From: Ruminococcus flavefaciens | Lineage (GTDB): Bacteria > Bacillota > Clostridia > Oscillospirales > Ruminococcaceae | Assembly: GCA_023667045.1 (NCBI GenBank) | Contig: JAMPAU010000003.1 | Location: 124,001-188,000 of the forward strand | Length of the DNA stretch: 64,000 bases | Direction: 5' to 3' | In this document: positions 1 through 64,000 of the stretch, one piece after another | How positions within the stretch are numbered: position 1 is the first letter of the stretch | Layout of the letters: each line of letters begins with the position of its first letter | The notes under the pieces: generated by a model | Databases searched by the model: none | The model's input: only the letters and a program-made list of their open reading frames with translations | What the model was told of the DNA's origin: nothing | Made by a program: the position numbers and the translations under genes

Positions 1-529
1 CGAGTACGCCCATTTTCTGCCACTGTGAGAGACTGTCAGAATCATCATAGAAAGTATCGCTTGATAGGATATTTCCAATATGATAGTTTACGTTTTTCTG
101 TCTGGTGACTTCCACAGCCTTTGAAAGAATCTTCCATGAGGCAGTAGGGGCGTATGTTCCGGGAAGATTATACTGTGAGGCATAGGCGGAGTTGGTGCTT
201 GCACTCATGGCAATGACAATATCCCTTAAATTCACGTTGTCGGCTATTGCACCTGCCGTGCCTGTCCGGATAATGTTCTGTACGCCGTATTCGTTGTACA
301 GTTCCCACGAGTAGATAGCCATTGACGGTATACCCATACCACTACCCTGTACGGATATTCTTGTACCCTTGTAAGTGCCTGTGTAGCCGTACATTCCCCG
401 AACCTCATTGTAGCACACCGGATTATCAAGGTAATTTTCGGCTATGAATTTTGCTCTCAGAGGGTCGCCGGGCATAATGACAGTTTCGGCAATATCGCCT
501 TTTTTTGCATTGTTGTGAGGGGTTGACAT
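1..529 (-). CDS. deoD: Purine nucleoside phosphorylase, DeoD type (3' end beyond window)
   Basis: The reading frame runs from an ATG at 529 off the window edge, giving about 176 residues of a family that is normally about 235-240 long. The start has a strong GGAGGA ribosome site some 8 bases upstream. The N-terminus carries the phosphate-binding GDPLRAK segment (G21, R25), then VRGMYGYTGTYKG and IIRTGTAGA, the order found in hexameric bacterial PNPs. The family cleaves purine (deoxy)ribonucleosides with phosphate in the cytoplasm for nucleoside salvage. The catalytic Asp region lies outside the window. It is followed upstream on the same strand by a flippase gene 14 bases away, so the two may be cotranscribed. 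Confidence 0.93.
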   Translation of the reverse strand, partial: MSTPHNNAKKGDIAETVIMPGDPLRAKFIAENYLDNPVCYNEVRGMYGYTGTYKGTRISVQGSGMGIPSMAIYSWELYNEYGVQNIIRTGTAGAIADNVNLRDIVIAMSASTNSAYASQYNLPGTYAPTASWKILSKAVEVTRQKNVNYHIGNILSSDTFYDDSDSLSQWQKMGVL

Positions 530-543
530 AAAAAATTCCTCCT

Positions 544-1971
544 TTATTTTCTTAGCAGTTTCTTAGCGGTAAGCATAAGTGCATTGTAGTTTATTACAAG
601 AATAAACGCCAGTAATAAGAAAGTCCATAGTCCATAGAACTTAGGCGTTGCAATCATGAATATGCACATGAGCAGGATAGCCGTTGTGTTTATTATTGAG
701 CGGAAACCGTTGAATCTGAAAGGCACATAATACCTTGCGTCAATTATTCTTGCCCAGAAACACAGATAATAGCTCAGGAAAGTTGATATAGAAGCACCCT
801 GTATTCCCCATACTGGAATGAGGAAGTAATTAAGGATTATATTTGCTATACTTGCCACAAAACTTGTCCAGAAAGAGTTTTTTGTATGTTTGGTAGCTGT
901 GTATATACTGCTGAGGAACTGGTCAAGGCACATGAAAAGCACAGCAACCACAAGTACAGGTGTATATATATATACGTCTCCGTACTCCTCGAAATTCTTT
1001 GAGCTTACAAATAGAGGTGTTATTATTTTTACTCCGGCAACAAGCACTGCCGACGCAATAAAAAGTATTGATTCGTAAGCCGTGTATATCTTTTCATAGA
1101 AGTTGCTCCGGTCTTTCGAGTCGTTTTCCATAATTGCAGACATATTCCATGCTTGAAAGAATATAGTTGAAATCATGGAAATCAGATTAGGTATTTTTGA
1201 GGCATAGCCGTATATTCCGGCTGCGTCTTCTCCGAGAGTGACCATATCGCTTTTCATGTAGCGTATAAAAAGCCTGTCCGAGAATCCTGTTATAACCCAC
1301 ATAACTACTGTCGGGATAAGCGGAAGTGCGAATTTCATCATACTCCATGCAAGTCTCTTGTTGTAGTATGATATATGGAGATATTTTCTTAGGTCTGCTA
1401 TTACAAAAAGAAACAGTGACGAGCATAAGTCCGAAAGTATTACGGATAGCATAAAGCCTTTTACGCCCCAGTGGAGCTTTGATATGAAGATTATATTGAA
1501 TATGAAAAGCGTGAGAGTAGCAAGAATGCCGTCAAAAGAGTAGAGTTTTACATGACCTCTTGCCCTTACAAACTGCGAACACATTGACCGGATTGCAGAA
1601 GTACATACGTATACAAGCAGAAGTATTGTGTAGCCGTCTATGAAATCCAGAAAAGGCACTAATCTTAGAATCGGAGTGAATACAAACATAAGTGCAAGCC
1701 CGACAAGATTAAGGCACATAGCTGTGGTGAATACTTCTTTTTTTCTGTATTTCTTATCAAGACCATAGCGTATTATGGCTTCTGTCATAGAAAAAGTAAA
1801 AATCGGCAGTAAGAAATTAGCTGTGATTTCAAGAAGTTCCTTTGTACTGCTGTCGGCTGGGTTTATGTTGTTTGAGTAAAGCCTTGTAAGCAGTATTACA
1901 AGTATTTTAGACCCGAAATTTCCTATTGCGAATACTATTGTATTCATTGCAAGTTTTTTATATTTATTCAT
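544..1971 (-). CDS. Polysaccharide/lipid-linked oligosaccharide flippase (MATE/PST superfamily)
   Basis: This 475-residue protein is almost entirely hydrophobic, with about 12-14 predicted membrane segments. The N-terminus (NTIVFAIGNFGSKILVILL) and the later KIPNLISMISTIFFQAW and LNYFLIPVWGIQGAS segments are typical of Wzx/polysaccharide biosynthesis proteins in the MOP superfamily. Members move undecaprenyl-linked glycans across the cytoplasmic membrane. No polymerase or transferase lies beside it; the only exopolysaccharide cluster in the window is about 44 kb away, so a link between them is guesswork. A good sigma-A promoter lies just upstream. Substrate unknown. Confidence 0.88.
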   Translation of the reverse strand: MNKYKKLAMNTIVFAIGNFGSKILVILLTRLYSNNINPADSSTKELLEITANFLLPIFTFSMTEAIIRYGLDKKYRKKEVFTTAMCLNLVGLALMFVFTPILRLVPFLDFIDGYTILLLVYVCTSAIRSMCSQFVRARGHVKLYSFDGILATLTLFIFNIIFISKLHWGVKGFMLSVILSDLCSSLFLFVIADLRKYLHISYYNKRLAWSMMKFALPLIPTVVMWVITGFSDRLFIRYMKSDMVTLGEDAAGIYGYASKIPNLISMISTIFFQAWNMSAIMENDSKDRSNFYEKIYTAYESILFIASAVLVAGVKIITPLFVSSKNFEEYGDVYIYTPVLVVAVLFMCLDQFLSSIYTATKHTKNSFWTSFVASIANIILNYFLIPVWGIQGASISTFLSYYLCFWARIIDARYYVPFRFNGFRSIINTTAILLMCIFMIATPKFYGLWTFLLLAFILVINYNALMLTAKKLLRK

Positions 1972-2011
1972 TTATTTTTTCACACTCCGGAAAATTATGT
2001 TATACAAAAAC

Positions 2012-2040
2012 ATTATAGCATATAATTTCAGATTTGTCAT
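2012..2040 (-). promoter_or_regulatory. Sigma-A-like promoter of the flippase gene
   Basis: On the minus strand ATGACA and TATAAT are separated by 17 bases, about 40 bases upstream of the flippase start. It lies back to back with the promoter of the GH95 gene. Together they account for most of the 302-base gap between the two divergent genes; nothing else stands out there. Confidence 0.7.
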
Positions 2041-2192
2041 TACTTTCCGGATTTTTTTAAATAAAACAATAAATAATAGATGACTTTATCCGACAATCCG
2101 GAAAAATCCGGTAGATATGTTGTATATTTATATAAAACTTTAACCGCCACAGCGTGTATATTTATAATTTATTTAGGAATTGCAACGGAAAT

Positions 2193-2221
2193 TTGCAAAT
2201 CGTCATGAAGTATGATATAAT
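2193..2221 (+). promoter_or_regulatory. Sigma-A-like promoter of the GH95-GH26-HAD cluster
   Basis: TTGCAA, 17 bases, TATAAT, ending about 50 bases before the GH95 start. Being the only good promoter before the three closely packed genes, it probably drives them all. Confidence 0.7.
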
Positions 2222-2273
2222 ATAGAGATAATAACAGTCAGCTTGTTATAACCTTTGAAATAAGGAGTAAAAT

Positions 2274-4595
2274 ATGAATACAGAAACTATACTTAAATAC
2301 GACAGTCCGGCAGAGGATTTAAGCTGGGCGTTGCCTGTAGGTAACGGCAGAATAGGCGGAATGATTTTCGGCAGTCCGAAAAATGAAGTTATTATGCTCA
2401 ATGAGGATTCAGTATGGTCGGGCGGTTTACGTCACCGTGTAAATCCCGACGCACAGGAAGGTTTCACAGAAGTACGTGAACTTATAAAAAACGGAAATAT
2501 TCCGGAGGCTGAAAAAATAGCCTTTGAAAAAATGCAGGGCGTTACTCCCGATATGAGACGGTATATGCCTTTTGGAAATCTATATATCGACATGGATATA
2601 AATGGCAAGGCAAGGGAATATTCACGCAGTCTTGATATTTCAAACGCCTGCACGGAAGTTTCTTTCAGTGTGGACGGTATTGTCTATACAAGGGAAGTAT
2701 TCGTTTCCGCTCCCGACGATGTAATGGTAGTACATATTACAGCCTCTGCTCCGGAAGCAATTACTCTTACCTGTCATATAGACGGTCGTGACGATTATTA
2801 CGACGATAACCGCCCGTGCGGTGAAAATATGATTTTATATACCGGAGGTACAGGCAGTCGTGACGGTATACTCTTTGCCGGAGTAGTCGGTGCTAAGGCT
2901 ACAGGCGGTACTATAAGAACTCTCGGCAATAAAATATCTGTCAGAAATGCCGACGAAGTGATGATAGTTCTTTCGGCAAAAACAAGTTTTTACACTGAAG
3001 CTTACATAGAATCGGCAGAGGTTGACGCTGAAATGGCTCTGCAATGCGAATACGACGAACTTTTTTACCGCCATGTCAGCGACTACAGGGAGCTTTTTGA
3101 GCGTGTTGAGTTTTCACTTGATGATAATTCCGGAGACGACAATATATCACAGTTTACGACAGATAAAAGAATAAAACGTCTCAGAGGTAACGAACTCGAC
3201 AGCAAGGAATGTCAGAGACTTATACATGACAACAAGCTTATAGAACTCTATTTTAATTTCAGCCGTTATCTGATGATTTCCGCAAGCCGTGCAGGCAGTC
3301 AGCCAATGAATATTCAAGGCATATGGAATAACAGCATGAACGCACCTCTCGGAAGCCGTTACGGCGTTAATTTCAGTACACAGATGAACTACTGGATTGC
3401 CGAAAGCTGTAATCTTTCAGAATGCCATTTACCGCTTTTTGACTTACTGGAGCGTGTCTGCGAAAACGGTCGCATTACTGCTAAAGAAATGTACGGCATT
3501 GAAAAGGGATTTGTCTGTCACCACAATACTGACATATGGGGAGATACAGCCCCTCAGGATATGTTTCTTCCGTCAACTATATGGGTTACAGGCGGTGCAT
3601 GGCTCGCACTCCATATCTTTGAACACTATGAGTATACTCTTGACAAGGATTTCCTCGCCGAAAAATACCACATAATGAAAGAATCAGCCGAGTTTTTTGT
3701 GAATTATCTTATTCCCAACGAGGACGGAAAACTTGTAACCTGTCCGTCAGTTTCGCCGGAAAATACCTATCTTACGGCTGATGGCGTAAAGGGCTGTCTG
3801 TGCATGGGGGCTTCTATGGACACCCAGATAATAACAGTTCTTTTTCAGAACGTTATAAAGTCCGCTGAAATACTCGGCAAAGACAAGACCTTTGTGAAAA
3901 AACTTTCCGGACTGCTGAAAAAACTTCCTCCCATAGAGGTGGGAAAATACGGACAGATTAAGGAATGGGCAGTTGATTACGACGAAGTTGAAGTAGGACA
4001 CAGGCATATTTCACAGCTTTTCGCACTTTATCCGGCAAGCCTTATCACACCCCATAAAACCCCTAAGCTTGCCGACGCAGGACGTGCCACACTTATACGC
4101 CGTCTTATTCACGGAGGCGGTCACACCGGCTGGAGCTGTGCATGGATTGCTAATATGTGGGCAAGGCTTTATGACGGCAGAATGGTTTATGAGAATATAA
4201 AAAATCTTCTTGCATACTCTACCGCCCCGAATATGATTAACAACAGTCCGCCTTTCAGAATAGACGGAAATTTCGGCGGTGCTTCTGCCATAAAAGAGGC
4301 TCTAATGCAGTGCTGTGACGGTGAGATAAATCTTCTTCCGGCACTTCCGGACGAATGGAAAAGCGGTCATATAAACGGTCTGCGTGCAAAGGGCGGTTTC
4401 GGCGTTGATATTGAGTGGGAAAACGGCAAACTGAAGTCCGCACTTATTACGTCAGATTTCGGCGGAGAATGCCGTCTGCGTACAAACTGTGTGGTAAGTA
4501 TTGTCTGTGACGGCGAAACGGTCGGCTCAAGAATTGAAGACGGAGTTATAATTTTTGACACAATAAAAGATTACACCTATACAGTCAGAACATGA
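2274..4595 (+). CDS. Glycoside hydrolase family 95 (alpha-L-fucosidase/alpha-L-galactosidase type), cytoplasmic
   Basis: The 773-residue protein matches GH95 from end to end: N-terminal WALPVGNGRIGGMIFG and LNEDSVWSGG, the NIQGIWN segment, CHHNTDIWG, GHRHISQLFALYP and IDGNFGGAS near the C-terminus. E564 (in KEW) is the likely general acid and D664 (IDGNFG) the likely partner Asp. The catalytic Asn pair, usually Asn-x-Asn before MNYW, reads N366-F-S368, so the second Asn is replaced by Ser. There is no signal peptide, which implies that imported fucosylated or L-galactosylated oligosaccharides are cut inside the cell. It lies 28 bases before a GH26-like lipoprotein gene. Substrate preference cannot be read from sequence. 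Confidence 0.9.
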   Translation: MNTETILKYDSPAEDLSWALPVGNGRIGGMIFGSPKNEVIMLNEDSVWSGGLRHRVNPDAQEGFTEVRELIKNGNIPEAEKIAFEKMQGVTPDMRRYMPFGNLYIDMDINGKAREYSRSLDISNACTEVSFSVDGIVYTREVFVSAPDDVMVVHITASAPEAITLTCHIDGRDDYYDDNRPCGENMILYTGGTGSRDGILFAGVVGAKATGGTIRTLGNKISVRNADEVMIVLSAKTSFYTEAYIESAEVDAEMALQCEYDELFYRHVSDYRELFERVEFSLDDNSGDDNISQFTTDKRIKRLRGNELDSKECQRLIHDNKLIELYFNFSRYLMISASRAGSQPMNIQGIWNNSMNAPLGSRYGVNFSTQMNYWIAESCNLSECHLPLFDLLERVCENGRITAKEMYGIEKGFVCHHNTDIWGDTAPQDMFLPSTIWVTGGAWLALHIFEHYEYTLDKDFLAEKYHIMKESAEFFVNYLIPNEDGKLVTCPSVSPENTYLTADGVKGCLCMGASMDTQIITVLFQNVIKSAEILGKDKTFVKKLSGLLKKLPPIEVGKYGQIKEWAVDYDEVEVGHRHISQLFALYPASLITPHKTPKLADAGRATLIRRLIHGGGHTGWSCAWIANMWARLYDGRMVYENIKNLLAYSTAPNMINNSPPFRIDGNFGGASAIKEALMQCCDGEINLLPALPDEWKSGHINGLRAKGGFGVDIEWENGKLKSALITSDFGGECRLRTNCVVSIVCDGETVGSRIEDGVIIFDTIKDYTYTVRT

Positions 4596-4623
4596 AAAGG
4601 TAAAAAATTATTGGAGGAAAAAA

Positions 4624-6486
4624 ATGAATATTCTTAAATATATTTCTGTTGCAGTGACGGCTTTTGTTTCAGTTCTTGCCGTGACTGCTTGCAGTTCAAA
4701 TAAACAAAATGAAGAATCATCCGAATCTTCGGTATCTGTTGAGACTTCCACAGAGGTAGAGACAGAACCCGTTACAGAAGCACCAACTGAACCGCCTGCT
4801 CCGGAGTTTGAAACATATCCGGTATCATATCCGGAAATTGAGCATTCCTATGCCGGAGACCTCTATGAAGCAGAACGTGAAAGACTTCAAGGCAGTCTTG
4901 TGCCGTCAAATGAAAGATACGGCTACAGCGGTGGCGGATATGTTACTGGATTCGGTACGAATGGTCAAGAGTCTCTTAAATTCCGCTTTGACGCTCCCAC
5001 AACTCAGCATTATAATCTTTCATTCGGTATAGCATCAGACAGCAATGTTAATTGCCGTGTACTGCTTAACGGCTCGGAAATCTGCACGTTTGATACAAAC
5101 TCAGACGGACAGTTTCACAAGATAACGTATTACGGAGTATTTCTTGAAAAAGGTCATGTTTCACTGGAGATAATCCCAGACGGCGAAATCATGCTTGACT
5201 ATCTCGACGTTGAAAACAGCTATTCAATAAATAATATAAGCTATGAGACAGACGGTACGCCGGTTAACCCGAATGCCTCCGACGAAACAAAAAAACTTAT
5301 GAAAAACCTTGCTGACAATTACGGAAAATATACAATCACTGGACAGTATGTTTCTGGTGCTGACAACAAGGAACTCGAACTTATCCACGATATTACCGGA
5401 CAGTATCCGGCTATAAGGTTCTCAGCAATTGAAAGCACATCGGCAGATAATGTTGAAGCTTGCGTACAGTGGCACGAAAAAGGCGGTATAAACGGCTTAA
5501 CATGGGAATGGAAATCGCCGTCTGCACAGTCTTCCGTGTATGCCTCTGAAAGCGACTTCTCAATATGGAACGCCATGACCTATGAGGATATTTCCATGTG
5601 TTCTGCTGAAGAACTCCTCAATCTGCTTAATACAGGAGTTATTTCACAGGACTGCTATAACCTTATCACTGCTATGGACGAAATGGCACAGAATCAGCTT
5701 ATTCCGCTCAAGGAAAAAGGCGTGCCTGTTCTGTGGCGACCGCTTTATGATGCGTCACTGGGTTACGACAGCGAAGACGGTGCTGTATACTGGTGGGGTG
5801 CAGGCGGTGCGGAGACTTACCAGTGGCTCTGGAACTTAATGTACAACCGCTATACAAATTATTTCAATCTCGATAATCTCATTTGGGTATGGAACGGCAT
5901 GAGCAGTGCCTATACGGTTGACGAATCAACATTCGACATTGCCTCATATGATTTGTACACAGATACGGAAAAATTCGGCAGTCGCAGTGAACAGCTTATA
6001 GCGGTTCAGAAGTACATAAAAAATAAGATTATTGCTGTAAGCGAATGTGGAAACGTCCCCGATATTAACACTTTATTCAGAGATAACTCTGTATGGTCTT
6101 TCTTCGGTTTATGGAACGGCGAGTACGTTTCTGACGGAAGCGGTAACTATTCGGAGCAGTACACAACTAAGGACGAACTTATAAAAGCTTATAATTCAGA
6201 GGGTTCGCTTACTCTCGAAAAATACAAGACCCTCTGCGACGGCGGTGAACTTCCGGCAGGTGAAAGAAACTTTTCTGAGGAACTCAAAAAAGAATACGAT
6301 GACGAACAGACACCCACTGAACCGGAAGTTTACAATGATGACAGCAACTATGATAATTATGATGAATACAGCGGTGGCGGTGGTTATGTTAACTACGGCG
6401 ATGTCTACAGCTATGATTATGACTACGGCTATGATTACGGTTATGACTACGATTATGGTTATGATTACGGCTACGGCGAATGGTAA
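4624..6486 (+). CDS. GH26-family lipoprotein (mannanase-like) with N-terminal CBM-like domain and Tyr/Asp/Gly tail
   Basis: A 620-residue surface lipoprotein. The signal peptide ends in a lipobox (AVTAC, Cys23), followed by a Ser/Glu/Thr/Pro-rich spacer to about residue 60. A beta-rich carbohydrate-binding module-like domain (CBM35-like) spans about 75-200 and a GH26 barrel about 220-530. The nucleophile Glu is visible as E474 in VSECGN. At the acid/base site the usual His-Glu of WRPxHE is Tyr375-Asp376, so normal mannanase activity is doubtful. The last about 30 residues repeat Tyr, Asp and Gly, a possible wall- or glycan-contact tail. It overlaps the start region of the next gene. It could be a catalyst or a glycan-binding protein. 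Confidence 0.8.
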   Translation: MNILKYISVAVTAFVSVLAVTACSSNKQNEESSESSVSVETSTEVETEPVTEAPTEPPAPEFETYPVSYPEIEHSYAGDLYEAERERLQGSLVPSNERYGYSGGGYVTGFGTNGQESLKFRFDAPTTQHYNLSFGIASDSNVNCRVLLNGSEICTFDTNSDGQFHKITYYGVFLEKGHVSLEIIPDGEIMLDYLDVENSYSINNISYETDGTPVNPNASDETKKLMKNLADNYGKYTITGQYVSGADNKELELIHDITGQYPAIRFSAIESTSADNVEACVQWHEKGGINGLTWEWKSPSAQSSVYASESDFSIWNAMTYEDISMCSAEELLNLLNTGVISQDCYNLITAMDEMAQNQLIPLKEKGVPVLWRPLYDASLGYDSEDGAVYWWGAGGAETYQWLWNLMYNRYTNYFNLDNLIWVWNGMSSAYTVDESTFDIASYDLYTDTEKFGSRSEQLIAVQKYIKNKIIAVSECGNVPDINTLFRDNSVWSFFGLWNGEYVSDGSGNYSEQYTTKDELIKAYNSEGSLTLEKYKTLCDGGELPAGERNFSEELKKEYDDEQTPTEPEVYNDDSNYDNYDEYSGGGGYVNYGDVYSYDYDYGYDYGYDYDYGYDYGYGEW

Positions 6487-6497
6487 CGGTGAACTTC

Positions 6498-7739
6498 ATG
6501 AAAAGTACTGAAAGACCTTTTTCGGAAGAACAGAATAATATTCTGCAAAAAATGCTGTCAGAGATTCGCAAGCCGGAAATACGTGCTGTCAGTTTCAGAA
6601 TGAAAGATACTCTGACAGTAACGCCTTTTTCGGCAGTCTCCGATATGTTTATGCTTATGGAAGATGATTACCGGAAAATAAGCAGGTCCGGAAAAAATTT
6701 CGCACAGGTACGTATCGAGGCACAGGATACGGCGGTTAAGAAGTCCGGCAACGCAAGTCTTGAAAATATCTATAAAATACTTGTAAAGAACGCAAAAATA
6801 AAAAGTCCGCAGTCTCTTATGGAATGCGAATGCGGACTTATTAAAAAATTTTCGTCGGCAAGAAAATGCGGAAAGATTCTGTATGACGAGGCACTTAAAA
6901 ACAAAAAGAAGATAATAATAGTTTCAGACGGTATATATCCGGAAAACGTAATATCTGATATTCTTGAAAAGTGCGTATATAATGACTATACGCTTATAAT
7001 ATCTGATGACTTCAGCGAAATACAGAAAAAATCCGGCGTTGCTCCCTCTGAGCTTCTGCACATTGGCGGAAACATTGAAAAGGACGTTGAAACCGCTATT
7101 TTAAATGGCTCAAAGGCATTGCTTCTGTCGCCGGAAGTTCCGATTATGGTTAAGTCCGGACGGCTTAGGGGATTTATTCAGTCGGAAAAACTTCTTGATA
7201 TAGACAATCCGGAGTATCTCGCACTCAGGTGTGCTTTCGGACTTTATGCAATGTATGGCTTTGATGTTCCGCAGAATAAAAGCCTTAAATCCGATTTCTG
7301 CAAAGACCCCTATATGCTTGGCTTTATAGTATTCGGCACTTTAAGCCTTATTGATAACTATAAACCTCAGACGGATTTTCAGCGTGAGATTATTTCTTCT
7401 CTTGAAAAAAATCAAAAAGTAATCAAGGGCATGAATGACTTTAAGGATTTATTTGAAGAGTATTTCGGGGAGTATAATATTAAATGTAACGGCTGTGAGT
7501 TGCCTTTGGTTTTCCTTGAAAATCATTCCGCACCTGCCGACAGAAATTTACTCCGGTCATGTATTTCCGACGGCACTTATAAAAAATGGTCGGAATCCGT
7601 CACCGAACCCGAAATAGCACCAGTTTATGCACGCACAGTCAAAAAGAACGCTCTTTCAAGGCTTGCCGACAAACTGTTTCCGCCCGGTACTAAAGTAAGG
7701 ACAATTGCCGACGGCATTCTTGCTAAATCGCACCGCTAA
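6498..7739 (+). CDS. Degenerate HAD-superfamily protein, function unknown
   Basis: About 413 residues. The plan resembles HAD-like domains found with polysaccharide glycosyltransferases: an N-terminal AVSFRMKDTL segment where active members read VSFDxFDTL, a middle IIIVSDGIYPENVISDIL like the usual SDMYLP motif, and a C-terminal DPYMLGFIVFG. The nucleophile Asp is replaced by Arg and the next key position by Lys, so phosphatase chemistry is unlikely. I place the start at 6498, which follows GGTGA by five bases; an ATG at 6480 would overlap the end of the GH26 gene. The position suggests cotranscription with the two glycan genes. Role unknown. Confidence 0.6.
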   Translation: MKSTERPFSEEQNNILQKMLSEIRKPEIRAVSFRMKDTLTVTPFSAVSDMFMLMEDDYRKISRSGKNFAQVRIEAQDTAVKKSGNASLENIYKILVKNAKIKSPQSLMECECGLIKKFSSARKCGKILYDEALKNKKKIIIVSDGIYPENVISDILEKCVYNDYTLIISDDFSEIQKKSGVAPSELLHIGGNIEKDVETAILNGSKALLLSPEVPIMVKSGRLRGFIQSEKLLDIDNPEYLALRCAFGLYAMYGFDVPQNKSLKSDFCKDPYMLGFIVFGTLSLIDNYKPQTDFQREIISSLEKNQKVIKGMNDFKDLFEEYFGEYNIKCNGCELPLVFLENHSAPADRNLLRSCISDGTYKKWSESVTEPEIAPVYARTVKKNALSRLADKLFPPGTKVRTIADGILAKSHR

Positions 7740-7815
7740 TTTGACAATAATTTTTGGTAATTACATTTTTTGTCATTTACCGTGCGTAAGTTTTATAAAA
7801 ACCTTAAATAATCCG

Positions 7816-7845
7816 TTGCACTTCCTTTGAATGATGTGGTAGAAT
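7816..7845 (+). promoter_or_regulatory. Promoter upstream of spo0A
   Basis: TTGCAC, 18 bases, TAGAAT, about 30 bases before the Spo0A start and followed by an AAAGGAGG ribosome site. A sigma-A promoter is the simplest reading; a sigma-H promoter, usual for spo0A in Bacillus, was not clearly visible. Confidence 0.5.
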
Positions 7846-7876
7846 ATACTTACAGAACAAAAGGAGGTACAAAATA

Positions 7877-8632
7877 ATGAATAACAAGATAAGAGTGCTG
7901 ATTGGAGACGATTCTGCCGAAACAGGCGTGAGCGTTGCCAATAAGCTCCGTGAGAGAGGTATGTACGCATACACAAGAAGAAAGGACTGCAATGTAATTC
8001 TCGACTCAATAAGAAACGACCCGCCGGACGTTGTCGTTATTGACATCACTCTCCAAAACGGCGACGTTCTTTCAATCATGAAAAAGGTAAAGGAGCAGGG
8101 TGTGAAATTTCCTGTTTTTGTGGTTACTTCTTCATATGACAATGAATTTATAGAACGTCAAGTTATGGAAAACGGTGCGTCAAAGTTTCTTCTTAAACCT
8201 TATGACGCTGACGACCTTTGCAGTGCCATAAACTCCGCACTCGGCGACCGTGCCAACAGCCTAAGCGACGACATGGAAGTTGTCGTTACCGACATAATTC
8301 ATCAGCTCGGCGTGCCTGCACACATAAAAGGCTATCACTATCTCAGAACGGCTATACTCTATTCTATAGAAGACAAAACGCTTTTAGACAGCGTGACAAA
8401 ACTTCTATACCCGACTGTTGCCGGAATATACGACACAACCTCGTCACGTGTTGAGCGTGCTATTCGTCATGCTATAGAAATCGCATGGGACAGAGGAAAT
8501 GTCGATACACTAAACGCTTTTTTCGGCTATACTGTTGATACCGGAAAAGGCAAGCCCACAAATTCCGAATTTATCGCACTCATTACAGATAAGCTCCGTC
8601 TGAGATACAAGGCTGTTCTCAGAAAGGTATGA
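7877..8632 (+). CDS. spo0A: Sporulation master regulator Spo0A
   Basis: A 251-residue response regulator. The receiver domain (about 1-125) has the acidic pocket D11/D12, the phosphoacceptor D56 (VVIDITL), the Thr/Ser switch (VTSS) and the Lys of LKPYD. The C-terminal half carries the Spo0A DNA-binding signature ([16 protein letters not shown] and [14 protein letters not shown]). Phosphorylated Spo0A binds 0A boxes and controls entry into sporulation and other stationary-phase programmes. No phosphorelay genes are nearby. Its presence indicates spore-forming ancestry, though Spo0A is also kept in some non-sporulating gut species. Confidence 0.95.
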
Positions 8633-8683
8633 AACTGTAAAGCCGGTAAATTTCCGGAATATATATAAAGGAGGATTTTTACA

Positions 8684-9193
8684 ATGGCTTTCAAGAAAAT
8701 CAATATCTCTGAACTTTCATTCAATCCGTTTGAAAAAATCGGCAAGGAATGGACACTGCTTACAGGTGGAAACGCTGAAAAGTTCAATACCATGACAGCT
8801 TCATGGGGACAGTTAGGCGTACTCTGGAATAAGAATGTTTTTACCTGTTATGTACGCCCTAACCGCTATACATATGAGTTCATTGAAAACGGCGAGAGTT
8901 TCACAGCCTCGTTTTTCGGCGAGGAATACAGAAAGGCTCTGTCTTTCTGTGGTTCTCACTCCGGCAGAGACTGCGACAAGGTTAAGGAAACAGGACTTAC
9001 TCCTGTGGAAATCGACAACTGCATGACTTTTGCAGAGGCTGATATGGTGCTTGTCTGCCGTAAACTTTATACGTATGATATGCATGAAAACGGTTTTGTT
9101 ACAGACGACGGAATCCCCGAAAAGTTTTTCAGCACAGACCCTTACCACAGGGCATATATCTCTGAAATAACTGCCGTTTATGTCAGAGAATAA
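8684..9193 (+). CDS. Flavin reductase-like, FMN-binding split-barrel protein
   Basis: 169 residues with the plan of flavin reductase-like FMN-binding proteins: KEWTLLTGG, then FNTMTASWGQLGVLW, FTCYVRPNRYTYEFI and the later SFCGSHSGRDCDK segment. Such proteins bind FMN in a split beta-barrel and act as NAD(P)H:flavin or related small-molecule reductases. An AAAGGAGGA site precedes the ATG. The stop overlaps the start of the next small ORF by 14 bases, suggesting translational coupling. The physiological substrate is not predictable. Confidence 0.85.
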   Translation: MAFKKINISELSFNPFEKIGKEWTLLTGGNAEKFNTMTASWGQLGVLWNKNVFTCYVRPNRYTYEFIENGESFTASFFGEEYRKALSFCGSHSGRDCDKVKETGLTPVEIDNCMTFAEADMVLVCRKLYTYDMHENGFVTDDGIPEKFFSTDPYHRAYISEITAVYVRE

Positions 9194-9494
9194 TTCTGAG
9201 GAGTTTGATTTTTTCAGTTCTTACTTTTTCCGGCTTATTACAGAAACATTCTATTATGTGACTTATGAAGGCTATGAAAATGCAAGAGCTATAACAGGCA
9301 TGGAACTCGAAACTATGCATGAATGGTTGCAGAAAGTAAACGCTGTTGAAGAACTGCCGGAATCTTTGCAGACTGTCGTGAAAATGGTTGAAAATAACCT
9401 TGATTCTTTTGAACAGGAAGAAAAAGAGGCTGAAATAATAATGAAAGAATTTTTATGGCAGAAACAAACGGATAATAAAAAACTCCCTCTTTAA
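9180..9494 (+). CDS. Small acidic hypothetical protein
   Basis: 104 residues, not recognised. It starts inside the last codons of the flavin reductase-like gene and ends inside the stem of the following terminator. The sequence is rich in Glu, with a likely alpha-helical C-terminal half (LPESLQTVVKMVENNLDSF) and no membrane segment or Cys motif. Overlap with the preceding gene and the terminator at its end support it as a real coding unit. Confidence 0.6.
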   Translation: MSENNSEEFDFFSSYFFRLITETFYYVTYEGYENARAITGMELETMHEWLQKVNAVEELPESLQTVVKMVENNLDSFEQEEKEAEIIMKEFLWQKQTDNKKLPL

Positions 9495-9509
9495 AGAGGG
9501 AATTTTTTT
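9484..9509. terminator. Bidirectional intrinsic terminator
   Basis: Perfect 9-base-pair palindromic stem (TCCCTCTTT with AAAGAGGGA) followed by seven T on the plus strand and preceded by A-rich sequence for the minus strand. It separates the convergent small ORF and pssA. Confidence 0.85.
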
Positions 9510-10149
9510 ATCTTGTTTTAGTTTTATACATCATAAAAGCGAGTTCTAGAGCACCTAAAACTATAAATGTCAGCATGGTTTTCATGGTGGGTTTTTTCAG
9601 CTTGAAAGGCGTTATAAAAGCAATAGCTATCAAAAGGAGAGTAGTTCCGTAAGCTGTCGGAAACCATTCGGGGCTTATTTCCTTATGAAAAGCATATACG
9701 ACCGGAAGTATCAGTGCAACGCTCGTAACAGGAAGACCTTCATAGACCTTGCGTACATCGTTTGTCTTTTTCTGACGTTCTTCTTCATTGACATTGAAAT
9801 ATGCCAGTCTTATCACGGCACACAGCGGAAACATTACCAGTACAGGCACGTCGCACCAGCTTGTCATGCCTATCGAGTAGCCTATCACTGATGGCAGTAC
9901 GCCGAAACATACAGCATCGCAAAGTGAATCTATCTGTATGCCGAACTGCTTTTCACTTTCAGTGCGGTCTTTTTTGGTGCGTGCAACCTTGCCGTCAAAC
10001 ATATCACACAGTCCGGAAATCATAAGACACATTATTGCGTATTCGGGGTGAACACTTCCGCCCATGCCCATTGCAAAGAACATTCCCAGTACCGACGACA
10101 CAAGGCTCATATATGTAAGAATAACCGTATAGTTATAGTAACCAATCAT
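9508..10149 (-). CDS. pssA: CDP-diacylglycerol-serine O-phosphatidyltransferase-like CDP-alcohol phosphatidyltransferase
   Basis: A 213-residue membrane enzyme with the CDP-alcohol phosphotransferase signature: CDMFDGKVAR, then after about a dozen residues GIQIDSLCDAV, giving the DxxDG-AR-G-D-D metal-binding pattern. About six membrane helices follow. The family transfers a phosphatidyl group from CDP-diacylglycerol to an alcohol; length and motif spacing fit the serine enzymes of Firmicutes. A GAGGAT ribosome site lies before the ATG. The acceptor alcohol is inferred by family resemblance only. Confidence 0.85.
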   Translation of the reverse strand: MIGYYNYTVILTYMSLVSSVLGMFFAMGMGGSVHPEYAIMCLMISGLCDMFDGKVARTKKDRTESEKQFGIQIDSLCDAVCFGVLPSVIGYSIGMTSWCDVPVLVMFPLCAVIRLAYFNVNEEERQKKTNDVRKVYEGLPVTSVALILPVVYAFHKEISPEWFPTAYGTTLLLIAIAFITPFKLKKPTMKTMLTFIVLGALELAFMMYKTKTR

Positions 10150-10227
10150 TGTTTAATCCTCAAAAAAACAGATTTCGGAAATCATAGAAATAAATACAGA
10201 TTTCCCGATATTATTATATCATAAAAT

Positions 10228-12363
10228 TCACGTTTTTTCAAGAGGTTTGCGTTTTTTCCTTGCGGTCTTTTTCGGCTGAGAGTTTTCACGGTTTTTGCGG
10301 AGCTGTTCCTGTCTGTTTTGCTTGTCTTCAAGACTTTTATAAGCCTGTTCATAGAAAAATTCTTGAGAGTTAAGAAGTTTTTCGTTTTCTTTTGGAACAA
10401 CGTGCAGATAAGTGCCGTCGCTCATCATAGTACGGGCTTTTACATTGTCGTTCATGAGAGTACAGAACATCTCCCACAGGCGTTTTTTAAGTTTGTCGTT
10501 TTCAACAGGTATGGCTACTTCCACACGTCTGATAGTATTTCTTGACATATAGTCAGCCGAACCTATATATATTTTCTGTTCCTTGTGTTCACTGCCGAAT
10601 ATGTATATACGGCTGTGTTCAAGAAAACGTCCTACTATGCTTCTTATGGTTATGTTTTCCGTGAATCCGTCTACATTCGGGATAAGACAGCATATACCAC
10701 GTACGACGAGTTCTATTTTTACGCCTGCCTGTGATGCCTCAACAAGCTTTTTCATAATAGTTCCGTCACAGAGGGCGTTTATTTTTGCACCTATATAACC
10801 CTGACCGCCTTTGCGTGAAATATCAATCTGTTCGTCCATCATGGCGAGAATCTTGTTTCTGAGACAGAGAGGTGCAACAAGCAGTTTGTTTGTTTCCTCA
10901 ACAAAAGTGCCGTTTTGCAGACAGTCAAAGACCTTTTCAGCGTCCTGAGCTATTGCCTTGTCACAGGTGAGTAGCATAAGGTCTGTATAGAGTGCGGAGG
11001 TTTTTTCGTTGTAGTTTCCTGTGCCTACCTGTGTGAGATAATCAAAGTTTCCGCCGGTTGACTTTCTTTTTATAAGCAGAAGTTTAGAATGGGCTTTATA
11101 GTCTTTCGGACCATAAATTACCTTAACGCCGGACTTCTGCAATATTTTAGACCATTCAATATTGTTTGCTTCGTCAAATCTTGCTCTTAGTTCAATCATG
11201 ACAAGCACTTCTTTGCCGTTTTCGGAGGCTGTGCATAGAGCGTCGATAACCTTGCTTCCCTTTGCGAGACGGTAAAGGGTTATCTTAATTGATGTAACTT
11301 TAGGGTCTATGGCACACTCCTGTAAAAGCCTTATAAAAGACTGGTTCATTGATTCAAAGGGATAACTTAATAACATATCCTTTGACTTGACCTGTGCAAA
11401 GATCGGTCTGTTATCCGCAAGCACGGCGGGTTTTCTTGATGAACGGTGTGTATAGTGCAGTTCTGGATTGTCAGAAAGTTCCTGCAACTGAAAAAGATAC
11501 GACAGGTCAAGTGGTATTCTCGAGGTGAAGACACGTACGTTTTTAATTTTAAGTTTTTTGCATATGTAGTCAAGTGCCTCACGGCTGAAATCGTCTGATA
11601 TTTCGAGCCTTACCGGAGCGAGTTTTTTTCTTTTTGCGACGAGTTCTTCCATGCGGTCACGGAAGTCAGCACCCTTGCCCGATACCATAATATCGGCGTT
11701 TCTTGTCACTCTGATAACGGCACGGTCGAGAACCTTATAGCCCTTAAACATCAGATGAGCAAATTGCAGTACTACTTCTTCTTCCAGTATGAAACGCTTA
11801 CCGCCTGCTCCGAGCTGTATAATTCTTTCGCTGTGTTCGTGGCTTATCGGAACTATTCCCACAGATACGCCTTTTTTTGTATTAAGCTGTACAACGGCAT
11901 AGAGTTCCTTGTTTTTCAGAAAAGGAAAAGGCAGAGAATTATTTACTACCAGACCGGAAATAAAAGGTTTTATTTCACGCTTGAAATACAATTCAAGGAA
12001 AGTTTTTTCTTCCTTTGTTGCATTTTCAAAGTTTACGTGTTCAAATCCGTGTACCGAGAGTTCGGACATTGTTTTTCTGTAAGTTTCTTCAGCATATGGC
12101 TGTAAACGTCTGACTGCTGTAAATATTGCGTCAAGCTGTTGAGACGGATTCATGCCAGACTTGCTGTCTTTTTTATTTTTTCCGGATTTTTCGTCGTCGG
12201 TGACAGAGCCTACACGAACCATAAAAAATTCATCGAGATTACTCTGATATATAGCAGAAAATGAAAGTCTTTCAAGTAAGGGGTTATTTGTATCAGAGGC
12301 TTCCTCAAGGACACGCTTGTTAAATTTCAGCCATGAAAGCTCCCTGTTTTCGAGATATTCCAT
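10228..12363 (-). CDS. ppk: Polyphosphate kinase 1
   Basis: About 711 residues with the PPK1 order: N-terminal NRELSWLKFNKRVLEEA and SAIYQSNLDEFFMVRVG, a head domain, then two phospholipase D-like domains with the catalytic histidines H425 (DYKAHSKLLLI) and H583 (RFLEHSRIYIFG), matching the spacing of the E. coli enzyme. It reversibly makes long-chain polyphosphate from ATP. I prefer the ATG at 12363, which follows TTGGAG by six bases, over a TTG four codons upstream. The last about 30 residues are a Lys/Arg-rich tail. It stands alone under a consensus promoter. Confidence 0.95.
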   Translation of the reverse strand: MEYLENRELSWLKFNKRVLEEASDTNNPLLERLSFSAIYQSNLDEFFMVRVGSVTDDEKSGKNKKDSKSGMNPSQQLDAIFTAVRRLQPYAEETYRKTMSELSVHGFEHVNFENATKEEKTFLELYFKREIKPFISGLVVNNSLPFPFLKNKELYAVVQLNTKKGVSVGIVPISHEHSERIIQLGAGGKRFILEEEVVLQFAHLMFKGYKVLDRAVIRVTRNADIMVSGKGADFRDRMEELVAKRKKLAPVRLEISDDFSREALDYICKKLKIKNVRVFTSRIPLDLSYLFQLQELSDNPELHYTHRSSRKPAVLADNRPIFAQVKSKDMLLSYPFESMNQSFIRLLQECAIDPKVTSIKITLYRLAKGSKVIDALCTASENGKEVLVMIELRARFDEANNIEWSKILQKSGVKVIYGPKDYKAHSKLLLIKRKSTGGNFDYLTQVGTGNYNEKTSALYTDLMLLTCDKAIAQDAEKVFDCLQNGTFVEETNKLLVAPLCLRNKILAMMDEQIDISRKGGQGYIGAKINALCDGTIMKKLVEASQAGVKIELVVRGICCLIPNVDGFTENITIRSIVGRFLEHSRIYIFGSEHKEQKIYIGSADYMSRNTIRRVEVAIPVENDKLKKRLWEMFCTLMNDNVKARTMMSDGTYLHVVPKENEKLLNSQEFFYEQAYKSLEDKQNRQEQLRKNRENSQPKKTARKKRKPLEKT

Positions 12364-12420
12364 AAAATACTCCAATCTGCCGGAATTACGGCAAAAATAA
12401 TAAGTGTGGTGTATATTTTC

Positions 12421-12449
12421 ATTATATAACTTTTAATACGGTCTGTCAA
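12421..12449 (-). promoter_or_regulatory. Consensus sigma-A promoter of ppk
   Basis: TTGACA, 17 bases, TATAAT on the minus strand, about 60 bases upstream of the ppk start; a perfect match to the consensus. Confidence 0.85.
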
Positions 12450-12539
12450 GAAGTATTTTCAGACAAGAGTGGGCATTTTAATAATATTATGATATAACAA
12501 AAGAAAAAAGTAGATGTTTATAATCGTTAACGAAAAGCC

Positions 12540-12567
12540 TTGACAAAATATCCCTACATTATATATT
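12540..12567 (+). promoter_or_regulatory. Orphan promoter on the plus strand (possible small RNA)
   Basis: TTGACA, 16 bases, TATATT reading towards the lysC end, with no plus-strand gene behind it. A transcript from about 12575 would stop at the bidirectional terminator near 12710, giving an RNA of about 135 bases. The rest of the 353-base ppk-lysC gap is AT-rich without an ORF. Confidence 0.4.
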
Positions 12568-12675
12568 GATATAGTCGTAAAGTATATTGTTTGCAAACTA
12601 TTACAGAGTTAGTTATGTAACTTTTGTTTTTATTATATCATATACTTTTAATAAAATCAACATACTTTACAGCAA

Positions 12676-12714
12676 ATAAAAATCCCCTGTCAATTCAGTC
12701 AGGGGAAATTTTTA
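12676..12714. terminator. Terminator downstream of lysC (works in both directions by structure)
   Basis: Stem TCCCCTG/CAGGGGA around a 10-base loop, with an A-rich tract on one side and a T tract on the other. Confidence 0.8.
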
Positions 12715-12716
12715 TA

Positions 12717-14057
12717 TTATAGAGATTTTTCGGAATTTATAAACATATCATAGATACGGCGGATAGCCTCTGATAAATCGTGTTCGCTCAGACCAATAAT
12801 AACATTAAGTTCGCTTGAACCTTGGTCAATCATCTTGACGTTTATTCTTGCGTGTGCCATAGATGCAAAGATACGTGCAACAGTACCACGTGTATTTTTC
12901 ATACGTCTGCCGACTATAGCGAGAAGTGCTATACCGTCTTCAATTTCTATGTGGTCGGGAGCTACTTCCTTGCGGATTTCAGCTATTACCTTTTCACGTA
13001 CCGGATTGAGTTCTGCACTGTCAACGGTTATACTCATTGTGTCTATACCGGACGGCATATGCTCAAACGAAACGCCGTTATCAAATAGAACTTTCAGCAC
13101 TTTCATTCCGAATCCTTTTTCGCTGTTCATCATAGCTTTTTCGATATTTATAGTGCTGAAACCCTTACGTCCTGCAATACCTGTGATTGTGTGGTGGAGG
13201 CTCTCCTTGCTGAAGTCGAAATCGTCAGAAACAATCATAGTGCCTTCGTCTTCCGGACGGTTAGTATTTCTTATATTAATCGGAATGCCTGCCGAGCGTA
13301 CAGGGAAAATAGCGTCCTCGTGGAGTACGGAAGCACCCATATAGGCAAGCTCTCTGAGTTCACGGTAGGTTATTACTTCAATGACATCGGGAGTATCAAC
13401 TATACGTGGGTCGGCAACGAGGAATCCCGAAACGTCTGTCCAGTTTTCATAAATTTCAGCTCTTACGGCGTTTGCGATAATAGAGCCGGTAACGTCAGAA
13501 CCGCCACGAGAAAAGGTCTTTATATAGCCCTCTGTGGTACGTCCATAAAATCCCGGAATTACAGCATTGTCAAGGTTTTTGAGCTTACTGCGGACAGCCT
13601 TTACAGTTTCGTCAAGCATGAGTACGCCCTTTGTGTCGAAAATAATAACATCGCCAGCGTCAACGAAATTAAATCCGAGATATGAGGCAAGCACCTTGCC
13701 ATTGAGATATTCACCACGACTTGCGGCAAAGTCCTTAGCCGGACGGGCTTTCAGTTCCTTAACTATAGTATCAAATTCTTCTTCCAGAGACATATCTATG
13801 CCGAGTTCTGCAATAATGCCGTTGTAGCGGTCTTTTATAATCTGAAAATCTTCAGAGAAATCCATACCGCTTCCGGCGAGTTCACAGCACTTGTAAAGCA
13901 TATCTGTAACCTTTATATCGTCTGAAAAACGCTTGCCGGGAGCAGACGGCACAACATACTTTCTTTTATCATCGCTCTTGATTATGTCTGCAACCTTTCT
14001 GAACTGGTTTGCATCAGCAAGACTACTGCCACCAAACTTTACTACTTTATTACCCAT
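12717..14057 (-). CDS. lysC: Aspartate kinase with C-terminal ACT domains
   Basis: About 446 residues. The amino acid kinase domain has KFGGSSLAD at the N-terminus and the FSRGGSDVTGSIIA segment; two ACT domains (from about 310) include AIVGRRMKNTRGTVARIF. It phosphorylates aspartate, the entry to lysine, methionine and threonine synthesis, and ACT domains usually give feedback control. I chose the ATG at 14057 (MGNKVVKFGG) because it begins the conserved domain and has AAAGGA upstream; an in-frame start at 14162 would run through the promoter. No lysine riboswitch was recognised in the leader. Confidence 0.94.
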   Translation of the reverse strand: MGNKVVKFGGSSLADANQFRKVADIIKSDDKRKYVVPSAPGKRFSDDIKVTDMLYKCCELAGSGMDFSEDFQIIKDRYNGIIAELGIDMSLEEEFDTIVKELKARPAKDFAASRGEYLNGKVLASYLGFNFVDAGDVIIFDTKGVLMLDETVKAVRSKLKNLDNAVIPGFYGRTTEGYIKTFSRGGSDVTGSIIANAVRAEIYENWTDVSGFLVADPRIVDTPDVIEVITYRELRELAYMGASVLHEDAIFPVRSAGIPINIRNTNRPEDEGTMIVSDDFDFSKESLHHTITGIAGRKGFSTINIEKAMMNSEKGFGMKVLKVLFDNGVSFEHMPSGIDTMSITVDSAELNPVREKVIAEIRKEVAPDHIEIEDGIALLAIVGRRMKNTRGTVARIFASMAHARINVKMIDQGSSELNVIIGLSEHDLSEAIRRIYDMFINSEKSL

Positions 14058-14117
14058 GAAAAATACCATTCCTTTATATCTGATTGCCCTTAACGGACGT
14101 TTTTTATCACAATAACT

Positions 14118-14146
14118 ATTATATTCCATTTTTCCGGCAAAATCAA
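14118..14146 (-). promoter_or_regulatory. Promoter of lysC
   Basis: TTGATT, 17 bases, TATAAT on the minus strand, about 60 bases before the chosen lysC start; it supports that start over the longer reading frame. Confidence 0.6.
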
Positions 14147-14268
14147 TTGATATAAAAGCCAAATTTAAGGCGTTGTATTCTGTATTTTTGGTGAATACGC
14201 TTGTACGTCAGTGGCGGACATATAAGTTTGATTATAATTTATTTATCTGATGTCATGTACTCGTATAT

Positions 14269-14499
14269 TCAGTCAGTAAAATCTTCTATACGCTTATCCG
14301 GATTTCTTCTGAAATACTCATCAAGCAACCGCTGTGCCTGTGTAGCAAGCAGTCTTGCACCATCAAGTTTTTCGTCAAGCTCATCAAAAGTTTCCGGCGG
14401 ATAAGGTTCTGCCATTTTCGATTGTTCTATAAGCCTTTTAATTTTCTGAGGTGTAAAATTTAACGCCCTGTTCTTCAATATTTCAGATACTCCTTTCAT
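14269..14499 (-). CDS. Small hypothetical protein downstream of the MuB-like ATPase
   Basis: 76 residues from ATG, not recognised. It is charged and mostly helical, with FDELDEKLDGARLLATQAQRLLDEYF as a likely helix pair. The ATG at 14499 lacks a ribosome site; AAAGGAG lies inside the first codons and could serve a TTG at 14478, giving 69 residues. It follows the MuB-like gene by 20 bases on the same strand, so it is probably part of that small operon and of the same mobile-element remnant. Confidence 0.5.
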   Translation of the reverse strand: MKGVSEILKNRALNFTPQKIKRLIEQSKMAEPYPPETFDELDEKLDGARLLATQAQRLLDEYFRRNPDKRIEDFTD

Positions 14500-14519
14500 T
14501 ATGTAATTTTTTTCAATAT

Positions 14520-15443
14520 TTATACTTCAATATCCATGAACTGTGCCATAGCGACAAGTCCGGCATAGGTGTAGTTTTCGTTGTCGTAAGCATTAGAAAA
14601 AAGGTTTATCGCACCTCTTAGCGCCTGTGGTGTACGTGCAATTCTGAGCAGGAAATCAATTTCAGCGTTCATATTCTCAGATTTGAGAACCGGAAAAAGC
14701 TTGCATATATCGTCACGCTGGATTTCTGTATTGCGGTAGATTTTACGTTGTTTTGTGCGGTTTGCAATCTGTGCGAACTCGGCTTTTTTACCGCCCATGC
14801 GTGTTATCGTTTCGGCGTTTCCGATAAAACATATACCGAGAGTCTGACCCTTGTCGCAGAAATAATCTGAAAAACTTCTGAGAATCTCAATAGCTTTGGT
14901 TGTAAGGTGCTGTGATTCGTCGAAAATCAGCACTGTGCCGTCTGAAAGTTTATTTGCTATCGAAATCCACAGCTCATTTATGGATTTTTCCTGTCCTGCA
15001 CCTATGCGGTCAGCAATTGTTTTCAAGAGGCTTTTCGTACTGGTAAGACATGGATTAACAGTTATCAGAAAACTATTTGAGGGATTATCCGCTACAAACT
15101 TCTGTGCTGCTTTTGTCTTGCCTATTCCAGCGTCTCCGCACGCAACAGCAAGTCCGCCCTTTACCTGACATAGTGAAATTATATCATAAATATGCTGTGA
15201 AATACTTGTGGGAGCATATTCTACTTCCGAATATGTAAGGCTTGCCTTTTCCTTTACCCCGAAATACTGTCCGAGAATATCGAATATCTTCTGAGGACTG
15301 GCATTATACTTGCCGTTTCTGATTTGTGAGAGGGCTGTGCCGGACACGCCGATAAGCTGTCCGACGGCATTCTGGCTTAGATTTTTTTCTCTTTGCAGAG
15401 CGTCTACTTTTTCAAGAAGCTCTAACTGTTCGCTTGTATACAA
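14520..15443 (-). CDS. MuB-like AAA+ ATPase with N-terminal helix-turn-helix (transposon target-selection type)
   Basis: 307 residues starting at TTG with AAGGAG nine bases upstream. An N-terminal Cro/C1-type helix-turn-helix (about 18-60, LSQNAVGQLIGVSGTALSQI) is followed by an AAA+ core with Walker A GDAGIGKTKAAQ, Walker B TVLIFDESQHL and a sensor-like IGNAET. This layout is that of MuB, which binds target DNA and activates the MuA transposase. No MuA-like transposase is present next to it, so it looks like an orphan or a co-opted remnant. A divergent repressor and matched operators control the promoter. TnsC/ExeA-like relatives are the alternative family label. Confidence 0.8.
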   Translation of the reverse strand: MYTSEQLELLEKVDALQREKNLSQNAVGQLIGVSGTALSQIRNGKYNASPQKIFDILGQYFGVKEKASLTYSEVEYAPTSISQHIYDIISLCQVKGGLAVACGDAGIGKTKAAQKFVADNPSNSFLITVNPCLTSTKSLLKTIADRIGAGQEKSINELWISIANKLSDGTVLIFDESQHLTTKAIEILRSFSDYFCDKGQTLGICFIGNAETITRMGGKKAEFAQIANRTKQRKIYRNTEIQRDDICKLFPVLKSENMNAEIDFLLRIARTPQALRGAINLFSNAYDNENYTYAGLVAMAQFMDIEV

Positions 15444-15580
15444 TATTTACATCTCCTTGACTTTGTATTTTTATTTACGGATGACATTATAAAAATTACT
15501 CCTTTCTGTTTACTTTTAAAGATAACTGTGATAAAATTATAATACGGGGTTTTATGCCCTCATATATTAACACTATTAAT

Positions 15581-15609
15581 AGTATACTCTCAAATATGAG
15601 AAATGTCAA
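15581..15609 (-). promoter_or_regulatory. Promoter of the MuB-like operon, with an operator in its spacer
   Basis: TTGACA, 17 bases, TATACT on the minus strand. The 17-base spacer contains the whole 14-base operator at 15588-15601, so a bound repressor would block RNA polymerase directly. The transcript leader before the TTG start is about 130 bases. Confidence 0.75.
15588..15601. promoter_or_regulatory. Operator copy 1, TCTCAAATATGAGA
   Basis: Near-perfect inverted repeat with half-sites TCTCA/TGAGA. It matches operator copy 2 at 13 of 14 positions and starts 29 bases from it, close to three helical turns. Confidence 0.75.
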
Positions 15610-15616
15610 GTTTTTT

Positions 15617-15630
15617 TCTCAAATTTGAGA
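15617..15630. promoter_or_regulatory. Operator copy 2, TCTCAAATTTGAGA
   Basis: Perfect 14-base palindrome lying just upstream of the -35 box of the MuB-like gene and 10 bases before the ribosome site of the repressor gene. It is placed to control both directions, a typical Cro/C1-type switch layout. Confidence 0.8.
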
Positions 15631-15651
15631 AATATTTTTCCGGAGGATTTT

Positions 15652-15993
15652 ATGGTTGATAGAATTTGCAGATTAATAGAGGAAAAAGGTTTATCTATAA
15701 ATGCCGTAGAAAAACAGTTAGGATTAGGAAACGGAGCAATAAAGCGTTTTAGTAAAAATTCGCCGTCCATAGACAAAATTATTTCTCTTTCAGATTTTCT
15801 GAATGTTTCCATAGATTATCTGATTCACGGCAATACAAACTGCATGAAAGAATTAACATCTGACGAGCAGGAGTTGCTTATATATTTCAGAGAATTACCT
15901 TTCAGAGAACAGATTAAGCTTATCGGAAAAGCCGAAACTCTCGCTGAAATATGCAAGGGAAATAAAGACAGCATAACAGAAATAACAGGCTGA
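15652..15993 (+). CDS. Cro/C1-type (XRE) transcriptional repressor
   Basis: 113 residues from the ATG at 15652, which follows CGGAGG by six bases. The N-terminal helix-turn-helix (about 4-60, ICRLIEEKGLSINAVEKQLGLG then LSDFLNVSIDYLI) is typical of phage and ICE repressors; the C-terminal part is a short helical tail. It is divergent from the MuB-like gene, with two identical-type palindromes between them, so it is very probably the repressor of that operon and of itself. No protease or RecA-cleavage domain is present. Confidence 0.85.
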   Translation: MVDRICRLIEEKGLSINAVEKQLGLGNGAIKRFSKNSPSIDKIISLSDFLNVSIDYLIHGNTNCMKELTSDEQELLIYFRELPFREQIKLIGKAETLAEICKGNKDSITEITG

Positions 15994-16053
15994 TACTTTC
16001 TTTCTGAAAAGAAGTGACTAAATGCATTTTTTTACAATGAAATGAATACATAA

Positions 16054-16092
16054 CAAAAAAATTCGGACTGTTTTTTAGGCAGTCCGTTTTTT
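16054..16092. terminator. Bidirectional intrinsic terminator
   Basis: Stem CGGACTG/CAGTCCG with flanking A and T tracts, between the convergent repressor gene and the 161-residue ORF. Confidence 0.8.
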
Positions 16093-16093
16093 G

Positions 16094-16576
16094 TCAGTAT
16101 GAGTTGAATATTCTGAATTTCCATTCAAAAGCCTGTGGGTTTTCGTTAAGATTTTTCCAGTCGTTTTCGTCGGGAATATATTTTTTTATGTCATTAAGAA
16201 TAAAAATATTTTTATGCTTTATGCATTCAAGACCTTGCATGAAACTCCTTAATTTATGGGCATTCTCAATATTTGAAATTTCCAGTGTCATACTGTCGGG
16301 ATATATATATTTATTGACCGGAATAAACGAATTTTTAACCAGATAGCCGTAAACCAAATGCAGTGCGTTTTCCGGCAGAGGTATTTTGTAATCTTCGGTT
16401 GTGTATTTTTTTTCGGAACACATATTAGCTATCTCAATGAGACCATCACGAATATCGCTGAAAAACCATGACCGCCAGTGACATATTTCAAAATAACGAC
16501 CGTCTTCCGTACGTGAGATTGCGAGATTTGTTTTCCTGTCTGAGACTTTCGTCTCAATATAAAAATCTAAACTCAT
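16094..16576 (-). CDS. Hypothetical protein
   Basis: About 160 residues, not recognised. The ATG at 16576 follows AGAGGTGA, which favours it over a start 30 codons upstream whose extra residues are Lys/Gln-rich. It begins MSLDFYIETKVSDRKTN and contains FEICHWRSWFF, with no membrane helix or metal motif. It may be an immunity-type or phage-derived protein given its place beside a mobile remnant, but nothing in the sequence shows that. Confidence 0.6.
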   Translation of the reverse strand: MSLDFYIETKVSDRKTNLAISRTEDGRYFEICHWRSWFFSDIRDGLIEIANMCSEKKYTTEDYKIPLPENALHLVYGYLVKNSFIPVNKYIYPDSMTLEISNIENAHKLRSFMQGLECIKHKNIFILNDIKKYIPDENDWKNLNENPQAFEWKFRIFNSY

Positions 16577-16684
16577 ATTTTCACCTCTTATAAAAATAAT
16601 TCTCCATATCTGTTTACTTAATTTTTCGTTTTTTTGCTTCTTGTTTTTTTGCGAAAAATGCAACACTGCCGAGTATAATGTAAA

Positions 16685-16883
16685 TTACCGCTGAATCAAG
16701 GCACGTCCCATATTGTAACAGATATTCACCAGTATCAGAAAATCAACGGACATCACAAGCAGACCGAGAGTCAGTTCTTTTTTAGTATCGGATATCAGAC
16801 TATTGAGAATATATATATTTCCGTAACAATTATTTTCGGTAATTTTTTTAATAAGCAATAGTTCATGTATGAAGTTTACCCTT
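16685..16883 (-). other. Open frame without ATG, one hydrophobic stretch; possible gene relic
   Basis: Between the hypothetical protein and thrS a minus-strand frame of about 65 codons stays open and encodes a hydrophobic stretch (LGLLVMSVDFLILVNICYN). There is no ATG or ribosome site, only a TTG. It is either a decayed small membrane protein gene or chance. The rest of this 348-base gap holds the thrS terminator. Confidence 0.25.
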
Positions 16884-16885
16884 TA

Positions 16886-16918
16886 CGAAAAAGGACGGAC
16901 AATATATATCCGTCCTTA
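16886..16918 (-). terminator. Terminator of thrS
   Basis: Nine-base-pair stem AAGGACGGA/TCCGTCCTT followed by a T tract on the minus strand, just after the thrS stop. Confidence 0.85.
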
Positions 16919-16924
16919 TTTTTG

Positions 16925-18871
16925 TTATCTTACTTTTTTAGCTATATCGTCAATGAGTTTAACGAGTAAGTCGTTCTGAGACATAGAACCTAAATCGCCC
17001 TCACGTCTTGAACGTACCGAAACAGTACCGCTTTCAACTTCCTTGTCGCCGATAGTCAGCATAATCGGGAGTTTTTCGACAGTTGCTGAACGTATCTTAT
17101 AGCTGACTTTTTCAGCTCTGTCGTCGATAGTTGCACGGATTCCGGCAGATTCGAGTTTGGCGAGAACCTCATTGCAGTAGTCAAGGTGTCTGTCTGCAAC
17201 CGGAATGATTCTCACCTGTTCCGGAGCAACCCACAAAGGCATAGCACCTGCATATTTTTCAATCATATATGCAAGAGTTCTCTCGTAACAGCCGAGTGAT
17301 GTTCTGTGAATGATATACGGACGTTTTTTAGTGCCGTCAACGTCAACGTACTCCATACCGAATTTTTCAGCAAGCAACATATCAATCTGAATTGTAACAA
17401 GTGTGTCTTCCTTGCCGTAAACGTTCTTGTACTGAATATCGAGCTTAGGACCATAGAATGCAGCCTCGTCAATGCCTATTTCGTACTCAACGCCGAGATG
17501 GTCAAGGATTTTAGCCATAACAGCCTGTGCTTCCTCCCACTGTTCAGCCGTACCCTCGTACTTGTTTTTGGGGTTTGCAGGGTCCCACTGTGAGAATCTA
17601 AAAGTACAGTCTTCAAGAAGTCCTACAGTGCCGAGCATTTCCTTTGCGAGTTCAAGACAGTCTTTAAATTCTTCTTCAAGCTGGTCGGGACGGAGTATAA
17701 GGTGTCCCTCTGAAATAGTAAACTGACGGACACGTATAAGACCGTGCATTTCGCCGGAGTCTTCTTTTCTGAAAAGCGTAGAAGTTTCGCCCAGTCTCAT
17801 AGGCAAATCACGGTAAGAACGCTGTCTGTTGAGGAATACTTGATACTGGAAAGGACAGGTCATCGGACGGAGTGCAAAGCATTCCTTTGTTTCATCATAG
17901 GGGTCGCCTAGAATAAACATTCCGTCAAGATAGTGGTCCCAGTGTCCCGAGATTTTATAGAGTTCTCTCTTTGCAAGGTAAGGTGTTTTAGTGAGTAAAT
18001 AGCCGTGTTTCTGCTCAACATCCTCAACCCAACGCTGTAAAGTCTGAATAACTCTTGCACCCTTAGGAAGAATTATCGGAAGTCCCTGACCTATGCAGTC
18101 AACAGTTGTGAAGTATTCGAGTTCACGACCGAGTTTATTATGGTCACGGAGTTTGGCTTCTTCACGCTGTTTGATGTCTGCTTCAAGGTCGGCGTTTTTC
18201 GGGTATGCAACAGCGTATACACGTGAGAGCATTTTATTCTTTTCTGAACCTCTCCAGTAAGCACCAGTACATGAAAGGAGTTTGAAAGCCTTTACAGGAG
18301 CGGTAGTCATAAGGTGCGGACCTGCACAGAGGTCAATAAATTCTCCCTGCTTATAGAAAGAAATCGGCTCGCCCTTGCCTACGTGTTCTTCACAGAGTTC
18401 AACCTTGTAAGGCTCGTCCATTTCTTTTAGTTTAGCTATAGCGTCTTCCGGAGAGAGTTCAAACTGTTCAAGCGGAAGACCCTCTTTTACGATTTTTTTC
18501 ATTTCAGTCTCGATTTTTTCGAGTTCTTCCTGTGTGAAAGGCTTTTCAATGTCGAAATCATAGTAAAAACCGTTATCAATAGCCGGACCTATAGCAAGTT
18601 TTGCCTCCGGATAAAGTCTCTTTACAGCCTGTGCGAGAATGTGGGAGGCTGTATGCCAAAAAGTCTTTTTGCCGTCTATGCTGTCAAAAGTGCATACTTC
18701 AAAATTGCAGTCGCTTTCTATAACTGTTCTGAGGTCTTTAACCTCGCCGTTGATTTTAACACAGCATGAAGCTTTATACAGACCCATGCCGATACCCTTG
18801 ATGATTTCATAAGCCGGAGCGGAATTTTCGATTTCACGTACACTTCCGTCTTTTAAAGTTAATTTAATCAT
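16925..18871 (-). CDS. thrS: Threonyl-tRNA synthetase
   Basis: 648 residues with the full class II ThrRS order: N-terminal TGS domain, the second additional domain with HTASHILAQAVKRLYP (editing-site HxxxH), motif 2 region FRKEDSGEMHGLIRVRQF, the zinc ligands including MTCPFQ, and motif 3 SLGCYERTLAYMIE, then an anticodon-binding domain. It charges tRNA-Thr. It is preceded by a 124-residue ORF and a T-box leader, so both genes should be induced when uncharged tRNA-Thr builds up. Confidence 0.97.
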   Translation of the reverse strand: MIKLTLKDGSVREIENSAPAYEIIKGIGMGLYKASCCVKINGEVKDLRTVIESDCNFEVCTFDSIDGKKTFWHTASHILAQAVKRLYPEAKLAIGPAIDNGFYYDFDIEKPFTQEELEKIETEMKKIVKEGLPLEQFELSPEDAIAKLKEMDEPYKVELCEEHVGKGEPISFYKQGEFIDLCAGPHLMTTAPVKAFKLLSCTGAYWRGSEKNKMLSRVYAVAYPKNADLEADIKQREEAKLRDHNKLGRELEYFTTVDCIGQGLPIILPKGARVIQTLQRWVEDVEQKHGYLLTKTPYLAKRELYKISGHWDHYLDGMFILGDPYDETKECFALRPMTCPFQYQVFLNRQRSYRDLPMRLGETSTLFRKEDSGEMHGLIRVRQFTISEGHLILRPDQLEEEFKDCLELAKEMLGTVGLLEDCTFRFSQWDPANPKNKYEGTAEQWEEAQAVMAKILDHLGVEYEIGIDEAAFYGPKLDIQYKNVYGKEDTLVTIQIDMLLAEKFGMEYVDVDGTKKRPYIIHRTSLGCYERTLAYMIEKYAGAMPLWVAPEQVRIIPVADRHLDYCNEVLAKLESAGIRATIDDRAEKVSYKIRSATVEKLPIMLTIGDKEVESGTVSVRSRREGDLGSMSQNDLLVKLIDDIAKKVR

Positions 18872-18897
18872 GGTTTTTTATCTCCTTTGTAAAATTT

Positions 18898-19272
18898 TTA
18901 TAACCAGCCGACAATTTCAATGCCGTTGTCGTAACCGAGTTCCAGAGAGAGAGGTTTTAAATAGCCGTCATTGCTGTCAACATAGAAACATACAACAACG
19001 CCGTCCTCGTCGATGTCGATATATGCACTTGTGATTTGAATATTATCGGCAAGAGTTTCAGAAAAGCCGTCATAATAGCCCTCATCAGAAATTATTTCAG
19101 CTATTTTCTTTTTGTTGCGGTTCAGCTTGTCGAGTTTCTGAGCGATTTCGCTGAAATTGTCCATAATTTCCTGCTGTTCCTCGACATAGAAACGTATGGT
19201 TACATCATTTTCCCACAGTTTGTAGGAAATTTCAAAAGCTTCTTCTTTTTCGTTGTACTTAATCTGATTCAT
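18898..19272 (-). CDS. Hypothetical protein cotranscribed with thrS behind the T-box
   Basis: 124 residues from the ATG at 19272, which follows AAAGGAG; a longer frame to 19335 would overlap the T-box terminator and is rejected. The protein is acidic, begins MNQIKYNEKEEAFEISYKLW, has a helical middle (SEIAQKLDKLNRNKKKIAEII) and a beta-rich end with DIDEDGVVVCFYVD. It resembles small DUF2004-like proteins of unknown function; that label is tentative. Being the first gene behind a threonine T-box hints at a role in threonine supply or tRNA charging, which is inference. Confidence 0.7.
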   Translation of the reverse strand: MNQIKYNEKEEAFEISYKLWENDVTIRFYVEEQQEIMDNFSEIAQKLDKLNRNKKKIAEIISDEGYYDGFSETLADNIQITSAYIDIDEDGVVVCFYVDSNDGYLKPLSLELGYDNGIEIVGWL

Positions 19273-19302
19273 TTTTTCAACTCCTTTGCAGTAAATTTTT
19301 AA

Positions 19303-19548
19303 ATAAAAAAGTCCCTCACGCCTGTAAAAAGGCACAAGGGACGACTATAAAACCGTGATTCCACCCTGATTCACACAGAAAGATTCTTCCGTATCTCATT
19401 GGCTCTTTAACGGGAGCGACCGGCGTTTATTGGACGCACTCAGAGGGGGTATGCTTAAAGTTTAACCGCTGACTGTCTCACAGCTTATGACAGTCTCTCT
19501 GAAAAACGGCACAGCAACAGAAAGCCTTCCTCATCACAGATTTGATAT
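19303..19548 (-). ncRNA. T-box leader (threonine), controlling the small ORF and thrS
   Basis: The minus strand at 19353-19367 reads AGGGTGGAATCACGG, the conserved T-box sequence. A strong terminator follows (stem 19311-19342, then a T tract to 19303). Upstream are an AGAGA-containing Stem I region and, near 19448-19450, an ACC (Thr) triplet before CCCTCTGAG, a fitting place for the specifier. In this class uncharged tRNA-Thr pairs with the specifier and the T-box bulge and favours the antiterminator. The exact 5' end and specifier need a fold to confirm. It accounts for most of the 425-base gap; from about 19549 to 19697 I see nothing definite. Confidence 0.92.
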
Positions 19549-19697
19549 ATTGTAATAATAATATCATAAAATTCCGGACTTGTCAAGAGTGATTTTCAGA
19601 AAAATTGCACCTTGAAATCATTTCCAGAGTTAATAATGTATCTTATGCCGGATTTTCTTTTTTCGGAGAGCGACATAAGGTAAAAGAATATATATAA

Positions 19698-21080
19698 TTA
19701 TTTCTGCATATATTCGTCCATAGCCTTAGCCGAAGCCTTACCTGCACCCATAGCAAGAATTACCGTTGCCGCACCTGTAACAGCATCGCCACCGGCATAT
19801 ACGCCCTCTTTTGAGGTAAGACCGTTTTCGTCTGCAATAATACCGCCCCACTTCTGAGTGTCAAGACCCTTTGTTGTGGACTTGATAAGCGGATTCGGTG
19901 AAGTACCGATAGACATAATAACACTGTCGGTTTCTATTTCAATGAAAGCGTCCGGAATCGGCACTGGTCTTGCTCTGCCGGAATCGTCTGGCTCAGAAAG
20001 TTCCATCTGCTGACATACTATGCTTTTTACCCAGCCTTTTTCATCGGACTTTATCTCAACAGGGTTTGTAAGGAACTTGAAAATAATTCCTTCTTCCTTA
20101 GCGTGTTCTATTTCCTCAAGACGTGCTGGGAGTTCATTTTCTGTACGTCTGTAGACGATATATACTTCTGCACCCATTCTCTTTGCACAGCGTGCAGCGT
20201 CCATAGCAACATTACCGCCTCCGACTACAACAGCCTTTTTGCCAGCCTGTACCGGTGTGGAACTATCCGGCTTGTACGCTTTCATGAGGTTGATTCTTGT
20301 GAGGAACTCGTTAGCAGAGTAAACGCCGTTGAGGTTTTCGCCCTTTATCTTCATGAAACGTGGCAGTCCTGCACCCGAACCGATAAATATGCTCTCAAAA
20401 CCTTCTTCTTCCATGAGTTCATCAACGGATATGGTTTTTCCGACAACTGTATTTGTTTCGATTTTAACGCCCAGAGCTTTAAGTCCGTCGATTTCTTTCT
20501 GAACTATAGACTTAGGAAGTCTGAACTCCGGAATACCATAAGATAATACGCCTCCGGCAACATGGAGAGCCTCGAAAACAGTAACGTCATAGCCTTTTTT
20601 AGCAAGGTCTCCTGCACAGGCAAGTCCGGACGGACCAGAGCCTATTACGGCAACCTTATGACCGTTTGATACAGGCTTTTCAACAGGAGCTTCCGGCTGT
20701 GCATTGTGCCAGTCAGCGACGAATCTTTCAAGACGACCAATTGCTACCGGTTCGCCCTTTATGCCACGCACGCACTTTGCTTCGCACTGAGTTTCCTGCG
20801 GACATACTCTGCCACATACTGCCGGCAGTGAGCTTGACCTTGTGATTATTTTATATGCTTCCTCAAAATTTCCCTCTGCTACCTGCTGAATGAATGCCGG
20901 AATATCAATCTGTACCGGACAGCCTTTTACGCATGGTTTATTTTTGCAGTTGAGACATCTTTTAGCTTCGTCTATAGCCTGTTCTTCTGTGTAGCCGAGA
21001 GCCACTTCTCCGAAATTCTTGTTTCTTACGTCCGGATTCTGTACGGGCATTTCGTTTTTCTTTAATGACATATTAGGCAT
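19698..21080 (-). CDS. nfnB: NfnB-type / GltD-like NADPH:ferredoxin oxidoreductase large subunit
   Basis: 460 residues. N-terminal cysteine clusters (CLNCKNKPCVKGCP and CGRVCPQETQCEAKC) ligate iron-sulfur centres, followed by two Rossmann folds: FAD-binding VAVIGSGPSGLACAGDLAK and NAD(P)H-binding AVVVGGGNVAMDAARCAKR. The glutamate synthase small-subunit family shares this fold. The adjacent partner gene one base upstream encodes the NfnA subunit, so this is most likely the electron-bifurcating NADH-dependent ferredoxin:NADP oxidoreductase, balancing NADH, NADPH and ferredoxin pools in fermentation. No glutamate synthase large subunit is nearby. Confidence 0.92.
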   Translation of the reverse strand: MPNMSLKKNEMPVQNPDVRNKNFGEVALGYTEEQAIDEAKRCLNCKNKPCVKGCPVQIDIPAFIQQVAEGNFEEAYKIITRSSSLPAVCGRVCPQETQCEAKCVRGIKGEPVAIGRLERFVADWHNAQPEAPVEKPVSNGHKVAVIGSGPSGLACAGDLAKKGYDVTVFEALHVAGGVLSYGIPEFRLPKSIVQKEIDGLKALGVKIETNTVVGKTISVDELMEEEGFESIFIGSGAGLPRFMKIKGENLNGVYSANEFLTRINLMKAYKPDSSTPVQAGKKAVVVGGGNVAMDAARCAKRMGAEVYIVYRRTENELPARLEEIEHAKEEGIIFKFLTNPVEIKSDEKGWVKSIVCQQMELSEPDDSGRARPVPIPDAFIEIETDSVIMSIGTSPNPLIKSTTKGLDTQKWGGIIADENGLTSKEGVYAGGDAVTGAATVILAMGAGKASAKAMDEYMQK

Positions 21081-21081
21081 T

Positions 21082-21924
21082 TTATTTTACCTCCTGTTTG
21101 AAAAGATTACAAGTATCTTCATGTGCCTTTCTTTCAAAGGGCTTGTACATTGCACCACGTGACATAGCTTCATCAAAGTCTATGAGGTGACCGTCAAATT
21201 CAGGACCGTCAACACAGGCGAACTTTGTTTCACCGCCTACAGTAAGACGGCAACCACCGCACATTCCTGTACCGTCAATCATGATAGGATTCATTGAGGC
21301 AACAGTGGGTATTTCATACTGCTTTGTAAGCTGACAGACAAACTTCATCATGATAAGCGGACCTATTGTTATAACTCTGTCATATTTTTCACCGCTGTCA
21401 ATAAGCTTTTTGAGTGCGTCGGTAACAAGACCCTTTTCGCCTGCCGAGCCGTCGTCAGACATAAGCACGAACTTTGAACTTGACGCTCTGAACTCGTCTT
21501 CCAAGATAACTAAATCCTTGTTTCTGAAACCTACTATTGAATGAACCTCAACGCCTAATTCGTGGAGTTTCTTTGCTACAGGGTAGGCGATAGCACAGCC
21601 GACACCTCCTCCGACAACAGCAACCTTTTTAAGACCGTCTGTTTCGGTAGCACGTCCGAGAGGTCCTGCAAAGTCGTGCAGACAGTCGCCCTCATTCATG
21701 TGATTGAGTTTTTCAGTAGTAGCACCTACAATCTGGAAAATTATTGTAACTGTACCTGCTGTGCGGTCGAAATCTGCTATAGTAAGCGGAATGCGTTCGC
21801 CGTCCTCATCGGTTCTGAGGATAATAAACTGTCCCGGTTCGCATTTCTTTGCAACTCTGGGGGCGTTGATTTTCATAAGGGTAACAGTCGGGTTAAGACT
21901 TTTCTTTTCTAAAATTTCAAACAT
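21082..21924 (-). CDS. nfnA: NfnA-type ferredoxin-NADP oxidoreductase subunit (sulfide dehydrogenase/PyrK-like)
   Basis: 280 residues from the ATG at 21924 (AAAGGAAA upstream); a longer frame to 22137 crosses the promoter and is not used. FAD-binding RIPLTIAD, NAD-binding VAVVGGGVGCAIAYPVAKKL, and a C-terminal [2Fe-2S] Cys cluster (CGGCRLTVGGETKFACVDGPEFDGHLIDF, quoted here by its ends C-G-G-C and ACVDGPEFD). It is the small subunit of the flavin-based bifurcating complex with the downstream gene; the one-base spacing fits a fixed complex. Confidence 0.92.
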   Translation of the reverse strand: MFEILEKKSLNPTVTLMKINAPRVAKKCEPGQFIILRTDEDGERIPLTIADFDRTAGTVTIIFQIVGATTEKLNHMNEGDCLHDFAGPLGRATETDGLKKVAVVGGGVGCAIAYPVAKKLHELGVEVHSIVGFRNKDLVILEDEFRASSSKFVLMSDDGSAGEKGLVTDALKKLIDSGEKYDRVITIGPLIMMKFVCQLTKQYEIPTVASMNPIMIDGTGMCGGCRLTVGGETKFACVDGPEFDGHLIDFDEAMSRGAMYKPFERKAHEDTCNLFKQEVK

Positions 21925-21944
21925 AAGAAAAAATTTCCTTTCAT

Positions 21945-21970
21945 AAAAATGTGCCGTCATCTCCGACGGC
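21945..21970 (-). promoter_or_regulatory. Hairpin with T tract directly upstream of nfnA
   Basis: Stem GCCGTC/GACGGC followed by ACATTTTTA on the minus strand, about 20 bases before the nfnA start. It could be the terminator of the upstream LysR gene or an attenuator in the nfnA leader; a TATAAT further upstream (near 22000) would put it inside the leader. Confidence 0.45.
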
Positions 21971-22175
21971 AATAGTGGGTCATTTAATATTATATCATAT
22001 AATATCAAGTCGGGGAAATATAAATATTTTAATGTTGCTATTCTTTTATTGGCATTTATGGCGTAAAACAGCGTTTGATTAGATATACAATCTGCACAAA
22101 TATTTAACTGTGAAAATCCGTTCAGACAGAATAGCATTGCGGTTATCGGAATAAAGATATTCCTTTTTGTATATA

Positions 22176-23126
22176 TCAGCGATATTCACAGAAAGCCGTT
22201 TCGTTGCGTACTTCATAGAATTTATTTACAAGTTTCCGCTCCATATCAGAGAGTTTGTGACCTGCCGAGTATATCAGCATATCCTTGAAACTATTATCAT
22301 TGAAAGTGCATTTTCGCTGGACAAGGTTATATTTCTGACATAGGCTTTCCGGCACTGGAGAATCAAGCATGAAAGACTGCGGGACAGTCAGCAGAAAATC
22401 CAAAGCACTTCCTCTGTCGTACATACACACCTTGCGTACTGGAATATCTGCCGGACGGTTTGCGGAGTAAAGTTTTTCAACAGCCCCCGAAACATACGGT
22501 ATAGCGTCATCTCCCTGAGTGAGTTCTATATAGTTGCATGAGAGGTCTGAGTAGCATATGTTTTCTTCTTCTGCTGAGGGGTGTTCAGCAGACATAACAG
22601 CCAGCATTTCAAACTCCCACAACAGCTTGCTTTTAAGGTTTTTTTCTTCAAGGAAGTCCGTGAAATATTTTTCGTGTGCCGTATTAAATCTGATTATTCC
22701 GAAATCATAGCCGTTGTCACGGACGTTTTCGATAGTACGCAGGGAATTAGTTTCACAGAAATAAACTTCCATATCTTCCGAGCCGTGAGTATCGGCGATA
22801 TATTCTGAAAAAGCCTTTGATATATAGCCGGTGCGTGGGACGGATATGCGGAGTTTTGTATTTTTGGATTTTTCGGGTGAGTGTATGGCTTCCATGTTGT
22901 CAATCTGCATGAGAATCTGCTTTGCATAGCCTAAGAATTTCAGACCTTGGTCGGTAGGTATAACGCCCTTTGAGGTACGTCTGAATATCGTGATTCCCAG
23001 CGTATTTTCCAGTTCCTTTATTGCCTTGCTCAGATTAGGCTGAGCCATGTACAGATTTTCGGCAGCCTGAGTGATTGAACGTGTCTTTTCAATTTCGACC
23101 GCATACCTAAAATGAAGTGTATTCAC
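22176..23126 (-). CDS. LysR-family transcriptional regulator
   Basis: 316 residues with an N-terminal winged helix-turn-helix (about 1-60; SITQAAENLYMAQPNLSKAI then LGITIFRRTSKGVIPTDQG) and a C-terminal periplasmic-binding-like effector domain. Such regulators usually control a neighbouring gene in response to a small molecule. Candidate targets are nfnA/nfnB downstream or the acetyltransferase upstream; neither is shown by the sequence. The start follows GGAGGTTAA by a short gap. Confidence 0.9.
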   Translation of the reverse strand: MNTLHFRYAVEIEKTRSITQAAENLYMAQPNLSKAIKELENTLGITIFRRTSKGVIPTDQGLKFLGYAKQILMQIDNMEAIHSPEKSKNTKLRISVPRTGYISKAFSEYIADTHGSEDMEVYFCETNSLRTIENVRDNGYDFGIIRFNTAHEKYFTDFLEEKNLKSKLLWEFEMLAVMSAEHPSAEEENICYSDLSCNYIELTQGDDAIPYVSGAVEKLYSANRPADIPVRKVCMYDRGSALDFLLTVPQSFMLDSPVPESLCQKYNLVQRKCTFNDNSFKDMLIYSAGHKLSDMERKLVNKFYEVRNETAFCEYR

Positions 23127-23145
23127 AGCTTAACCTCCTTGTGAC

Positions 23146-23808
23146 TTACTTTATTATTTCCTCAACAGAATAATGCCTTGTTTTTTTCTTGGGTGGTTCG
23201 GGAATGGGTTCTGGTTCGGAGGGAGTTTCCGGTTCGGGTGGAATATATGTACTTTCCGGAATATCTTTTACCGGCTTGCACGGATTTCCCACAGCTACCA
23301 CCCCCGACGGTATATCTTTGGTTACGACGCTTCCTCCGCCTATAACAACATTGTCGCCGATAGTCACGCCCGGCATAACACATACGTTTCCACCAATCCA
23401 TACGTTACTGCCTACTTTTATCGGCTTTGCGTATTCAAGACCGGCGTTGCGTGCTTTATAGTCGAGCGGATGACCTGCCGTGAAAAAACTGCAATTCGGA
23501 CCTATGAAAACATTATCGCCGAATATTACCTCTGCACAGTCAAGAATAACTAAATTGTGGTTGGAATAGAAGTTATCGCCGAGTATTATATTATAGCCGT
23601 AGTCGCAGAAAAAATTCGGTTCTATCCAGGTATTTTCGCCCTTGAATGCAATAATCCTGCTGAGTAGTCTTTCACGTTTCTGAAAGTCATTGTATGTTAC
23701 GGCGTTGTATTCGGCACAGAGTTTTTTAACGCTTATACGGTCGGCAGTAAGTTCTTTGTCACCGCCGTTGTAGAGTTCGCCGGACTGTTGTTTTTCCTTT
23801 TCGGTCAT
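23146..23808 (-). CDS. Maltose/galactoside O-acetyltransferase-like hexapeptide enzyme with Pro/Glu tail
   Basis: 220 residues. The N-terminal Maa-type helix region is followed by a left-handed beta-helix of hexapeptide repeats (VGSNVWIGGNVCVMPGVTIG, VVIGGGSVVTKDIP) with the catalytic His in FFTAGHPLD and the closing VVAVGNPCKPVK. These enzymes acetylate sugars or sugar-like acceptors with acetyl-CoA. A Pro/Glu-rich extension of about 25 residues and a short basic end follow, which is unusual for the family and may be an interaction tail. Acceptor unknown. Confidence 0.88.
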   Translation of the reverse strand: MTEKEKQQSGELYNGGDKELTADRISVKKLCAEYNAVTYNDFQKRERLLSRIIAFKGENTWIEPNFFCDYGYNIILGDNFYSNHNLVILDCAEVIFGDNVFIGPNCSFFTAGHPLDYKARNAGLEYAKPIKVGSNVWIGGNVCVMPGVTIGDNVVIGGGSVVTKDIPSGVVAVGNPCKPVKDIPESTYIPPEPETPSEPEPIPEPPKKKTRHYSVEEIIK

Positions 23809-23838
23809 TTTTAATCCTCCTTTTAAATATTAAATTTA

Positions 23839-24543
23839 TTATCCAAGATTATCTATTGCATATTGTGCTTCTTCCGGAGTAAATTGCTCTCCATATTCTG
23901 ATACAAGCTGGTCATATATACTGGCAGTTGACATTGCCATATCGTTCTGATAACTTTTAGCTTTTTCAAGAGCATTTCTGTTGTAATCTGTTACAAGATT
24001 GTCTATAGCATACTGTGCTTCTTCCGGAGTAAATTGCTCTCCATATTCTGATGTAAGCTGTTCATAAATTTTCATTTTAGACATATATAAATTATCACTG
24101 TAAGATTCAGCTTTTTTAAGAGCGTTAGCATTATAATCAGCATTTAAATTTTCAAGGGCATAATTGGCAGCTTCTGGTGAAAATTTTTCCACATACTCTG
24201 ATGTAAGCTGGTCATACAATTTTGCTCTTGACATATATAAAGTATCACTATATGACTGAGCTCTTTTAAGAGCATTTTTATAATCAGCAGGCACGTCAGG
24301 TGTATCTTCCGACACGTCAGGTGTATCTTCCTGCAAATCATTTGTTACAGGTTGAGTAATATCATTTTCATTAGTTTCTGATTCAGTAATTTGTTCAGGT
24401 CTGTTTTTAGTGGATGTATCTGGTTCTGAGGTTTTATTACCACTGTTTCCGATGCCGATAATTGCCACTATTATTATACAAAGCACACTTAGACAGCCAC
24501 AACCTGCTGTTTTCTTCTTTTTGGAAATTTCTTTATTTTTCAT
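23839..24543 (-). CDS. Membrane-anchored protein with three Ltp-type repeats (superinfection-exclusion lipoprotein family)
   Basis: About 234 residues from the ATG at 24543 (GGAGAATAAAA upstream). A basic N-terminus and a membrane helix (about 18-36) are followed by an acidic Thr/Glu/Asp linker with a tandem EDTPDV repeat, then three 48-50-residue repeats of the form ALxxAxSYxxxLxMSxxxxYxQL then SEYGEQFTPEEAQYAIDNL. This is the Ltp/host cell surface-exposed lipoprotein repeat, known from the phage TP-J34 exclusion protein that blocks DNA entry. Repeats 2 and 3 share a nearly identical 39-base DNA stretch 150 bases apart. A role against phages is inferred from the family; it lies in a cell-wall gene run. 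Confidence 0.8.
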   Translation of the reverse strand: MKNKEISKKKKTAGCGCLSVLCIIIVAIIGIGNSGNKTSEPDTSTKNRPEQITESETNENDITQPVTNDLQEDTPDVSEDTPDVPADYKNALKRAQSYSDTLYMSRAKLYDQLTSEYVEKFSPEAANYALENLNADYNANALKKAESYSDNLYMSKMKIYEQLTSEYGEQFTPEEAQYAIDNLVTDYNRNALEKAKSYQNDMAMSTASIYDQLVSEYGEQFTPEEAQYAIDNLG

Positions 24544-24556
24544 TTTTATTCTCCTT

Positions 24557-25753
24557 TTACATTTTACTTCCCTTACTACCCTTTGCCCCGAAACTTCCGC
24601 CGGAAGCAAGTATATTAGTATCAAAGGAATAGTTTATTTTTTCGCCCATTCTGTAGCGTTTGAGTGCAAGCTGTATCATTCTTTCGAGGAGTTCCGGATA
24701 TTTAACTCCCTTAGGTTGCCACAGATAGAAAGCAAGCGAACCAGGTATAGTGTTTATTTCGTTTATGTAAACTTTATTGTCGTTCATGTCAATCATGAAG
24801 TCTATACGTGTAACGCCGTTGCAACCGAGATAGCGGAATGCCTCAACAGCGGTCTTGCGAATAAATTCGTCCTGTTCTGGAGTGATGTCAGCAGGGATTT
24901 TTCTTTTAAGGGTAGCCATGCCCTTGCTACCTCCGGATTTACCACCGCCAACGTATTTCTGTTCATAGCTGAGAATATCATCAGTGCTTGCCTGTACTGG
25001 TTCTTCACATACAGAAGCCTCTGCACTTTCGCTGTCACCGACTACAGAGCAGTTTATCTCTTTCAGATTTACGACTGCCGGCTCAACAAGTATTCTGTCA
25101 GAAAACTCAAATGCGTTTTCCATTGATTTAATGAGACCGTCTCTGTCCTTAGCCTTTGAGATACCAACGCTTGAACCTAGATTTATAGGCTTTACAATAA
25201 CCGGATAGCCGAATTTCTTTTCCACCTTGTCGGCACATTCTTCTATGTGGTCAATCTCAAATGACGAAAATCTGCAACAGTCAAGCACAGGGAATCCAGC
25301 GTCTTTGAGGAGTATTTTCATAACGAATTTATCCATACCCACAGCAGAGGCGAGAACGTCACAGCCAACATATGGAATATCAAGGGTCTGTAAATAGCCC
25401 TGTAAAGCACCGTCTTCAACGTTAGTGCCGTGTACTATCGGGAATGCTATATCAACGTCTGAAATAACGTTAGAGCCGAATTTCTTCATTTTCTGTCTGA
25501 TAAGCTGTACCTTTCCCTCGCTTCTAACGAAAACACAGGCGGTACACTCTTTGAGCATTTCTGGAATATTCTTGTATGAGTTTATATCAAAGAGCTTTTC
25601 GCCTGTCCAGAACTCATTCTGCTTAGTCATATAGACTGGAATTATGTTATATTTTTCCTTGTTAATGCTTGTCATAGCTTGAACGGCTGAAATAACAGAT
25701 ACTTCATGTTCAACGCTTTTACCGCCGAAAAGTACAGCAAGATTGATTTTCAT
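24557..25753 (-). CDS. ddl: D-alanine-D-alanine ligase
   Basis: 398 residues, ATP-grasp fold: N-terminal LAVLFGGKSVEHEVSVISA, then IVHGTNVEDGALQGYLQ, the ATP-binding VIVKPINLGSSVGISKA, NCSVVGD and the metal-binding C-terminal VTRIDFMID and YINEINTIPGSLAFYLW. It joins two D-alanines for peptidoglycan precursors. A 14-residue Gly/Ser/Lys end is unusual. AAAGGAG precedes the ATG. The gene follows a MurF-like ligase by 27 bases, the next step of the same pathway. Whether it makes D-Ala-D-Ala or another depsipeptide cannot be settled by eye. Confidence 0.95.
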   Translation of the reverse strand: MKINLAVLFGGKSVEHEVSVISAVQAMTSINKEKYNIIPVYMTKQNEFWTGEKLFDINSYKNIPEMLKECTACVFVRSEGKVQLIRQKMKKFGSNVISDVDIAFPIVHGTNVEDGALQGYLQTLDIPYVGCDVLASAVGMDKFVMKILLKDAGFPVLDCCRFSSFEIDHIEECADKVEKKFGYPVIVKPINLGSSVGISKAKDRDGLIKSMENAFEFSDRILVEPAVVNLKEINCSVVGDSESAEASVCEEPVQASTDDILSYEQKYVGGGKSGGSKGMATLKRKIPADITPEQDEFIRKTAVEAFRYLGCNGVTRIDFMIDMNDNKVYINEINTIPGSLAFYLWQPKGVKYPELLERMIQLALKRYRMGEKINYSFDTNILASGGSFGAKGSKGSKM

Positions 25754-25780
25754 AATAAAAATTACTCCTTTTATATAAAA

Positions 25781-27385
25781 TTAATAATTGTCGGGCAAAT
25801 CGTTTTCAAGAAGGACAATTTTTTTCTTGTCGGTCTTGTATTCATTGACTTTGGCTATAGCCTCGTTTAGACCGTCCGCAACATATACTTTGTTCATGTC
25901 ATATCCGGCGGACTTTATGCCGTTGTAGATAGGCATGGTCTGATTTTTTCCGACGAGTATAATATAGTCGCAAGCCTTTGTAGCTTCCTGTCCGAACTCA
26001 AAGTTTAATTCTTCCTGTTTAGCGCCTAATTCAACCATGCCGGGAGTGACAAGTATTCTGCACGCATCAAATAGACTAAGCACATTAAGTGCCGCACGGC
26101 AACCGTTAGGGTTAGAGTTGTAAGCGTCGTCAATGTAAGTGAGGTTACCGCCCTTGTCGAGAAGTTGCAGTCTGTGCGGTACAGCCGAAATGCGTTTAAC
26201 TGGGAGCAGAAGTTTTTCCATTGGTATGCCTATACCGTGACAGTATGCTATAGCTCCGAGAACGTTCTGTACATTGTGTTCGCCGAGTAACTTCATGGTA
26301 AAGCGACAGTTTTCGCCGTTTGGAGCTGTAACTGTAAATTCCGTTCCTCTGTCAGACACTGAGATGTCAGTAGCACGGTAATTGTTATGTTCTTTGAGAC
26401 CGTAAGTTACAGCGTTTTTGTAATGGGGGGCTTTTTTCATGATTAGGTCGTTGTCGCCGTTGAGGTAGATTTTACCGCCGACTGCCTGCACGCTGTCAGC
26501 AAGTTCAAACTTTGTATTCAGGATATTGTCTATAGAGCCGAAAGTCTCTAAATGCTGTTCGCCGACGGAAGTTATAATAGCGTCATGCGGATTGGCTATT
26601 TCGCAGAGTTCCTTTATCTCGTGGACACGTCTCGCACCCATTTCACATATGAAATACTCGTGAGTAGGCTTTAAATGCTGACGTACTGTAATTGTAACGC
26701 CCATAGGTGTATTGAAACTCTCCGGTGTTTTTAGAGTATTGTACTGTGAACTCAACAACTCACTTAAATAAAACTTCATGCTTGTTTTGCCGTAACTTCC
26801 TGTAATGCCTATCTTGTGGAGGTCTGGCATTTCGGACAGGATTCTTTTAGCGTCATTGATGTACCAGTGCTGTATATATGTTTCAATGGGTTTGTTGATA
26901 AGATTAGAAAGAGGTACAAGAATGGGCGTAAGCCATACTACAGTATTTATAATAAAATGTGGCATATATATACCGAAAGGGATAATTTTTTCCGCTCCGA
27001 ATCTGCCGTTTTTTGCAGTTAGGAACGCCCATATAAAGCATACCGCAACTATTATAAAGAAAGTAGTCATCATGCGTTTGACACGTGCCGTATATTTGAG
27101 GGGTTTTTTGAATTTCTTTGAGGGCTTATTTAAAACGGCAAGTATTATATAGGCTATACAAAATATCGGGATAAAATAAGTCCATGCGTCAAAGGCAAAC
27201 GGCAGACCGCCGAAAATCAGCATTATTACAGGAAAAATATATCTCCTGAAATTCTTTTTAATCCACCAGCAATGCTCAGGGGTTTTGTAGCCGTTCAACT
27301 GTAGCATATGGAACTCTCTTAAACTGAAAAAGACAGTTCCGACAAGTGCCACAACGGCATATATACAGAAAAATATTGTATTCAT
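25781..27385 (-). CDS. MurF-like Mur ligase with N-terminal membrane domain
   Basis: 534 residues. Residues 1 to about 175 hold around five membrane helices instead of the soluble UDP-sugar-binding domain of ordinary MurF. A Mur ligase core follows: P-loop KIGITGSYGKTS, ICEMGARRVHEIKEL, SVGEQHLETFGS, TKFELAD and the C-terminal domain with DDAYNSNPNG and VTPGMVELG. MurF adds D-Ala-D-Ala to UDP-MurNAc-tripeptide; the adjacent ddl supports that peptide. The missing UDP-binding domain suggests a membrane- or lipid-linked acceptor. AAAAGGAG precedes the ATG, which lies one base after the stop of a split small membrane gene. Confidence 0.88.
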   Translation of the reverse strand: MNTIFFCIYAVVALVGTVFFSLREFHMLQLNGYKTPEHCWWIKKNFRRYIFPVIMLIFGGLPFAFDAWTYFIPIFCIAYIILAVLNKPSKKFKKPLKYTARVKRMMTTFFIIVAVCFIWAFLTAKNGRFGAEKIIPFGIYMPHFIINTVVWLTPILVPLSNLINKPIETYIQHWYINDAKRILSEMPDLHKIGITGSYGKTSMKFYLSELLSSQYNTLKTPESFNTPMGVTITVRQHLKPTHEYFICEMGARRVHEIKELCEIANPHDAIITSVGEQHLETFGSIDNILNTKFELADSVQAVGGKIYLNGDNDLIMKKAPHYKNAVTYGLKEHNNYRATDISVSDRGTEFTVTAPNGENCRFTMKLLGEHNVQNVLGAIAYCHGIGIPMEKLLLPVKRISAVPHRLQLLDKGGNLTYIDDAYNSNPNGCRAALNVLSLFDACRILVTPGMVELGAKQEELNFEFGQEATKACDYIILVGKNQTMPIYNGIKSAGYDMNKVYVADGLNEAIAKVNEYKTDKKKIVLLENDLPDNY

Positions 27386-27695
27386 TTAAAGTCTCCTTTT
27401 GTTGTTCTGAAAGGGTATTCCGGAAAGACAGATTATAACAGGCGTGAGATAAAGTGCGAAGTTTACCACCATAAACGGTATGATGTTGGCAAACCAATAT
27501 TTTTGTGAGTGCATACCGCATTTACACCACATTTCGTCGCAACTCCAGAAAAAGCTGATTCTGAATATCACGGCAACAAGAATAAAAAATATATAACTCT
27601 CTCTTTAAATATGAAATAATGCACAAAAACGTTATAAGGGAATATATACAGAAAATTGTTACACCTGTTATAAATTCTTGTTTTTCGGGTGTCAT
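27386..27695 (-). pseudogene. Small three-helix membrane protein gene split by a frameshift in a GA repeat
   Basis: The first part starts at ATG 27695, with GAGGAG eight bases upstream inside the end of the alpha/beta hydrolase gene. It reads MTPEKQEFITGVTIFCIYSL and on through a membrane helix, then shifts frame at GAGAGAGA (27597-27604) and would end at 27522 as a 57-residue peptide. The other frame continues with two more helices (YIFFILVAVIF and MVVNFALYLTPVIICLSG) and a Cys-rich loop, ending one base before murF. Joined, they give about 103 residues. The repeat suggests slippage or phase variation, or a sequencing error. Confidence 0.6.
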
Positions 27696-27700
27696 TTTGT

Positions 27701-28474
27701 TTACTCCTCAATCTTCATGAAAGAACACATTACACGGTTGAAAGTATACTGCTGTTCAAGGAAAGAATAATGTCCGGCATTTTCGAGCTTGACAAGTCCG
27801 GAATCCTTTATTAATTTTTCCATTTTTTCGCCGTCCGAGAGGGGAGTAGCGGTATCGTTAACGCCCCATACAAGCAAAGTCGGGCATTTTATATTAGGAA
27901 TCAACGGCTCTAAGTCTTCGTTGACGACCTTGACAAGTACCTGTCGCATAAGAGGAGAGGCGGCGGCATAGTCGGCACTTCCATATTTCACACGGAGCTT
28001 TTCAAGTGCTTCGGGGGCTATTTTCTGCATTATGCCTGTTGAAAGTATCTTGCGGAAAAATTTATACTTGCGTGTCCGGAAACTCTTTTTATTCGTTTTA
28101 GGGGGAAGTATTCCGGCACTGTCAACGAGTATCACCTTGTTTACTCTGAACGGCAGGTTTGTACGGCTGTTGAGTTTTATAATGACACGACCGCCGAAAG
28201 AGTGACCTAAGAATGTTATTTCCTTGTTGTCATAGTCTTTAAGGAAGTCAATGACGAAATCAACATAATCGTCCACACACCATGCTGACGGCGGTTCTTG
28301 GCTCTCACCAAAGCCGGGCATATCCATAGCCACAACTGTATATTTCTTTGAGAGCAGGTCGATAAGGTTGGCAAAGAGCTTTATATTACTGCCCCAGCCG
28401 TGCAGAAGTACAACCAAATCGCCAGAGCCTTTCTGTTCGTAATTTATCTTGATGTTGTTTACTGTTTTGTACAT
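27701..28474 (-). CDS. Alpha/beta hydrolase
   Basis: 257 residues with the classic fold: oxyanion region VVLLHGWGSN, MDMPGFGES, nucleophile elbow GHSFGG (Ser), acid Asp in VWGVNDTATP and catalytic His in NAGHYSFLEQ. The start follows TTGGAGATAGCAA. It heads a run with the split membrane gene, the MurF-like ligase and ddl, so it may act on a cell-envelope ester or amide; the true substrate is unknown. Esterase, lipase-like and C-C hydrolase activities all fit. Confidence 0.9.
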   Translation of the reverse strand: MYKTVNNIKINYEQKGSGDLVVLLHGWGSNIKLFANLIDLLSKKYTVVAMDMPGFGESQEPPSAWCVDDYVDFVIDFLKDYDNKEITFLGHSFGGRVIIKLNSRTNLPFRVNKVILVDSAGILPPKTNKKSFRTRKYKFFRKILSTGIMQKIAPEALEKLRVKYGSADYAAASPLMRQVLVKVVNEDLEPLIPNIKCPTLLVWGVNDTATPLSDGEKMEKLIKDSGLVKLENAGHYSFLEQQYTFNRVMCSFMKIEE

Positions 28475-28692
28475 TTGCTATCTCCAAAAAAGTTTATTTC
28501 AGGGCATTCAATACTTTATACGCACGAAAACCCCATAATATGCTGACAGATTAATTATATCATGCGGTGGAATTAATGTCAATTATCAAAGATGAAGAAA
28601 ATATTCTGTTTTTTACGCTGAATATGTTGGAAATTTCAGTTTTGTATTTTTCGGGCAGTTTTAATGCTGTAATCTGTGTGCAGGTTTTCAAC

Positions 28693-28740
28693 AGTATTCA
28701 ACATACTTTTCAACATCTGCACATTAAAATGTTGAATACT
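28693..28740. repeat. Inverted repeat AGTATTCAACAT / ATGTTGAATACT
   Basis: Twelve-base perfect arms around a 24-base loop that carries a further CAACAT, able to pair with the same right arm. It ends at the stop of the membrane protein gene. It lacks a T tract, so it is not a standard terminator; RNA-processing or transcript-end stabilising structure is possible. The rest of the 265-base gap holds nothing definite. Confidence 0.5.
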
Positions 28741-30203
28741 CAGTTAAGTTCTTCAAATATAATTTTCTGTGAATCCTCGTCATAGTACATAGCTGTGACG
28801 TTTTTTGAAAAGTCAATGCTGTCATAATTGTTTTCAAAAGTAACGTCTGCACTGATAAAGACTTCCGCATAATATCCGGTGAGTTCCATATCGTTGTGAA
28901 TGCCGGAGTAATCGGGAATATATATAACAGTTCCGTCTTCAATGCCGTCGAAATATCCGGACGACAAGGCAGTTTCAAAGGCTCTGTATTTTGCGAGATT
29001 TTTACTGAAATAAGCGTCCCATGCGGAGTTGCCGAGAGAACACACAAGAGCAGTCAGCGATACGCATATACTCAGAAATATATTAACAGTCTTTTCAACA
29101 TTTTGACGTTTAAGTGTTGAAAAAACTATCACAGCAAGCATAATCATGAAAAAGTAACTGTAAAAAGACGGTACGTATGAATAGGCGTTCTGAGATGCCC
29201 AGTTGGTGTATTTTGCGGTGAGACTTATAAGGACGTTTGGTATAAGCATTCCCGAAATACAGAATACCACCGCCGGAGCTGTTTTTTCCGGCTTTTTTAT
29301 TTTCGGGAAAACTCTGTAAAAAGCAGTTCCGGCAAGCATGGGAGTTAGTATATTCCACAGACTGATACAGCTTTTAAAATCCTGAAACGTTATATATTTT
29401 TTTGCAAGCATGGCAAATGCCGGAAGCGTCGGGGTCATGCCGAGCGAAAACTTCAGCAGTGCAAGTACACTCATTGGCATGTTTTGGAAATACAGTGCCG
29501 TGCCGTCATAGTATGACGGATGAAAGTACCTCCACGATACATAGACAGCAAAGTAAACAGACAGCATTATTCCATGCAGAAGTATGTCACGGAATATGAG
29601 TTTGATTTTGTTTTTCCGGCGGTAGTAAAAGGATATTCCGGTGAACATCAGCAGAAAAACAGTCATAGCCTCGTACATGAAACAGGCAGTGAAAAATAAT
29701 AAAGCACTTGTTATTTTATGTCGGAATCTGTCGTATTTCAGATATTTTATGTGTAGGTCGAGCGAAAAGAGCATTATGCCTATCGGCAACTGGTGTGCAA
29801 AGGTATATGATACAAAAAGATTATGCTGATTCGAGATACAGGCAAATGACATAAAAAGCATACAGCATAAATAAGCGTTGTGTTTTCCGGAGTTGTTTTT
29901 TACAAGGAGATACATACCGCTTACGTTGAAAAGCACTGACACAGCCGAAAAAATCCTTACTGCTATTACCGATTTAAATAAATACGGTATCCATAAAAGA
30001 ACTGTCATCGGGATATGACTGATTCTGCCGTTTACAGCGTAACTTTTTACAGTGCCGATAATATCTCCGTGAAGGACTTCCGCATATGTGAGTATATCGT
30101 CGTGGACAGTCAGCACGCTTTCTGCCGTCGTGAAAAAATACCCCATGAATACGACAATAAACGACAATATTAAAAAGGTCTTTTCAGAAACCAAATTCTT
30201 CAT
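28740..30203 (-). CDS. Polytopic membrane protein, GT-C/DUF6056-like
   Basis: 487 residues with about ten membrane helices. A first-loop acidic segment (VLTVHDDILTYAEV) after helix 1 resembles the Asp-containing loop of GT-C glycosyltransferases, and the C-terminal about 90 residues form an extracytoplasmic domain. Bacterial members of this kind modify surface glycans, using polyprenyl-linked sugars. The family assignment is tentative. Its start overlaps the end of the preceding gene by 20 bases, implying coupled translation. Confidence 0.65.
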   Translation of the reverse strand: MKNLVSEKTFLILSFIVVFMGYFFTTAESVLTVHDDILTYAEVLHGDIIGTVKSYAVNGRISHIPMTVLLWIPYLFKSVIAVRIFSAVSVLFNVSGMYLLVKNNSGKHNAYLCCMLFMSFACISNQHNLFVSYTFAHQLPIGIMLFSLDLHIKYLKYDRFRHKITSALLFFTACFMYEAMTVFLLMFTGISFYYRRKNKIKLIFRDILLHGIMLSVYFAVYVSWRYFHPSYYDGTALYFQNMPMSVLALLKFSLGMTPTLPAFAMLAKKYITFQDFKSCISLWNILTPMLAGTAFYRVFPKIKKPEKTAPAVVFCISGMLIPNVLISLTAKYTNWASQNAYSYVPSFYSYFFMIMLAVIVFSTLKRQNVEKTVNIFLSICVSLTALVCSLGNSAWDAYFSKNLAKYRAFETALSSGYFDGIEDGTVIYIPDYSGIHNDMELTGYYAEVFISADVTFENNYDSIDFSKNVTAMYYDEDSQKIIFEELN

Positions 30204-30720
30204 AGTCTTCCCTTATAAATCTATGATATGTCACATGAATATGCCCGTCTATTTCTTCTTCAAGGGCAATGCAATATAAATACTCGTCGGGTTTTTCGTC
30301 GGCGAAATACACAAGGTAGTCAAACTCGTCATTGTGTTTTTCCACGATAACTACATTATCCGAGTATTTTCTGAATACTGATACAACGTCATCAAATGAA
30401 ATGCCGTGACATCTTACTGTATCTACCAACTCTGTGATAAATTCAAATCCGTCAAGACCGTTTACGTATGCAGTGCCTTTTTCCGATACTGTTATACAAA
30501 AGCCGTTTTTTATCGGTCGGAATGTAATTTCTCCGAGCCTTTCACGCACCTTAACCGTAAAATCTTCAAGTGCAGATTTTACATCAACGCTGGTACTGAG
30601 CAGGTTTTTCAGCGAACTTTCGGTATAGTTTAGGCTCATAGGTCTGCCGTCAAAACCCAGTTTGATTTGTGCTTCTTTTATGTTGTCCGTTATGTTTTTT
30701 TCAAGTCTTTTGTAATCCAT
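30184..30720 (-). CDS. Hypothetical protein (DUF3877-like)
   Basis: 178 residues, no membrane segment. It begins MDYKRLEKNITDNIKEAQIKLGFDG, resembling DUF3877 proteins of gut Clostridia; I give that label from memory and it is not certain. The middle (LVDTVRCHGISFDDVVSVFRKY) is probably helical and the end (DGHIHVTYHRFIREDYEEFGF) beta-rich. AAAGGAGGA precedes the ATG. It overlaps the membrane protein gene behind it, so the pair is probably one unit. Confidence 0.65.
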   Translation of the reverse strand: MDYKRLEKNITDNIKEAQIKLGFDGRPMSLNYTESSLKNLLSTSVDVKSALEDFTVKVRERLGEITFRPIKNGFCITVSEKGTAYVNGLDGFEFITELVDTVRCHGISFDDVVSVFRKYSDNVVIVEKHNDEFDYLVYFADEKPDEYLYCIALEEEIDGHIHVTYHRFIREDYEEFGF

Positions 30721-30921
30721 AAAAATTTCCTCCTTTTTACATTATATTATATCATGGTTGAGGGCATTATTCAAGATTATCTGAATTAAGATTTTATTTT
30801 TTTACATATTAACATAAAGTTAGTTTATCTGTCTTTACAGTGCGGAAAACATTATACATTATTGCTAAAATACAGATATTAATTTTGTAAGTCTGCATTT
30901 GGATAAACTGCACAAATTATA

Positions 30922-30950
30922 TTGACTTTTTTCTGCTATTGTGATAAAAT
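30922..30950 (+). promoter_or_regulatory. Promoter of the GH5 cellulase gene
   Basis: TTGACT, 17 bases, TAAAAT, about 60 bases before the start. The AT-rich 293-base gap upstream shows no other clear feature. Confidence 0.6.
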
Positions 30951-31013
30951 TAAGGTGGCAGAATATTATGTCCGTCGAAATAAAAATATTATTAATACGG
31001 GAGGGTATTAAAA

Positions 31014-33275
31014 ATGTTCAAGAAATCAAAGAACATCAAGCGTATTGTAAGCATTTCCGCTGCTGCTGTATGCATGATGTCCGCACTTAATTTTGCACCG
31101 CTCAACGACAAGATGACAGTTGATGCAGCCGATGATATTATGACAGCCTTTGAAATCACTGAAAACATGAAAATAGGCTGGAACTACGGTAACTCACTCG
31201 ACGCTACAGGCAAATCGGGTCTTGATACCGAAATATCATGGGGCAACCCTAAAGCTACTAAAGAAACTTTCAAGGCTGTTAAGGCTAAGGGATTCAACAC
31301 TGTCCGTCTCCCTACTACATGGTATAATCACATGGACGCTGACGGCAATATTGACCCCGAATGGTTCGCACGTGTACGTGAGATTATCGACTGGTGCTAT
31401 GAGGAAGATATGTACGTTATCCTCAATATCCACCATGAAGAATGGATTAACAGAGCTGATTTTGATACGGCTTATGATGAAATGTCCGCTAAGTTAAAGA
31501 AGACATGGACTCAGATAGCTACAGAGTTTAAAGACTATGACCAGCACCTTATCTTTGAGGGCATGAATGAACCTCGTGCGGCAGGTACTGACTATGAATG
31601 GTGGCTTGCACCGTCTGCACCTAAGGAAAAACTCTTTGAGGTTGTAAACAAGCTCAATCAGGACTTTGTTGATACAGTAAGAAGCGTTGACTCGCCTTAC
31701 AAGGATACAAGACTTCTCTCTTGTCCGCCTTACTGTGCGTCTGGTAGTGACATTAATATGATGTCCGGTCTTAAACTTCCCGACGACCCATATGTAGCTG
31801 CATCTGTTCACGCTTATTCGCCTTACGATTTCTGTATGGGCAGTGGCGACCACAGCACATTCTCCGAAACTTACGCCGCAGACCTTGAGGGCATTCTGAA
31901 GAATATCCGCAAGCAGTTTATTGATAAAGGCACACCTGTTATTCTCGGCGAGTTCAGTGCCTCAAACTACAACAACACAGAGGCACGTTGCGAATGGGCT
32001 ACAGCATATATCTCACTCGCTAAGAGCTATGGTTTCCCGTGCGTACTCTGGGATAACGACGCAAGAGGCAACTCCGACCAGTCAGAAGCTCACGACTACC
32101 TCGACAGAGACACTAACACATGGTATGAAGATTCCGGTCAGGTTGTTGATGCAATGATGGCTGTACTCGCTGATGATTCTATCGTATGGGGTGCTAAGGA
32201 CTTCACAACCTCAAAACAGTACACTCACAAAGACCTTTCCACAGGTAAGGAAATTGCCAATACCGCCGGTGCTTATGACAGCGGTGTAGAGGGCAAGGAA
32301 GGCTCTCCGGCACAAATTATTAAGTTCTCTGAATTTAAGGACAAGGAAATAGCCGTACAGTATACTGGCGGTGACCCCGAACTCGCTTTCATGGACGAAT
32401 CATGGGGCGGTTGGACTACTGTTAAACCTTACTACATTGACGAAAAGAACGGCATAGCTTACTTCTCATCAGACGATATTAAAAAAGCTTGGGAGAGCAA
32501 TAACGGCGACGTTTCATCTCTCAACAGCGTTATCATAAGAGCTAACGGTCAGACAACTGTTAAAAAGGCTGTTATCATAGATAAGGGCGTACTCGTTGAA
32601 ACTCAAAAGCCTAATCAGTCAACTACTACAACTACCACACAGACTACTACTTCCGGAAACGGCAGTACTACAACTACTACCACTACTACAGCAGTACCGG
32701 ACGATTTCAAGTTTGAGACTATCAGCAAGACTGTTGCATTCAACGGCGAAAAGTCTGTTAAGTTCACAATCAGTGGTATAGCAGGTGCATCTGTCGGCGG
32801 TGGCGTAGGATACGGCAATGATGAAAAAGACTGGAAAAATATTGAATGGAAAGGAAATATAGGCAAGGACGGCAAACTTGAAGTAGAAATTGATACTTCT
32901 GAAATTCCGGCTGATTTCAAGGAACTTTCAGTACAGATTTGGTGGTCTAATGTATGGAATGCCGAAACTGAAACTTCAAAGGACGTTCCGGCTGAATTTT
33001 CCGTATCTGGAAATACTGATACTTCCGGCAGTGATGATATAGTTTACGGCGACACAAATGAAGACGGCAAGGTATCTCTTGCTGACGCTGTACTTATCAT
33101 GCAGGCACTTTCAAATCCGAATGAATATAAACTTTCTGAAAAGGCTCAGAAAGCAGGTGACGTTTTCAATAACGGCGACGGCATAACTCCAAGAGATGCT
33201 CTCGTTATTCAGATGATAGACCTTAAAATAATTGGAGAAGAAGAATTACCGGTTGCAGTACTTCCGGAAATCTAA
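31014..33275 (+). CDS. Cellulosomal GH5 endoglucanase with CBM-like domain and dockerin
   Basis: 753 residues. A signal peptide (to about residue 38, ending VDAAD) is followed by a GH5 barrel to about 385 with acid/base E186 (FEGMNEPR) and nucleophile E313 (ILGEFS). A beta-rich module follows (about 400-530), then a Thr-rich linker (about 538-565), a second carbohydrate-binding-like module (about 567-670) and a dockerin (about 678-742) with two calcium-loop segments, GDTNEDGKVSLADAV and GDGITPRDALVI. The enzyme should cut beta-1,4-glucans while docked on a scaffoldin cohesin outside the cell. AGGAGGG-type ribosome site. It is a single-gene unit ended by a strong terminator. Confidence 0.94.
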   Translation: MFKKSKNIKRIVSISAAAVCMMSALNFAPLNDKMTVDAADDIMTAFEITENMKIGWNYGNSLDATGKSGLDTEISWGNPKATKETFKAVKAKGFNTVRLPTTWYNHMDADGNIDPEWFARVREIIDWCYEEDMYVILNIHHEEWINRADFDTAYDEMSAKLKKTWTQIATEFKDYDQHLIFEGMNEPRAAGTDYEWWLAPSAPKEKLFEVVNKLNQDFVDTVRSVDSPYKDTRLLSCPPYCASGSDINMMSGLKLPDDPYVAASVHAYSPYDFCMGSGDHSTFSETYAADLEGILKNIRKQFIDKGTPVILGEFSASNYNNTEARCEWATAYISLAKSYGFPCVLWDNDARGNSDQSEAHDYLDRDTNTWYEDSGQVVDAMMAVLADDSIVWGAKDFTTSKQYTHKDLSTGKEIANTAGAYDSGVEGKEGSPAQIIKFSEFKDKEIAVQYTGGDPELAFMDESWGGWTTVKPYYIDEKNGIAYFSSDDIKKAWESNNGDVSSLNSVIIRANGQTTVKKAVIIDKGVLVETQKPNQSTTTTTTQTTTSGNGSTTTTTTTTAVPDDFKFETISKTVAFNGEKSVKFTISGIAGASVGGGVGYGNDEKDWKNIEWKGNIGKDGKLEVEIDTSEIPADFKELSVQIWWSNVWNAETETSKDVPAEFSVSGNTDTSGSDDIVYGDTNEDGKVSLADAVLIMQALSNPNEYKLSEKAQKAGDVFNNGDGITPRDALVIQMIDLKIIGEEELPVAVLPEI

Positions 33276-33289
33276 TCACATAAAAAACT

Positions 33290-33319
33290 CCCCGTCAGCA
33301 ATGACGGGGTTATTTTTAT
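33290..33319. terminator. Bidirectional terminator between GH5 and corA-like genes
   Basis: Eight-base-pair stem CCCCGTCA/TGACGGGG with a GCAA loop, T-rich on the plus side and A-rich on the other. Confidence 0.88.
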
Positions 33320-34242
33320 TTTTTTTTCCATTTTATAAGGATTATCGCTGTTATTCCGGTAAGCACGGCAGTAAGTACGATTGAAAACCACGTATAAGGC
33401 ATTGGCAGGTCAACGGTATTTATCCCATAGAAAGCAAATATAATATTAGGTATTTCAAGAATAACAGTAAGGATAGTCAAACGCCACATTACTATATTCT
33501 GATTATTGGAGATAACCGCTGAAAAGCCGTCCATCATGCTTGAAAGAATAGCTGTATATATGCTTGACATTTCAATAGCCTGTTTCATTTCAATGAGTAA
33601 ATCTTCAAGCAAATCCTGGTCTTCGTCGTAAAGCTTTATCACTCTGCCCCTGAAAATCTTTTCAATGGTAGCCTCGTTGGCTTTCAGTGACGTGGAAAAG
33701 TATACAAGCGACTTTTCGAGGGCAAGCAACTGCATGAGTAATTCATTTTTCATAGCATCGTGTAACTGCTGTTCAGCAGACGACGAAATCTTGTCTATCT
33801 GTTTCAGATAAATGAGAAACAATGCGGCTACTCTTAGCAGTAACTGCAATACAAATCTTGTCTTGAATGCCGGACGGAGATTTTTTATACTTCCTCCGAC
33901 AGCTTCCTTTAAAACTTGAGTTTCCTGCATGGATATGGTAAAGACGTTTTTTTCAGTAATTATTATACCGAGAGGCTGAGTATAAAAAAGGCGTGTTTCC
34001 TCGCTGTCCACAGAAGATACCGGAGTATCGATGATAACAAGCGTCTGATTGTCCTCGCATTCTATACGAGAGGATTCTTCCTCATCAATTGAAGACTTCA
34101 CAAATCCGCTGTCAAGACCGTAAACTCCGATAAGTTCTTCAACTTCCTGCGGAGTGGGGTTTATCACAGAAACCCAGCAACCGTCTGTACGTTCACCGCA
34201 TGGGCTGAGTATGCCGTTTTCCGAAGTGTAGAAGTTTATCAT
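33316..34242 (-). CDS. CorA-family divalent cation transporter with GIN instead of GMN
   Basis: 308 residues from ATG 34242: a soluble N-terminal domain, a long helix (about 130-245) and two C-terminal membrane helices. The signature between them reads FYGINTVDLPMP, where CorA Mg channels have GMN; the Ile is a known type of variation among relatives and may alter selectivity. The ATG has no ribosome site nearby. A CTG at 34269 in the same frame follows AAAGGAG by seven bases and would add nine residues, so the real start may be there. The leader holds a small ORF and competing helices. Confidence 0.88.
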   Translation of the reverse strand: MINFYTSENGILSPCGERTDGCWVSVINPTPQEVEELIGVYGLDSGFVKSSIDEEESSRIECEDNQTLVIIDTPVSSVDSEETRLFYTQPLGIIITEKNVFTISMQETQVLKEAVGGSIKNLRPAFKTRFVLQLLLRVAALFLIYLKQIDKISSSAEQQLHDAMKNELLMQLLALEKSLVYFSTSLKANEATIEKIFRGRVIKLYDEDQDLLEDLLIEMKQAIEMSSIYTAILSSMMDGFSAVISNNQNIVMWRLTILTVILEIPNIIFAFYGINTVDLPMPYTWFSIVLTAVLTGITAIILIKWKKK

Positions 34243-34273
34243 ATTAAATTTTTTGTCTGAAAAATTCAGGCAA

Positions 34274-34330
34274 ATGCTCCTTTCGCCGAATTTACATGGG
34301 CAGGAGCATGGAGAGCATGAACTTCTGCCC
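34274..34330 (-). promoter_or_regulatory. Bistable leader of the corA-like gene (SD sequestration)
   Basis: The ribosome site AGGAGCAT (34274-34281) can pair perfectly with ATGCTCCT (34302-34309). Upstream, GGGCAG (34325-34330) can pair with CTGCCC (34298-34303), which shares bases with the anti-SD arm, so the two helices exclude each other. A second ATGCTC copy could also mask the site. The layout fits translation control coupled to the leader ORF upstream. Confidence 0.6.
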
Positions 34331-34335
34331 GTATA

Positions 34336-34368
34336 TCAATTTAAATTCCCATAAGGGTCAGAGTTCAT
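34336..34368 (-). CDS. Ten-residue leader peptide MNSDPYGNLN upstream of the corA-like gene
   Basis: ATG at 34368 follows CGGAGG by six bases and about 22 bases after the likely transcription start, so it should be well translated. The peptide contains Asp-Pro; runs of acidic residues with Pro destabilise the ribosome at low Mg in the E. coli mgtL leader. The stop sits just before the GGGCAG arm of the bistable leader. Sensing of Mg by this ORF is inference. Confidence 0.6.
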   Translation of the reverse strand: MNSDPYGNLN

Positions 34369-34396
34369 AACACACCTCCGTAATTTTTATACTATA

Positions 34397-34425
34397 ATTA
34401 TAGCATATATTTTTTACTTTGACAA
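34397..34425 (-). promoter_or_regulatory. Promoter of the corA-like transcription unit
   Basis: TTGTCA, 17 bases, TATAAT on the minus strand, immediately upstream of the leader ORF ribosome site. Confidence 0.75.
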
Positions 34426-34440
34426 GCATTTTTAAAGCAT

Positions 34441-34475
34441 AAAAAAGAACCGTCCGGAGACAGTTCTTTTTATAG
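34441..34475 (-). terminator. Terminator of the zinc-ribbon membrane protein gene
   Basis: Stem AGAACCGTC/GACAGTTCT with a CGGA loop and a T tract on the minus strand. Confidence 0.75.
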
Positions 34476-34476
34476 T

Positions 34477-35106
34477 TTATTCTTTTTTGGCTTGTATGAA
34501 ATCAAGTGCAAACGCTATGATAAATACAATAATCGCTATCCATAGTGCCACCCCGAAATCTATTTGCAGATAGTCTTCAAGGTCTTTTAGTTTCTGGTCG
34601 CCGATAGTGAAATATGACTTTGCGGAAAGTCTGAAAATAATCAGCGAGACAGCACTTGCTATACCTGCCTTTGTCTTTACAAGAGCGACAACTCCGCATA
34701 CTCCGGCGATAAGTACAAATATATTGAACAGACTGCCGTCATCGTCATCATCGTCCGACATTTCCTTTACATCTTCGCTTGTGTCCTTGTCGCCGAAAAT
34801 CATATCTGTACCGGTAATATTGCGTTTTTCGCCGGCACATGATACGCTCATGAACGGGAAGAAAAAGCATATTAATCCGATAAGCACGAGTATTTTCGGA
34901 ACAATCCTCATTATGCTCTTGTTATGTAGTATGTTCTGCACGGCGTTTCCTGTACCGGAATTATTCAGCTCAACAAAAGGCATAGGAGTAACAGGAGGAG
35001 GAGGGGTAACAGGCGTTCTGTTATCTTCGGTGCTGACAGTAAACCCGCATTTTCCGCAGAATTTAGCGTTGTCATCGAGTTCGTTGCCACAGTTTTTACA
35101 AATCAT
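34477..35106 (-). CDS. Zinc-ribbon membrane protein of unknown function
   Basis: About 209 residues from ATG 35106, which follows AAGGGTGG. An N-terminal zinc ribbon (CKNCG then CGKCG) is followed by a Pro-rich stretch, a membrane helix (about 70-88), an acidic loop with six consecutive Asp, and three more helices. Such zinc-ribbon membrane proteins are common in gut Clostridia and have no agreed role. An upstream GTG would add three residues. Confidence 0.75.
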   Translation of the reverse strand: MICKNCGNELDDNAKFCGKCGFTVSTEDNRTPVTPPPPVTPMPFVELNNSGTGNAVQNILHNKSIMRIVPKILVLIGLICFFFPFMSVSCAGEKRNITGTDMIFGDKDTSEDVKEMSDDDDDDGSLFNIFVLIAGVCGVVALVKTKAGIASAVSLIIFRLSAKSYFTIGDQKLKDLEDYLQIDFGVALWIAIIVFIIAFALDFIQAKKE

Positions 35107-35206
35107 AATATCCACCCTTATAAAAATAAATTCTTACATTATTATATATTAAAAAGCATATTATGTCAATAGTAATCCGAAAAAATAATTTAATATTTTC
35201 ATTTAA

Positions 35207-35653
35207 TCAGTCTAAAGATTTTTCAAGATATATCATGTCGGTAAGCAGTACACCGCACTCAAAAATAGGGTGATTATAATTTTCAGTGAAGAAATTTTTT
35301 ACAGTATAGGATTTCCGAAAACCGCACTTTTCATAGAAAGGCACGGTCAGCGGACTGTCGTCTGTTCCGACTTTGAGAGTATCATAGGAATCTGAATATT
35401 TTTCTTCAATAAATTCTATCATTTTTCGTCCGTAGCCTTTTTTACGGCATTCCGGAACAACAGCTATATTCTTTATTTCAAGAACTGAATTTACCTCGTC
35501 CGTTACGACACAGACAGCTTTTATTCCGTTGTCGTCAAGTAAATACATTGTGCCGTTTTCAAGATAACGGTCAATCATGTTTTCCTGTTCGTCAGCCATA
35601 AGGAGAAGGTTTATATATTTTTTCTTGTTGCTGATTATTTCAAAGATTTTCAT
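35207..35653 (-). CDS. GNAT-family N-acetyltransferase
   Basis: 148 residues with the acetyl-CoA-binding motif A: IKNIAVVPECRKKGYGRKMIEFI, matching V-x-P-x-x-R-x-x-G-x-G, and a C-terminal PFYEKCGF typical of the fold. It transfers acetyl from acetyl-CoA to an amine; the acceptor is unknown. Start supported by AGGAGA. It lies alone between unrelated small genes. Confidence 0.85.
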   Translation of the reverse strand: MKIFEIISNKKKYINLLLMADEQENMIDRYLENGTMYLLDDNGIKAVCVVTDEVNSVLEIKNIAVVPECRKKGYGRKMIEFIEEKYSDSYDTLKVGTDDSPLTVPFYEKCGFRKSYTVKNFFTENYNHPIFECGVLLTDMIYLEKSLD

Positions 35654-35676
35654 ATTTATCTCCTAATATTTTATTA

Positions 35677-36102
35677 TTAAAAATTAAAACTTTCTTTGCA
35701 GTGTTTCCGGATAAACTTCTTCATAATTGTGTCAGTGGTTATTATCATTGAAACTGGCGTTTTACTGCCCAGTATGCCAAAAGCAAGCCCATGATATGCG
35801 GTTTCATGATTTTTCAGACGGTATGAAATTTTAATCTGTGAACCGCAGTCATTGTGTACAAAAAGCTGACAGTTTGCACGCCGAATCAGAAAAATGACTT
35901 TGAAATAAAGAAGTTTTATACTTGCCGGACTTACATGAAAAATTTTCTTACAGCATGGCGGTTTATCGTTTTGAATGTAATATGAAAAAAATATTTTTCC
36001 GTCGGGCATGACAGTATATTTCTTTATATGACAATAGCAGTTATTGCCGAAATTATACGTATAATATATGTATTCAAGTTTTTCAGTACAGTTAAAAATC
36101 AT
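35677..36102 (-). CDS. Hypothetical protein
   Basis: About 141 residues from the ATG at 36102, which follows AAGGAAG. Cys- and Tyr-rich (YYTYNFGNNCYCHIKKYT, NDKPPCCKKIF), with a basic C-terminus and no clear membrane helix. Not recognised. It lies just upstream of the GNAT gene and downstream of the secDF terminator, so it starts its own unit. Confidence 0.5.
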   Translation of the reverse strand: MIFNCTEKLEYIYYTYNFGNNCYCHIKKYTVMPDGKIFFSYYIQNDKPPCCKKIFHVSPASIKLLYFKVIFLIRRANCQLFVHNDCGSQIKISYRLKNHETAYHGLAFGILGSKTPVSMIITTDTIMKKFIRKHCKESFNF

Positions 36103-36114
36103 AGACACTTCCTT

Positions 36115-36142
36115 GAAAAAAAGGACTGCCGGAGCAGTCCCT
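36115..36142 (-). terminator. Terminator of secDF
   Basis: Stem GGACTGC/GCAGTCC with a CGGA-type loop and a run of A on the plus strand, equal to T on the transcript. Confidence 0.85.
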
Positions 36143-36146
36143 TTAA

Positions 36147-38489
36147 TTATTTTTTAGCTGTGCGGGATTTCCACCACGACCATGTTACAGGAGCAACAAA
36201 GAGTGATGAGTAAGTACCCGAAATAAGTCCGAACATAAGCGGTACTGAGAATGTCAGCAGTGAAGTATAACCGCTTACTGCTACTACAATAGTTACTATA
36301 AGCATGGTACTGATAGTTGTTATTGAAGTGCGTATTGAACGTGTCATAGACTGTGAACAGCCTGCATTGATAAGCTCGTTGAGTGAAGCCTTAGGCATGA
36401 GTTTCTGATTTTCACGGATTCTGTCGTAAATAACGATAGTGTTGTTTATCGAGTAACCTAAAATGGTAAGGATTACTGCAACGGTATTTGAATTGAACTC
36501 AAAGCCGAAAAGTACAGATACTGCCAGTGCTACAAGCAGGTCATGGACAAGTGCAAGCACTGAACATACACCGGCAGACCAACCGCCTATCTTGCGGAAA
36601 CGTACTGCAATATAGATGATTACAATGATTGCCGCAAAGATTACTGCAACAAGGCATTTCAGCAGGAACTCACGACCAGATGACGGGCTTACGTCAGTGG
36701 AGTCAAAAAGTTCAATATTGCTGTCTGGGAATTTTTCCTGAAGTGCGTTAGTCATTTCCACCTGTCTGTCAACATTCAGACCTTCTTCAGAGGTGAAAGA
36801 AACTGTAATCTGTTTTCCGCCCGAATCAATGCTTTCGCCCTTGCGGACGCTTACAGGGACATTTACAATATCATGTATGATATTTTCTGCCTCGTTGGTG
36901 TCTATTTCGCCTGTGTAGTCGTAAGTAATCATAGTACCACCGCTGAACTCAAGAGCAAAGTTCGCACCGCCTCGTACAATGAGACCTCCTGCGAAAAGCA
37001 CAACAACTCCGGCGAGTATACCAATAATTATCTTTTTCTTTGAGCAGAAATCAAAAGTCTTTGATTCTTTTGTCTTTTCCTTGTAGCCATAGAGTTTCTT
37101 GTTCTGGAAACACTTGAACTTTGAAAGTGATGTAACCATGATTCTTGCAAGGAAAACGCCCATGATGAAGTTAAGCACAACGCCGGCAAGGAGTGTTATA
37201 CCGAATGAGTAAACAACGCCCTCAGCGGTTGCACCGAACATAAAGAAGATAGTCTTGTTGAGTATCTTTGAGAAGAAACTTGTAGGCACACCGAATGCAC
37301 CCATAAGTATGATAGCTATAATTACATTGGTAATATTGCCGTCGAGGATAGCAGAGAACGCTCTTTTATAAGCCACACGTATAGCGGAATCAAAAGATTT
37401 TCCAGACTGGATTTCTTCCTTGATACGTTCGCCTGTTATGATGTTAGCGTCAACGCCCATGCCGACGGAGAGAATTATACCAGCAATACCGGGAATTGTA
37501 AGTGTAGAGCCAGGCATGAATCCGAACCAGCCCGAAACAACAGCGATACTTCCGGCAATCTGTCCGCACAGTGCTATAACTGCAACCACGCCAGGCAGAC
37601 GGTAAAGGCATATCATATATATTGCAATGAATATAAATGCAATAAGTGCCGCAAGAAGTATAGCGTCAAGTGAACCCTCGCCCATTGTGGGGTCGATAGT
37701 CTTAAAACTTGTCGTTTCCAGTTTGAACGGCAAAGCACCTGAGTTAATCTGATTTGCAAGCTTGTTAGCAGATTCTTCTGTGAAACTACCAGTAATAACC
37801 GCACTGCCGTCAGTGATAGCACTGTTTACAGACGGAGCAGAAATCATGGTATTATCCATCCATATGGAAATAGGTGTACCACTACCGGCAAGTTCTGCTG
37901 TAGCCTCTGCGAACTTTTCACGTCCCGATGATTCGAGGTTAAGTTCAATAAGATACTGATATTCACCGGAGCTGTCATTTGCACGGTAAACAGCCTTTGC
38001 ACTGGCTACATCTCCGCCCTCAAGGACTATTTCGCCGGTAGGGATAATATTTCCCTCCTCGTCAGTTTCGGAATCCGTACCCTTGCGGAAAGTAAGACTT
38101 GCCATTTCGCCGAGTTCCTTGACAGAAGCCGACGGGTCAAAATCGCTTTCGCCTGCTTGCCACGGGAAACGCACAATAATTCTGTCGCTTTTTTCGTCGC
38201 TGTAAACTTCGCTGTCCGTGATACCGAGAGCCGAAAGTCTGGTATCAATAATAGCCGTAGCGGCTTTGAGCTGGTCGGAAGTAGCGTCAGCATCGTCAGC
38301 CGGAGAGAAAGTAACGTCAACACCGCCCTTGATGTCGATTCCAAGACGGATATCGTCAACGCCCTTGATAACGGTTTTTGTGTTGTCGCCGTAAAGATAG
38401 TTAAGACCAATTACAGACGACACACAAAACAGCGTGATTAAAGCAACGACAATGAAGAAAGTAGATTTTCCAATCTTTTTCACGGTCAT
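36147..38489 (-). CDS. secDF: Fused protein translocase subunit SecDF
   Basis: 780 residues, a single-chain SecD-SecF as in many Firmicutes. The SecD half has helix 1, the GIDIKGGVDVTF motif, a large periplasmic-side domain and five more helices (PGIAGIILSVGMGVDANIITGERIKEE, cited by ends). The SecF half begins near residue 470 with FALEFSGGTMITYDY and repeats the six-helix plan with the SINNTIVIYDRIREN segment. It uses the proton gradient to help pull proteins through SecYEG. The promoter is just upstream; the ATP synthase genes lie further upstream on the same strand. Confidence 0.95.
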   Translation of the reverse strand: MTVKKIGKSTFFIVVALITLFCVSSVIGLNYLYGDNTKTVIKGVDDIRLGIDIKGGVDVTFSPADDADATSDQLKAATAIIDTRLSALGITDSEVYSDEKSDRIIVRFPWQAGESDFDPSASVKELGEMASLTFRKGTDSETDEEGNIIPTGEIVLEGGDVASAKAVYRANDSSGEYQYLIELNLESSGREKFAEATAELAGSGTPISIWMDNTMISAPSVNSAITDGSAVITGSFTEESANKLANQINSGALPFKLETTSFKTIDPTMGEGSLDAILLAALIAFIFIAIYMICLYRLPGVVAVIALCGQIAGSIAVVSGWFGFMPGSTLTIPGIAGIILSVGMGVDANIITGERIKEEIQSGKSFDSAIRVAYKRAFSAILDGNITNVIIAIILMGAFGVPTSFFSKILNKTIFFMFGATAEGVVYSFGITLLAGVVLNFIMGVFLARIMVTSLSKFKCFQNKKLYGYKEKTKESKTFDFCSKKKIIIGILAGVVVLFAGGLIVRGGANFALEFSGGTMITYDYTGEIDTNEAENIIHDIVNVPVSVRKGESIDSGGKQITVSFTSEEGLNVDRQVEMTNALQEKFPDSNIELFDSTDVSPSSGREFLLKCLVAVIFAAIIVIIYIAVRFRKIGGWSAGVCSVLALVHDLLVALAVSVLFGFEFNSNTVAVILTILGYSINNTIVIYDRIRENQKLMPKASLNELINAGCSQSMTRSIRTSITTISTMLIVTIVVAVSGYTSLLTFSVPLMFGLISGTYSSLFVAPVTWSWWKSRTAKK

Positions 38490-38534
38490 GCCTCCTGAAA
38501 ATATATTTGTTCTGTCTGTATGACAATTAATATT

Positions 38535-38563
38535 ATTTTACTATATTATCAAAGAAAAGTCAA
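38535..38563 (-). promoter_or_regulatory. Promoter of secDF
   Basis: TTGACT, 17 bases, TAAAAT on the minus strand, about 50 bases before the secDF start. No terminator was seen between atpC and this promoter, so read-through is possible. Confidence 0.65.
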
Positions 38564-38589
38564 GTATATATGAAAAATTTCTGAATAAT

Positions 38590-39000
38590 TTATTTAAAAT
38601 GTTTCTGAGATATTTTCAGTCTGTTCATAGCCCTGTTGAGAGCCGTCTGAGTGTGGTAGTATTCCATTATGCTTTGTTTCTGTTTCATTTTTTCTTCTGC
38701 ACGCTGACGGGCTTCTTCCGCACGCTTTATATCAATTTCTTCGGGAAGTTCGCACGAGTCAGCAAGAATAATGGAAGACTCCGGCATAACCTGTATAAAT
38801 CCCTCAGATATAGCGGCATAGTGCCACTTGCCGTCAACCATGTATTTGAGTTCTCCGGTAGGCAGTGAAGTAACAAGCGGTTCATGACCATACATAATAC
38901 CTATAAGACCATCGATAGCCGTGATAACAAGATGTTCGCATTCTCCCTCATAGAAAACTCTGTCTGTGGCGATTATTTCGAGGTGAAAGGACTTAGCCAT
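38590..39000 (-). CDS. atpC: ATP synthase F1 epsilon subunit
   Basis: 136 residues: an N-terminal beta-sandwich (FHLEIIATDRVFYEGECEHL, GHEPLVTSLPTGEL) and a C-terminal two-helix part (EIDIKRAEEARQRAEEKM). Epsilon links the central stalk to the c-ring and can inhibit ATP hydrolysis. Last gene of the atp operon, 12 bases after atpD. Confidence 0.95.
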   Translation of the reverse strand: MAKSFHLEIIATDRVFYEGECEHLVITAIDGLIGIMYGHEPLVTSLPTGELKYMVDGKWHYAAISEGFIQVMPESSIILADSCELPEEIDIKRAEEARQRAEEKMKQKQSIMEYYHTQTALNRAMNRLKISQKHFK

Positions 39001-39012
39001 TTAACTACCTCC

Positions 39013-40404
<1,392 letters not shown>

Positions 40405-40414
40405 TTATATTTTT

Positions 40415-40984
40415 TCAGCTCCTTTTCAAGCTAAATATCTTGTCACGGTAGTATTCATACTGCTTTTGCCTTAATTCAGTTTCACGTTTTAGAAGTTCTG
40501 CCATTTCTATGAAAGTATCAAGCGTATCAACGATTTTCTGCTGAATCTCAATCGGTGGGAAAGGTATTTCAAACTGTGAATATAAGCTAATCCAGTGTCT
40601 CATATGAGAACTGGGCTTGAATTTAATGCAGTCCATAGCATAGAATACATATCTTAAACATATATTTTCCTTTGGCTTCAGCATTTTCATAGCAGAAGAC
40701 TTTACTTTAAAATCAAAATCAACCCAGTGAAAACTTGTCGTGAAATCGTCAAATATTATTACCGGATTTTCTTTATCAGCCTTATATATTCCGGCTGTTT
40801 CGTCGGTATAGCCAAGTATGAAAGACTGTCCGGCTGTCAGAACGGGTGTTTTATAAGAATCATTATAATCTGTGCTTTTTACTATATATTTTGTTGGCTG
40901 TTCATAATCAAGACAGTTTTCAAGTTTTCTGTATTCCACGCCGTCGGGGCATAGCCTTTCAATCATATCAAAGACATTTTCCAT
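40415..40984 (-). CDS. Half-length type I restriction specificity subunit (HsdS-like) inside the atp operon
   Basis: 189 residues, one target-recognition domain and one conserved helical region, against about 370-400 for a complete HsdS. The start (LCPDGVEYRKLENCL) and the end (PFPPIEIQQKIVDTLDTF then LRQKQYEYYRDKIFSL) are classic HsdS segments. It lies between atpG (stop three bases before its ATG, with GAGGAA inside the end of atpG) and atpD, in the same direction. Half-HsdS proteins can pair up to make a working specificity unit. No hsdM or hsdR is next to it; a complete locus is about 14 kb away. Either an acquired gene fixed in the operon or a decaying fragment. Confidence 0.88.
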   Translation of the reverse strand: MENVFDMIERLCPDGVEYRKLENCLDYEQPTKYIVKSTDYNDSYKTPVLTAGQSFILGYTDETAGIYKADKENPVIIFDDFTTSFHWVDFDFKVKSSAMKMLKPKENICLRYVFYAMDCIKFKPSSHMRHWISLYSQFEIPFPPIEIQQKIVDTLDTFIEMAELLKRETELRQKQYEYYRDKIFSLKRS

Positions 40985-40987
40985 AGG

Positions 40988-41896
40988 CTATTCCTCAATG
41001 CTTGACGCACCGCCACAGACTTCGGTTATTTCTTGAGTGATAGCGGACTGTCTCGCACGGTTATAGAGCAGTGAAAGGTCTTTTATCATATCCTTTGCAC
41101 TATTGGTAGCGGAATCCATAGCGGTCATACGAGCCTGCTGTTCACAGCAGAAAGCCTCAACCATAGCACCGTATATGAGACCCTTTGCGTAGTTCGGGAT
41201 AAGATAAGCCATAACTTCTTCCGGAGACGGCACAAAAGAGGCTTTAGGGAGTTTCTTCATAGTGCCGTCGGCGGACTTGCCGAAATGTCTTCTGCTGAAA
41301 GGCAAAAGCTGTACTGTTTTCGGTTCAAACTGATTTGAGTTAACCATATTGGTATAGATAAGATAAACCTCATCGAGTTCTTTCTTCTCGAATTTTTCAA
41401 GCACAAGCTCGGCTATTTCCCTTGCACGATAGAGTGTGGGATTCTGTGTGGTATAAAGAAATTCCCCGTCAACGTAAGCTTTTTTGGATTTTTTCATTCT
41501 GTTCTGAAAGTACATTCTGCCTACGTGTCCCATAACAAAGAGATAGCAGTTGTCAATATCGGGAGCTTCAGATAGTTTCTGTTCGGTATATCTTAAAATA
41601 TTATGGTTGTAGCTTCCGCACAGACCCTTGTCTGCCGTAATGACTATATAGCCCTTTTTACGCTTGTCTTCTGGGACATTCTGTCTTTTGTCGAAATAAA
41701 ACTGTCTTGTATGCGGAGTATGTTCGAGGATACTCTCAATAGTAGACTGTAGCTTTTCAAAGTAAGGAGCGGTTGCGTCAAGGGACTTTCTCGCCTTTTT
41801 CAGCTTTGACGAGGAAATAAGGTACATGGCATTGGTTATTTTAAGTATCTGTTCGATACTTGCTATACGTTCACGTATTTCTCTTATGTTAGCCAA
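40988..41896 (-). CDS. atpG: ATP synthase F1 gamma subunit
   Basis: 302 residues with the long N-terminal helix (NIREIRERIASIEQILKITNAMYLISSSKL), the GLCGSYN segment and the C-terminal helix with ARMTAMDSATNSAKDMI. Central rotor shaft of F1. Starts 15 bases after the fused delta-alpha gene. Confidence 0.97.
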   Translation of the reverse strand: MANIREIRERIASIEQILKITNAMYLISSSKLKKARKSLDATAPYFEKLQSTIESILEHTPHTRQFYFDKRQNVPEDKRKKGYIVITADKGLCGSYNHNILRYTEQKLSEAPDIDNCYLFVMGHVGRMYFQNRMKKSKKAYVDGEFLYTTQNPTLYRAREIAELVLEKFEKKELDEVYLIYTNMVNSNQFEPKTVQLLPFSRRHFGKSADGTMKKLPKASFVPSPEEVMAYLIPNYAKGLIYGAMVEAFCCEQQARMTAMDSATNSAKDMIKDLSLLYNRARQSAITQEITEVCGGASSIEE

Positions 41897-41911
41897 ACGA
41901 ATACCTCCCTT

Positions 41912-43930
41912 TTATTCCTCAAAAGCCGTTGCGATTCTCTCTATTCTTTCGGCGAGGTCGTCAGTGAGTACTTTCTTTTCGTCGATTTCCTCTATTATAT
42001 CCTGTCCGTAACTGCGTATATAGTTCATGATTTCCGTGCGGTACTCTCTCAGTTCCTTAACCGGAATATCCTCAAAGAATCCGTGCTGTGCCAGATACAG
42101 AAGTATAACCTGTTCATAGTGTGGCAGAGGATTATATAAAGGCTGTTTGAGGAGTTCAGTAAGCATATGACCGTGATTAAGCAGGTCGGTTGTTGCCTTG
42201 TCGAGTTCAGAGGAGAACTGCGTAAAGATTTCCATTTCCTTGAATTGTGCTAAATCAATACGGAGATTTCCAGAAGCTTTTTTCATAGCCTTAGTCTGTG
42301 CCGCACCGCCTACACGTGATACTGAAAGTCCATAGTTTACGGCAGGGCGGAGACCGGAATTGAATAATTCGCTCTCAAGGAAAATCTGTCCGTCAGTGAT
42401 AGAGATAACGTTTGTCGGAATGTATGCAGAAATATCACCGGCGAGTGTTTCAATGATAGGAAGTGCAGTAAGCGAACCTCCGCCGTGTTCGTCGTCAAGA
42501 CGGCTGGAGCGTTCAAGCAGTCTTGAATGCAGATAGAAAACGTCACCGGGGTATGCCTCACGTCCGGGCGGTCTGTGGAGCAACAGCGACATTGCACGGT
42601 ATGCAACGGCGTGTTTTGACAGGTCGTCATATACTATTAAAACGTCCTTGCCCTTTGACATGAAGTACTCAGCCATAGCCGTACCGGAGTAGGGGGCTAT
42701 ATACTGAAATGGTGCAGGTTCGCTTGCCGACGCTGAAACAACTACAGAGTATTCCATAGCACCATATTTTTTCAAGTTATTTACAACCTGTGCAACCGTT
42801 GATGACTTCTGACCGATTGCAACATATATACAGATAACGTCCTTGCCTTTTTGGTTTATGATAGTGTCAATGGCGATAGAAGTTTTACCTGTTTGTCTGT
42901 CGCCTATGATAAGCTCACGCTGTCCACGACCGATAGGAAACATAGAGTCTATAGCAAGAATACCCGTCTGTAAAGGAACATTTACGGATTTTCTTTCAAT
43001 AACGCTTGGTGCTTCACGCTCGATAGGGAAGTAGTCGTCTGCCTTGATAGCACCCAGTCCATCAATCGGAGAACCGAGAGCATCGACAACACGTCCTAAA
43101 AGTTCGTCGCTTACGCCTACGCCGGCACGTTTTCCGGTGCGCACTACAGAAGACCCTTCAGTAAGTCCGTGTTCCTGTCCGAGAAGAACCGCACCTACTG
43201 TTTTTTCCTCAATGCTCTGTATAATGCCACGCACGCCGTTTTCAAATTCAACGAGTTCGCCGTACATTACACCGCCCATACCGTGAATACGTGCTATGCC
43301 GTCGCCGATACGTGTAATAAAACCAGTTTCATTAGTGCCTGTCTTTGCGGTAAAATCTTTTACTTCAGTTTTGAGTACTGATATAATATCGCCGGAATCG
43401 GTATTATCTGATTCGATAAATTCCGTTGCCTTAGTCTGAAAACTTTCTTTCATTTTCTTCAGGCTTGTGCGGTAACTCTTATCATACTCAACGTCTCCGG
43501 CGTTAAGGATAAAACCGCCTATTATATCGGGGTCGTGGCGGTATTCAATGGCAACGTCCTCTTTAACGAAACGTTCCATAATAAATTTGCGTAAATCCGA
43601 CTGCTGTGTTTCAGTAAGAGGTGTGACATATCTTACAACCGCACGGATACTTCCCTGTTTTTCAAGGAGAATATCGCTGTATTCCTCAAAGATTTCTGAA
43701 AGGCTGTCTATTGCACCGCTTCTGACGACGTTTATCATGAATCTTTCAAGACTTTCGGGAAAGAGTTTTTTTATGATATTTCTTTTTTCGTCCGGAGTGA
43801 CAAGAGGATTTGAAAGAGTATCTGCAACATCGGGACATGAATCAAAAATACTTTTTACTTTGTCAATATCTTCCTGTGAGGATTCAAGGCGGACAAGTTC
43901 TTTCAGAAAATATTTTGCATTTTCTTTCAT
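41912..43930 (-). CDS. atpHA: Fused ATP synthase delta-alpha subunit (AtpH-AtpA)
   Basis: 672 residues without an internal stop. Residues 1 to about 165 match the delta/OSCP subunit ([20 protein letters not shown], then the end [18 protein letters not shown]); residues from about 175 match full-length alpha ([19 protein letters not shown]-loop [29 protein letters not shown]). The sum of usual lengths (about 170 and 502) equals the observed length, so no domain is lost. In ordinary operons these are two genes. Delta sits on top of the alpha3-beta3 head, one per enzyme, while alpha is present three times, so the fusion poses a stoichiometry puzzle. It could be a real fusion, could be processed, or could reflect a lost stop codon. 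Confidence 0.93.
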
Positions 43931-44439
43931 CAGTCTTTATCCTCCTCTGCCGAAAGAAACTCGTCTACTAAACGGCGGTTTTTTTCGTCGTCAACGTTTT
44001 CGCCGATAATTTTAGAGGCAGCCTCAATAGCGAGGTCGGCAATCTGTGACTGTGCCTGCTGTATAACTCTTTTTCTTTCGTTTTCGATAGTTTTTCCGGC
44101 ATCGCTGATAATTTCAGAAGCTTCTTCCTGTGATTTTTTTAGAATAGCAGATTTTTCAGCTTCAGCGTCGTCATGAGCTTTCATAATAATTTTCTGTGCT
44201 TCTTCCTTTGCATTGCTGAGACTTTCTGCATACTGCTGTTTAAGTTCTTCCGCCTCACGGCGAGATTTTTCTGCCTCGTCCATGTTGTCTTGGATAGTTC
44301 TTGTGCGTTCATTCATAATTTTGGTTATTGGCTTGAAAAGGAATATCCGGAGCAGGATAAACAGTATGATAATATTTACCGCTGACCATATGAAATTCCA
44401 TATATTAACGTCAAGCATTGTACCCTTTAAAGCGTCCAT
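43930..44439 (-). CDS. atpF: ATP synthase F0 b subunit
   Basis: 169 residues: one N-terminal membrane helix ([19 protein letters not shown]) then a long charged coiled coil ([20 protein letters not shown]). Peripheral stalk of the enzyme. Its stop overlaps the start of the delta-alpha gene by one base. Confidence 0.95.
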
Positions 44440-44485
44440 GCTGTAACTTCCTTTCTTCTGATTTACCTGTCATTATCCGGACAGA

Positions 44486-44707
44486 TTACTTGAGTATGAA
44501 GATAATCAGAATCGCAATAACGAAACCGTAGATAGCGGTAGCCTCAGCCAATGCACAGCCGAGCAGGAGAGCCTTGTTTATGTCGCCTTTAGCTTCCGGC
44601 TGACGTGCTATAGCGTCTGCTGCCTTAGAAGTTGCTATACCTATACCGATACCTGCACCCATGCCTGTGAGAACTGCAAGACCTGCACCAATTGCTATTA
44701 ATCCCAT
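44486..44707 (-). CDS. atpE: ATP synthase F0 c subunit
   Basis: 73 residues, two membrane helices with the polar loop ARQPEAKGD and the ion-binding E55 (LAEATAIYGF). Compared with Na-type c subunits, the Gln of helix 1 is I22 and the Ser/Thr after the Glu is A56, so key Na ligands are missing; proton coupling is more likely. Forms the rotor ring. Confidence 0.96.
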   Translation of the reverse strand: MGLIAIGAGLAVLTGMGAGIGIGIATSKAADAIARQPEAKGDINKALLLGCALAEATAIYGFVIAILIIFILK

Positions 44708-44748
44708 GATAAATTACCTCCGTAAATTTTTTTTATAAATAAATTTTT

Positions 44749-45435
44749 TTATTCGTTTTCCATAGCCTCAGACATGAAAAGCGAAGTTAAGAATACAAAT
44801 ACATAAGCCTGTATACAGCCGTCGAAAATATCAAAGTAGAAACTGAAAATCAACGGCAAGCCAACAGGAAGTATCATCTTGATAAGCTCCATTACAACGA
44901 ATGCACCGAGAACGTTACCGAAAAGTCGCATACAAAGTGAAAGCGGTTTAATGACAAGTTCGAGAATATTCATAGGTATCATCAAAGGCATAGGCTCTTT
45001 GAAACTTTTCAGCCAGCCCTTGAATCCCTTTTCACGCATTCCGCTGAACTGTATAAGCAGTATGGCGAAAAGTGCCAGAGTAGCAGTAACGCCCAAATCC
45101 TTAGTAGGCGGTCGCAGACCAAAAAGACCTATTATATTTGACATACCTATATATATAAGGAACGTTTCCAGTATAGGCAGATATTTCTTTCCTTTTTCGC
45201 CGAGTATTTCAAGAAAGAAATTATTCATCCATTCTATTCCTGACTCTATAAGACACTGAGCACCTGTCGGTACAGTTTTCAGCTTACGCACAAGCAGTAT
45301 TGAGGCAAGCACCAGCACAGCCATGATAACCCATGTTATCACACATGATTCCGGAACAGGTATACCGCCAAATATTGGTATCGTAAAAGCCACACGGCAT
45401 TCAAGTTCTTCCATAAGTTTTTCTGCAATATCCAT
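44749..45435 (-). CDS. atpB: ATP synthase F0 a subunit
   Basis: 228 residues, about six membrane helices, with the essential Arg in PLSLCMRLFGNVLGAF and the C-terminal CIQAYVFVFLTSLFM helix. Forms the ion half-channels next to the c ring. First gene of the operon, preceded by an attenuator-like hairpin and a promoter. Confidence 0.96.
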   Translation of the reverse strand: MDIAEKLMEELECRVAFTIPIFGGIPVPESCVITWVIMAVLVLASILLVRKLKTVPTGAQCLIESGIEWMNNFFLEILGEKGKKYLPILETFLIYIGMSNIIGLFGLRPPTKDLGVTATLALFAILLIQFSGMREKGFKGWLKSFKEPMPLMIPMNILELVIKPLSLCMRLFGNVLGAFVVMELIKMILPVGLPLIFSFYFDIFDGCIQAYVFVFLTSLFMSEAMENE

Positions 45436-45455
45436 GTATCACACCTTCTTTCAGT

Positions 45456-45496
45456 TAAAAATAAAAACGGAGACAGCACATGGCATAAATCCCCGT
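45456..45496 (-). terminator. Terminator-like hairpin in the atp operon leader
   Basis: On the minus strand ACGGGGA and TCTCCGT form a seven-pair stem followed by TTTTATTTTT. It lies between the atp promoter and atpB, about 30 bases before the start codon, so it would cut off the atp transcript unless bypassed. Alternatively it ends a read-through transcript from the exopolysaccharide genes. Confidence 0.6.
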
Positions 45497-45569
45497 TGAT
45501 TTTGTCAGAATAAGTCTGCAAAGTATATCTGAAACAATACCCGACAGCCATATTTCTACTGCCTTTAAT

Positions 45570-45598
45570 ATCATATAACAAAAATTTCATAAAGTCAA
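45570..45598 (-). promoter_or_regulatory. Promoter of the atp operon
   Basis: TTGACT, 17 bases, TATGAT on the minus strand, about 135 bases upstream of atpB. Confidence 0.65.
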
Positions 45599-45652
45599 GA
45601 GTTAATAAGAAAATTTCACATTTCAAACAAAAATTTTGATTTTGATAAAAAA

Positions 45653-46069
45653 TTATCCGGAATTTTTGTCTGCTGTGCTGTTTTCAGCGGTAGAAACTGC
45701 CGTATTGAGACGGTCAATGGCACTTGTATTGAGTTTTGATGCAAGCCTTACACGGTCAAGCTCTGCCTTAAGAGATTTCATTTCAGATGTAAGTGCTTTC
45801 ATTGCGTTGGCGTGTTCAGTATTTATTTTGTTGATTGATTCAAGCTGTTTGTCTGCTAAATGCCGTAAAGTTTCAGTTAATTGTAAATTCTGGTCTTCAA
45901 GAAAACAAACTCTTTTAATCAGGTCGTTTACATTGCCTGCAAGCATTACATTTGCATTGTTTTGTTTTTCGCCGAAATCCGCAAGCCTTGCACCTGCCTG
46001 AAAAGTTGATATTTTTTCATCGCCGTCAAAAGTTTTCATCTTTGCATTAGTAAGTTTCATATCTGACAT
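45653..46069 (-). CDS. Coiled-coil hypothetical protein at the end of the exopolysaccharide cluster
   Basis: 138 residues with long heptad-like stretches (MKALTSEMKSLKAELDRV) and no membrane helix. Begins MSDMKLTNAKMKTFDGDEK after an AAAGGAT site. Not recognised. It is 30 bases behind rmd on the same strand, so probably the last gene of that operon, though a structural role in polysaccharide assembly is only a guess. Confidence 0.6.
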   Translation of the reverse strand: MSDMKLTNAKMKTFDGDEKISTFQAGARLADFGEKQNNANVMLAGNVNDLIKRVCFLEDQNLQLTETLRHLADKQLESINKINTEHANAMKALTSEMKSLKAELDRVRLASKLNTSAIDRLNTAVSTAENSTADKNSG

Positions 46070-46099
46070 TTTAATATTTTATCCTTTCTTATTTATTTT

Positions 46100-47074
46100 T
46101 CAGAGAGTTTTGAAATTGTCTGAAATTGTCTTGTCAATGGAGATTTCCTCATCTATTATTTTACGCCAGTAGTCAAGTGTATCTGAAATAGTCTTTTCAA
46201 CGGATATTTCAGCCAACCAGCCTGTATCATTAAAAATCTCCGATACGTCCGGTTCGATAATGGGAATGTCTGAGGCTCTTAGGCGGTTCGGGTCAAGGCG
46301 GTGAGCTATATCTGTTTTCGAGAGACCCATAGCCGTATCAAGTATATATTCTATGCTGACAGCTTTTCCACGACCGACATTATACATCTTTCCGGAAATG
46401 CCCTTTTCCCCTAAAAGCCTGTACGCCCTTGCAATGTCCCTTACGTCCGTGAAGTCTCTCTGTGCGGAAAGATTTCCTGTGCATATTTCCGGCGGACGCA
46501 AGCCCCTTTCGATTTCGGCAATCTGTCTGCAAAAGTCCGAGATAACGAAAGTTGCCGACTGACCTGCTCCGGAGTGGTTAAAGGCACGTACTATAATAAT
46601 GTCCTTGTTGTATGCACGGTGGTATATTCTGCCAATCATTCCGGCACAGACTTTTGAGACGGCATATATATTAGCCGGATTGAGAGGTTCGTTTTCCTTT
46701 ATCGGACAGGCATTTTCACGGATAAAGCCGTATTCCTCGCCCGAACCAATCAGAACAAGTCTCACGCTGTCGGGTAGTGCTTCCATGACGTTTATAGAAC
46801 CTATTATATTTATTTCAGCAGTAAGCTGAGGTTTTTTCCACGATACAGCAACGGAACTCTGTGCCGCAAGGTGATATATTATATCCGGCTTTACTTCGCC
46901 GATAAGATTCTTAACGCCGGACGTGTCAAGAACGTCAAGCACGTGCTTGAAACAACTAATATTAATTGTTTCGTTTGGCAGATGTGTGGCATGGACTTTC
47001 CAGCCGGAGTTATTAAGTTCATGTATGAGATACCCTCCGGCAAAACCGCCAGCACCTATAATCAAAGCTTTCAT
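46100..47074 (-). CDS. rmd: GDP-4-dehydro-6-deoxy-D-mannose reductase-like SDR (GDP-D-rhamnose synthesis)
   Basis: 324 residues, extended SDR fold: NAD(P)-binding GAGGFAGGYL, IGSGEEYG with the catalytic Ser region, and YAVSK with Tyr and Lys. The sequence fits Rmd-type reductases, which turn the product of Gmd into GDP-D-rhamnose; gmd is in the same operon. A GDP-fucose synthase is less likely because GER proteins differ in this region. The start overlaps the stop of the glycosyltransferase upstream (ATGA). Confidence 0.82.
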   Translation of the reverse strand: MKALIIGAGGFAGGYLIHELNNSGWKVHATHLPNETINISCFKHVLDVLDTSGVKNLIGEVKPDIIYHLAAQSSVAVSWKKPQLTAEINIIGSINVMEALPDSVRLVLIGSGEEYGFIRENACPIKENEPLNPANIYAVSKVCAGMIGRIYHRAYNKDIIIVRAFNHSGAGQSATFVISDFCRQIAEIERGLRPPEICTGNLSAQRDFTDVRDIARAYRLLGEKGISGKMYNVGRGKAVSIEYILDTAMGLSKTDIAHRLDPNRLRASDIPIIEPDVSEIFNDTGWLAEISVEKTISDTLDYWRKIIDEEISIDKTISDNFKTL

Positions 47075-48210
47075 ATATTCACCTCACCAGTAATTATTTC
47101 ATATAAGTCTTGAATTATATTTTTTTCATTGAAACATTCAAGTACACGTTGCCGTGCGTTTTCGCCGAGACTTTCACGGAGATTCTTATTTTTCACCAGA
47201 ATATCTATAGCCTTTGCAAGCTGATTTGAGTTATACGGCTGTACCGTGAATCCGGTTTTTCCGTGAATACTGACATACGGCACTCCCGACGGCAGACTTG
47301 TATTTATAACTGGTTTGCCGTAAATCATAGCCTCCAACTGCACTATCCCAAAAGCCTCGCTTCTTTCCACTGACGGCAAAACAAATATATCACAGTCCGC
47401 ATAAGCCTGTTTTAACTGTTCTTCCGGCAGAAATCCTAAAAAATGCACACGGTCATTCAAGCCGTATTTCCGGACTTTTTCTTTCAGTTCGTTTTCAAGA
47501 ATGCCTGTTCCGGCAATGAATAACTCACAGTTGCTTTTTACTTTCCGGAATGCATTTACAAGAACGTCCACGCCCTTGTAATAAACAAGCCGTCCGGTAA
47601 AGAAAATCTTAACACTGTCGGGATTTGTCGCCTTTTCAGCAAGAAACGGTATTTTCTGTATATTAATGTAGTTTTCCGGAGTTATTCCGTACGGAAGTAT
47701 ACGGCATTTACGGCGGTATTCCGGCAGAAATTCAGAGCCGTTTATATGTCCCTCAGTTGCCACAAGAATGCAGTCGGCACGGTTGAGGAGATACTTCATT
47801 AAGGGCTTGTAAAGCATGAGAAGCTTTTTCTGCTTTACCACGTCGCTGTGCCACGAAACTATTACTTTGCCATTATATCCCGACAAAAGCAATGCCAAAT
47901 CAGCAAGCGGAAACGGCACGTGTATATGAACTATATCGGCATTATGCGACATTTTCCGGAAAAGTCTGATAAAAGACAAAGACAACGGACATGAAAAATA
48001 TGTCCCGAAACTTCCGGCACGTGTGAGATTAACGCCGTTCACGTTTTCGGAGCAGGTTTTTCCCCGACCGTCACGGCATACAAGCGTGTGTATTCCGATA
48101 TTTTTATATTGTCCGAGTTCTTCGGAATACTGCTTTATAAGCGTTTCTATACCGCCAGTGTGCGGATAGTAAGCCTTGTTTACTTCGAGGATTTTAATTT
48201 TTCTATTCAT
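47071..48210 (-). CDS. Glycosyltransferase family 4 protein
   Basis: 379 residues, GT-B fold. N-terminal YYPHTGGIETLIKQYSEEL and C-terminal donor-site PSVERSEAFGIVQLEAMIYGKPV with the E-x7-E motif. Retaining transferase using a nucleotide sugar, probably GDP-mannose or GDP-D-rhamnose given the neighbours. It overlaps the previous glycosyltransferase by eight bases and rmd by four, so translation is tightly coupled. Acceptor: polyprenyl-linked glycan, inferred. Confidence 0.9.
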   Translation of the reverse strand: MNRKIKILEVNKAYYPHTGGIETLIKQYSEELGQYKNIGIHTLVCRDGRGKTCSENVNGVNLTRAGSFGTYFSCPLSLSFIRLFRKMSHNADIVHIHVPFPLADLALLLSGYNGKVIVSWHSDVVKQKKLLMLYKPLMKYLLNRADCILVATEGHINGSEFLPEYRRKCRILPYGITPENYINIQKIPFLAEKATNPDSVKIFFTGRLVYYKGVDVLVNAFRKVKSNCELFIAGTGILENELKEKVRKYGLNDRVHFLGFLPEEQLKQAYADCDIFVLPSVERSEAFGIVQLEAMIYGKPVINTSLPSGVPYVSIHGKTGFTVQPYNSNQLAKAIDILVKNKNLRESLGENARQRVLECFNEKNIIQDLYEIITGEVNI

Positions 48211-49351
48211 CTAAAAGCTCCCTGTAGATTTCGTGGAGTTTTTCAGCGGATTTTTCCCACGTGAAAAGCTCTGAGCGTTCAAGACCTTTACGGCTTAAAT
48301 TTTCCCGTAAAGCAGGATTTTTATATAGCCTGTAAAGACCTTTTGCTATGCTTTTCACTGAGTATGCGTCGCATATAACGGCACAGTCGGCGGTTACTTC
48401 CGGCAGAGAGGCTTCGCCCGACGTGAGAACAGGCACACCGCAAGCCATAGCTTCGAGTGGGGGCATTCCGAAACCCTCATACAGCGACGGAAACACAAAA
48501 GCTATAGCTCCGCACATAAGAGGGGTCATGTCTTCTGACGGCACGTACTTTGTGAAGATAACCTGTTTTTCTATGTCGAGTTTTTTGACGAGTTTATAAA
48601 TATCGTCGCATAGCCAGCCTTTAGCACCGGCAAGAACGAGTTTAGGGGGATTCTGTACATGACGTGCGAAAATTTTATACGAACGTATCAGCCGGACTAA
48701 ATTCTTGCGTGGTTCTATTGTGCCTACGTAAAGAAAATAATCGCCGTCTATTTCAAGGGATTTTTTGACCTTTTCGATAGTTTCCGGACTTCTGCATGGT
48801 CTGAAACGCTCTCTGTCCACACCGCACGGTACAACACGGATTTTTGACGAATATTCCGGAAAATATTTAATTATCTCCGTCTTTGAAAATTCCGAATCTG
48901 TAACTATTATATCGGCACGTTTCATTGATTTTTTCAGACCTGTTTCAAGCATGAATCTTGTCCGACCCCTTACGGTCTCCGGAAAAGCCTTATACACCAT
49001 ATCGTGAACCGTCACTACTTTTTTTCCATGTACAAAAGGCGGTACTATATAGTTGAAAAAATGCGTAATATCGGACTTCTTTCCGAAAAAGAACGAGTAC
49101 GGCACAGGCAGAAATGTAGAAATCCCTCTGTACAGATAACCTGAAAATCCGGAGTAATTCAGTTTTATGGATTTTCCGGCGAAACTACCGGCTTTTTCTA
49201 TGCGTGAACTCTTTCCGCTTGTAAAGAAAGAGTATTCATAGTTATCTTCCGGAAAAAGTTTCGCTAAAGCTTGAGTTTGTCCGACCTCGCACCAGCCTAT
49301 ACCGGTTATCTTGTCGGAGATTATCGGCACGGCATCAAAAGTTATATTCAA
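48203..49351 (-). CDS. Glycosyltransferase family 4 protein
   Basis: About 382 residues, TTG start at 49351 with GGAGG ten bases upstream; a longer frame to 49396 lies inside the gene before it. GT-B fold with YVGTIEPRKNLVRLI, FPSLYEGFGMPPLEAMACG (E-x7-E) and the acceptor-side KKVVTVHDMVYKAFPE. Similar to mannosyl/rhamnosyl transferases of O-antigen and exopolysaccharide clusters. Its start codon overlaps the stop of the small membrane gene upstream (TTGA). Confidence 0.88.
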   Translation of the reverse strand: MNITFDAVPIISDKITGIGWCEVGQTQALAKLFPEDNYEYSFFTSGKSSRIEKAGSFAGKSIKLNYSGFSGYLYRGISTFLPVPYSFFFGKKSDITHFFNYIVPPFVHGKKVVTVHDMVYKAFPETVRGRTRFMLETGLKKSMKRADIIVTDSEFSKTEIIKYFPEYSSKIRVVPCGVDRERFRPCRSPETIEKVKKSLEIDGDYFLYVGTIEPRKNLVRLIRSYKIFARHVQNPPKLVLAGAKGWLCDDIYKLVKKLDIEKQVIFTKYVPSEDMTPLMCGAIAFVFPSLYEGFGMPPLEAMACGVPVLTSGEASLPEVTADCAVICDAYSVKSIAKGLYRLYKNPALRENLSRKGLERSELFTWEKSAEKLHEIYRELLDE

Positions 49352-49641
49352 AGTAAAATCGCCTCCATGAGTGTAAGCAACAGAAAAACAATCCATGCAC
49401 CTAATGTCAGAACAAGTAATATTTTCTGCCGTATATCTTCAAATTTCCTGTCAGATAAATCTTTTATCAGTGACTTTATACATTTTATAAAGATAATTGC
49501 CAGTACAAACAAAAAAGTCACTAAAAACGGTATTCTGCTTCCGTCAAATACTAAGTAATAAAAGAGGGTTGCAATGACAATGAATATAACAAGAAGTGGT
49601 TTCCATGTATCTTTCAGAAATTTTGTTTTATTCATTTTCAA
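49348..49641 (-). CDS. Small membrane protein, paralogue 3 of a tandem family
   Basis: 97 residues, two N-terminal and one C-terminal hydrophobic helix. Shares with its two upstream neighbours the N-terminal pattern FLKDTWKPLLVIFIV then ATLxxxLxFDGSxIPF. Start overlaps the stop of paralogue 2 (ATGA). It is the shortest copy. Unknown family; membrane position beside glycosyltransferases suggests a part in polysaccharide export or length control, which is not shown. Confidence 0.75.
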   Translation of the reverse strand: MKMNKTKFLKDTWKPLLVIFIVIATLFYYLVFDGSRIPFLVTFLFVLAIIFIKCIKSLIKDLSDRKFEDIRQKILLVLTLGAWIVFLLLTLMEAILL

Positions 49642-49994
49642 ATAAAATCACCCACTCCCGTGAGACTGATTATCAGGTAAACAAGCCACGCTCCCGACAA
49701 TAAGGTAAAAAATATATTTGCGTGTGTTGTTTCAGCGCATTGTTTGTATATTTCTTGACTTCTTTCGTCGCCTGTGAAAAATCCGGTTTTTTTCAGATAA
49801 CTGAATTTTTTTGCAAATAGTATAGTTGGTATAAGATTTTTCAGAAAAAGAATCACAAATGCAGACATAAAAGCCACTAAAAACGGTATTTCACTGCCGT
49901 CAAATATTAAGCCATACAGGAGAGTTGCAACGACAATGAATATAACAAGAAGTGGTTTCCATGTATCTTTGAAAAATTTTTTCAGTTTATTCAT
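49638..49994 (-). CDS. Small membrane protein, paralogue 2 of a tandem family
   Basis: 118 residues. N-terminus FFKDTWKPLLVIFIVVATLL and IFDGSEIPF as in the other copies; a cytoplasmic loop with KKTGFFTGDERSQEIYK and a last helix (FFTLLSGAWLVYLIISL). It is adjacent to paralogue 1 (stop and start abut). Unknown function. Confidence 0.75.
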   Translation of the reverse strand: MNKLKKFFKDTWKPLLVIFIVVATLLYGLIFDGSEIPFLVAFMSAFVILFLKNLIPTILFAKKFSYLKKTGFFTGDERSQEIYKQCAETTHANIFFTLLSGAWLVYLIISLTGVGDFI

Positions 49995-50336
49995 TTAACC
50001 GCCTCCCATTATGATATATACAAATGAAACAAAAAAATACGTCGTTATCAGAAATACGCCCATGCGAATTTCAAGTTCTATACGCCAGAATGTATTTTCT
50101 TTTTTGTCTTTGCCTGTAATTGTACCCTCTTTTTTTAGGATATAAAACATTTTTACTGTATCTGTCAGTGATTTCAATGAATTTAAGAAAAGAATAAACA
50201 GGCATGAAATAACTGATACTGCAAAAGGTATTATACTTCCGTCAAAAATCAGTACATGAAGAAGTGTCGCCGTGACTATAAATATAACAAGAAGCGTTTT
50301 CCATGTATCTTTCAGAAATTTTATTAATTTTTTCAT
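49995..50336 (-). CDS. Small membrane protein, paralogue 1 of a tandem family
   Basis: 113 residues. Carries FLKDTWKTLLVIFIVTATLL and IFDGSIIPF, a charged loop (LKKEGTITGKDKKENTF) and a C-terminal helix. Overlaps the stop of gmd (ATGA), so it is translated with the operon. The DNA of the first about 40 codons is also clearly similar between copies, indicating gene duplication. Confidence 0.75.
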   Translation of the reverse strand: MKKLIKFLKDTWKTLLVIFIVTATLLHVLIFDGSIIPFAVSVISCLFILFLNSLKSLTDTVKMFYILKKEGTITGKDKKENTFWRIELEIRMGVFLITTYFFVSFVYIIMGGG

Positions 50337-51349
50337 TTATTGGACTTTATTAAATCCATATCGTTCTTTACCATACGCTCGACGAGTTCGGGGAAAGATA
50401 TTTCACGTTTCCAGCCGAGAACACTTTCAGCCTTAGCAGGATTTCCGAGAAGTACATCAACCTCAGCCGGACGGAAAAATTTCTTATTTACCTTGACAAC
50501 AGTTTTTCCGGTTGCCTTGTCAATGCCGGTTTCGTAAATGCCTGTGCCGTGCCACTCTATATCAATTCCGGCATAATGGAATGCCAGTTCAGCAAACTCA
50601 CGTACTGTGCGAGTTTCGTTTGTGGCAATAACGAAATCGTCGGGCTTTTCCTGTTGGAGCATAAGCCACATAGCCTTTACATAGTCTTTGGAGTGTCCCC
50701 AGTCACGCTTTGAATCGAGGTTGCCGAGTTCAACGCAGTCTTTAAGTCCGAGACTTATCTCAACGGCGGACTTTGTTATTTTTCTTGTGACAAACTCTAT
50801 GCCACGTCTTTCGCTCTCATGATTGAAAAGTATTCCGGAGCAGGCATAAAGTCCGTAGCTTTCACGGTAGTTTTTAGTAATCCAGTGACCGTAAAGTTTA
50901 GCCACACCGTACGGACTTCTTGGATAAAAAGGCGTTTTTTCAGTCTGTGGCATTTCCTGTACCAGTCCGAACATCTCAGAGGTAGATGCCTGATAGAATC
51001 TTGCTTCCGGCTTTACAATGCGGATAGCTTCAAGCATATTCGTAACACCGAGTGCGTCTATTTCGGCGGTACTAAGCGGAGTGTCCCAGCTTGTCGCAAC
51101 AAACGACTGTGCAGCAAGGTTGTAGACTTCATCAGCCTGTGAAATCTTCATAGCAGAAATCAGTGAAACAGGGTCTGTCATGTCTGCATAGATGAGGTTT
51201 ACCTTGTCTTTGAGATGACCTATGTTTCCGTAATCAACGGTTGCTTTACGTCTCCATATGCCATAGACGTTGTAACCCTTTTCGAGTAAGAGTTCAGCGA
51301 GATATGAACCGTCCTGACCTGTTATACCTGTAATGAGTGCGTTTTTCAT
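50333..51349 (-). CDS. gmd: GDP-mannose 4,6-dehydratase
   Basis: 338 residues, SDR fold with NAD(P)-binding ITGITGQDGSYLAELLL, YNLAAQSFV, STSEMFG (catalytic Thr/Glu region), YGVAKLYG with Tyr and Lys, and the Gmd-specific NHESERRG and GNLDSKRDWGHSKDYV. Makes GDP-4-keto-6-deoxymannose, the substrate of the Rmd-type reductase in this cluster. AAAAGGAGA before the start. Confidence 0.96.
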   Translation of the reverse strand: MKNALITGITGQDGSYLAELLLEKGYNVYGIWRRKATVDYGNIGHLKDKVNLIYADMTDPVSLISAMKISQADEVYNLAAQSFVATSWDTPLSTAEIDALGVTNMLEAIRIVKPEARFYQASTSEMFGLVQEMPQTEKTPFYPRSPYGVAKLYGHWITKNYRESYGLYACSGILFNHESERRGIEFVTRKITKSAVEISLGLKDCVELGNLDSKRDWGHSKDYVKAMWLMLQQEKPDDFVIATNETRTVREFAELAFHYAGIDIEWHGTGIYETGIDKATGKTVVKVNKKFFRPAEVDVLLGNPAKAESVLGWKREISFPELVERMVKNDMDLIKSNK

Positions 51350-51370
51350 GATAAAAATCTCCTTTTCTTT

Positions 51371-52435
51371 TTATATAAGTTCTGTGCGGTTGTTTTCTTT
51401 GAGGTGTGCGATTATTTTCTTAACGTCCTGTGTGCTGTTTTTTGAACATACAAGTACAGCGTCGTCGGTATCTACTATTATTATATCCTCAACGCCGACA
51501 GCAGTAACAAGACGTTTTCCGCCACATATTGTAGTACGTTTGCAGTTTTCAGCGATAACGTCGCCCTCAATGTAATTCTGATTGTCGTCAGTTTCGTTGA
51601 TTCTCTCGACGGCAAGCCAGTTGCCCACGTCGTCCCACCCGAAACTGCCTGGAATAGTATATATATTGTCTGATTTTTCCATTATGCCGAAATCAATTGA
51701 TTCAGACGGAAATTTATTATATTCAGTATCAAGTACATTTTCAAAGTCCGGCGTGCCATAGGCGTTTCCGATTTTTTCAGCACCGGCGAGGACTTCCGGC
51801 ATAAATTCACTGAAACGTTTTTCAATAGCGTCTGTCTGCCAAACAAACATACCGCTATTCCATAGGTACTTGCCGGACGACAGGTATTTTTTAGCGGTTT
51901 TTAGGTCGGGTTTTTCGACAAACCTTTCAACTTTATAGGCGTTTCCTGATTCTTCGCCGAAATTTATATATCCGTAGCCTGTTTCGGCATACGTGGGAGT
52001 TATACCTATTGTAACGAGGTTATCGCCCTCAGTAGCCTTTACAATGGCATTGCAGAGGGTGCGTGTGTATATGTTTTCATATTTTATAAGGTGGTCTGAC
52101 GGCAGAACAAGCATTACTGCATTGCCGTATTTCTTTTTTATTACTTCCGTCGCAAAAGCTATGCACGGTGCTGTATTACGTCCGCACGGCTCGGCGAGTA
52201 TGTTTTCTTCCGGAATATCTGGGAGCTGTTCCCTTACAAGTCTTTTATAGTCTGCATTTGTGACTATAAAAATATCCTCCGCCTGTACTACCGGACTTAT
52301 ACGGCTGACGGTTTTCTGAATCATAGTCTCGCCGTCTTCCGTAAGAGACAGAAACTGTTTCGGGTGAGACTCTCTGCTTTTAGGCCAGAAACGCTCGCCC
52401 TTACCGCCTGCCATAATGACTGCTGTGATTTTCAT
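51371..52435 (-). CDS. manC: Mannose-1-phosphate guanylyltransferase
   Basis: 354 residues, nucleotidyltransferase with the signature VIMAGGKGERFWPKSR, then PKQFLSLT, ILAEPCGRNTAP and the catalytic-loop LPSDHLIKY. Produces GDP-mannose for Gmd. Single-domain form without the isomerase domain of bifunctional AlgA types. AAAGGAGA precedes the ATG. Confidence 0.95.
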   Translation of the reverse strand: MKITAVIMAGGKGERFWPKSRESHPKQFLSLTEDGETMIQKTVSRISPVVQAEDIFIVTNADYKRLVREQLPDIPEENILAEPCGRNTAPCIAFATEVIKKKYGNAVMLVLPSDHLIKYENIYTRTLCNAIVKATEGDNLVTIGITPTYAETGYGYINFGEESGNAYKVERFVEKPDLKTAKKYLSSGKYLWNSGMFVWQTDAIEKRFSEFMPEVLAGAEKIGNAYGTPDFENVLDTEYNKFPSESIDFGIMEKSDNIYTIPGSFGWDDVGNWLAVERINETDDNQNYIEGDVIAENCKRTTICGGKRLVTAVGVEDIIIVDTDDAVLVCSKNSTQDVKKIIAHLKENNRTELI

Positions 52436-52471
52436 AATGATTTCTCCTTTTTGATGTTCTTTATATTTTAT

Positions 52472-53854
52472 TTATATATCGTTTTCTTTGTCGGGAATAT
52501 TCTGCTCTTCCGGAATAATCTGCTGTGTATCGGCGTTGTTTTTCGGCGGAAAGAACATAGTCTTTATTGTCATCAATATTATCTGCAAATCCATGCGGAA
52601 AGAGTAGTTCTCAATGTACATTAGGTCCATTTTAAGCTTGTCATACGGCGACGTATCGTAAACTCCGATAACCTGTGCGTATCCTGTCAGACCTGCTTTT
52701 ACTTTCAGCCGGAACTCAAACTCCGGCATCTGCTTTTTGTATAGTTCAGTTAGTTCGGGACGTTCGGGTCGTGGACCTACTACCGACATATCGCCTTTGA
52801 GTATATTGAAAAGCTGTGGGAACTCATCTATCCGGAATTTACGCAGTATTTTCCCGACAGGAGTTATTCTGTTGTCGTTTTCTGTGGCAAGCCTTATGCC
52901 GTTTTTTTCAGCGTTTTCTATCATGCTCCGGAACTTATATACATAAAATTCCTTTCCGTCTATAGTAAGGCGTTTCTGCTTGTATAATACCGAACCGCCG
53001 TCACACAGCTTTACTGCCAGTGCGGAAAAAGCCATGACCGGAGAAAGAAGTACAATTCCGAATACTGAAAAAATCACATCAAAAAGGCGTTTTATGAACT
53101 GCTGTTCAAAGGTAAGACCGTAATTTCTGCAAAGTAAAAGAGGCGTGTCAAAAAGCCGTATATCGTCACCGCCTCTTATTATAATATCGGAGATTTTAGG
53201 TGCTATATACGCACGGACGGACTTTTCAAAGCAGAATTTGAGGTACTTGTTGCGCTGTTCTGCCGGAATGTCGCATATAATAACGCCCTCGTATTTTAGA
53301 ATAAGTTCACGTACTTTTTCGGGCGGTTCAGAAATGCTTATTGATTCGCAAATCATGTACTTGTCAATTCTCTGGCTCATTTTCAAGACAAGAGATACTG
53401 CTTGCTTGCTTCCGTAAAGTATTATGAGCTTTCGGGGAGGGTACAGCAGAAAATAAAGTTTACTGCTAAGTACAGTCCATATTGCAATAACACCGAAATC
53501 TGTGAAAGTAAGGTTAAGAATGGGTGTGAATGCCATAAAGTCACGCCCAATAAGGCTTATCATAAAGTATGATATGGCATTTACACATACCATTGATATA
53601 AGCTGTGAATAAAGCATATCTGTCTTTTTGAGGTAGCCGAGTTTGAAACCGCCGTATGCCTTGAAAAAAAGCACTGTAATCACGCAGTATATGCCTATTA
53701 GCGTCCAGTTGCCACGACGGTAGAAAGGAAGCACTATTGCTTCACTGTAATATTTATACCATACCAATGCAAACAGCCCAGTGAGAATGCCAAGCAGTAA
53801 AACCGCTGATATGAATGAAATGAATCTTTTGTATCGTTCTTTTTTATTTGCCAT
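52472..53854 (-). CDS. Undecaprenyl-phosphate sugar phosphotransferase (priming transferase)
   Basis: 460 residues. Four to five N-terminal membrane helices, a CoA-binding-like middle domain, and the C-terminal bacterial sugar transferase domain with KRLFDVIFSVFGIVLLSP, KFRSMIENAE, LPQLFNILKGDMSVVGPRPE and a final amphipathic part. It starts glycan synthesis by moving a sugar-1-phosphate to undecaprenyl phosphate. First gene of the operon. The AAGGAGA site lies 29 bases before the ATG with a TACCGG/CCGGTA hairpin between; an in-frame ATT at 53875 has correct spacing and may be the real start. Confidence 0.93.
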   Translation of the reverse strand: MANKKERYKRFISFISAVLLLGILTGLFALVWYKYYSEAIVLPFYRRGNWTLIGIYCVITVLFFKAYGGFKLGYLKKTDMLYSQLISMVCVNAISYFMISLIGRDFMAFTPILNLTFTDFGVIAIWTVLSSKLYFLLYPPRKLIILYGSKQAVSLVLKMSQRIDKYMICESISISEPPEKVRELILKYEGVIICDIPAEQRNKYLKFCFEKSVRAYIAPKISDIIIRGGDDIRLFDTPLLLCRNYGLTFEQQFIKRLFDVIFSVFGIVLLSPVMAFSALAVKLCDGGSVLYKQKRLTIDGKEFYVYKFRSMIENAEKNGIRLATENDNRITPVGKILRKFRIDEFPQLFNILKGDMSVVGPRPERPELTELYKKQMPEFEFRLKVKAGLTGYAQVIGVYDTSPYDKLKMDLMYIENYSFRMDLQIILMTIKTMFFPPKNNADTQQIIPEEQNIPDKENDI

Positions 53855-53861
53855 AATTATG

Positions 53862-53890
53862 TACCGGTCTGCAATAGCCGGTATCTCCTT
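53862..53890 (-). promoter_or_regulatory. Hairpin between ribosome site and start codon of the priming transferase
   Basis: SD AAGGAGA at 53884-53890, then stem TACCGG (53878-53883)/CCGGTA (53862-53867), then the ATG at 53854. Either the hairpin brings the SD close to the ATG, or translation begins at the rare ATT (53873-53875) nine bases from the SD. Confidence 0.5.
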
Positions 53891-53916
53891 TATTTTTTTA
53901 TGGTGATACTATAGTT

Positions 53917-53945
53917 ATTATATCAGATAGTAAACACACTGTCAA
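53917..53945 (-). promoter_or_regulatory. Consensus promoter of the exopolysaccharide operon
   Basis: TTGACA, 17 bases, TATAAT on the minus strand, a perfect match, divergent from another perfect promoter 32 bases away. Confidence 0.85.
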
Positions 53946-53977
53946 TAGAATCTGCCGGAGATACTCCTGTTTTATTA

Positions 53978-54006
53978 TTGACATTTCTGGACTTTTCAAT
54001 TATAAT
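53978..54006 (+). promoter_or_regulatory. Consensus promoter of the 105-residue ORF
   Basis: TTGACA, 17 bases, TATAAT, about 32 bases before the ATG at 54039. Confidence 0.85.
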
Positions 54007-54038
54007 TTATATAGATTTATTAAACGGAGGAGTAATTC

Positions 54039-54356
54039 ATGTGGGGAATATATCTTGATATTTCATTACCGGAACTTTTTCAGCACGAAGTTGAATTTAA
54101 AAAAGATTCAGAAAACGCCATCATTCTGAATCCTGTGCATTATATAAAAGTACCCATGAATAAAATTAAACTGACAGAAAACGCTCCGGATTTTGTTTAC
54201 GGCGAGACTGTATCACCTGTAAGCCGTGCGGATATTACCGGAAAAATAAATACAATTATATGGCACTTTAAAAGAAACGAATTTTATTATTATATTGAGG
54301 TGAACGGAAAGAAAAAATCCGTAAGATATTTCAGCAGTGACTTGAAACGTGTTTAA
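54039..54356 (+). CDS. Hypothetical protein
   Basis: 105 residues, begins MWGIYLDISLPELFQHEVEF after ACGGAGG. Mostly beta-strand in pattern with a Lys-rich end (EVNGKKKSVRYFSSDLKRV). Not recognised. It has its own consensus promoter and stands between the exopolysaccharide operon and the tRNA genes. No membrane segment. Confidence 0.65.
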   Translation: MWGIYLDISLPELFQHEVEFKKDSENAIILNPVHYIKVPMNKIKLTENAPDFVYGETVSPVSRADITGKINTIIWHFKRNEFYYYIEVNGKKKSVRYFSSDLKRV

Positions 54357-54378
54357 TATTTTAATTATATTAAAATCC

Positions 54379-54407
54379 TTGACAAATCATGATTTCTGTG
54401 ATATAAT
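54379..54407 (+). promoter_or_regulatory. Consensus promoter of the tRNA-Thr pair
   Basis: TTGACA, 17 bases, TATAAT, ten bases before the first tRNA-like sequence. Confidence 0.85.
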
Positions 54408-54416
54408 ATTATATAT

Positions 54417-54515
54417 GCTTGTGTAGCACAGTTGGTAGTGCATTTCACTCGTAATGAAAAGGTCGTGGGTTGTCAATAAAGCGACGTTCACCCTACCAAG
54501 CCGGACACAGCAGTC
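54417..54515 (+). pseudogene. Disrupted tRNA-Thr(CGT)-like sequence
   Basis: Acceptor GCTTG pairs with a later CAAGC, the D-arm is normal, and the anticodon arm TTTCA-CTCGTAA-TGAAA holds CGT. In the T arm, GTGGGTT is followed by about 15 extra bases (GTCAATAAAGCGACG) before TTCACCC, so the T loop is broken. It could be an unusual long T-arm RNA, but a non-functional copy is more likely. Confidence 0.6.
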
Positions 54516-54538
54516 TTACATCAAAATTAAATATCAAT

Positions 54539-54614
54539 GCTACTGTGGCTCAGCCGGTAGAGCAGCTCACTCGTAATGAGCAGGTCGCCCGTTCGAATCG
54601 GGTCAGTAGCTCCA
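54539..54614 (+). tRNA. tRNA-Thr (anticodon CGT), CCA encoded
   Basis: Full cloverleaf: acceptor GCTACTG/CAGTAGC, D arm, anticodon arm GCTCA-CTCGTAA-TGAGC with CGT at 54572-54574, T arm GCCCG-TTCGAAT-CGGGT, discriminator T and CCA. It reads ACG codons. It marks the left edge of the accessory region and could be an integration site. Confidence 0.93.
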
Positions 54615-54618
54615 TATA

Positions 54619-54655
54619 AAAACCGCTTAAAATAGACGTTTTAAGCGGTTTTTGT
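54619..54655 (+). terminator. Terminator after the tRNA genes
   Basis: Twelve-pair stem AACCGCTTAAAA/TTTTAAGCGGTT with a T-rich end. The following about 130 bases show nothing besides the hsdM promoter. Confidence 0.88.
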
Positions 54656-54787
54656 TGTCCCAAGTGTTATTGCGACCCCTTGCGTTGTATAAGGTGACGT
54701 TTCATTTTTATTTAAAATGTAGTGTATTTGTAAAAAGAGAAATTGAGAGATCACAGTGGAAAGCAAAGAAAAAAGACTGTTGAATGA

Positions 54788-54816
54788 TTGACTAATTGTG
54801 CAAAATGTGGTATAAT
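54788..54816 (+). promoter_or_regulatory. Promoter of the type I R-M locus
   Basis: TTGACT, 17 bases, TATAAT, about 45 bases before hsdM. Confidence 0.8.
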
Positions 54817-54859
54817 AAAGCTATGAATACCTTGATGAATGCGAGGTGGGAGGTCTTAA

Positions 54860-56395
54860 ATGATAACAGGTATCATTAAAAATAAAATAGATAAAATATG
54901 GACGGATATATGGGCAGGCGGCATTACAAATCCGCTGACTGTTATTGAGCAGCTTACGTATCTGATGTTCATTCGTTCTCTCGATGAAAAAGAGCTTGAA
55001 TTAGAGGAGTTTGCCAACCTGACAGGTGAAACTGCCGACCTTATTTTTCCTCAATCAGAGATAGGACAGGCTATGCGTTGGAGCAAATTCAAGAACAGGG
55101 ATTCCCGTAAGATATTTGATCTCATCTCTCAGCGTGTATTCCCTGCTGTCAAGAAAATGAAATACGGAAAGCTGCCCGACTTTGACGAAAAAGGCGAACT
55201 TATAGAAATTCCCAATCGTGAGGACGGCGAACAGGTTCAGACAGCTTTCACTCGCTATATGGACAGTGCGGTATTTGTTATCCCTAATCCACAGGTATTG
55301 CAGAAAATCATAACAGGACTTGACGATCTTTATGAACACGACATAGCTGATTTCGATATGCAGGGTGATCTGTACGAGTATATGCTCGGCAAGCTTTCTA
55401 TGGCAGGTCAGAACGGACAGTTCCGCACACCTAAACATATTCGTGAGATGATGGTGGAGCTTGTTGCACCGACTCCCGATGACCAAATATGCGATCCTGC
55501 CTGCGGTACAGCCGGATTCTTGGTTTCGGCAGCGGAGTACATAAGAAGTCATTATGAAGATACAATGACTGAGGAACAATGGCATGATTTCAGTACCAAG
55601 ACCTTTACAGGCTACGATACCGATCAGACTATGCTCCGTATCTCTGCTATGAACCTGATGCTCCATTCGATCACGAACCCCGATATTGACTACAAGGACA
55701 GTGTTTCCAAGCAGAACAATGTAAGCGGAAAATATACGGTATGTCTTGCAAATCCGCCGTTCAAGGGTTCTGTTGACGCAGAGAGTATCAACGATAATCT
55801 GAAAGCTGTCACCAACACGAAAAAGACGGAATTGCTATTCCTTGCACTGTTTCTTCGTCTGCTGCAAAAGGGCGGTAGATGCGCTTGTATCGTGCCTGAC
55901 GGAGTGCTGTTCGGCTCGTCTAAGGCTCACAAGTCCATACGCAAGGAGCTTATTGAAAATCATCAGCTTAAAGCCGTTATTTCTATGCCCAGCGGTGTTT
56001 TCAAGCCTTATGCAGGCGTTTCCACGGCTGTGCTGGTGTTTGTCAAGACCGATGCAGGCGGTACGGATAATGTATGGTTCTATGATATGAAAGCGGACGG
56101 TTTCTCTCTTGATGATAAACGTTCGGAAATTGCCGACAACGATATTCCCGATATTATTTCCCGTTTCCATAATCCTAACGGTGAAAAGGACAGAGAACGC
56201 ACTGAGCAGAGCTTCTTTGTGCCGAAGCAGGAAATCGTCGACAATGATTACGACCTGTCAATTAACAAGTACAAAAAGACAGAGTATGTGGCTGTGGAGT
56301 ATCCTCCTACAAGTGAGATCATGGCAGACCTTGACGGCTTATATAAGGAGCTGGGCAATGTGATTTCGGAGTTAGGGGGATTGTTGAATGAGTAA
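54860..56395 (+). CDS. hsdM: Type I restriction-modification methyltransferase subunit HsdM
   Basis: 511 residues. N-terminal HsdM helical domain (NKIDKIWTDIWAGGITNPLTVIEQLTYLMFIRSLDE, cited by ends), SAM-binding DPACGTAGFLVSA and the catalytic ANPPF. N6-adenine methyltransferase; needs two HsdM and one HsdS. GTGGGAGG before the ATG. Intact in every visible motif. Its stop overlaps the hsdS start. Confidence 0.96.
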   Translation: MITGIIKNKIDKIWTDIWAGGITNPLTVIEQLTYLMFIRSLDEKELELEEFANLTGETADLIFPQSEIGQAMRWSKFKNRDSRKIFDLISQRVFPAVKKMKYGKLPDFDEKGELIEIPNREDGEQVQTAFTRYMDSAVFVIPNPQVLQKIITGLDDLYEHDIADFDMQGDLYEYMLGKLSMAGQNGQFRTPKHIREMMVELVAPTPDDQICDPACGTAGFLVSAAEYIRSHYEDTMTEEQWHDFSTKTFTGYDTDQTMLRISAMNLMLHSITNPDIDYKDSVSKQNNVSGKYTVCLANPPFKGSVDAESINDNLKAVTNTKKTELLFLALFLRLLQKGGRCACIVPDGVLFGSSKAHKSIRKELIENHQLKAVISMPSGVFKPYAGVSTAVLVFVKTDAGGTDNVWFYDMKADGFSLDDKRSEIADNDIPDIISRFHNPNGEKDRERTEQSFFVPKQEIVDNDYDLSINKYKKTEYVAVEYPPTSEIMADLDGLYKELGNVISELGGLLNE

Positions 56396-57512
56396 TACGG
56401 CATTTTTGGAAGATATATGTGAAATCCTTGACAGTCAGCGTGTTCCAGTAACTTCAAAAGACCGTACAAAAGGGATTTACCCATACTATGGAGCAAACGG
56501 TGTACAAGACTATATTGATGATTATATTTTTGATGATGAATTAGTATTACTTGCTGAGGACGGTGGCTATTTTGGCTCAAAAGAAAAGCCTATTGCATAT
56601 CGTGTATCTGGAAAATTTTGGGTAAATAATCATGCCCATGTTTTGAAAGCTAAAGATTGCATTGATATTGATTATTTATGTTATTCTCTTATGTTCTATG
56701 ATGTTAGCTCATTAGTTAATGGCGCTACAAGACAAAAGTTAAATCAAGCAGTAATGCGTAAAATGACAATTCCACTTCCAGAATTGGAACAGCAATATGA
56801 AATCGTTTCAAAGCTCGACAAAGTAACTCACACTATCGTCCTCTGCAATCAGATAATCGAAAAGTTGGATTTGTTTGTTAAAGCGAGGTTTGTGGAGATG
56901 TTTGGGGATATTTACACAAACAAATATAACTTTCCGATATGCCAGTTATCAGACTACATTTTTTTTTTGACCTCTGGTTCTCGTGGCTGGGCTAAATATT
57001 GTGTTGATGATGGTTCAGAATGGTTCATAACAATAAAGAATGTCAAAGATTGCAAAATCACAACGGATAATATTCAACCCGTAAATGCTCCTGACAATAT
57101 GGAAGCTAAGCGAACAAAAGTAGAAGAAGGCGATCTTCTTATCAGTATAACTGCTGATTTAGGACGAACAGGTGTAGTAACACGAGAAATAGCAGAACAC
57201 GGGTCATATATAAATCAACACCTTACTTGCGTTAGATTAGAGCAATCTAAACTTATGCCACTGTTTGTGGCATGCTTTATGGAAAGTGATTCGGGTAAAG
57301 CTCAGTTTGAAGCTAAAAATCAAACAGGTGTAAAAGCAGGATTGAACTTTGATTCCATAAAATCGTTGAAATTATTGATACCATCTCTTGACTTACAAGA
57401 GCAATTCGTTGCCTTTGTAGAGCTGATTGACAAATCAAAATCAGCAGTTAAACAGGTGCTTGAAAAGGCTGAAACGCTTAAAAAGGCACTTATGCAGGAA
57501 TATTTTGGATAA
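56388..57512 (+). CDS. hsdS: Type I restriction-modification specificity subunit HsdS
   Basis: 374 residues with two target-recognition domains (about 1-140 and 180-330) and two conserved helical regions, one ending LPELEQQYEIVSKLDKVTHT and one LDLQEQFVAFVELIDKSK. Overlaps hsdM by eight bases. The DNA is more AT-rich than hsdM, usual for the variable recognition part of such loci. Full-length, so the methylase complex should form. Confidence 0.93.
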   Translation: MSNTAFLEDICEILDSQRVPVTSKDRTKGIYPYYGANGVQDYIDDYIFDDELVLLAEDGGYFGSKEKPIAYRVSGKFWVNNHAHVLKAKDCIDIDYLCYSLMFYDVSSLVNGATRQKLNQAVMRKMTIPLPELEQQYEIVSKLDKVTHTIVLCNQIIEKLDLFVKARFVEMFGDIYTNKYNFPICQLSDYIFFLTSGSRGWAKYCVDDGSEWFITIKNVKDCKITTDNIQPVNAPDNMEAKRTKVEEGDLLISITADLGRTGVVTREIAEHGSYINQHLTCVRLEQSKLMPLFVACFMESDSGKAQFEAKNQTGVKAGLNFDSIKSLKLLIPSLDLQEQFVAFVELIDKSKSAVKQVLEKAETLKKALMQEYFG

Positions 57513-57527
57513 TAAAGGAGAAAAGTC

Positions 57528-57734
57528 ATGAATGGTTATACAATAAAGCCTTCAATTGAGCCGAATGATAAATATGAAAAAGCAAAACAGGATGTTATTC
57601 AAGCGACTAAATCTGTGCAAGAATTAACACTTCAACAATGTCAAAAATTAGTACTAGAGTTGTTTGGATATGAAGCGGTAATGCAAATATGTAAATGTAT
57701 GCAACAATGTAATGAGGATGAAAAACATGATTAA
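57528..57734 (+). CDS. Small hypothetical protein in the R-M locus
   Basis: 68 residues after AAAGGAGAAAAGTC. Helical, with a Cys/Gln-rich end (LVLELFGYEAVMQICKCMQQC). Not recognised. Its stop overlaps the next ORF start by eight bases, so both are cotranslated inserts between hsdS and hsdR. Confidence 0.65.
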   Translation: MNGYTIKPSIEPNDKYEKAKQDVIQATKSVQELTLQQCQKLVLELFGYEAVMQICKCMQQCNEDEKHD

Positions 57735-58545
57735 GTTGGGAAAAGATAAATTCTATGATAACTTTTTAAAAGAACCTACTAAGGATAATTTAAGAAAATT
57801 TTTGAAAGATGCATGTGGAGAATTAGATGAAGTAGATTTTAAAGCCGAATGGATTGAAAAAGGTCATTTGGCAAAGACAATGCTCGCTATGGCAAATTCT
57901 CATGGTGAAATTATTATTGTAGGTGTGAAAGAAGAAGAGGATGGAACAATCACTCCTATAGGTATTTCAGATTTTAAGGACAAAGCTGTTGTTAATAATG
58001 AAATATCTAAATATATCCCACCAGAGCTTGACTATGAAATTTTTGATTACAGTTATGATACATCAGAATATGAAGCTGTACAAAACAAAAAATTTCAGTT
58101 GTTGATTGTACATGATACACCTGATAGATTGCCATTTATTTCAAGGAGTGCAACTACTAATCTTGAAAAAGATACGATTTATATAAGACGAGGAACTAAA
58201 TGTGAAAAAGCCTCTGCTTCTGAAATTGAAAGACTATTAGAATATAAGATTGGCACAATTTTTAAAGAAACATCCAATTTATCTTTAGAACAACACTTGC
58301 AACAACTGAAAATTCTGTATGCTGAGTTACCTAAAAAAGTGGAAGTTTTAGTACGAAAAGGCAAGTCAAATATGGCTGCACTTGGTATAGCAGCTACTCT
58401 ACGAAGTCTTAACATATTTGGAGAACCAGACCAATATGAAGAAATTGATAATCCAGATTATCCAGAAGAGAGTTATGAGGCTTTTATTGGGCGAATGATC
58501 AAATCTAAAAAACTAAAAATTGAAAAATGCCTTGATTTAAAATAA
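57727..58545 (+). CDS. AlbA_2/Schlafen-like putative nucleic-acid- or ATP-binding protein in the R-M locus
   Basis: About 272 residues from the ATG at 57727 (GAGGATG upstream). The first about 180 residues fit the AlbA_2/Schlafen domain: DFKAEWIEKGHLAKTMLAMANSHG, IIIVGVKEEEDG and DTIYIRRGTKCEKASASEIERLL. The rest is helical. Such proteins often occur inside type I R-M and other defence loci as accessory genes; their activity varies (regulator, ATPase or nuclease) and is not predictable here. A/T-rich compared with hsdM. Confidence 0.85.
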   Translation: MIKLGKDKFYDNFLKEPTKDNLRKFLKDACGELDEVDFKAEWIEKGHLAKTMLAMANSHGEIIIVGVKEEEDGTITPIGISDFKDKAVVNNEISKYIPPELDYEIFDYSYDTSEYEAVQNKKFQLLIVHDTPDRLPFISRSATTNLEKDTIYIRRGTKCEKASASEIERLLEYKIGTIFKETSNLSLEQHLQQLKILYAELPKKVEVLVRKGKSNMAALGIAATLRSLNIFGEPDQYEEIDNPDYPEESYEAFIGRMIKSKKLKIEKCLDLK

Positions 58546-58563
58546 TATGAAAGGAGAAAGTCT

Positions 58564-58996
58564 ATACGGATAAAATAAAAGAACAAAAAGACTGTAAAAT
58601 TGATAATTCTTCATCAATTGACCTCTCTGAATTTAAGACAAGAAAAATCTATATTGACACTAAACTGAAACGCACGGGCTGGAAGTTCGGCGGTACTGAT
58701 TCAGATGTATGGGAAGAATACGAAGTGAACGACATGAACGGCATTCTCGGTCAAAAAGGCTATGCCGACTATGTTCTGTTCGGTCGAGACGGACTTCCTC
58801 TTGCCGTTATTGAAGCAAAGACCCGAATATCGGCAGAAAACAGGCGGTTCTCTACGCCGATTGCTTAGAGCGTAAATTTGGGCGCAGACCGATGATGTTT
58901 ACTACCAACGGATTTGAAACATACTTCTGAGACGATCTGACCTCTCCGCAGAGAAAAGTAAGCGGCTTTTTCACGAAATCAGACCTTGAAAAACTG
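58564..58996 (+). pseudogene. hsdR: Broken 5' part of hsdR (nuclease domain)
   Basis: AAAGGAG (58551-58557) is followed, at the expected place, by ATACGG rather than ATGACGG, so the start ATG is lost by one base. The frame then encodes the HsdR N-terminus ([34 protein letters not shown]) up to TAG at 58866. The true continuation ([20 protein letters not shown]) lies in another frame after the nuclease-motif EAK, which a small deletion would explain. Further on, TTCTGAGAC at 58926 gives a stop where HsdR has Trp (TYFWDD). Three independent lesions mark a dead nuclease domain. Confidence 0.9.
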
Positions 58997-61393
58997 ATGA
59001 ACCGCAGAGAAACAAGAAAAAAGCTGAATACCGTAAGAATAAGCGATAAAATTACCGACAGGTATTATCAGAAAGAGGCTATCCGTGCAGTATGCGACCA
59101 TATTGAGCAGGGATTCCGCAAGGTTCTGCTTGTTATGGCGACAGGTACGGGCAAGACCAGAACAGCTTCAAGTCTGACAGATGTGCTGAGCCGCGGCGGA
59201 TATGTTACAAATATTCTTTTTCTTGCGGACAGAACGGCACTTGTAAAACAAGCAGACGATTTCAAGAACTATCTGCCTGATATGTCGCTGTGTAATTTGT
59301 GCAGCAACAAGGACGACAGAAATGCCCGTATTGTCTTTTCGACCTATCCCACGATACTGAACGCAATAGACAGCACGAAAACAAAGGACGGTGTGCCGCT
59401 GTTTTCACCTGCTCATTTTGACCTTATCATCACAGATGAAAGTCATAGAAGTATTTTCAAAAAATATCGTGCGATCTTTGAGTATTTCGATGCGATCATG
59501 GTAGGCTTGACCGCTACTCCGAAAACAGATGTTGACCGTAATACATACGATTTTTTTGAGGTCGAGAACGGCGTACCGACTTATGCTTACGATTACGAAA
59601 CAGCGGTATATATCGATCATGTTCTTGTGCCGTATTATAATTATGAGGTCAAAACAAAGTTCATTGAGGAGGGTATCACCTACGATGACCTGTCCGATGA
59701 GGATAAAGAGCGATATGAGGACGATTTTGCAGAGGACGACTATATTCCCGACTTTATCCCCTCGGCTCAGCTCAACAAATTTGTGTTCAACGAAACTACT
59801 GTCGATACCGTCCTGCAAGACCTTATGGAGCGCGGTATCAAAGTCCATGGCGGTGACAGGCTCGGCAAGACAATAATTTTCGCACAAAATAAGGAACACG
59901 CTGAATTTATCGTACAGCGTTTCAATAAGCTCTATCCGAAATATAATGGCACATTCGCCCAGCGTATCACCTGTGATGACAGCTATGCACAGACTGTTAT
60001 TGACGATTTCAAGATACCCGACAAAATGCCTGTTATAGCCGTTTCAGTGGATATGATGGACACGGGCGTTGATGTTCCCGAATGTGTAAACCTTGTATTT
60101 TTCAAGAAAGTACGCTCCAAAACGAAATTCTGGCAGATGATAGGCAGAGGTACAAGACTTTGTAAAGACCTCGCCTTTATCGACGGTATAGACGGAGAGT
60201 ATGAGGGCAAGTGTCGTTTCCTAATATTCGATTACTGCGGTAATTTTGAGTATTTCAGGGAAAACCAGAACGGCTATGAAACGCTGGAAACAAAGTCGCT
60301 TACCGAAAACATATTTTGTAAACAAGTGCGATTGATAGCTGCTTTGCAGGATAGTGCTTTCTCCGATGATGAACATCAAGCTTACCGCAAGGAGCTTGTT
60401 GATGTTTGCTATAACGGTGTAAATGAATTATCCCATGACCTTGTATCGGTTCGCCTGAAAACAGAATATGTTGAAAAATTCAGAAAAGCGGATAGCTGGC
60501 AGGCTTTGTCTGATATAGACAGATATGAGCTTGAAAAGCACATCGCTGCGCTTATCACAACAATAGATACTGACGAATATGCAAAGCGTTTCGATAATTT
60601 TATGTACAGTATGATGCTGGCAAATATAGATAAGCTGCCGACCATGAATTATCTGAAAAAACAGCTTTGCCTTACTGTCGAATTGCTTGAACGCAAGTCT
60701 ACTATTCCGCAGATCAAGCAAAAACTCACTCTGATAAAGGATATTCAGACAGATACATTCTGGAAAAATATCAGCATTCTCACAATGGAGAAAGTACGGC
60801 AAGAGCTTCGTGACCTTATACAGTTCCTTGTGGACGGAGATGGATCAAAGCCTAAGATTTTCACAAGACTCGACGATCTGGTGCTTGAAAGTAAAGAGGG
60901 CGATGCATTGGGTGTTGCATATGACTTTGAGGACTATCGCAAAAAAGTCAACCGCTATGTTGAGGAACATAAGAACGACACTGTAATCTATAAGCTGAAT
61001 CATAATATTCCGCTTTTAAAAGAGGACTATGCAGAGCTTGAACGGATATTTACTCATGAGCTTGGTGACAGAGAGGACTATAAGCGTGAGTATGGTGATA
61101 CACCTTTCGGTCTGCTGATCCGTAAGATAGCAAAGCTCGATTACGAAAGTGCTATGGCTGCATTTTCGGAATTTATCAATGACAGTTCACTTAACCAAAA
61201 ACAAATTGAATTTATCCTGAAAATCATCAATCATATTGAAAACAACGGCTATATCGAGGATATTAAGATTTTGATGAAACCGCCGTTTGATAAGCCGTAC
61301 AGCTTTATCAAGATGTTCGATGCAAAGACAAGAAATACGATATTAAAAACTATCGAAAGTATCAAGAACAACGCTCTGCAAGTGGTAGCATAG
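58997..61393 (+). CDS. hsdR: HsdR fragment: DEAD-type helicase/translocase without its nuclease domain
   Basis: 798 residues open to the stop, with helicase motifs VMATGTGKTRTASSL, ITDESHRSIFKKYRAIFEYF, TATPKTDVDRNTY, VDMMDTGVDVPECVNLVFFK and MIGRGTRLCKDL, then a long C-terminal helical domain for binding HsdM. The only plausible ATG (58997) has no ribosome site and lies about 145 codons into the original gene. If made, it would be a translocase without the PD-(D/E)xK nuclease, so no cleavage. Most likely it is the remnant of a pseudogene, but the long intact frame means that recent inactivation or use in a new role is possible. Confidence 0.85.
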   Translation: MNRRETRKKLNTVRISDKITDRYYQKEAIRAVCDHIEQGFRKVLLVMATGTGKTRTASSLTDVLSRGGYVTNILFLADRTALVKQADDFKNYLPDMSLCNLCSNKDDRNARIVFSTYPTILNAIDSTKTKDGVPLFSPAHFDLIITDESHRSIFKKYRAIFEYFDAIMVGLTATPKTDVDRNTYDFFEVENGVPTYAYDYETAVYIDHVLVPYYNYEVKTKFIEEGITYDDLSDEDKERYEDDFAEDDYIPDFIPSAQLNKFVFNETTVDTVLQDLMERGIKVHGGDRLGKTIIFAQNKEHAEFIVQRFNKLYPKYNGTFAQRITCDDSYAQTVIDDFKIPDKMPVIAVSVDMMDTGVDVPECVNLVFFKKVRSKTKFWQMIGRGTRLCKDLAFIDGIDGEYEGKCRFLIFDYCGNFEYFRENQNGYETLETKSLTENIFCKQVRLIAALQDSAFSDDEHQAYRKELVDVCYNGVNELSHDLVSVRLKTEYVEKFRKADSWQALSDIDRYELEKHIAALITTIDTDEYAKRFDNFMYSMMLANIDKLPTMNYLKKQLCLTVELLERKSTIPQIKQKLTLIKDIQTDTFWKNISILTMEKVRQELRDLIQFLVDGDGSKPKIFTRLDDLVLESKEGDALGVAYDFEDYRKKVNRYVEEHKNDTVIYKLNHNIPLLKEDYAELERIFTHELGDREDYKREYGDTPFGLLIRKIAKLDYESAMAAFSEFINDSSLNQKQIEFILKIINHIENNGYIEDIKILMKPPFDKPYSFIKMFDAKTRNTILKTIESIKNNALQVVA

Positions 61394-61427
61394 ACAAGAA
61401 CGGCTCGAATTAAAGGTCAAAGATATT

Positions 61428-61949
61428 ATGGATTACACATATCATTACACATCGCCTCTTGGCGGTATAACGCTTGCAAGTGACGGCAAATCCCTGACAG
61501 GATTATGGTTTGATGGTCAGAAACATTTTGCCGATACCCTTAGTGCCGAAAACAGTGAAGTTAAGTTGCCGATATTTGAGCAGACTATTAGCTGGCTTGA
61601 TATTTATTTCAGCGGCAACGCTCCCAATTTCACACCACCGTTGAAAATGCGGACAACGCCGTTTAGAAAAGCTGTGTGGGAAATTATGCTGACGATACCA
61701 TACGGAGAGACTATGACCTACGGCAAGATTGCAGACAGAATAGCAAAGCAGAAAGGGATTGAACGAATGTCAGCACAAGCTGTTGGAGGAGCTGTTGGAC
61801 GCAACTCGATCTCGCTTATTATTCCTTGCCACAGAGTAATAGGTACAAACGGCAGTCTGATAGGTTATGCAGGAGGTATTGATAAAAAGATCAAGCTTTT
61901 GACTTTGGAAAAAGCGGATTTGTCAAGATTGTTTGTTCCGAAGAACTGA
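61428..61949 (+). CDS. ogt: Methylated-DNA-protein-cysteine S-methyltransferase
   Basis: 173 residues: a short N-terminal RNase H-like part and the DNA-binding alkyl-acceptor domain with the active Cys in SLIIPCHRVIG, plus YGKIADRIAKQKG helix-turn-helix and the final YAGGIDKKIKLL. Removes O6-alkylguanine lesions by irreversible self-alkylation. Starts 34 bases after hsdR with a weak AGGTCAAAG site. Confidence 0.95.
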   Translation: MDYTYHYTSPLGGITLASDGKSLTGLWFDGQKHFADTLSAENSEVKLPIFEQTISWLDIYFSGNAPNFTPPLKMRTTPFRKAVWEIMLTIPYGETMTYGKIADRIAKQKGIERMSAQAVGGAVGRNSISLIIPCHRVIGTNGSLIGYAGGIDKKIKLLTLEKADLSRLFVPKN

Positions 61950-62111
61950 ATATTGCCGTGATTTATTCATATGGCAAGGTGACTACGGCAGTTAATATAA
62001 CTACAAAGAATGCTTGATGTACTTATAGGTGAAAATAAGAATTTGAAAGTCATTCCGTCAGATAATGTTTAAATGTATGAAATTATTTTTAATATTGGAT
62101 TGATACCACCA

Positions 62112-62124
62112 TGTCACAGTGACA
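62112..62124. repeat. Odd palindrome TGTCACAGTGACA
   Basis: A 13-base inverted repeat about 220 bases before the RepA-like gene. TGTCAC-type repeats recur around 63343-63458. Possible binding site; function unknown. Confidence 0.4.
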
Positions 62125-62199
62125 CGGCTAAACTATACAACAGCTCCCTATGTCAACTAAAAAATATATATGCAAAATAGAAAAATGTTTTCAAAAGCC

Positions 62200-62228
62200 T
62201 TGACAAACGTTTAAAAATGACATACCAT
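62200..62228 (+). promoter_or_regulatory. Promoter of the RepA-like gene leader
   Basis: TTGACA, 17 bases, TACCAT (weak -10). A transcript starting near 62235 would run through the hairpin at 62253-62282. The gap 61950-62335 otherwise holds no coding sequence. Confidence 0.5.
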
Positions 62229-62242
62229 AGAATTGGGAGCAT

Positions 62243-62289
62243 GGCAGAAATTGCCCGCAAAGATTTAAGAGTCTTTGCGGGCTTTTTGT
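62243..62289 (+). terminator. Attenuator-like terminator upstream of the RepA-like gene
   Basis: Eleven-pair stem GCCCGCAAAGA/TCTTTGCGGGC followed by TTTTTGTTTT. A short upstream GGCA (62243-62246) can pair with the TGCC (62252-62255) of the 5' arm, so a competing fold exists. It ends 47 bases before the gene start. Confidence 0.65.
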
Positions 62290-62335
62290 TTTGCAGAGAT
62301 TTTTAATCTAAAATCAAGAAAGGTGGATTGATATA

Positions 62336-63385
62336 ATGGAAAGGTTGGATACCAGATCCTGCGAAGAAATCATGACAACTGTGTACAAGCCAATTGAATT
62401 TGTTGTTGACGGTTTGATTGCAAAGGGATTGTATATCCTTGCAGGAGCGCCGAAGGTCGGTAAATCGTGGCTGTCGCTTGATATCTGTCTGAGTATAGCA
62501 AAAGGAGAAAAGGTACTTGATCATGAAACGAAATGCGGAACGGCTTTGTATCTGTGCCTAGAGGACAGCTTTGAGCGAATACAGAAACGGTTGTATGAGC
62601 TGACAGACGAGCCGACTGAAAATCTGTACTTTGCTATCATGGCTGATACGATAGGCAGCGGTCTTGAAAATCAGATTGAGAAATTCAAAGCAAAGCATCC
62701 TGGTTTGAAAATCGTTGTGATCGATACCCTGCAAATGATTCGTGAATCAACTGAAAATAGTTATGGCTCGGACTATAAAGAGTTGTCTGTTTTGAAAGTT
62801 CTTGCGGACAAGCTGGAAATCGCAATCGTACTTGTGCATCACACACGAAAGTGTTCCGACAGCGATCCGTTCAATATGATTTCAGGTTCGACAGGGTTAA
62901 GCGGTTGTGTTGATGGAAGTATGGTTCTTGTTGAAACCAAACGAGGCAGTCGAAAAGCAAAGCTGCACTGTGTCGGACGTGACATTGAAAATGCTGAAAT
63001 CAATTTGCTGTTCGACAGCGAGTTGAAAAAATGGAACGTCACTGACGAACCGACTGCTCCAAAAAACAAGGACAACATTTTTCTCTCTGCTGTTTATCTG
63101 TTCATCAAAGAGAAGATTCATTTCGAGGGTACGGCTACAGAACTTGTTGAGCAATTAAAATCAGTCACCGATGAAAAATTTTTTTCAAATAGAGTAACTC
63201 GTGATCTTGTTCAGAATGGTTATGAAATGAGAAAGTATGGAATTGATTTTAAACACAAGCGAACTCATTCGGGTAGAATAATATGTCTTGATTATCGTGC
63301 GGAGCGTGACGGTAGTGACGGTAAAAACGGCAGCGTAGTTACTGTCACGAAACGGCTTGCCGAAGTGTCACAAACGTCTGTATAA
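62336..63385 (+). CDS. RepA/KaiC-like AAA-family ATPase of a mobile element
   Basis: 349 residues with a RecA-type core: Walker A GAPKVGKSWLSLDI, Walker B IVVIDTLQMI, the LVHHTRK and SGSTGLSGCVDGSMVL segments, typical of RepA-like hexameric helicase/AAA_25 proteins in plasmids and integrative elements. The C-terminal part (about 240-330) is probably a winged-helix domain. AAAGGTGGATT before the ATG. Suggests replication or maintenance of a mobile element carried in this region. Not a full initiator by sequence alone. Confidence 0.82.
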   Translation: MERLDTRSCEEIMTTVYKPIEFVVDGLIAKGLYILAGAPKVGKSWLSLDICLSIAKGEKVLDHETKCGTALYLCLEDSFERIQKRLYELTDEPTENLYFAIMADTIGSGLENQIEKFKAKHPGLKIVVIDTLQMIRESTENSYGSDYKELSVLKVLADKLEIAIVLVHHTRKCSDSDPFNMISGSTGLSGCVDGSMVLVETKRGSRKAKLHCVGRDIENAEINLLFDSELKKWNVTDEPTAPKNKDNIFLSAVYLFIKEKIHFEGTATELVEQLKSVTDEKFFSNRVTRDLVQNGYEMRKYGIDFKHKRTHSGRIICLDYRAERDGSDGKNGSVVTVTKRLAEVSQTSV

Positions 63386-63458
63386 CGCTGATTACAGTGC
63401 GTGTCAGTAGAAATAAGGAATTATTTTTTGCTGTCACGGTTTGTGGTTACTGTCACGC
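63306..63458 (+). repeat. Cluster of GTGACGG and TGTCACG short repeats
   Basis: Two GTGACGGT copies nine bases apart (63306, 63315) and three TGTCACG copies (63343, 63433, 63452) lie at the end of and after the RepA-like gene. They resemble iterons, but spacing is irregular. Confidence 0.35.
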
Positions 63459-63677
63459 AAAAGCAAAGCGAATTCTGCCCGAATTTGCCCTCCAATTTTA
63501 AGTCGGGCAAGTTTTATCGGTAAAGCATCATGAAACGGCACACAAGCCAACGTGGAGCGTTTGTGGGCGAGAAATCAAAGTTTTGAAAAGGTGATAAAAA
63601 GTATCAATCTGACATATTGCACAAATTCATTTTTTGAGGGCATCTCAGGAACTCAGAGTAATGTATTGCAAGTTAAA

Positions 63678-63757
63678 GCATAGGGGTCGTAAGCCCCCTA
63701 TGCGTTCACAGCGGACGGCAAAGCCGACCTCATATCGGAAAAAACTTTCTTTCCGAT
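63678..63757. repeat. Three consecutive hairpins (possible oriT or replication structure)
   Basis: GCATAGGGG/CCCCTATGC (63678-63703), CGGC/GCCG (63716-63726) and ATCGGAAA/TTTCCGAT (63734-63757). Such hairpin strings occur at oriT and single-strand origins; no relaxase is visible in the window. The gap 63386-63847 holds no gene. Confidence 0.45.
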
Positions 63758-63847
63758 TTAGGGGTTGTACGTTCACCTAACTGCGTAACTTCGGGGTTGC
63801 AAGTAGCTGTAAAGGCTAAAAACTGCCGAATTATCAGGAGTTGTTGG

Positions 63848-63907
63848 ATGTATTTAACGAATTTTGCACAGTATCAACTGCAAAAATTTATTGCCGTTGG
63901 TGAATAG
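63848..63907 (+). CDS. Nineteen-residue ORF MYLTNFAQYQLQKFIAVGE
   Basis: ATG at 63848 after CAGGAG, stop at 63907, about 50 bases before the next gene. Could be a leader peptide or a remnant. No family recognised. Confidence 0.3.
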   Translation: MYLTNFAQYQLQKFIAVGE

Positions 63908-63958
63908 ACTTCCGCATAAAAGTGTGGTATCCTTGTAGGCTGGCAAGGAGGTGACCAC

Positions 63959-64000
63959 GTGAAAATATTTGAGAACTTTTACTATGGCAATATACGACCG
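63959..64000 (+). CDS. Start of a small protein gene (MKIFENFYYGNIRP...), truncated by the window
   Basis: GTG start at 63959 after a strong AAGGAGG. Only 14 residues are visible. The beginning is like DUF6809 proteins of gut Firmicutes mobile regions; that is a resemblance from memory, not proof. Confidence 0.55.
   Translation, partial: MKIFENFYYGNIRP

Follow-up and report, generated by a model that had tools for sequence, protein, structure and literature searches.

A conserved acid-proline leader peptide and two competing RNA helices precede a CorA-like gene in Ruminococcus flavefaciens and suggest a translational attenuator

Could the ribosome that translates a short leader peptide inform a CorA-like transporter gene of the Mg2+ status of the cell? 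This question is raised by a locus of Ruminococcus flavefaciens that we analyzed within a 64,000-nucleotide stretch of DNA (hereafter the window; all coordinates are positions in it). A first-pass annotation had proposed that a promoter, a 10-codon leader ORF containing an Asp-Pro pair and two mutually exclusive RNA helices couple Mg2+ to synthesis of the transporter. The documented cases of Mg2+ sensing through an aborted leader that we located in the literature are from enterobacteria only.

All of the elements named in that annotation were found on the minus strand, upstream of the CorA-like gene. This gene (34242-33316, minus strand) encodes a putative CorA-like divalent cation transporter of 308 residues that matches PF01544 with an E value of 2.5e-47 and solved CorA structures with E values to 1.3e-18, falls under the TIGR00383 cut-off (score 81, with 201 required) and is the sole match at E 1e-5 in its own genome. 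The CorA filter motif reads GIN, not GMN, in 88 of the 94 readable loci among 110 close-orthologue loci scanned; elsewhere in the order it reads GMN in all 25 readable loci of 28. Downstream of the preceding gene lies a terminator-like hairpin (34471-34442, minus strand, from a pattern scan only), so the leader is probably transcribed on its own. The promoter that had been annotated in the leader was confirmed as a sigma-70-type promoter-like site, TTGTCA-17-TATAAT (34425-34397, minus strand), with 11 of 12 matches and a TG before the second hexamer, and TATAAT-like boxes were seen by eye, uncounted, upstream of many of the orthologue leaders listed. The leader ORF itself (34368-34336, minus strand) reads ATG AAC TCT GAC CCT TAT GGG AAT TTA AAT TGA and encodes MNSDPYGNLN; it is preceded by a Shine-Dalgarno (SD) sequence, GGAGG, at 34379-34375, with Asp-Pro codons 4-5 at 34359-34354 and codon 7, GGG, at 34350-34348 on the same strand.

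Four segments of this minus-strand RNA are relevant to its folding. Segment 1 (34384-34351) runs from the leader SD to codon 6 and pairs with segment 2 in the predicted minimum-energy fold of the free RNA, which also ties up the SD and start of the leader ORF. Segment 2 (34331-34315) forms the 5' arm of an antisequestor helix and holds GGGCAG (34330-34325). Segment 3 (34311-34296) is common to helices 2:3 and 3:4 and holds both CTGCCC (34303-34298) and ATGCTCCT (34309-34302), while segment 4 (34287-34275) holds the corA SD, AAAGGAG (34283-34277), which is buried in helix 3:4. In one helix GGGCAG pairs with CTGCCC, in the other ATGCTCCT pairs with AGGAGCAT (34281-34274); because both use bases 34303-34302 and would otherwise cross, they are mutually exclusive. 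Folded alone, the two hairpins are nearly equal in energy, at -14.1 kcal/mol (z -2.95) for GGGCAG:CTGCCC and -13.8 kcal/mol (z -3.04) for ATGCTCCT:AGGAGCAT, which agrees with the earlier description of a bistable RNA. The stretch that spans both hairpins (34332-34275) adopts the ATGCTCCT:AGGAGCAT fold at -18.9 kcal/mol with a z of only -1.56; for the leader as a whole the folding energy is -42.7 (z -3.7), a value equalled by none of 200 shuffles. When only the RNA after codon 6 was considered, helix 3:4 won in the window (-18.9 vs -17.4 kcal/mol). Among 87 distinct leaders it won in 51 and helix 2:3 in 35; between the best fold that includes 3:4 and the best that lacks it, the median gap was 0.3 kcal/mol, with a gap of at most 3 in 54 of the 87.

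We collected 110 close-orthologue loci (73-100% identity; 74 of 80 named records are Ruminococcus) with 86 distinct upstream regions. An SD-led ORF with the N-terminus M-[NSK]-x-D-P-[YC]-G is present in 84 of these 86 regions and also in four further loci of the genus (L111-L114), so that both the well-placed ORF and its Asp-Pro pair, proposed from the window, are conserved among close orthologues. It is missing from two regions, that of L011 and L044 and that of L019 and L081. L011 keeps an SD and the hairpin that bridges it to the start (see below) close behind a promoter-like box without the leader ORF, and its corA-like gene may be constitutive. The remainder of the leader ORF and the position of its stop vary, from 10 to 45 codons, which identifies the N-terminus as the conserved part. 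Codons were counted in the 87 distinct leaders, which were chosen by the motif itself and therefore all carry Asp4-Pro5. The Asp codon is GAC in 83 and GAT in 4, the Pro codon is CCT in 79, CCC in 7 and CCG in 1, codon 6 is TAT, TAC, TGC or TGT, and codon 3 is highly variable. Codon 7 is GGG in all 87 leaders while the Asp, Pro and Tyr codons show synonymous variation, an apparent constraint at the nucleotide level. Within the genus each leader carries one acid-proline pair only, as against more in MgtL. A wider regulon marked by the exact DPYG motif was considered and rejected, the motif pattern having a single match in its own genome, the leader itself. Other DPYG matches exist among 60 relatives, some interrupted by stops; of two that were inspected, one lies within a glgB-like ORF and one, by eye, within a coding frame.

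Comparative support for the helices was assessed by a partner-swap test, applied with fixed windows to 40 leaders that each represent a different sequence cluster. For helix 2:3 a leader's own partner was better than swapped ones by 4.8 kcal/mol (p 1.9e-9) and ranked in the best 5% for 12 of 40, and for helix 3:4 the gain was 3.1 kcal/mol (p 2.2e-8; 10 of 40). Pairings 1:2, 1:3 and 1:4 showed no significant gain among these close orthologues. In far families helix 1:2 gave a swap p of 0.002, and helices 2:3 (p 0.08) and 3:4 (p 0.14) were non-significant there with windows that were crudely set. Individual base pairs were then counted in two sets of compact leaders, with 24 and 14 members drawn from the 87 and with long-loop leaders left out. 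These sets came from splitting an alignment of 33 leaders, L062 and L109 among them but not used in the counts, that had mixed two pairing registers of helix 3:4; the register differs between two sub-lineages, and burial of the SD is retained in both. In the 24 leaders helix 2:3 is paired in 94.4% of cells and has two-sided changes at 6 of 9 pairs (2.4 in shuffles, 0 to 2 in slid structures), and helix 3:4 is paired in 89.6% with two-sided changes at 4 of 11 pairs (0 to 3 slid), a count matched by 33 of 500 shuffles; as the pairs were defined from L106 and L031, the percentages paired favor the unslid structure. In the 14 window-like leaders helix 2:3 is 98.2% paired with two-sided changes at 3 of 8 pairs, a count reached by 65 of 500 shuffles and a covariation score reached by none of 500. 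Helix 3:4 is 90.5% paired in these 14 leaders and essentially invariant, which demonstrates conservation and not covariation. The eight pairs that cover the SD, 34274-34281 with 34302-34309, are kept in 98.2% of cells. Of the covarying arms anticipated from the window, those of the competing helix 2:3 do covary, whereas the SD-covering pairing is near-invariant and without covariation. The loops are free to vary in sequence and length, and the start of the ORF with its SD is among the best-conserved parts of the leader.

The corA ribosome site buried in helix 3:4, as had been claimed, has a further feature that the claim did not include. All 87 leaders contain AAGGAG, and 86 of the 87 contain GAAAGGAG. 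In the window 34 nt separate this SD from the AUG; between them sits a small hairpin (34274-34252, minus strand), whose own z there is only -1.41, and some 11 nt of the spacer remain outside it. The SD-AUG distance is 27-45 nt in 76 of the 87 leaders, of which 73 fold at z < -1.5 against shuffles; in these 76 leaders the bridging hairpin is conserved in position and not in sequence. The spacing outside the hairpin has a median of 11 nt over all 87 leaders and is 5-14 nt in the 11 leaders without a hairpin. Hairpins that bridge an SD and a start are known from phage T4 genes.

Acid-proline leader peptides are also found outside the genus. A CorA-like gene was found in 93 of 295 sampled genomes of the order, and this search together with further loci provided 92 distinct non-genus upstream regions. 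Of these regions, 52 have an SD-led ORF with DP somewhere in codons 2-7, compared with 0-4 in 20 Markov shuffles, 1 in the reverse complement and a mean of 1.6 over the 400 dipeptides. Among 35 regions without such a DP, several have EP or other acidic N-termini (MSPEPRSRG, MSPEPSRKR, MEPNPEPRS, MSADGNGR) and some show no recognisable leader. A loose acid-proline pattern matches 79 of 92 regions (shuffle mean 8.15), or 78 of 92 under slightly different filters, and the strict pattern M-x(0-3)-[DE]P matches 72 of 92 (shuffle mean 2.9, max 7), both patterns having been written after the order-level leaders had been read. Removal of MEADDPF, the tail of an upstream gene, leaves 71 strict hits that spread over 12 of the 16 family-level groups of the order. 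In 67 of these 71 the acid stands at codon 4, which puts [DE]P at codons 4-5; over all 71 it is Asp in 58 and Glu in 13, an interchange that indicates conservation of the acidic residue and not of the codon. A Pro precedes the acid in 33 of the 71 hits and Ser-Arg often follows.

The only independent test of the strict pattern, which was fixed beforehand, is a class-level set: of 132 genomes of the same class with a match, 76 were fetched, 3 had no usable match and 73 were scored. The unchanged pattern was found in 21 of these 73 from other orders (shuffle mean 1.8, max 5; reverse complement 0). All 21 hits have the acid at codon 4 and 19 have a second acid at codon 2, M-[DE]-x-[DE]-P being the commonest form; one hit, L290 (MKREPIKS), looks like chance. 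The resemblance to MgtL that had been pointed out for one leader thus extends across families of the order as Asp/Glu-Pro at codons 4-5, and to other orders. Collectively these data show that similar acid-proline leader peptides stand before the same gene in many Clostridia, an observation broader than the one originally made. Five loci, all from one family-level group (L116, L147, L151, L160 and L167), have an acid-proline leader ORF, encoding a peptide that begins MKPDPL or MNPDPYG, that extends in another frame over the start codon of corA. This overlap leaves little space for alternative helices and would imply that the same peptide is read out differently. A ribosome that completes such a leader would cross the corA start and only early drop-off would leave it clear, which is a hint as to the sign of regulation.

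As a comparison, the strict pattern was searched upstream of 30 MgtE genes of the same order (L324-L353), where it occurs twice (shuffle mean 0.85, max 3). These genes often have an SD-led leader ORF of their own, by eye M-[DE]-[AST]-G-S-S-x-G..P-R, and M[DE]x(1-2)G, a pattern written after viewing them, is present in 18 of the 30 regions (shuffle mean 0.45, max 3). These ORFs are an apparent second leader-peptide family before a Mg2+ channel.

The distribution of the two transporter genes provides an indirect link to Mg2+. Of 295 genomes, taken to be the same sample in both counts given identical search settings, 93 have a CorA-like gene, 183 have MgtE and 10 have both, where about 58 co-occurrences would be expected (Fisher p 1.5e-36, which is overstated since the genomes are related). 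Such near-exclusion is the pattern expected of two alternative Mg2+ uptake systems, and the genome of the window gave no match to MgtE. A covariance-model search found no M-box (RF00380) in the window, and with Infernal's stricter filters none was found in 60 relatives while the B. subtilis and L. lactis control genomes were detected; the leader is not an M-box. At the gathering threshold no Rfam family matched the leader in the window or in nine relatives. Four sub-threshold Rfam matches around the leader at E up to 1 were all on the opposite strand and were rejected. The corA motif is described as confined to gammaproteobacteria in the part of PMC6429828 available to us. Mg2+ as the signal is what we infer from this gene content and from the work in E. 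coli and Salmonella discussed below.

If leader translation selects the helix, the position of the ribosome should matter, and the geometry of the 87 leaders is consistent with this. Segment 2 was sought only downstream of codon 6. Its start is separated from codon 5 by at least 15 nt in 84 of 87 leaders, so that it stays uncovered while a ribosome occupies Asp-Pro. In 86 of 87 a ribosome that has arrived at the stop extends to segment 2 or lies beyond it, against 61.9 of 87 when the stretch ahead of segment 3 was shuffled; leader stops cluster at two places, immediately ahead of segment 2 and 15-16 nt past its start. Equilibrium folding gave a different picture. Accessibility of the corA SD showed no consistent shift with ribosome position in the 87 leaders (means of 0.24 to 0.27 at codons 1-12, 0.26 free and 0.28 at the stop), and a pure equilibrium switch is therefore unsupported. 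A helix-specific calculation, devised after this accessibility test had failed, considered the nascent RNA before segment 4 exists in the 33 of 87 leaders with a testable stop position. Here the mean P(2:3) was 0.59 for free RNA, 0.72 with the ribosome at codon 5 and 0.23 with the ribosome at the stop, the codon 5 value being higher in 26 of the leaders and lower in 1. Some of the drop at the stop is built into the calculation, as the ribosome footprint may overlie segment 2. The corresponding values for the window are 0.03 free, 0.71 at codon 5 and 0.00 with the ribosome at the stop. For the full-length RNA, P(2:3) with a ribosome at codon 5 was above its value without a ribosome in 55 of 87 leaders and below it in 7, and P(3:4), at 0.57 to 0.69, on average exceeded P(2:3) in every tested state. 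The proposal that leader translation decides which helix forms therefore stands in part: the modeled nascent RNA agrees with a co-transcriptional switch, partly by construction, while equilibrium accessibility of the SD does not change consistently.

The reading that we favor, and hold with moderate confidence by analogy with known leaders, is that this region controls the CorA-like gene by translational attenuation, in which Mg2+-sensitive drop-off at Asp-Pro frees corA translation. Pairing of segment 3 with segment 2 would leave the corA ribosome site free (ON), and pairing with segment 4 would bury it (OFF). A ribosome that finishes the leader ORF would cover or have passed segment 2, so that helix 3:4 could form and corA would be OFF. 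A ribosome that stalls or drops at Asp-Pro would leave segment 2 free and segment 1 open, allowing helix 2:3 to form in the nascent RNA and corA to be ON, the choice of fold probably being made during transcription. Translation of E. coli MgtL is described to abort at EPDP at low Mg2+ (PMC11282234), and since dissociation of the ribosome at N-terminal acidic and proline residues is favored under that condition, low Mg2+ would be expected to switch the transporter on.

The same attenuator might instead respond to a signal other than Mg2+ and read the state of the ribosome or its factors, through EF-P, ABCF proteins, the charging of tRNA or a small molecule causing arrest on the short peptide, a reading we consider reasonable if unlikely. 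Asp-Pro repeats stall B. subtilis ribosomes that lack EF-P, and EF-P or YfmR relieves the stall (PMC11381351, as far as the available part of that source describes it). Fixation of residues 6-7 (Tyr/Cys-Gly) in close orthologues likewise goes beyond what plain destabilisation of a ribosome needs. Against such a signal, the leader precedes a transporter that substitutes for MgtE and not genes of translation or amino-acid metabolism, and outside the genus just the acid-proline pair and a loose Ser-Arg remain, a pattern more in keeping with destabilisation than with a specific arrest peptide. A device that constitutively fixes a low CorA level through a small upstream ORF and a weak, buried ribosome site seems improbable to us. 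The folding at equilibrium, which keeps the SD mostly buried at any ribosome position, would suit such a device; two near-isoenergetic helices that share one strand and that each have comparative support are hard to account for without switching.

Mg2+ riboswitches are known before transporter genes of this kind, and a stable leader (z -3.7) with exclusive helices before a transporter gene would look much the same if its RNA bound Mg2+ or another metal and the ORF were incidental. We regard this as very improbable because the Rfam search in the window and nine relatives and the M-box search in 60 relatives gave no match, because the loops vary freely while the ORF start and its SD are among the best-conserved parts, and because Asp-Glu swaps point to selection on the peptide. 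Short ORFs and hairpins are common enough that the ORF, helices and promoter might have come together by chance without function, an explanation to which we attach next to no weight given that conservation in close orthologues, order and class is far above shuffled controls.

Beyond the Mg2+-sensitive attenuator favored for this locus, one can imagine the ribosome serving as a Mg2+ gauge across Clostridia. The M-x-x-[DE]-P corA leaders would then have converged on, or descended deeply with, codons 4-5 of MgtL, and would replace the M-box, with the second leader family serving MgtE; this broader picture is tentative, and we lean slightly against it. A large conserved Clostridia set with acid-proline at the same codons would make the mechanism general and would offer dozens of naturally occurring variants with which to learn what residues destabilise the ribosome when Mg2+ is low. 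It would also explain a possible control of Mg2+ uptake in gut bacteria where no M-box was found (60 relatives).

How does this leader compare with known systems? Among the open-access literature matches listed, none describes an acid-proline leader peptide before corA in Firmicutes, subscription papers lying mostly outside the scope of that search. The MgtL peptide reportedly has EPDP at codons 2-5, which places an acid-proline pair at codons 4-5 as in the Ruminococcus leader. MgtL also lies upstream of a Mg2+ transporter gene (mgtA of E. coli and Salmonella), with competing folds and a repressive effect of completed leader translation, but it acts on transcription termination and its target is a P-type ATPase (PMC11282234, in the part available), whereas the Ruminococcus leader buries the ribosome site itself before a CorA-like gene and leaders of this genus carry just one acidic residue near the start. 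The 5' region of E. coli and Salmonella corA likewise has a short ORF, CorL, and two exclusive folds, and leader translation there is inverse to corA expression, E. coli corA being repressed when CorL is well translated; it differs in being Rho-dependent, in having a three-way junction, in being gammaproteobacterial and in having a single proline only in the conserved N-terminal part of CorL (PMC11552253, within the portion available).

The closest precedent is MgtQ, which the first-pass annotation had not mentioned, an ORF of 8 amino acids before Salmonella mgtB. As described in the accessible part of PMC8092293, it is short with acidic codons near its start, and stem-loops 1:2 and 3:4 compete with 2:3, the ribosome site of the Mg2+ transporter being occluded in 3:4; control is translational, the acidic codons and the alternative folds free the mgtB ribosome site, and stem mutations behave as the model predicts. 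MgtQ lies between genes of an operon, has Asp2 and Glu5 and serves a P-type ATPase gene in a different phylum (PMC8092293, same part); the Ruminococcus leader stands behind its own promoter-like site and has Asp4-Pro5. Several features of MgtL and MgtQ recur in Ruminococcus, namely an SD-led ORF directly before a CorA-like gene, early acidic and proline residues, and exclusive helices 2:3 and 3:4 with the ribosome site in 3:4 (in close orthologues; non-significant in far families). Helix 1:2 over the leader start is present in the predicted free fold and does not exceed swapped partners among close orthologues. The ermC-type attenuator follows the same logic, with 1:2 and 3:4 against 2:3 at the ribosome site and a ribosome early in the leader ORF; it differs in that its signal is an antibiotic, its ribosome is stalled and it is unrelated to metal transport. 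The logic is thus a known one, and what is new, relative to the open-access literature searched, is the phylum, the CorA-like target, a peptide consensus of its own and the bridged SD.
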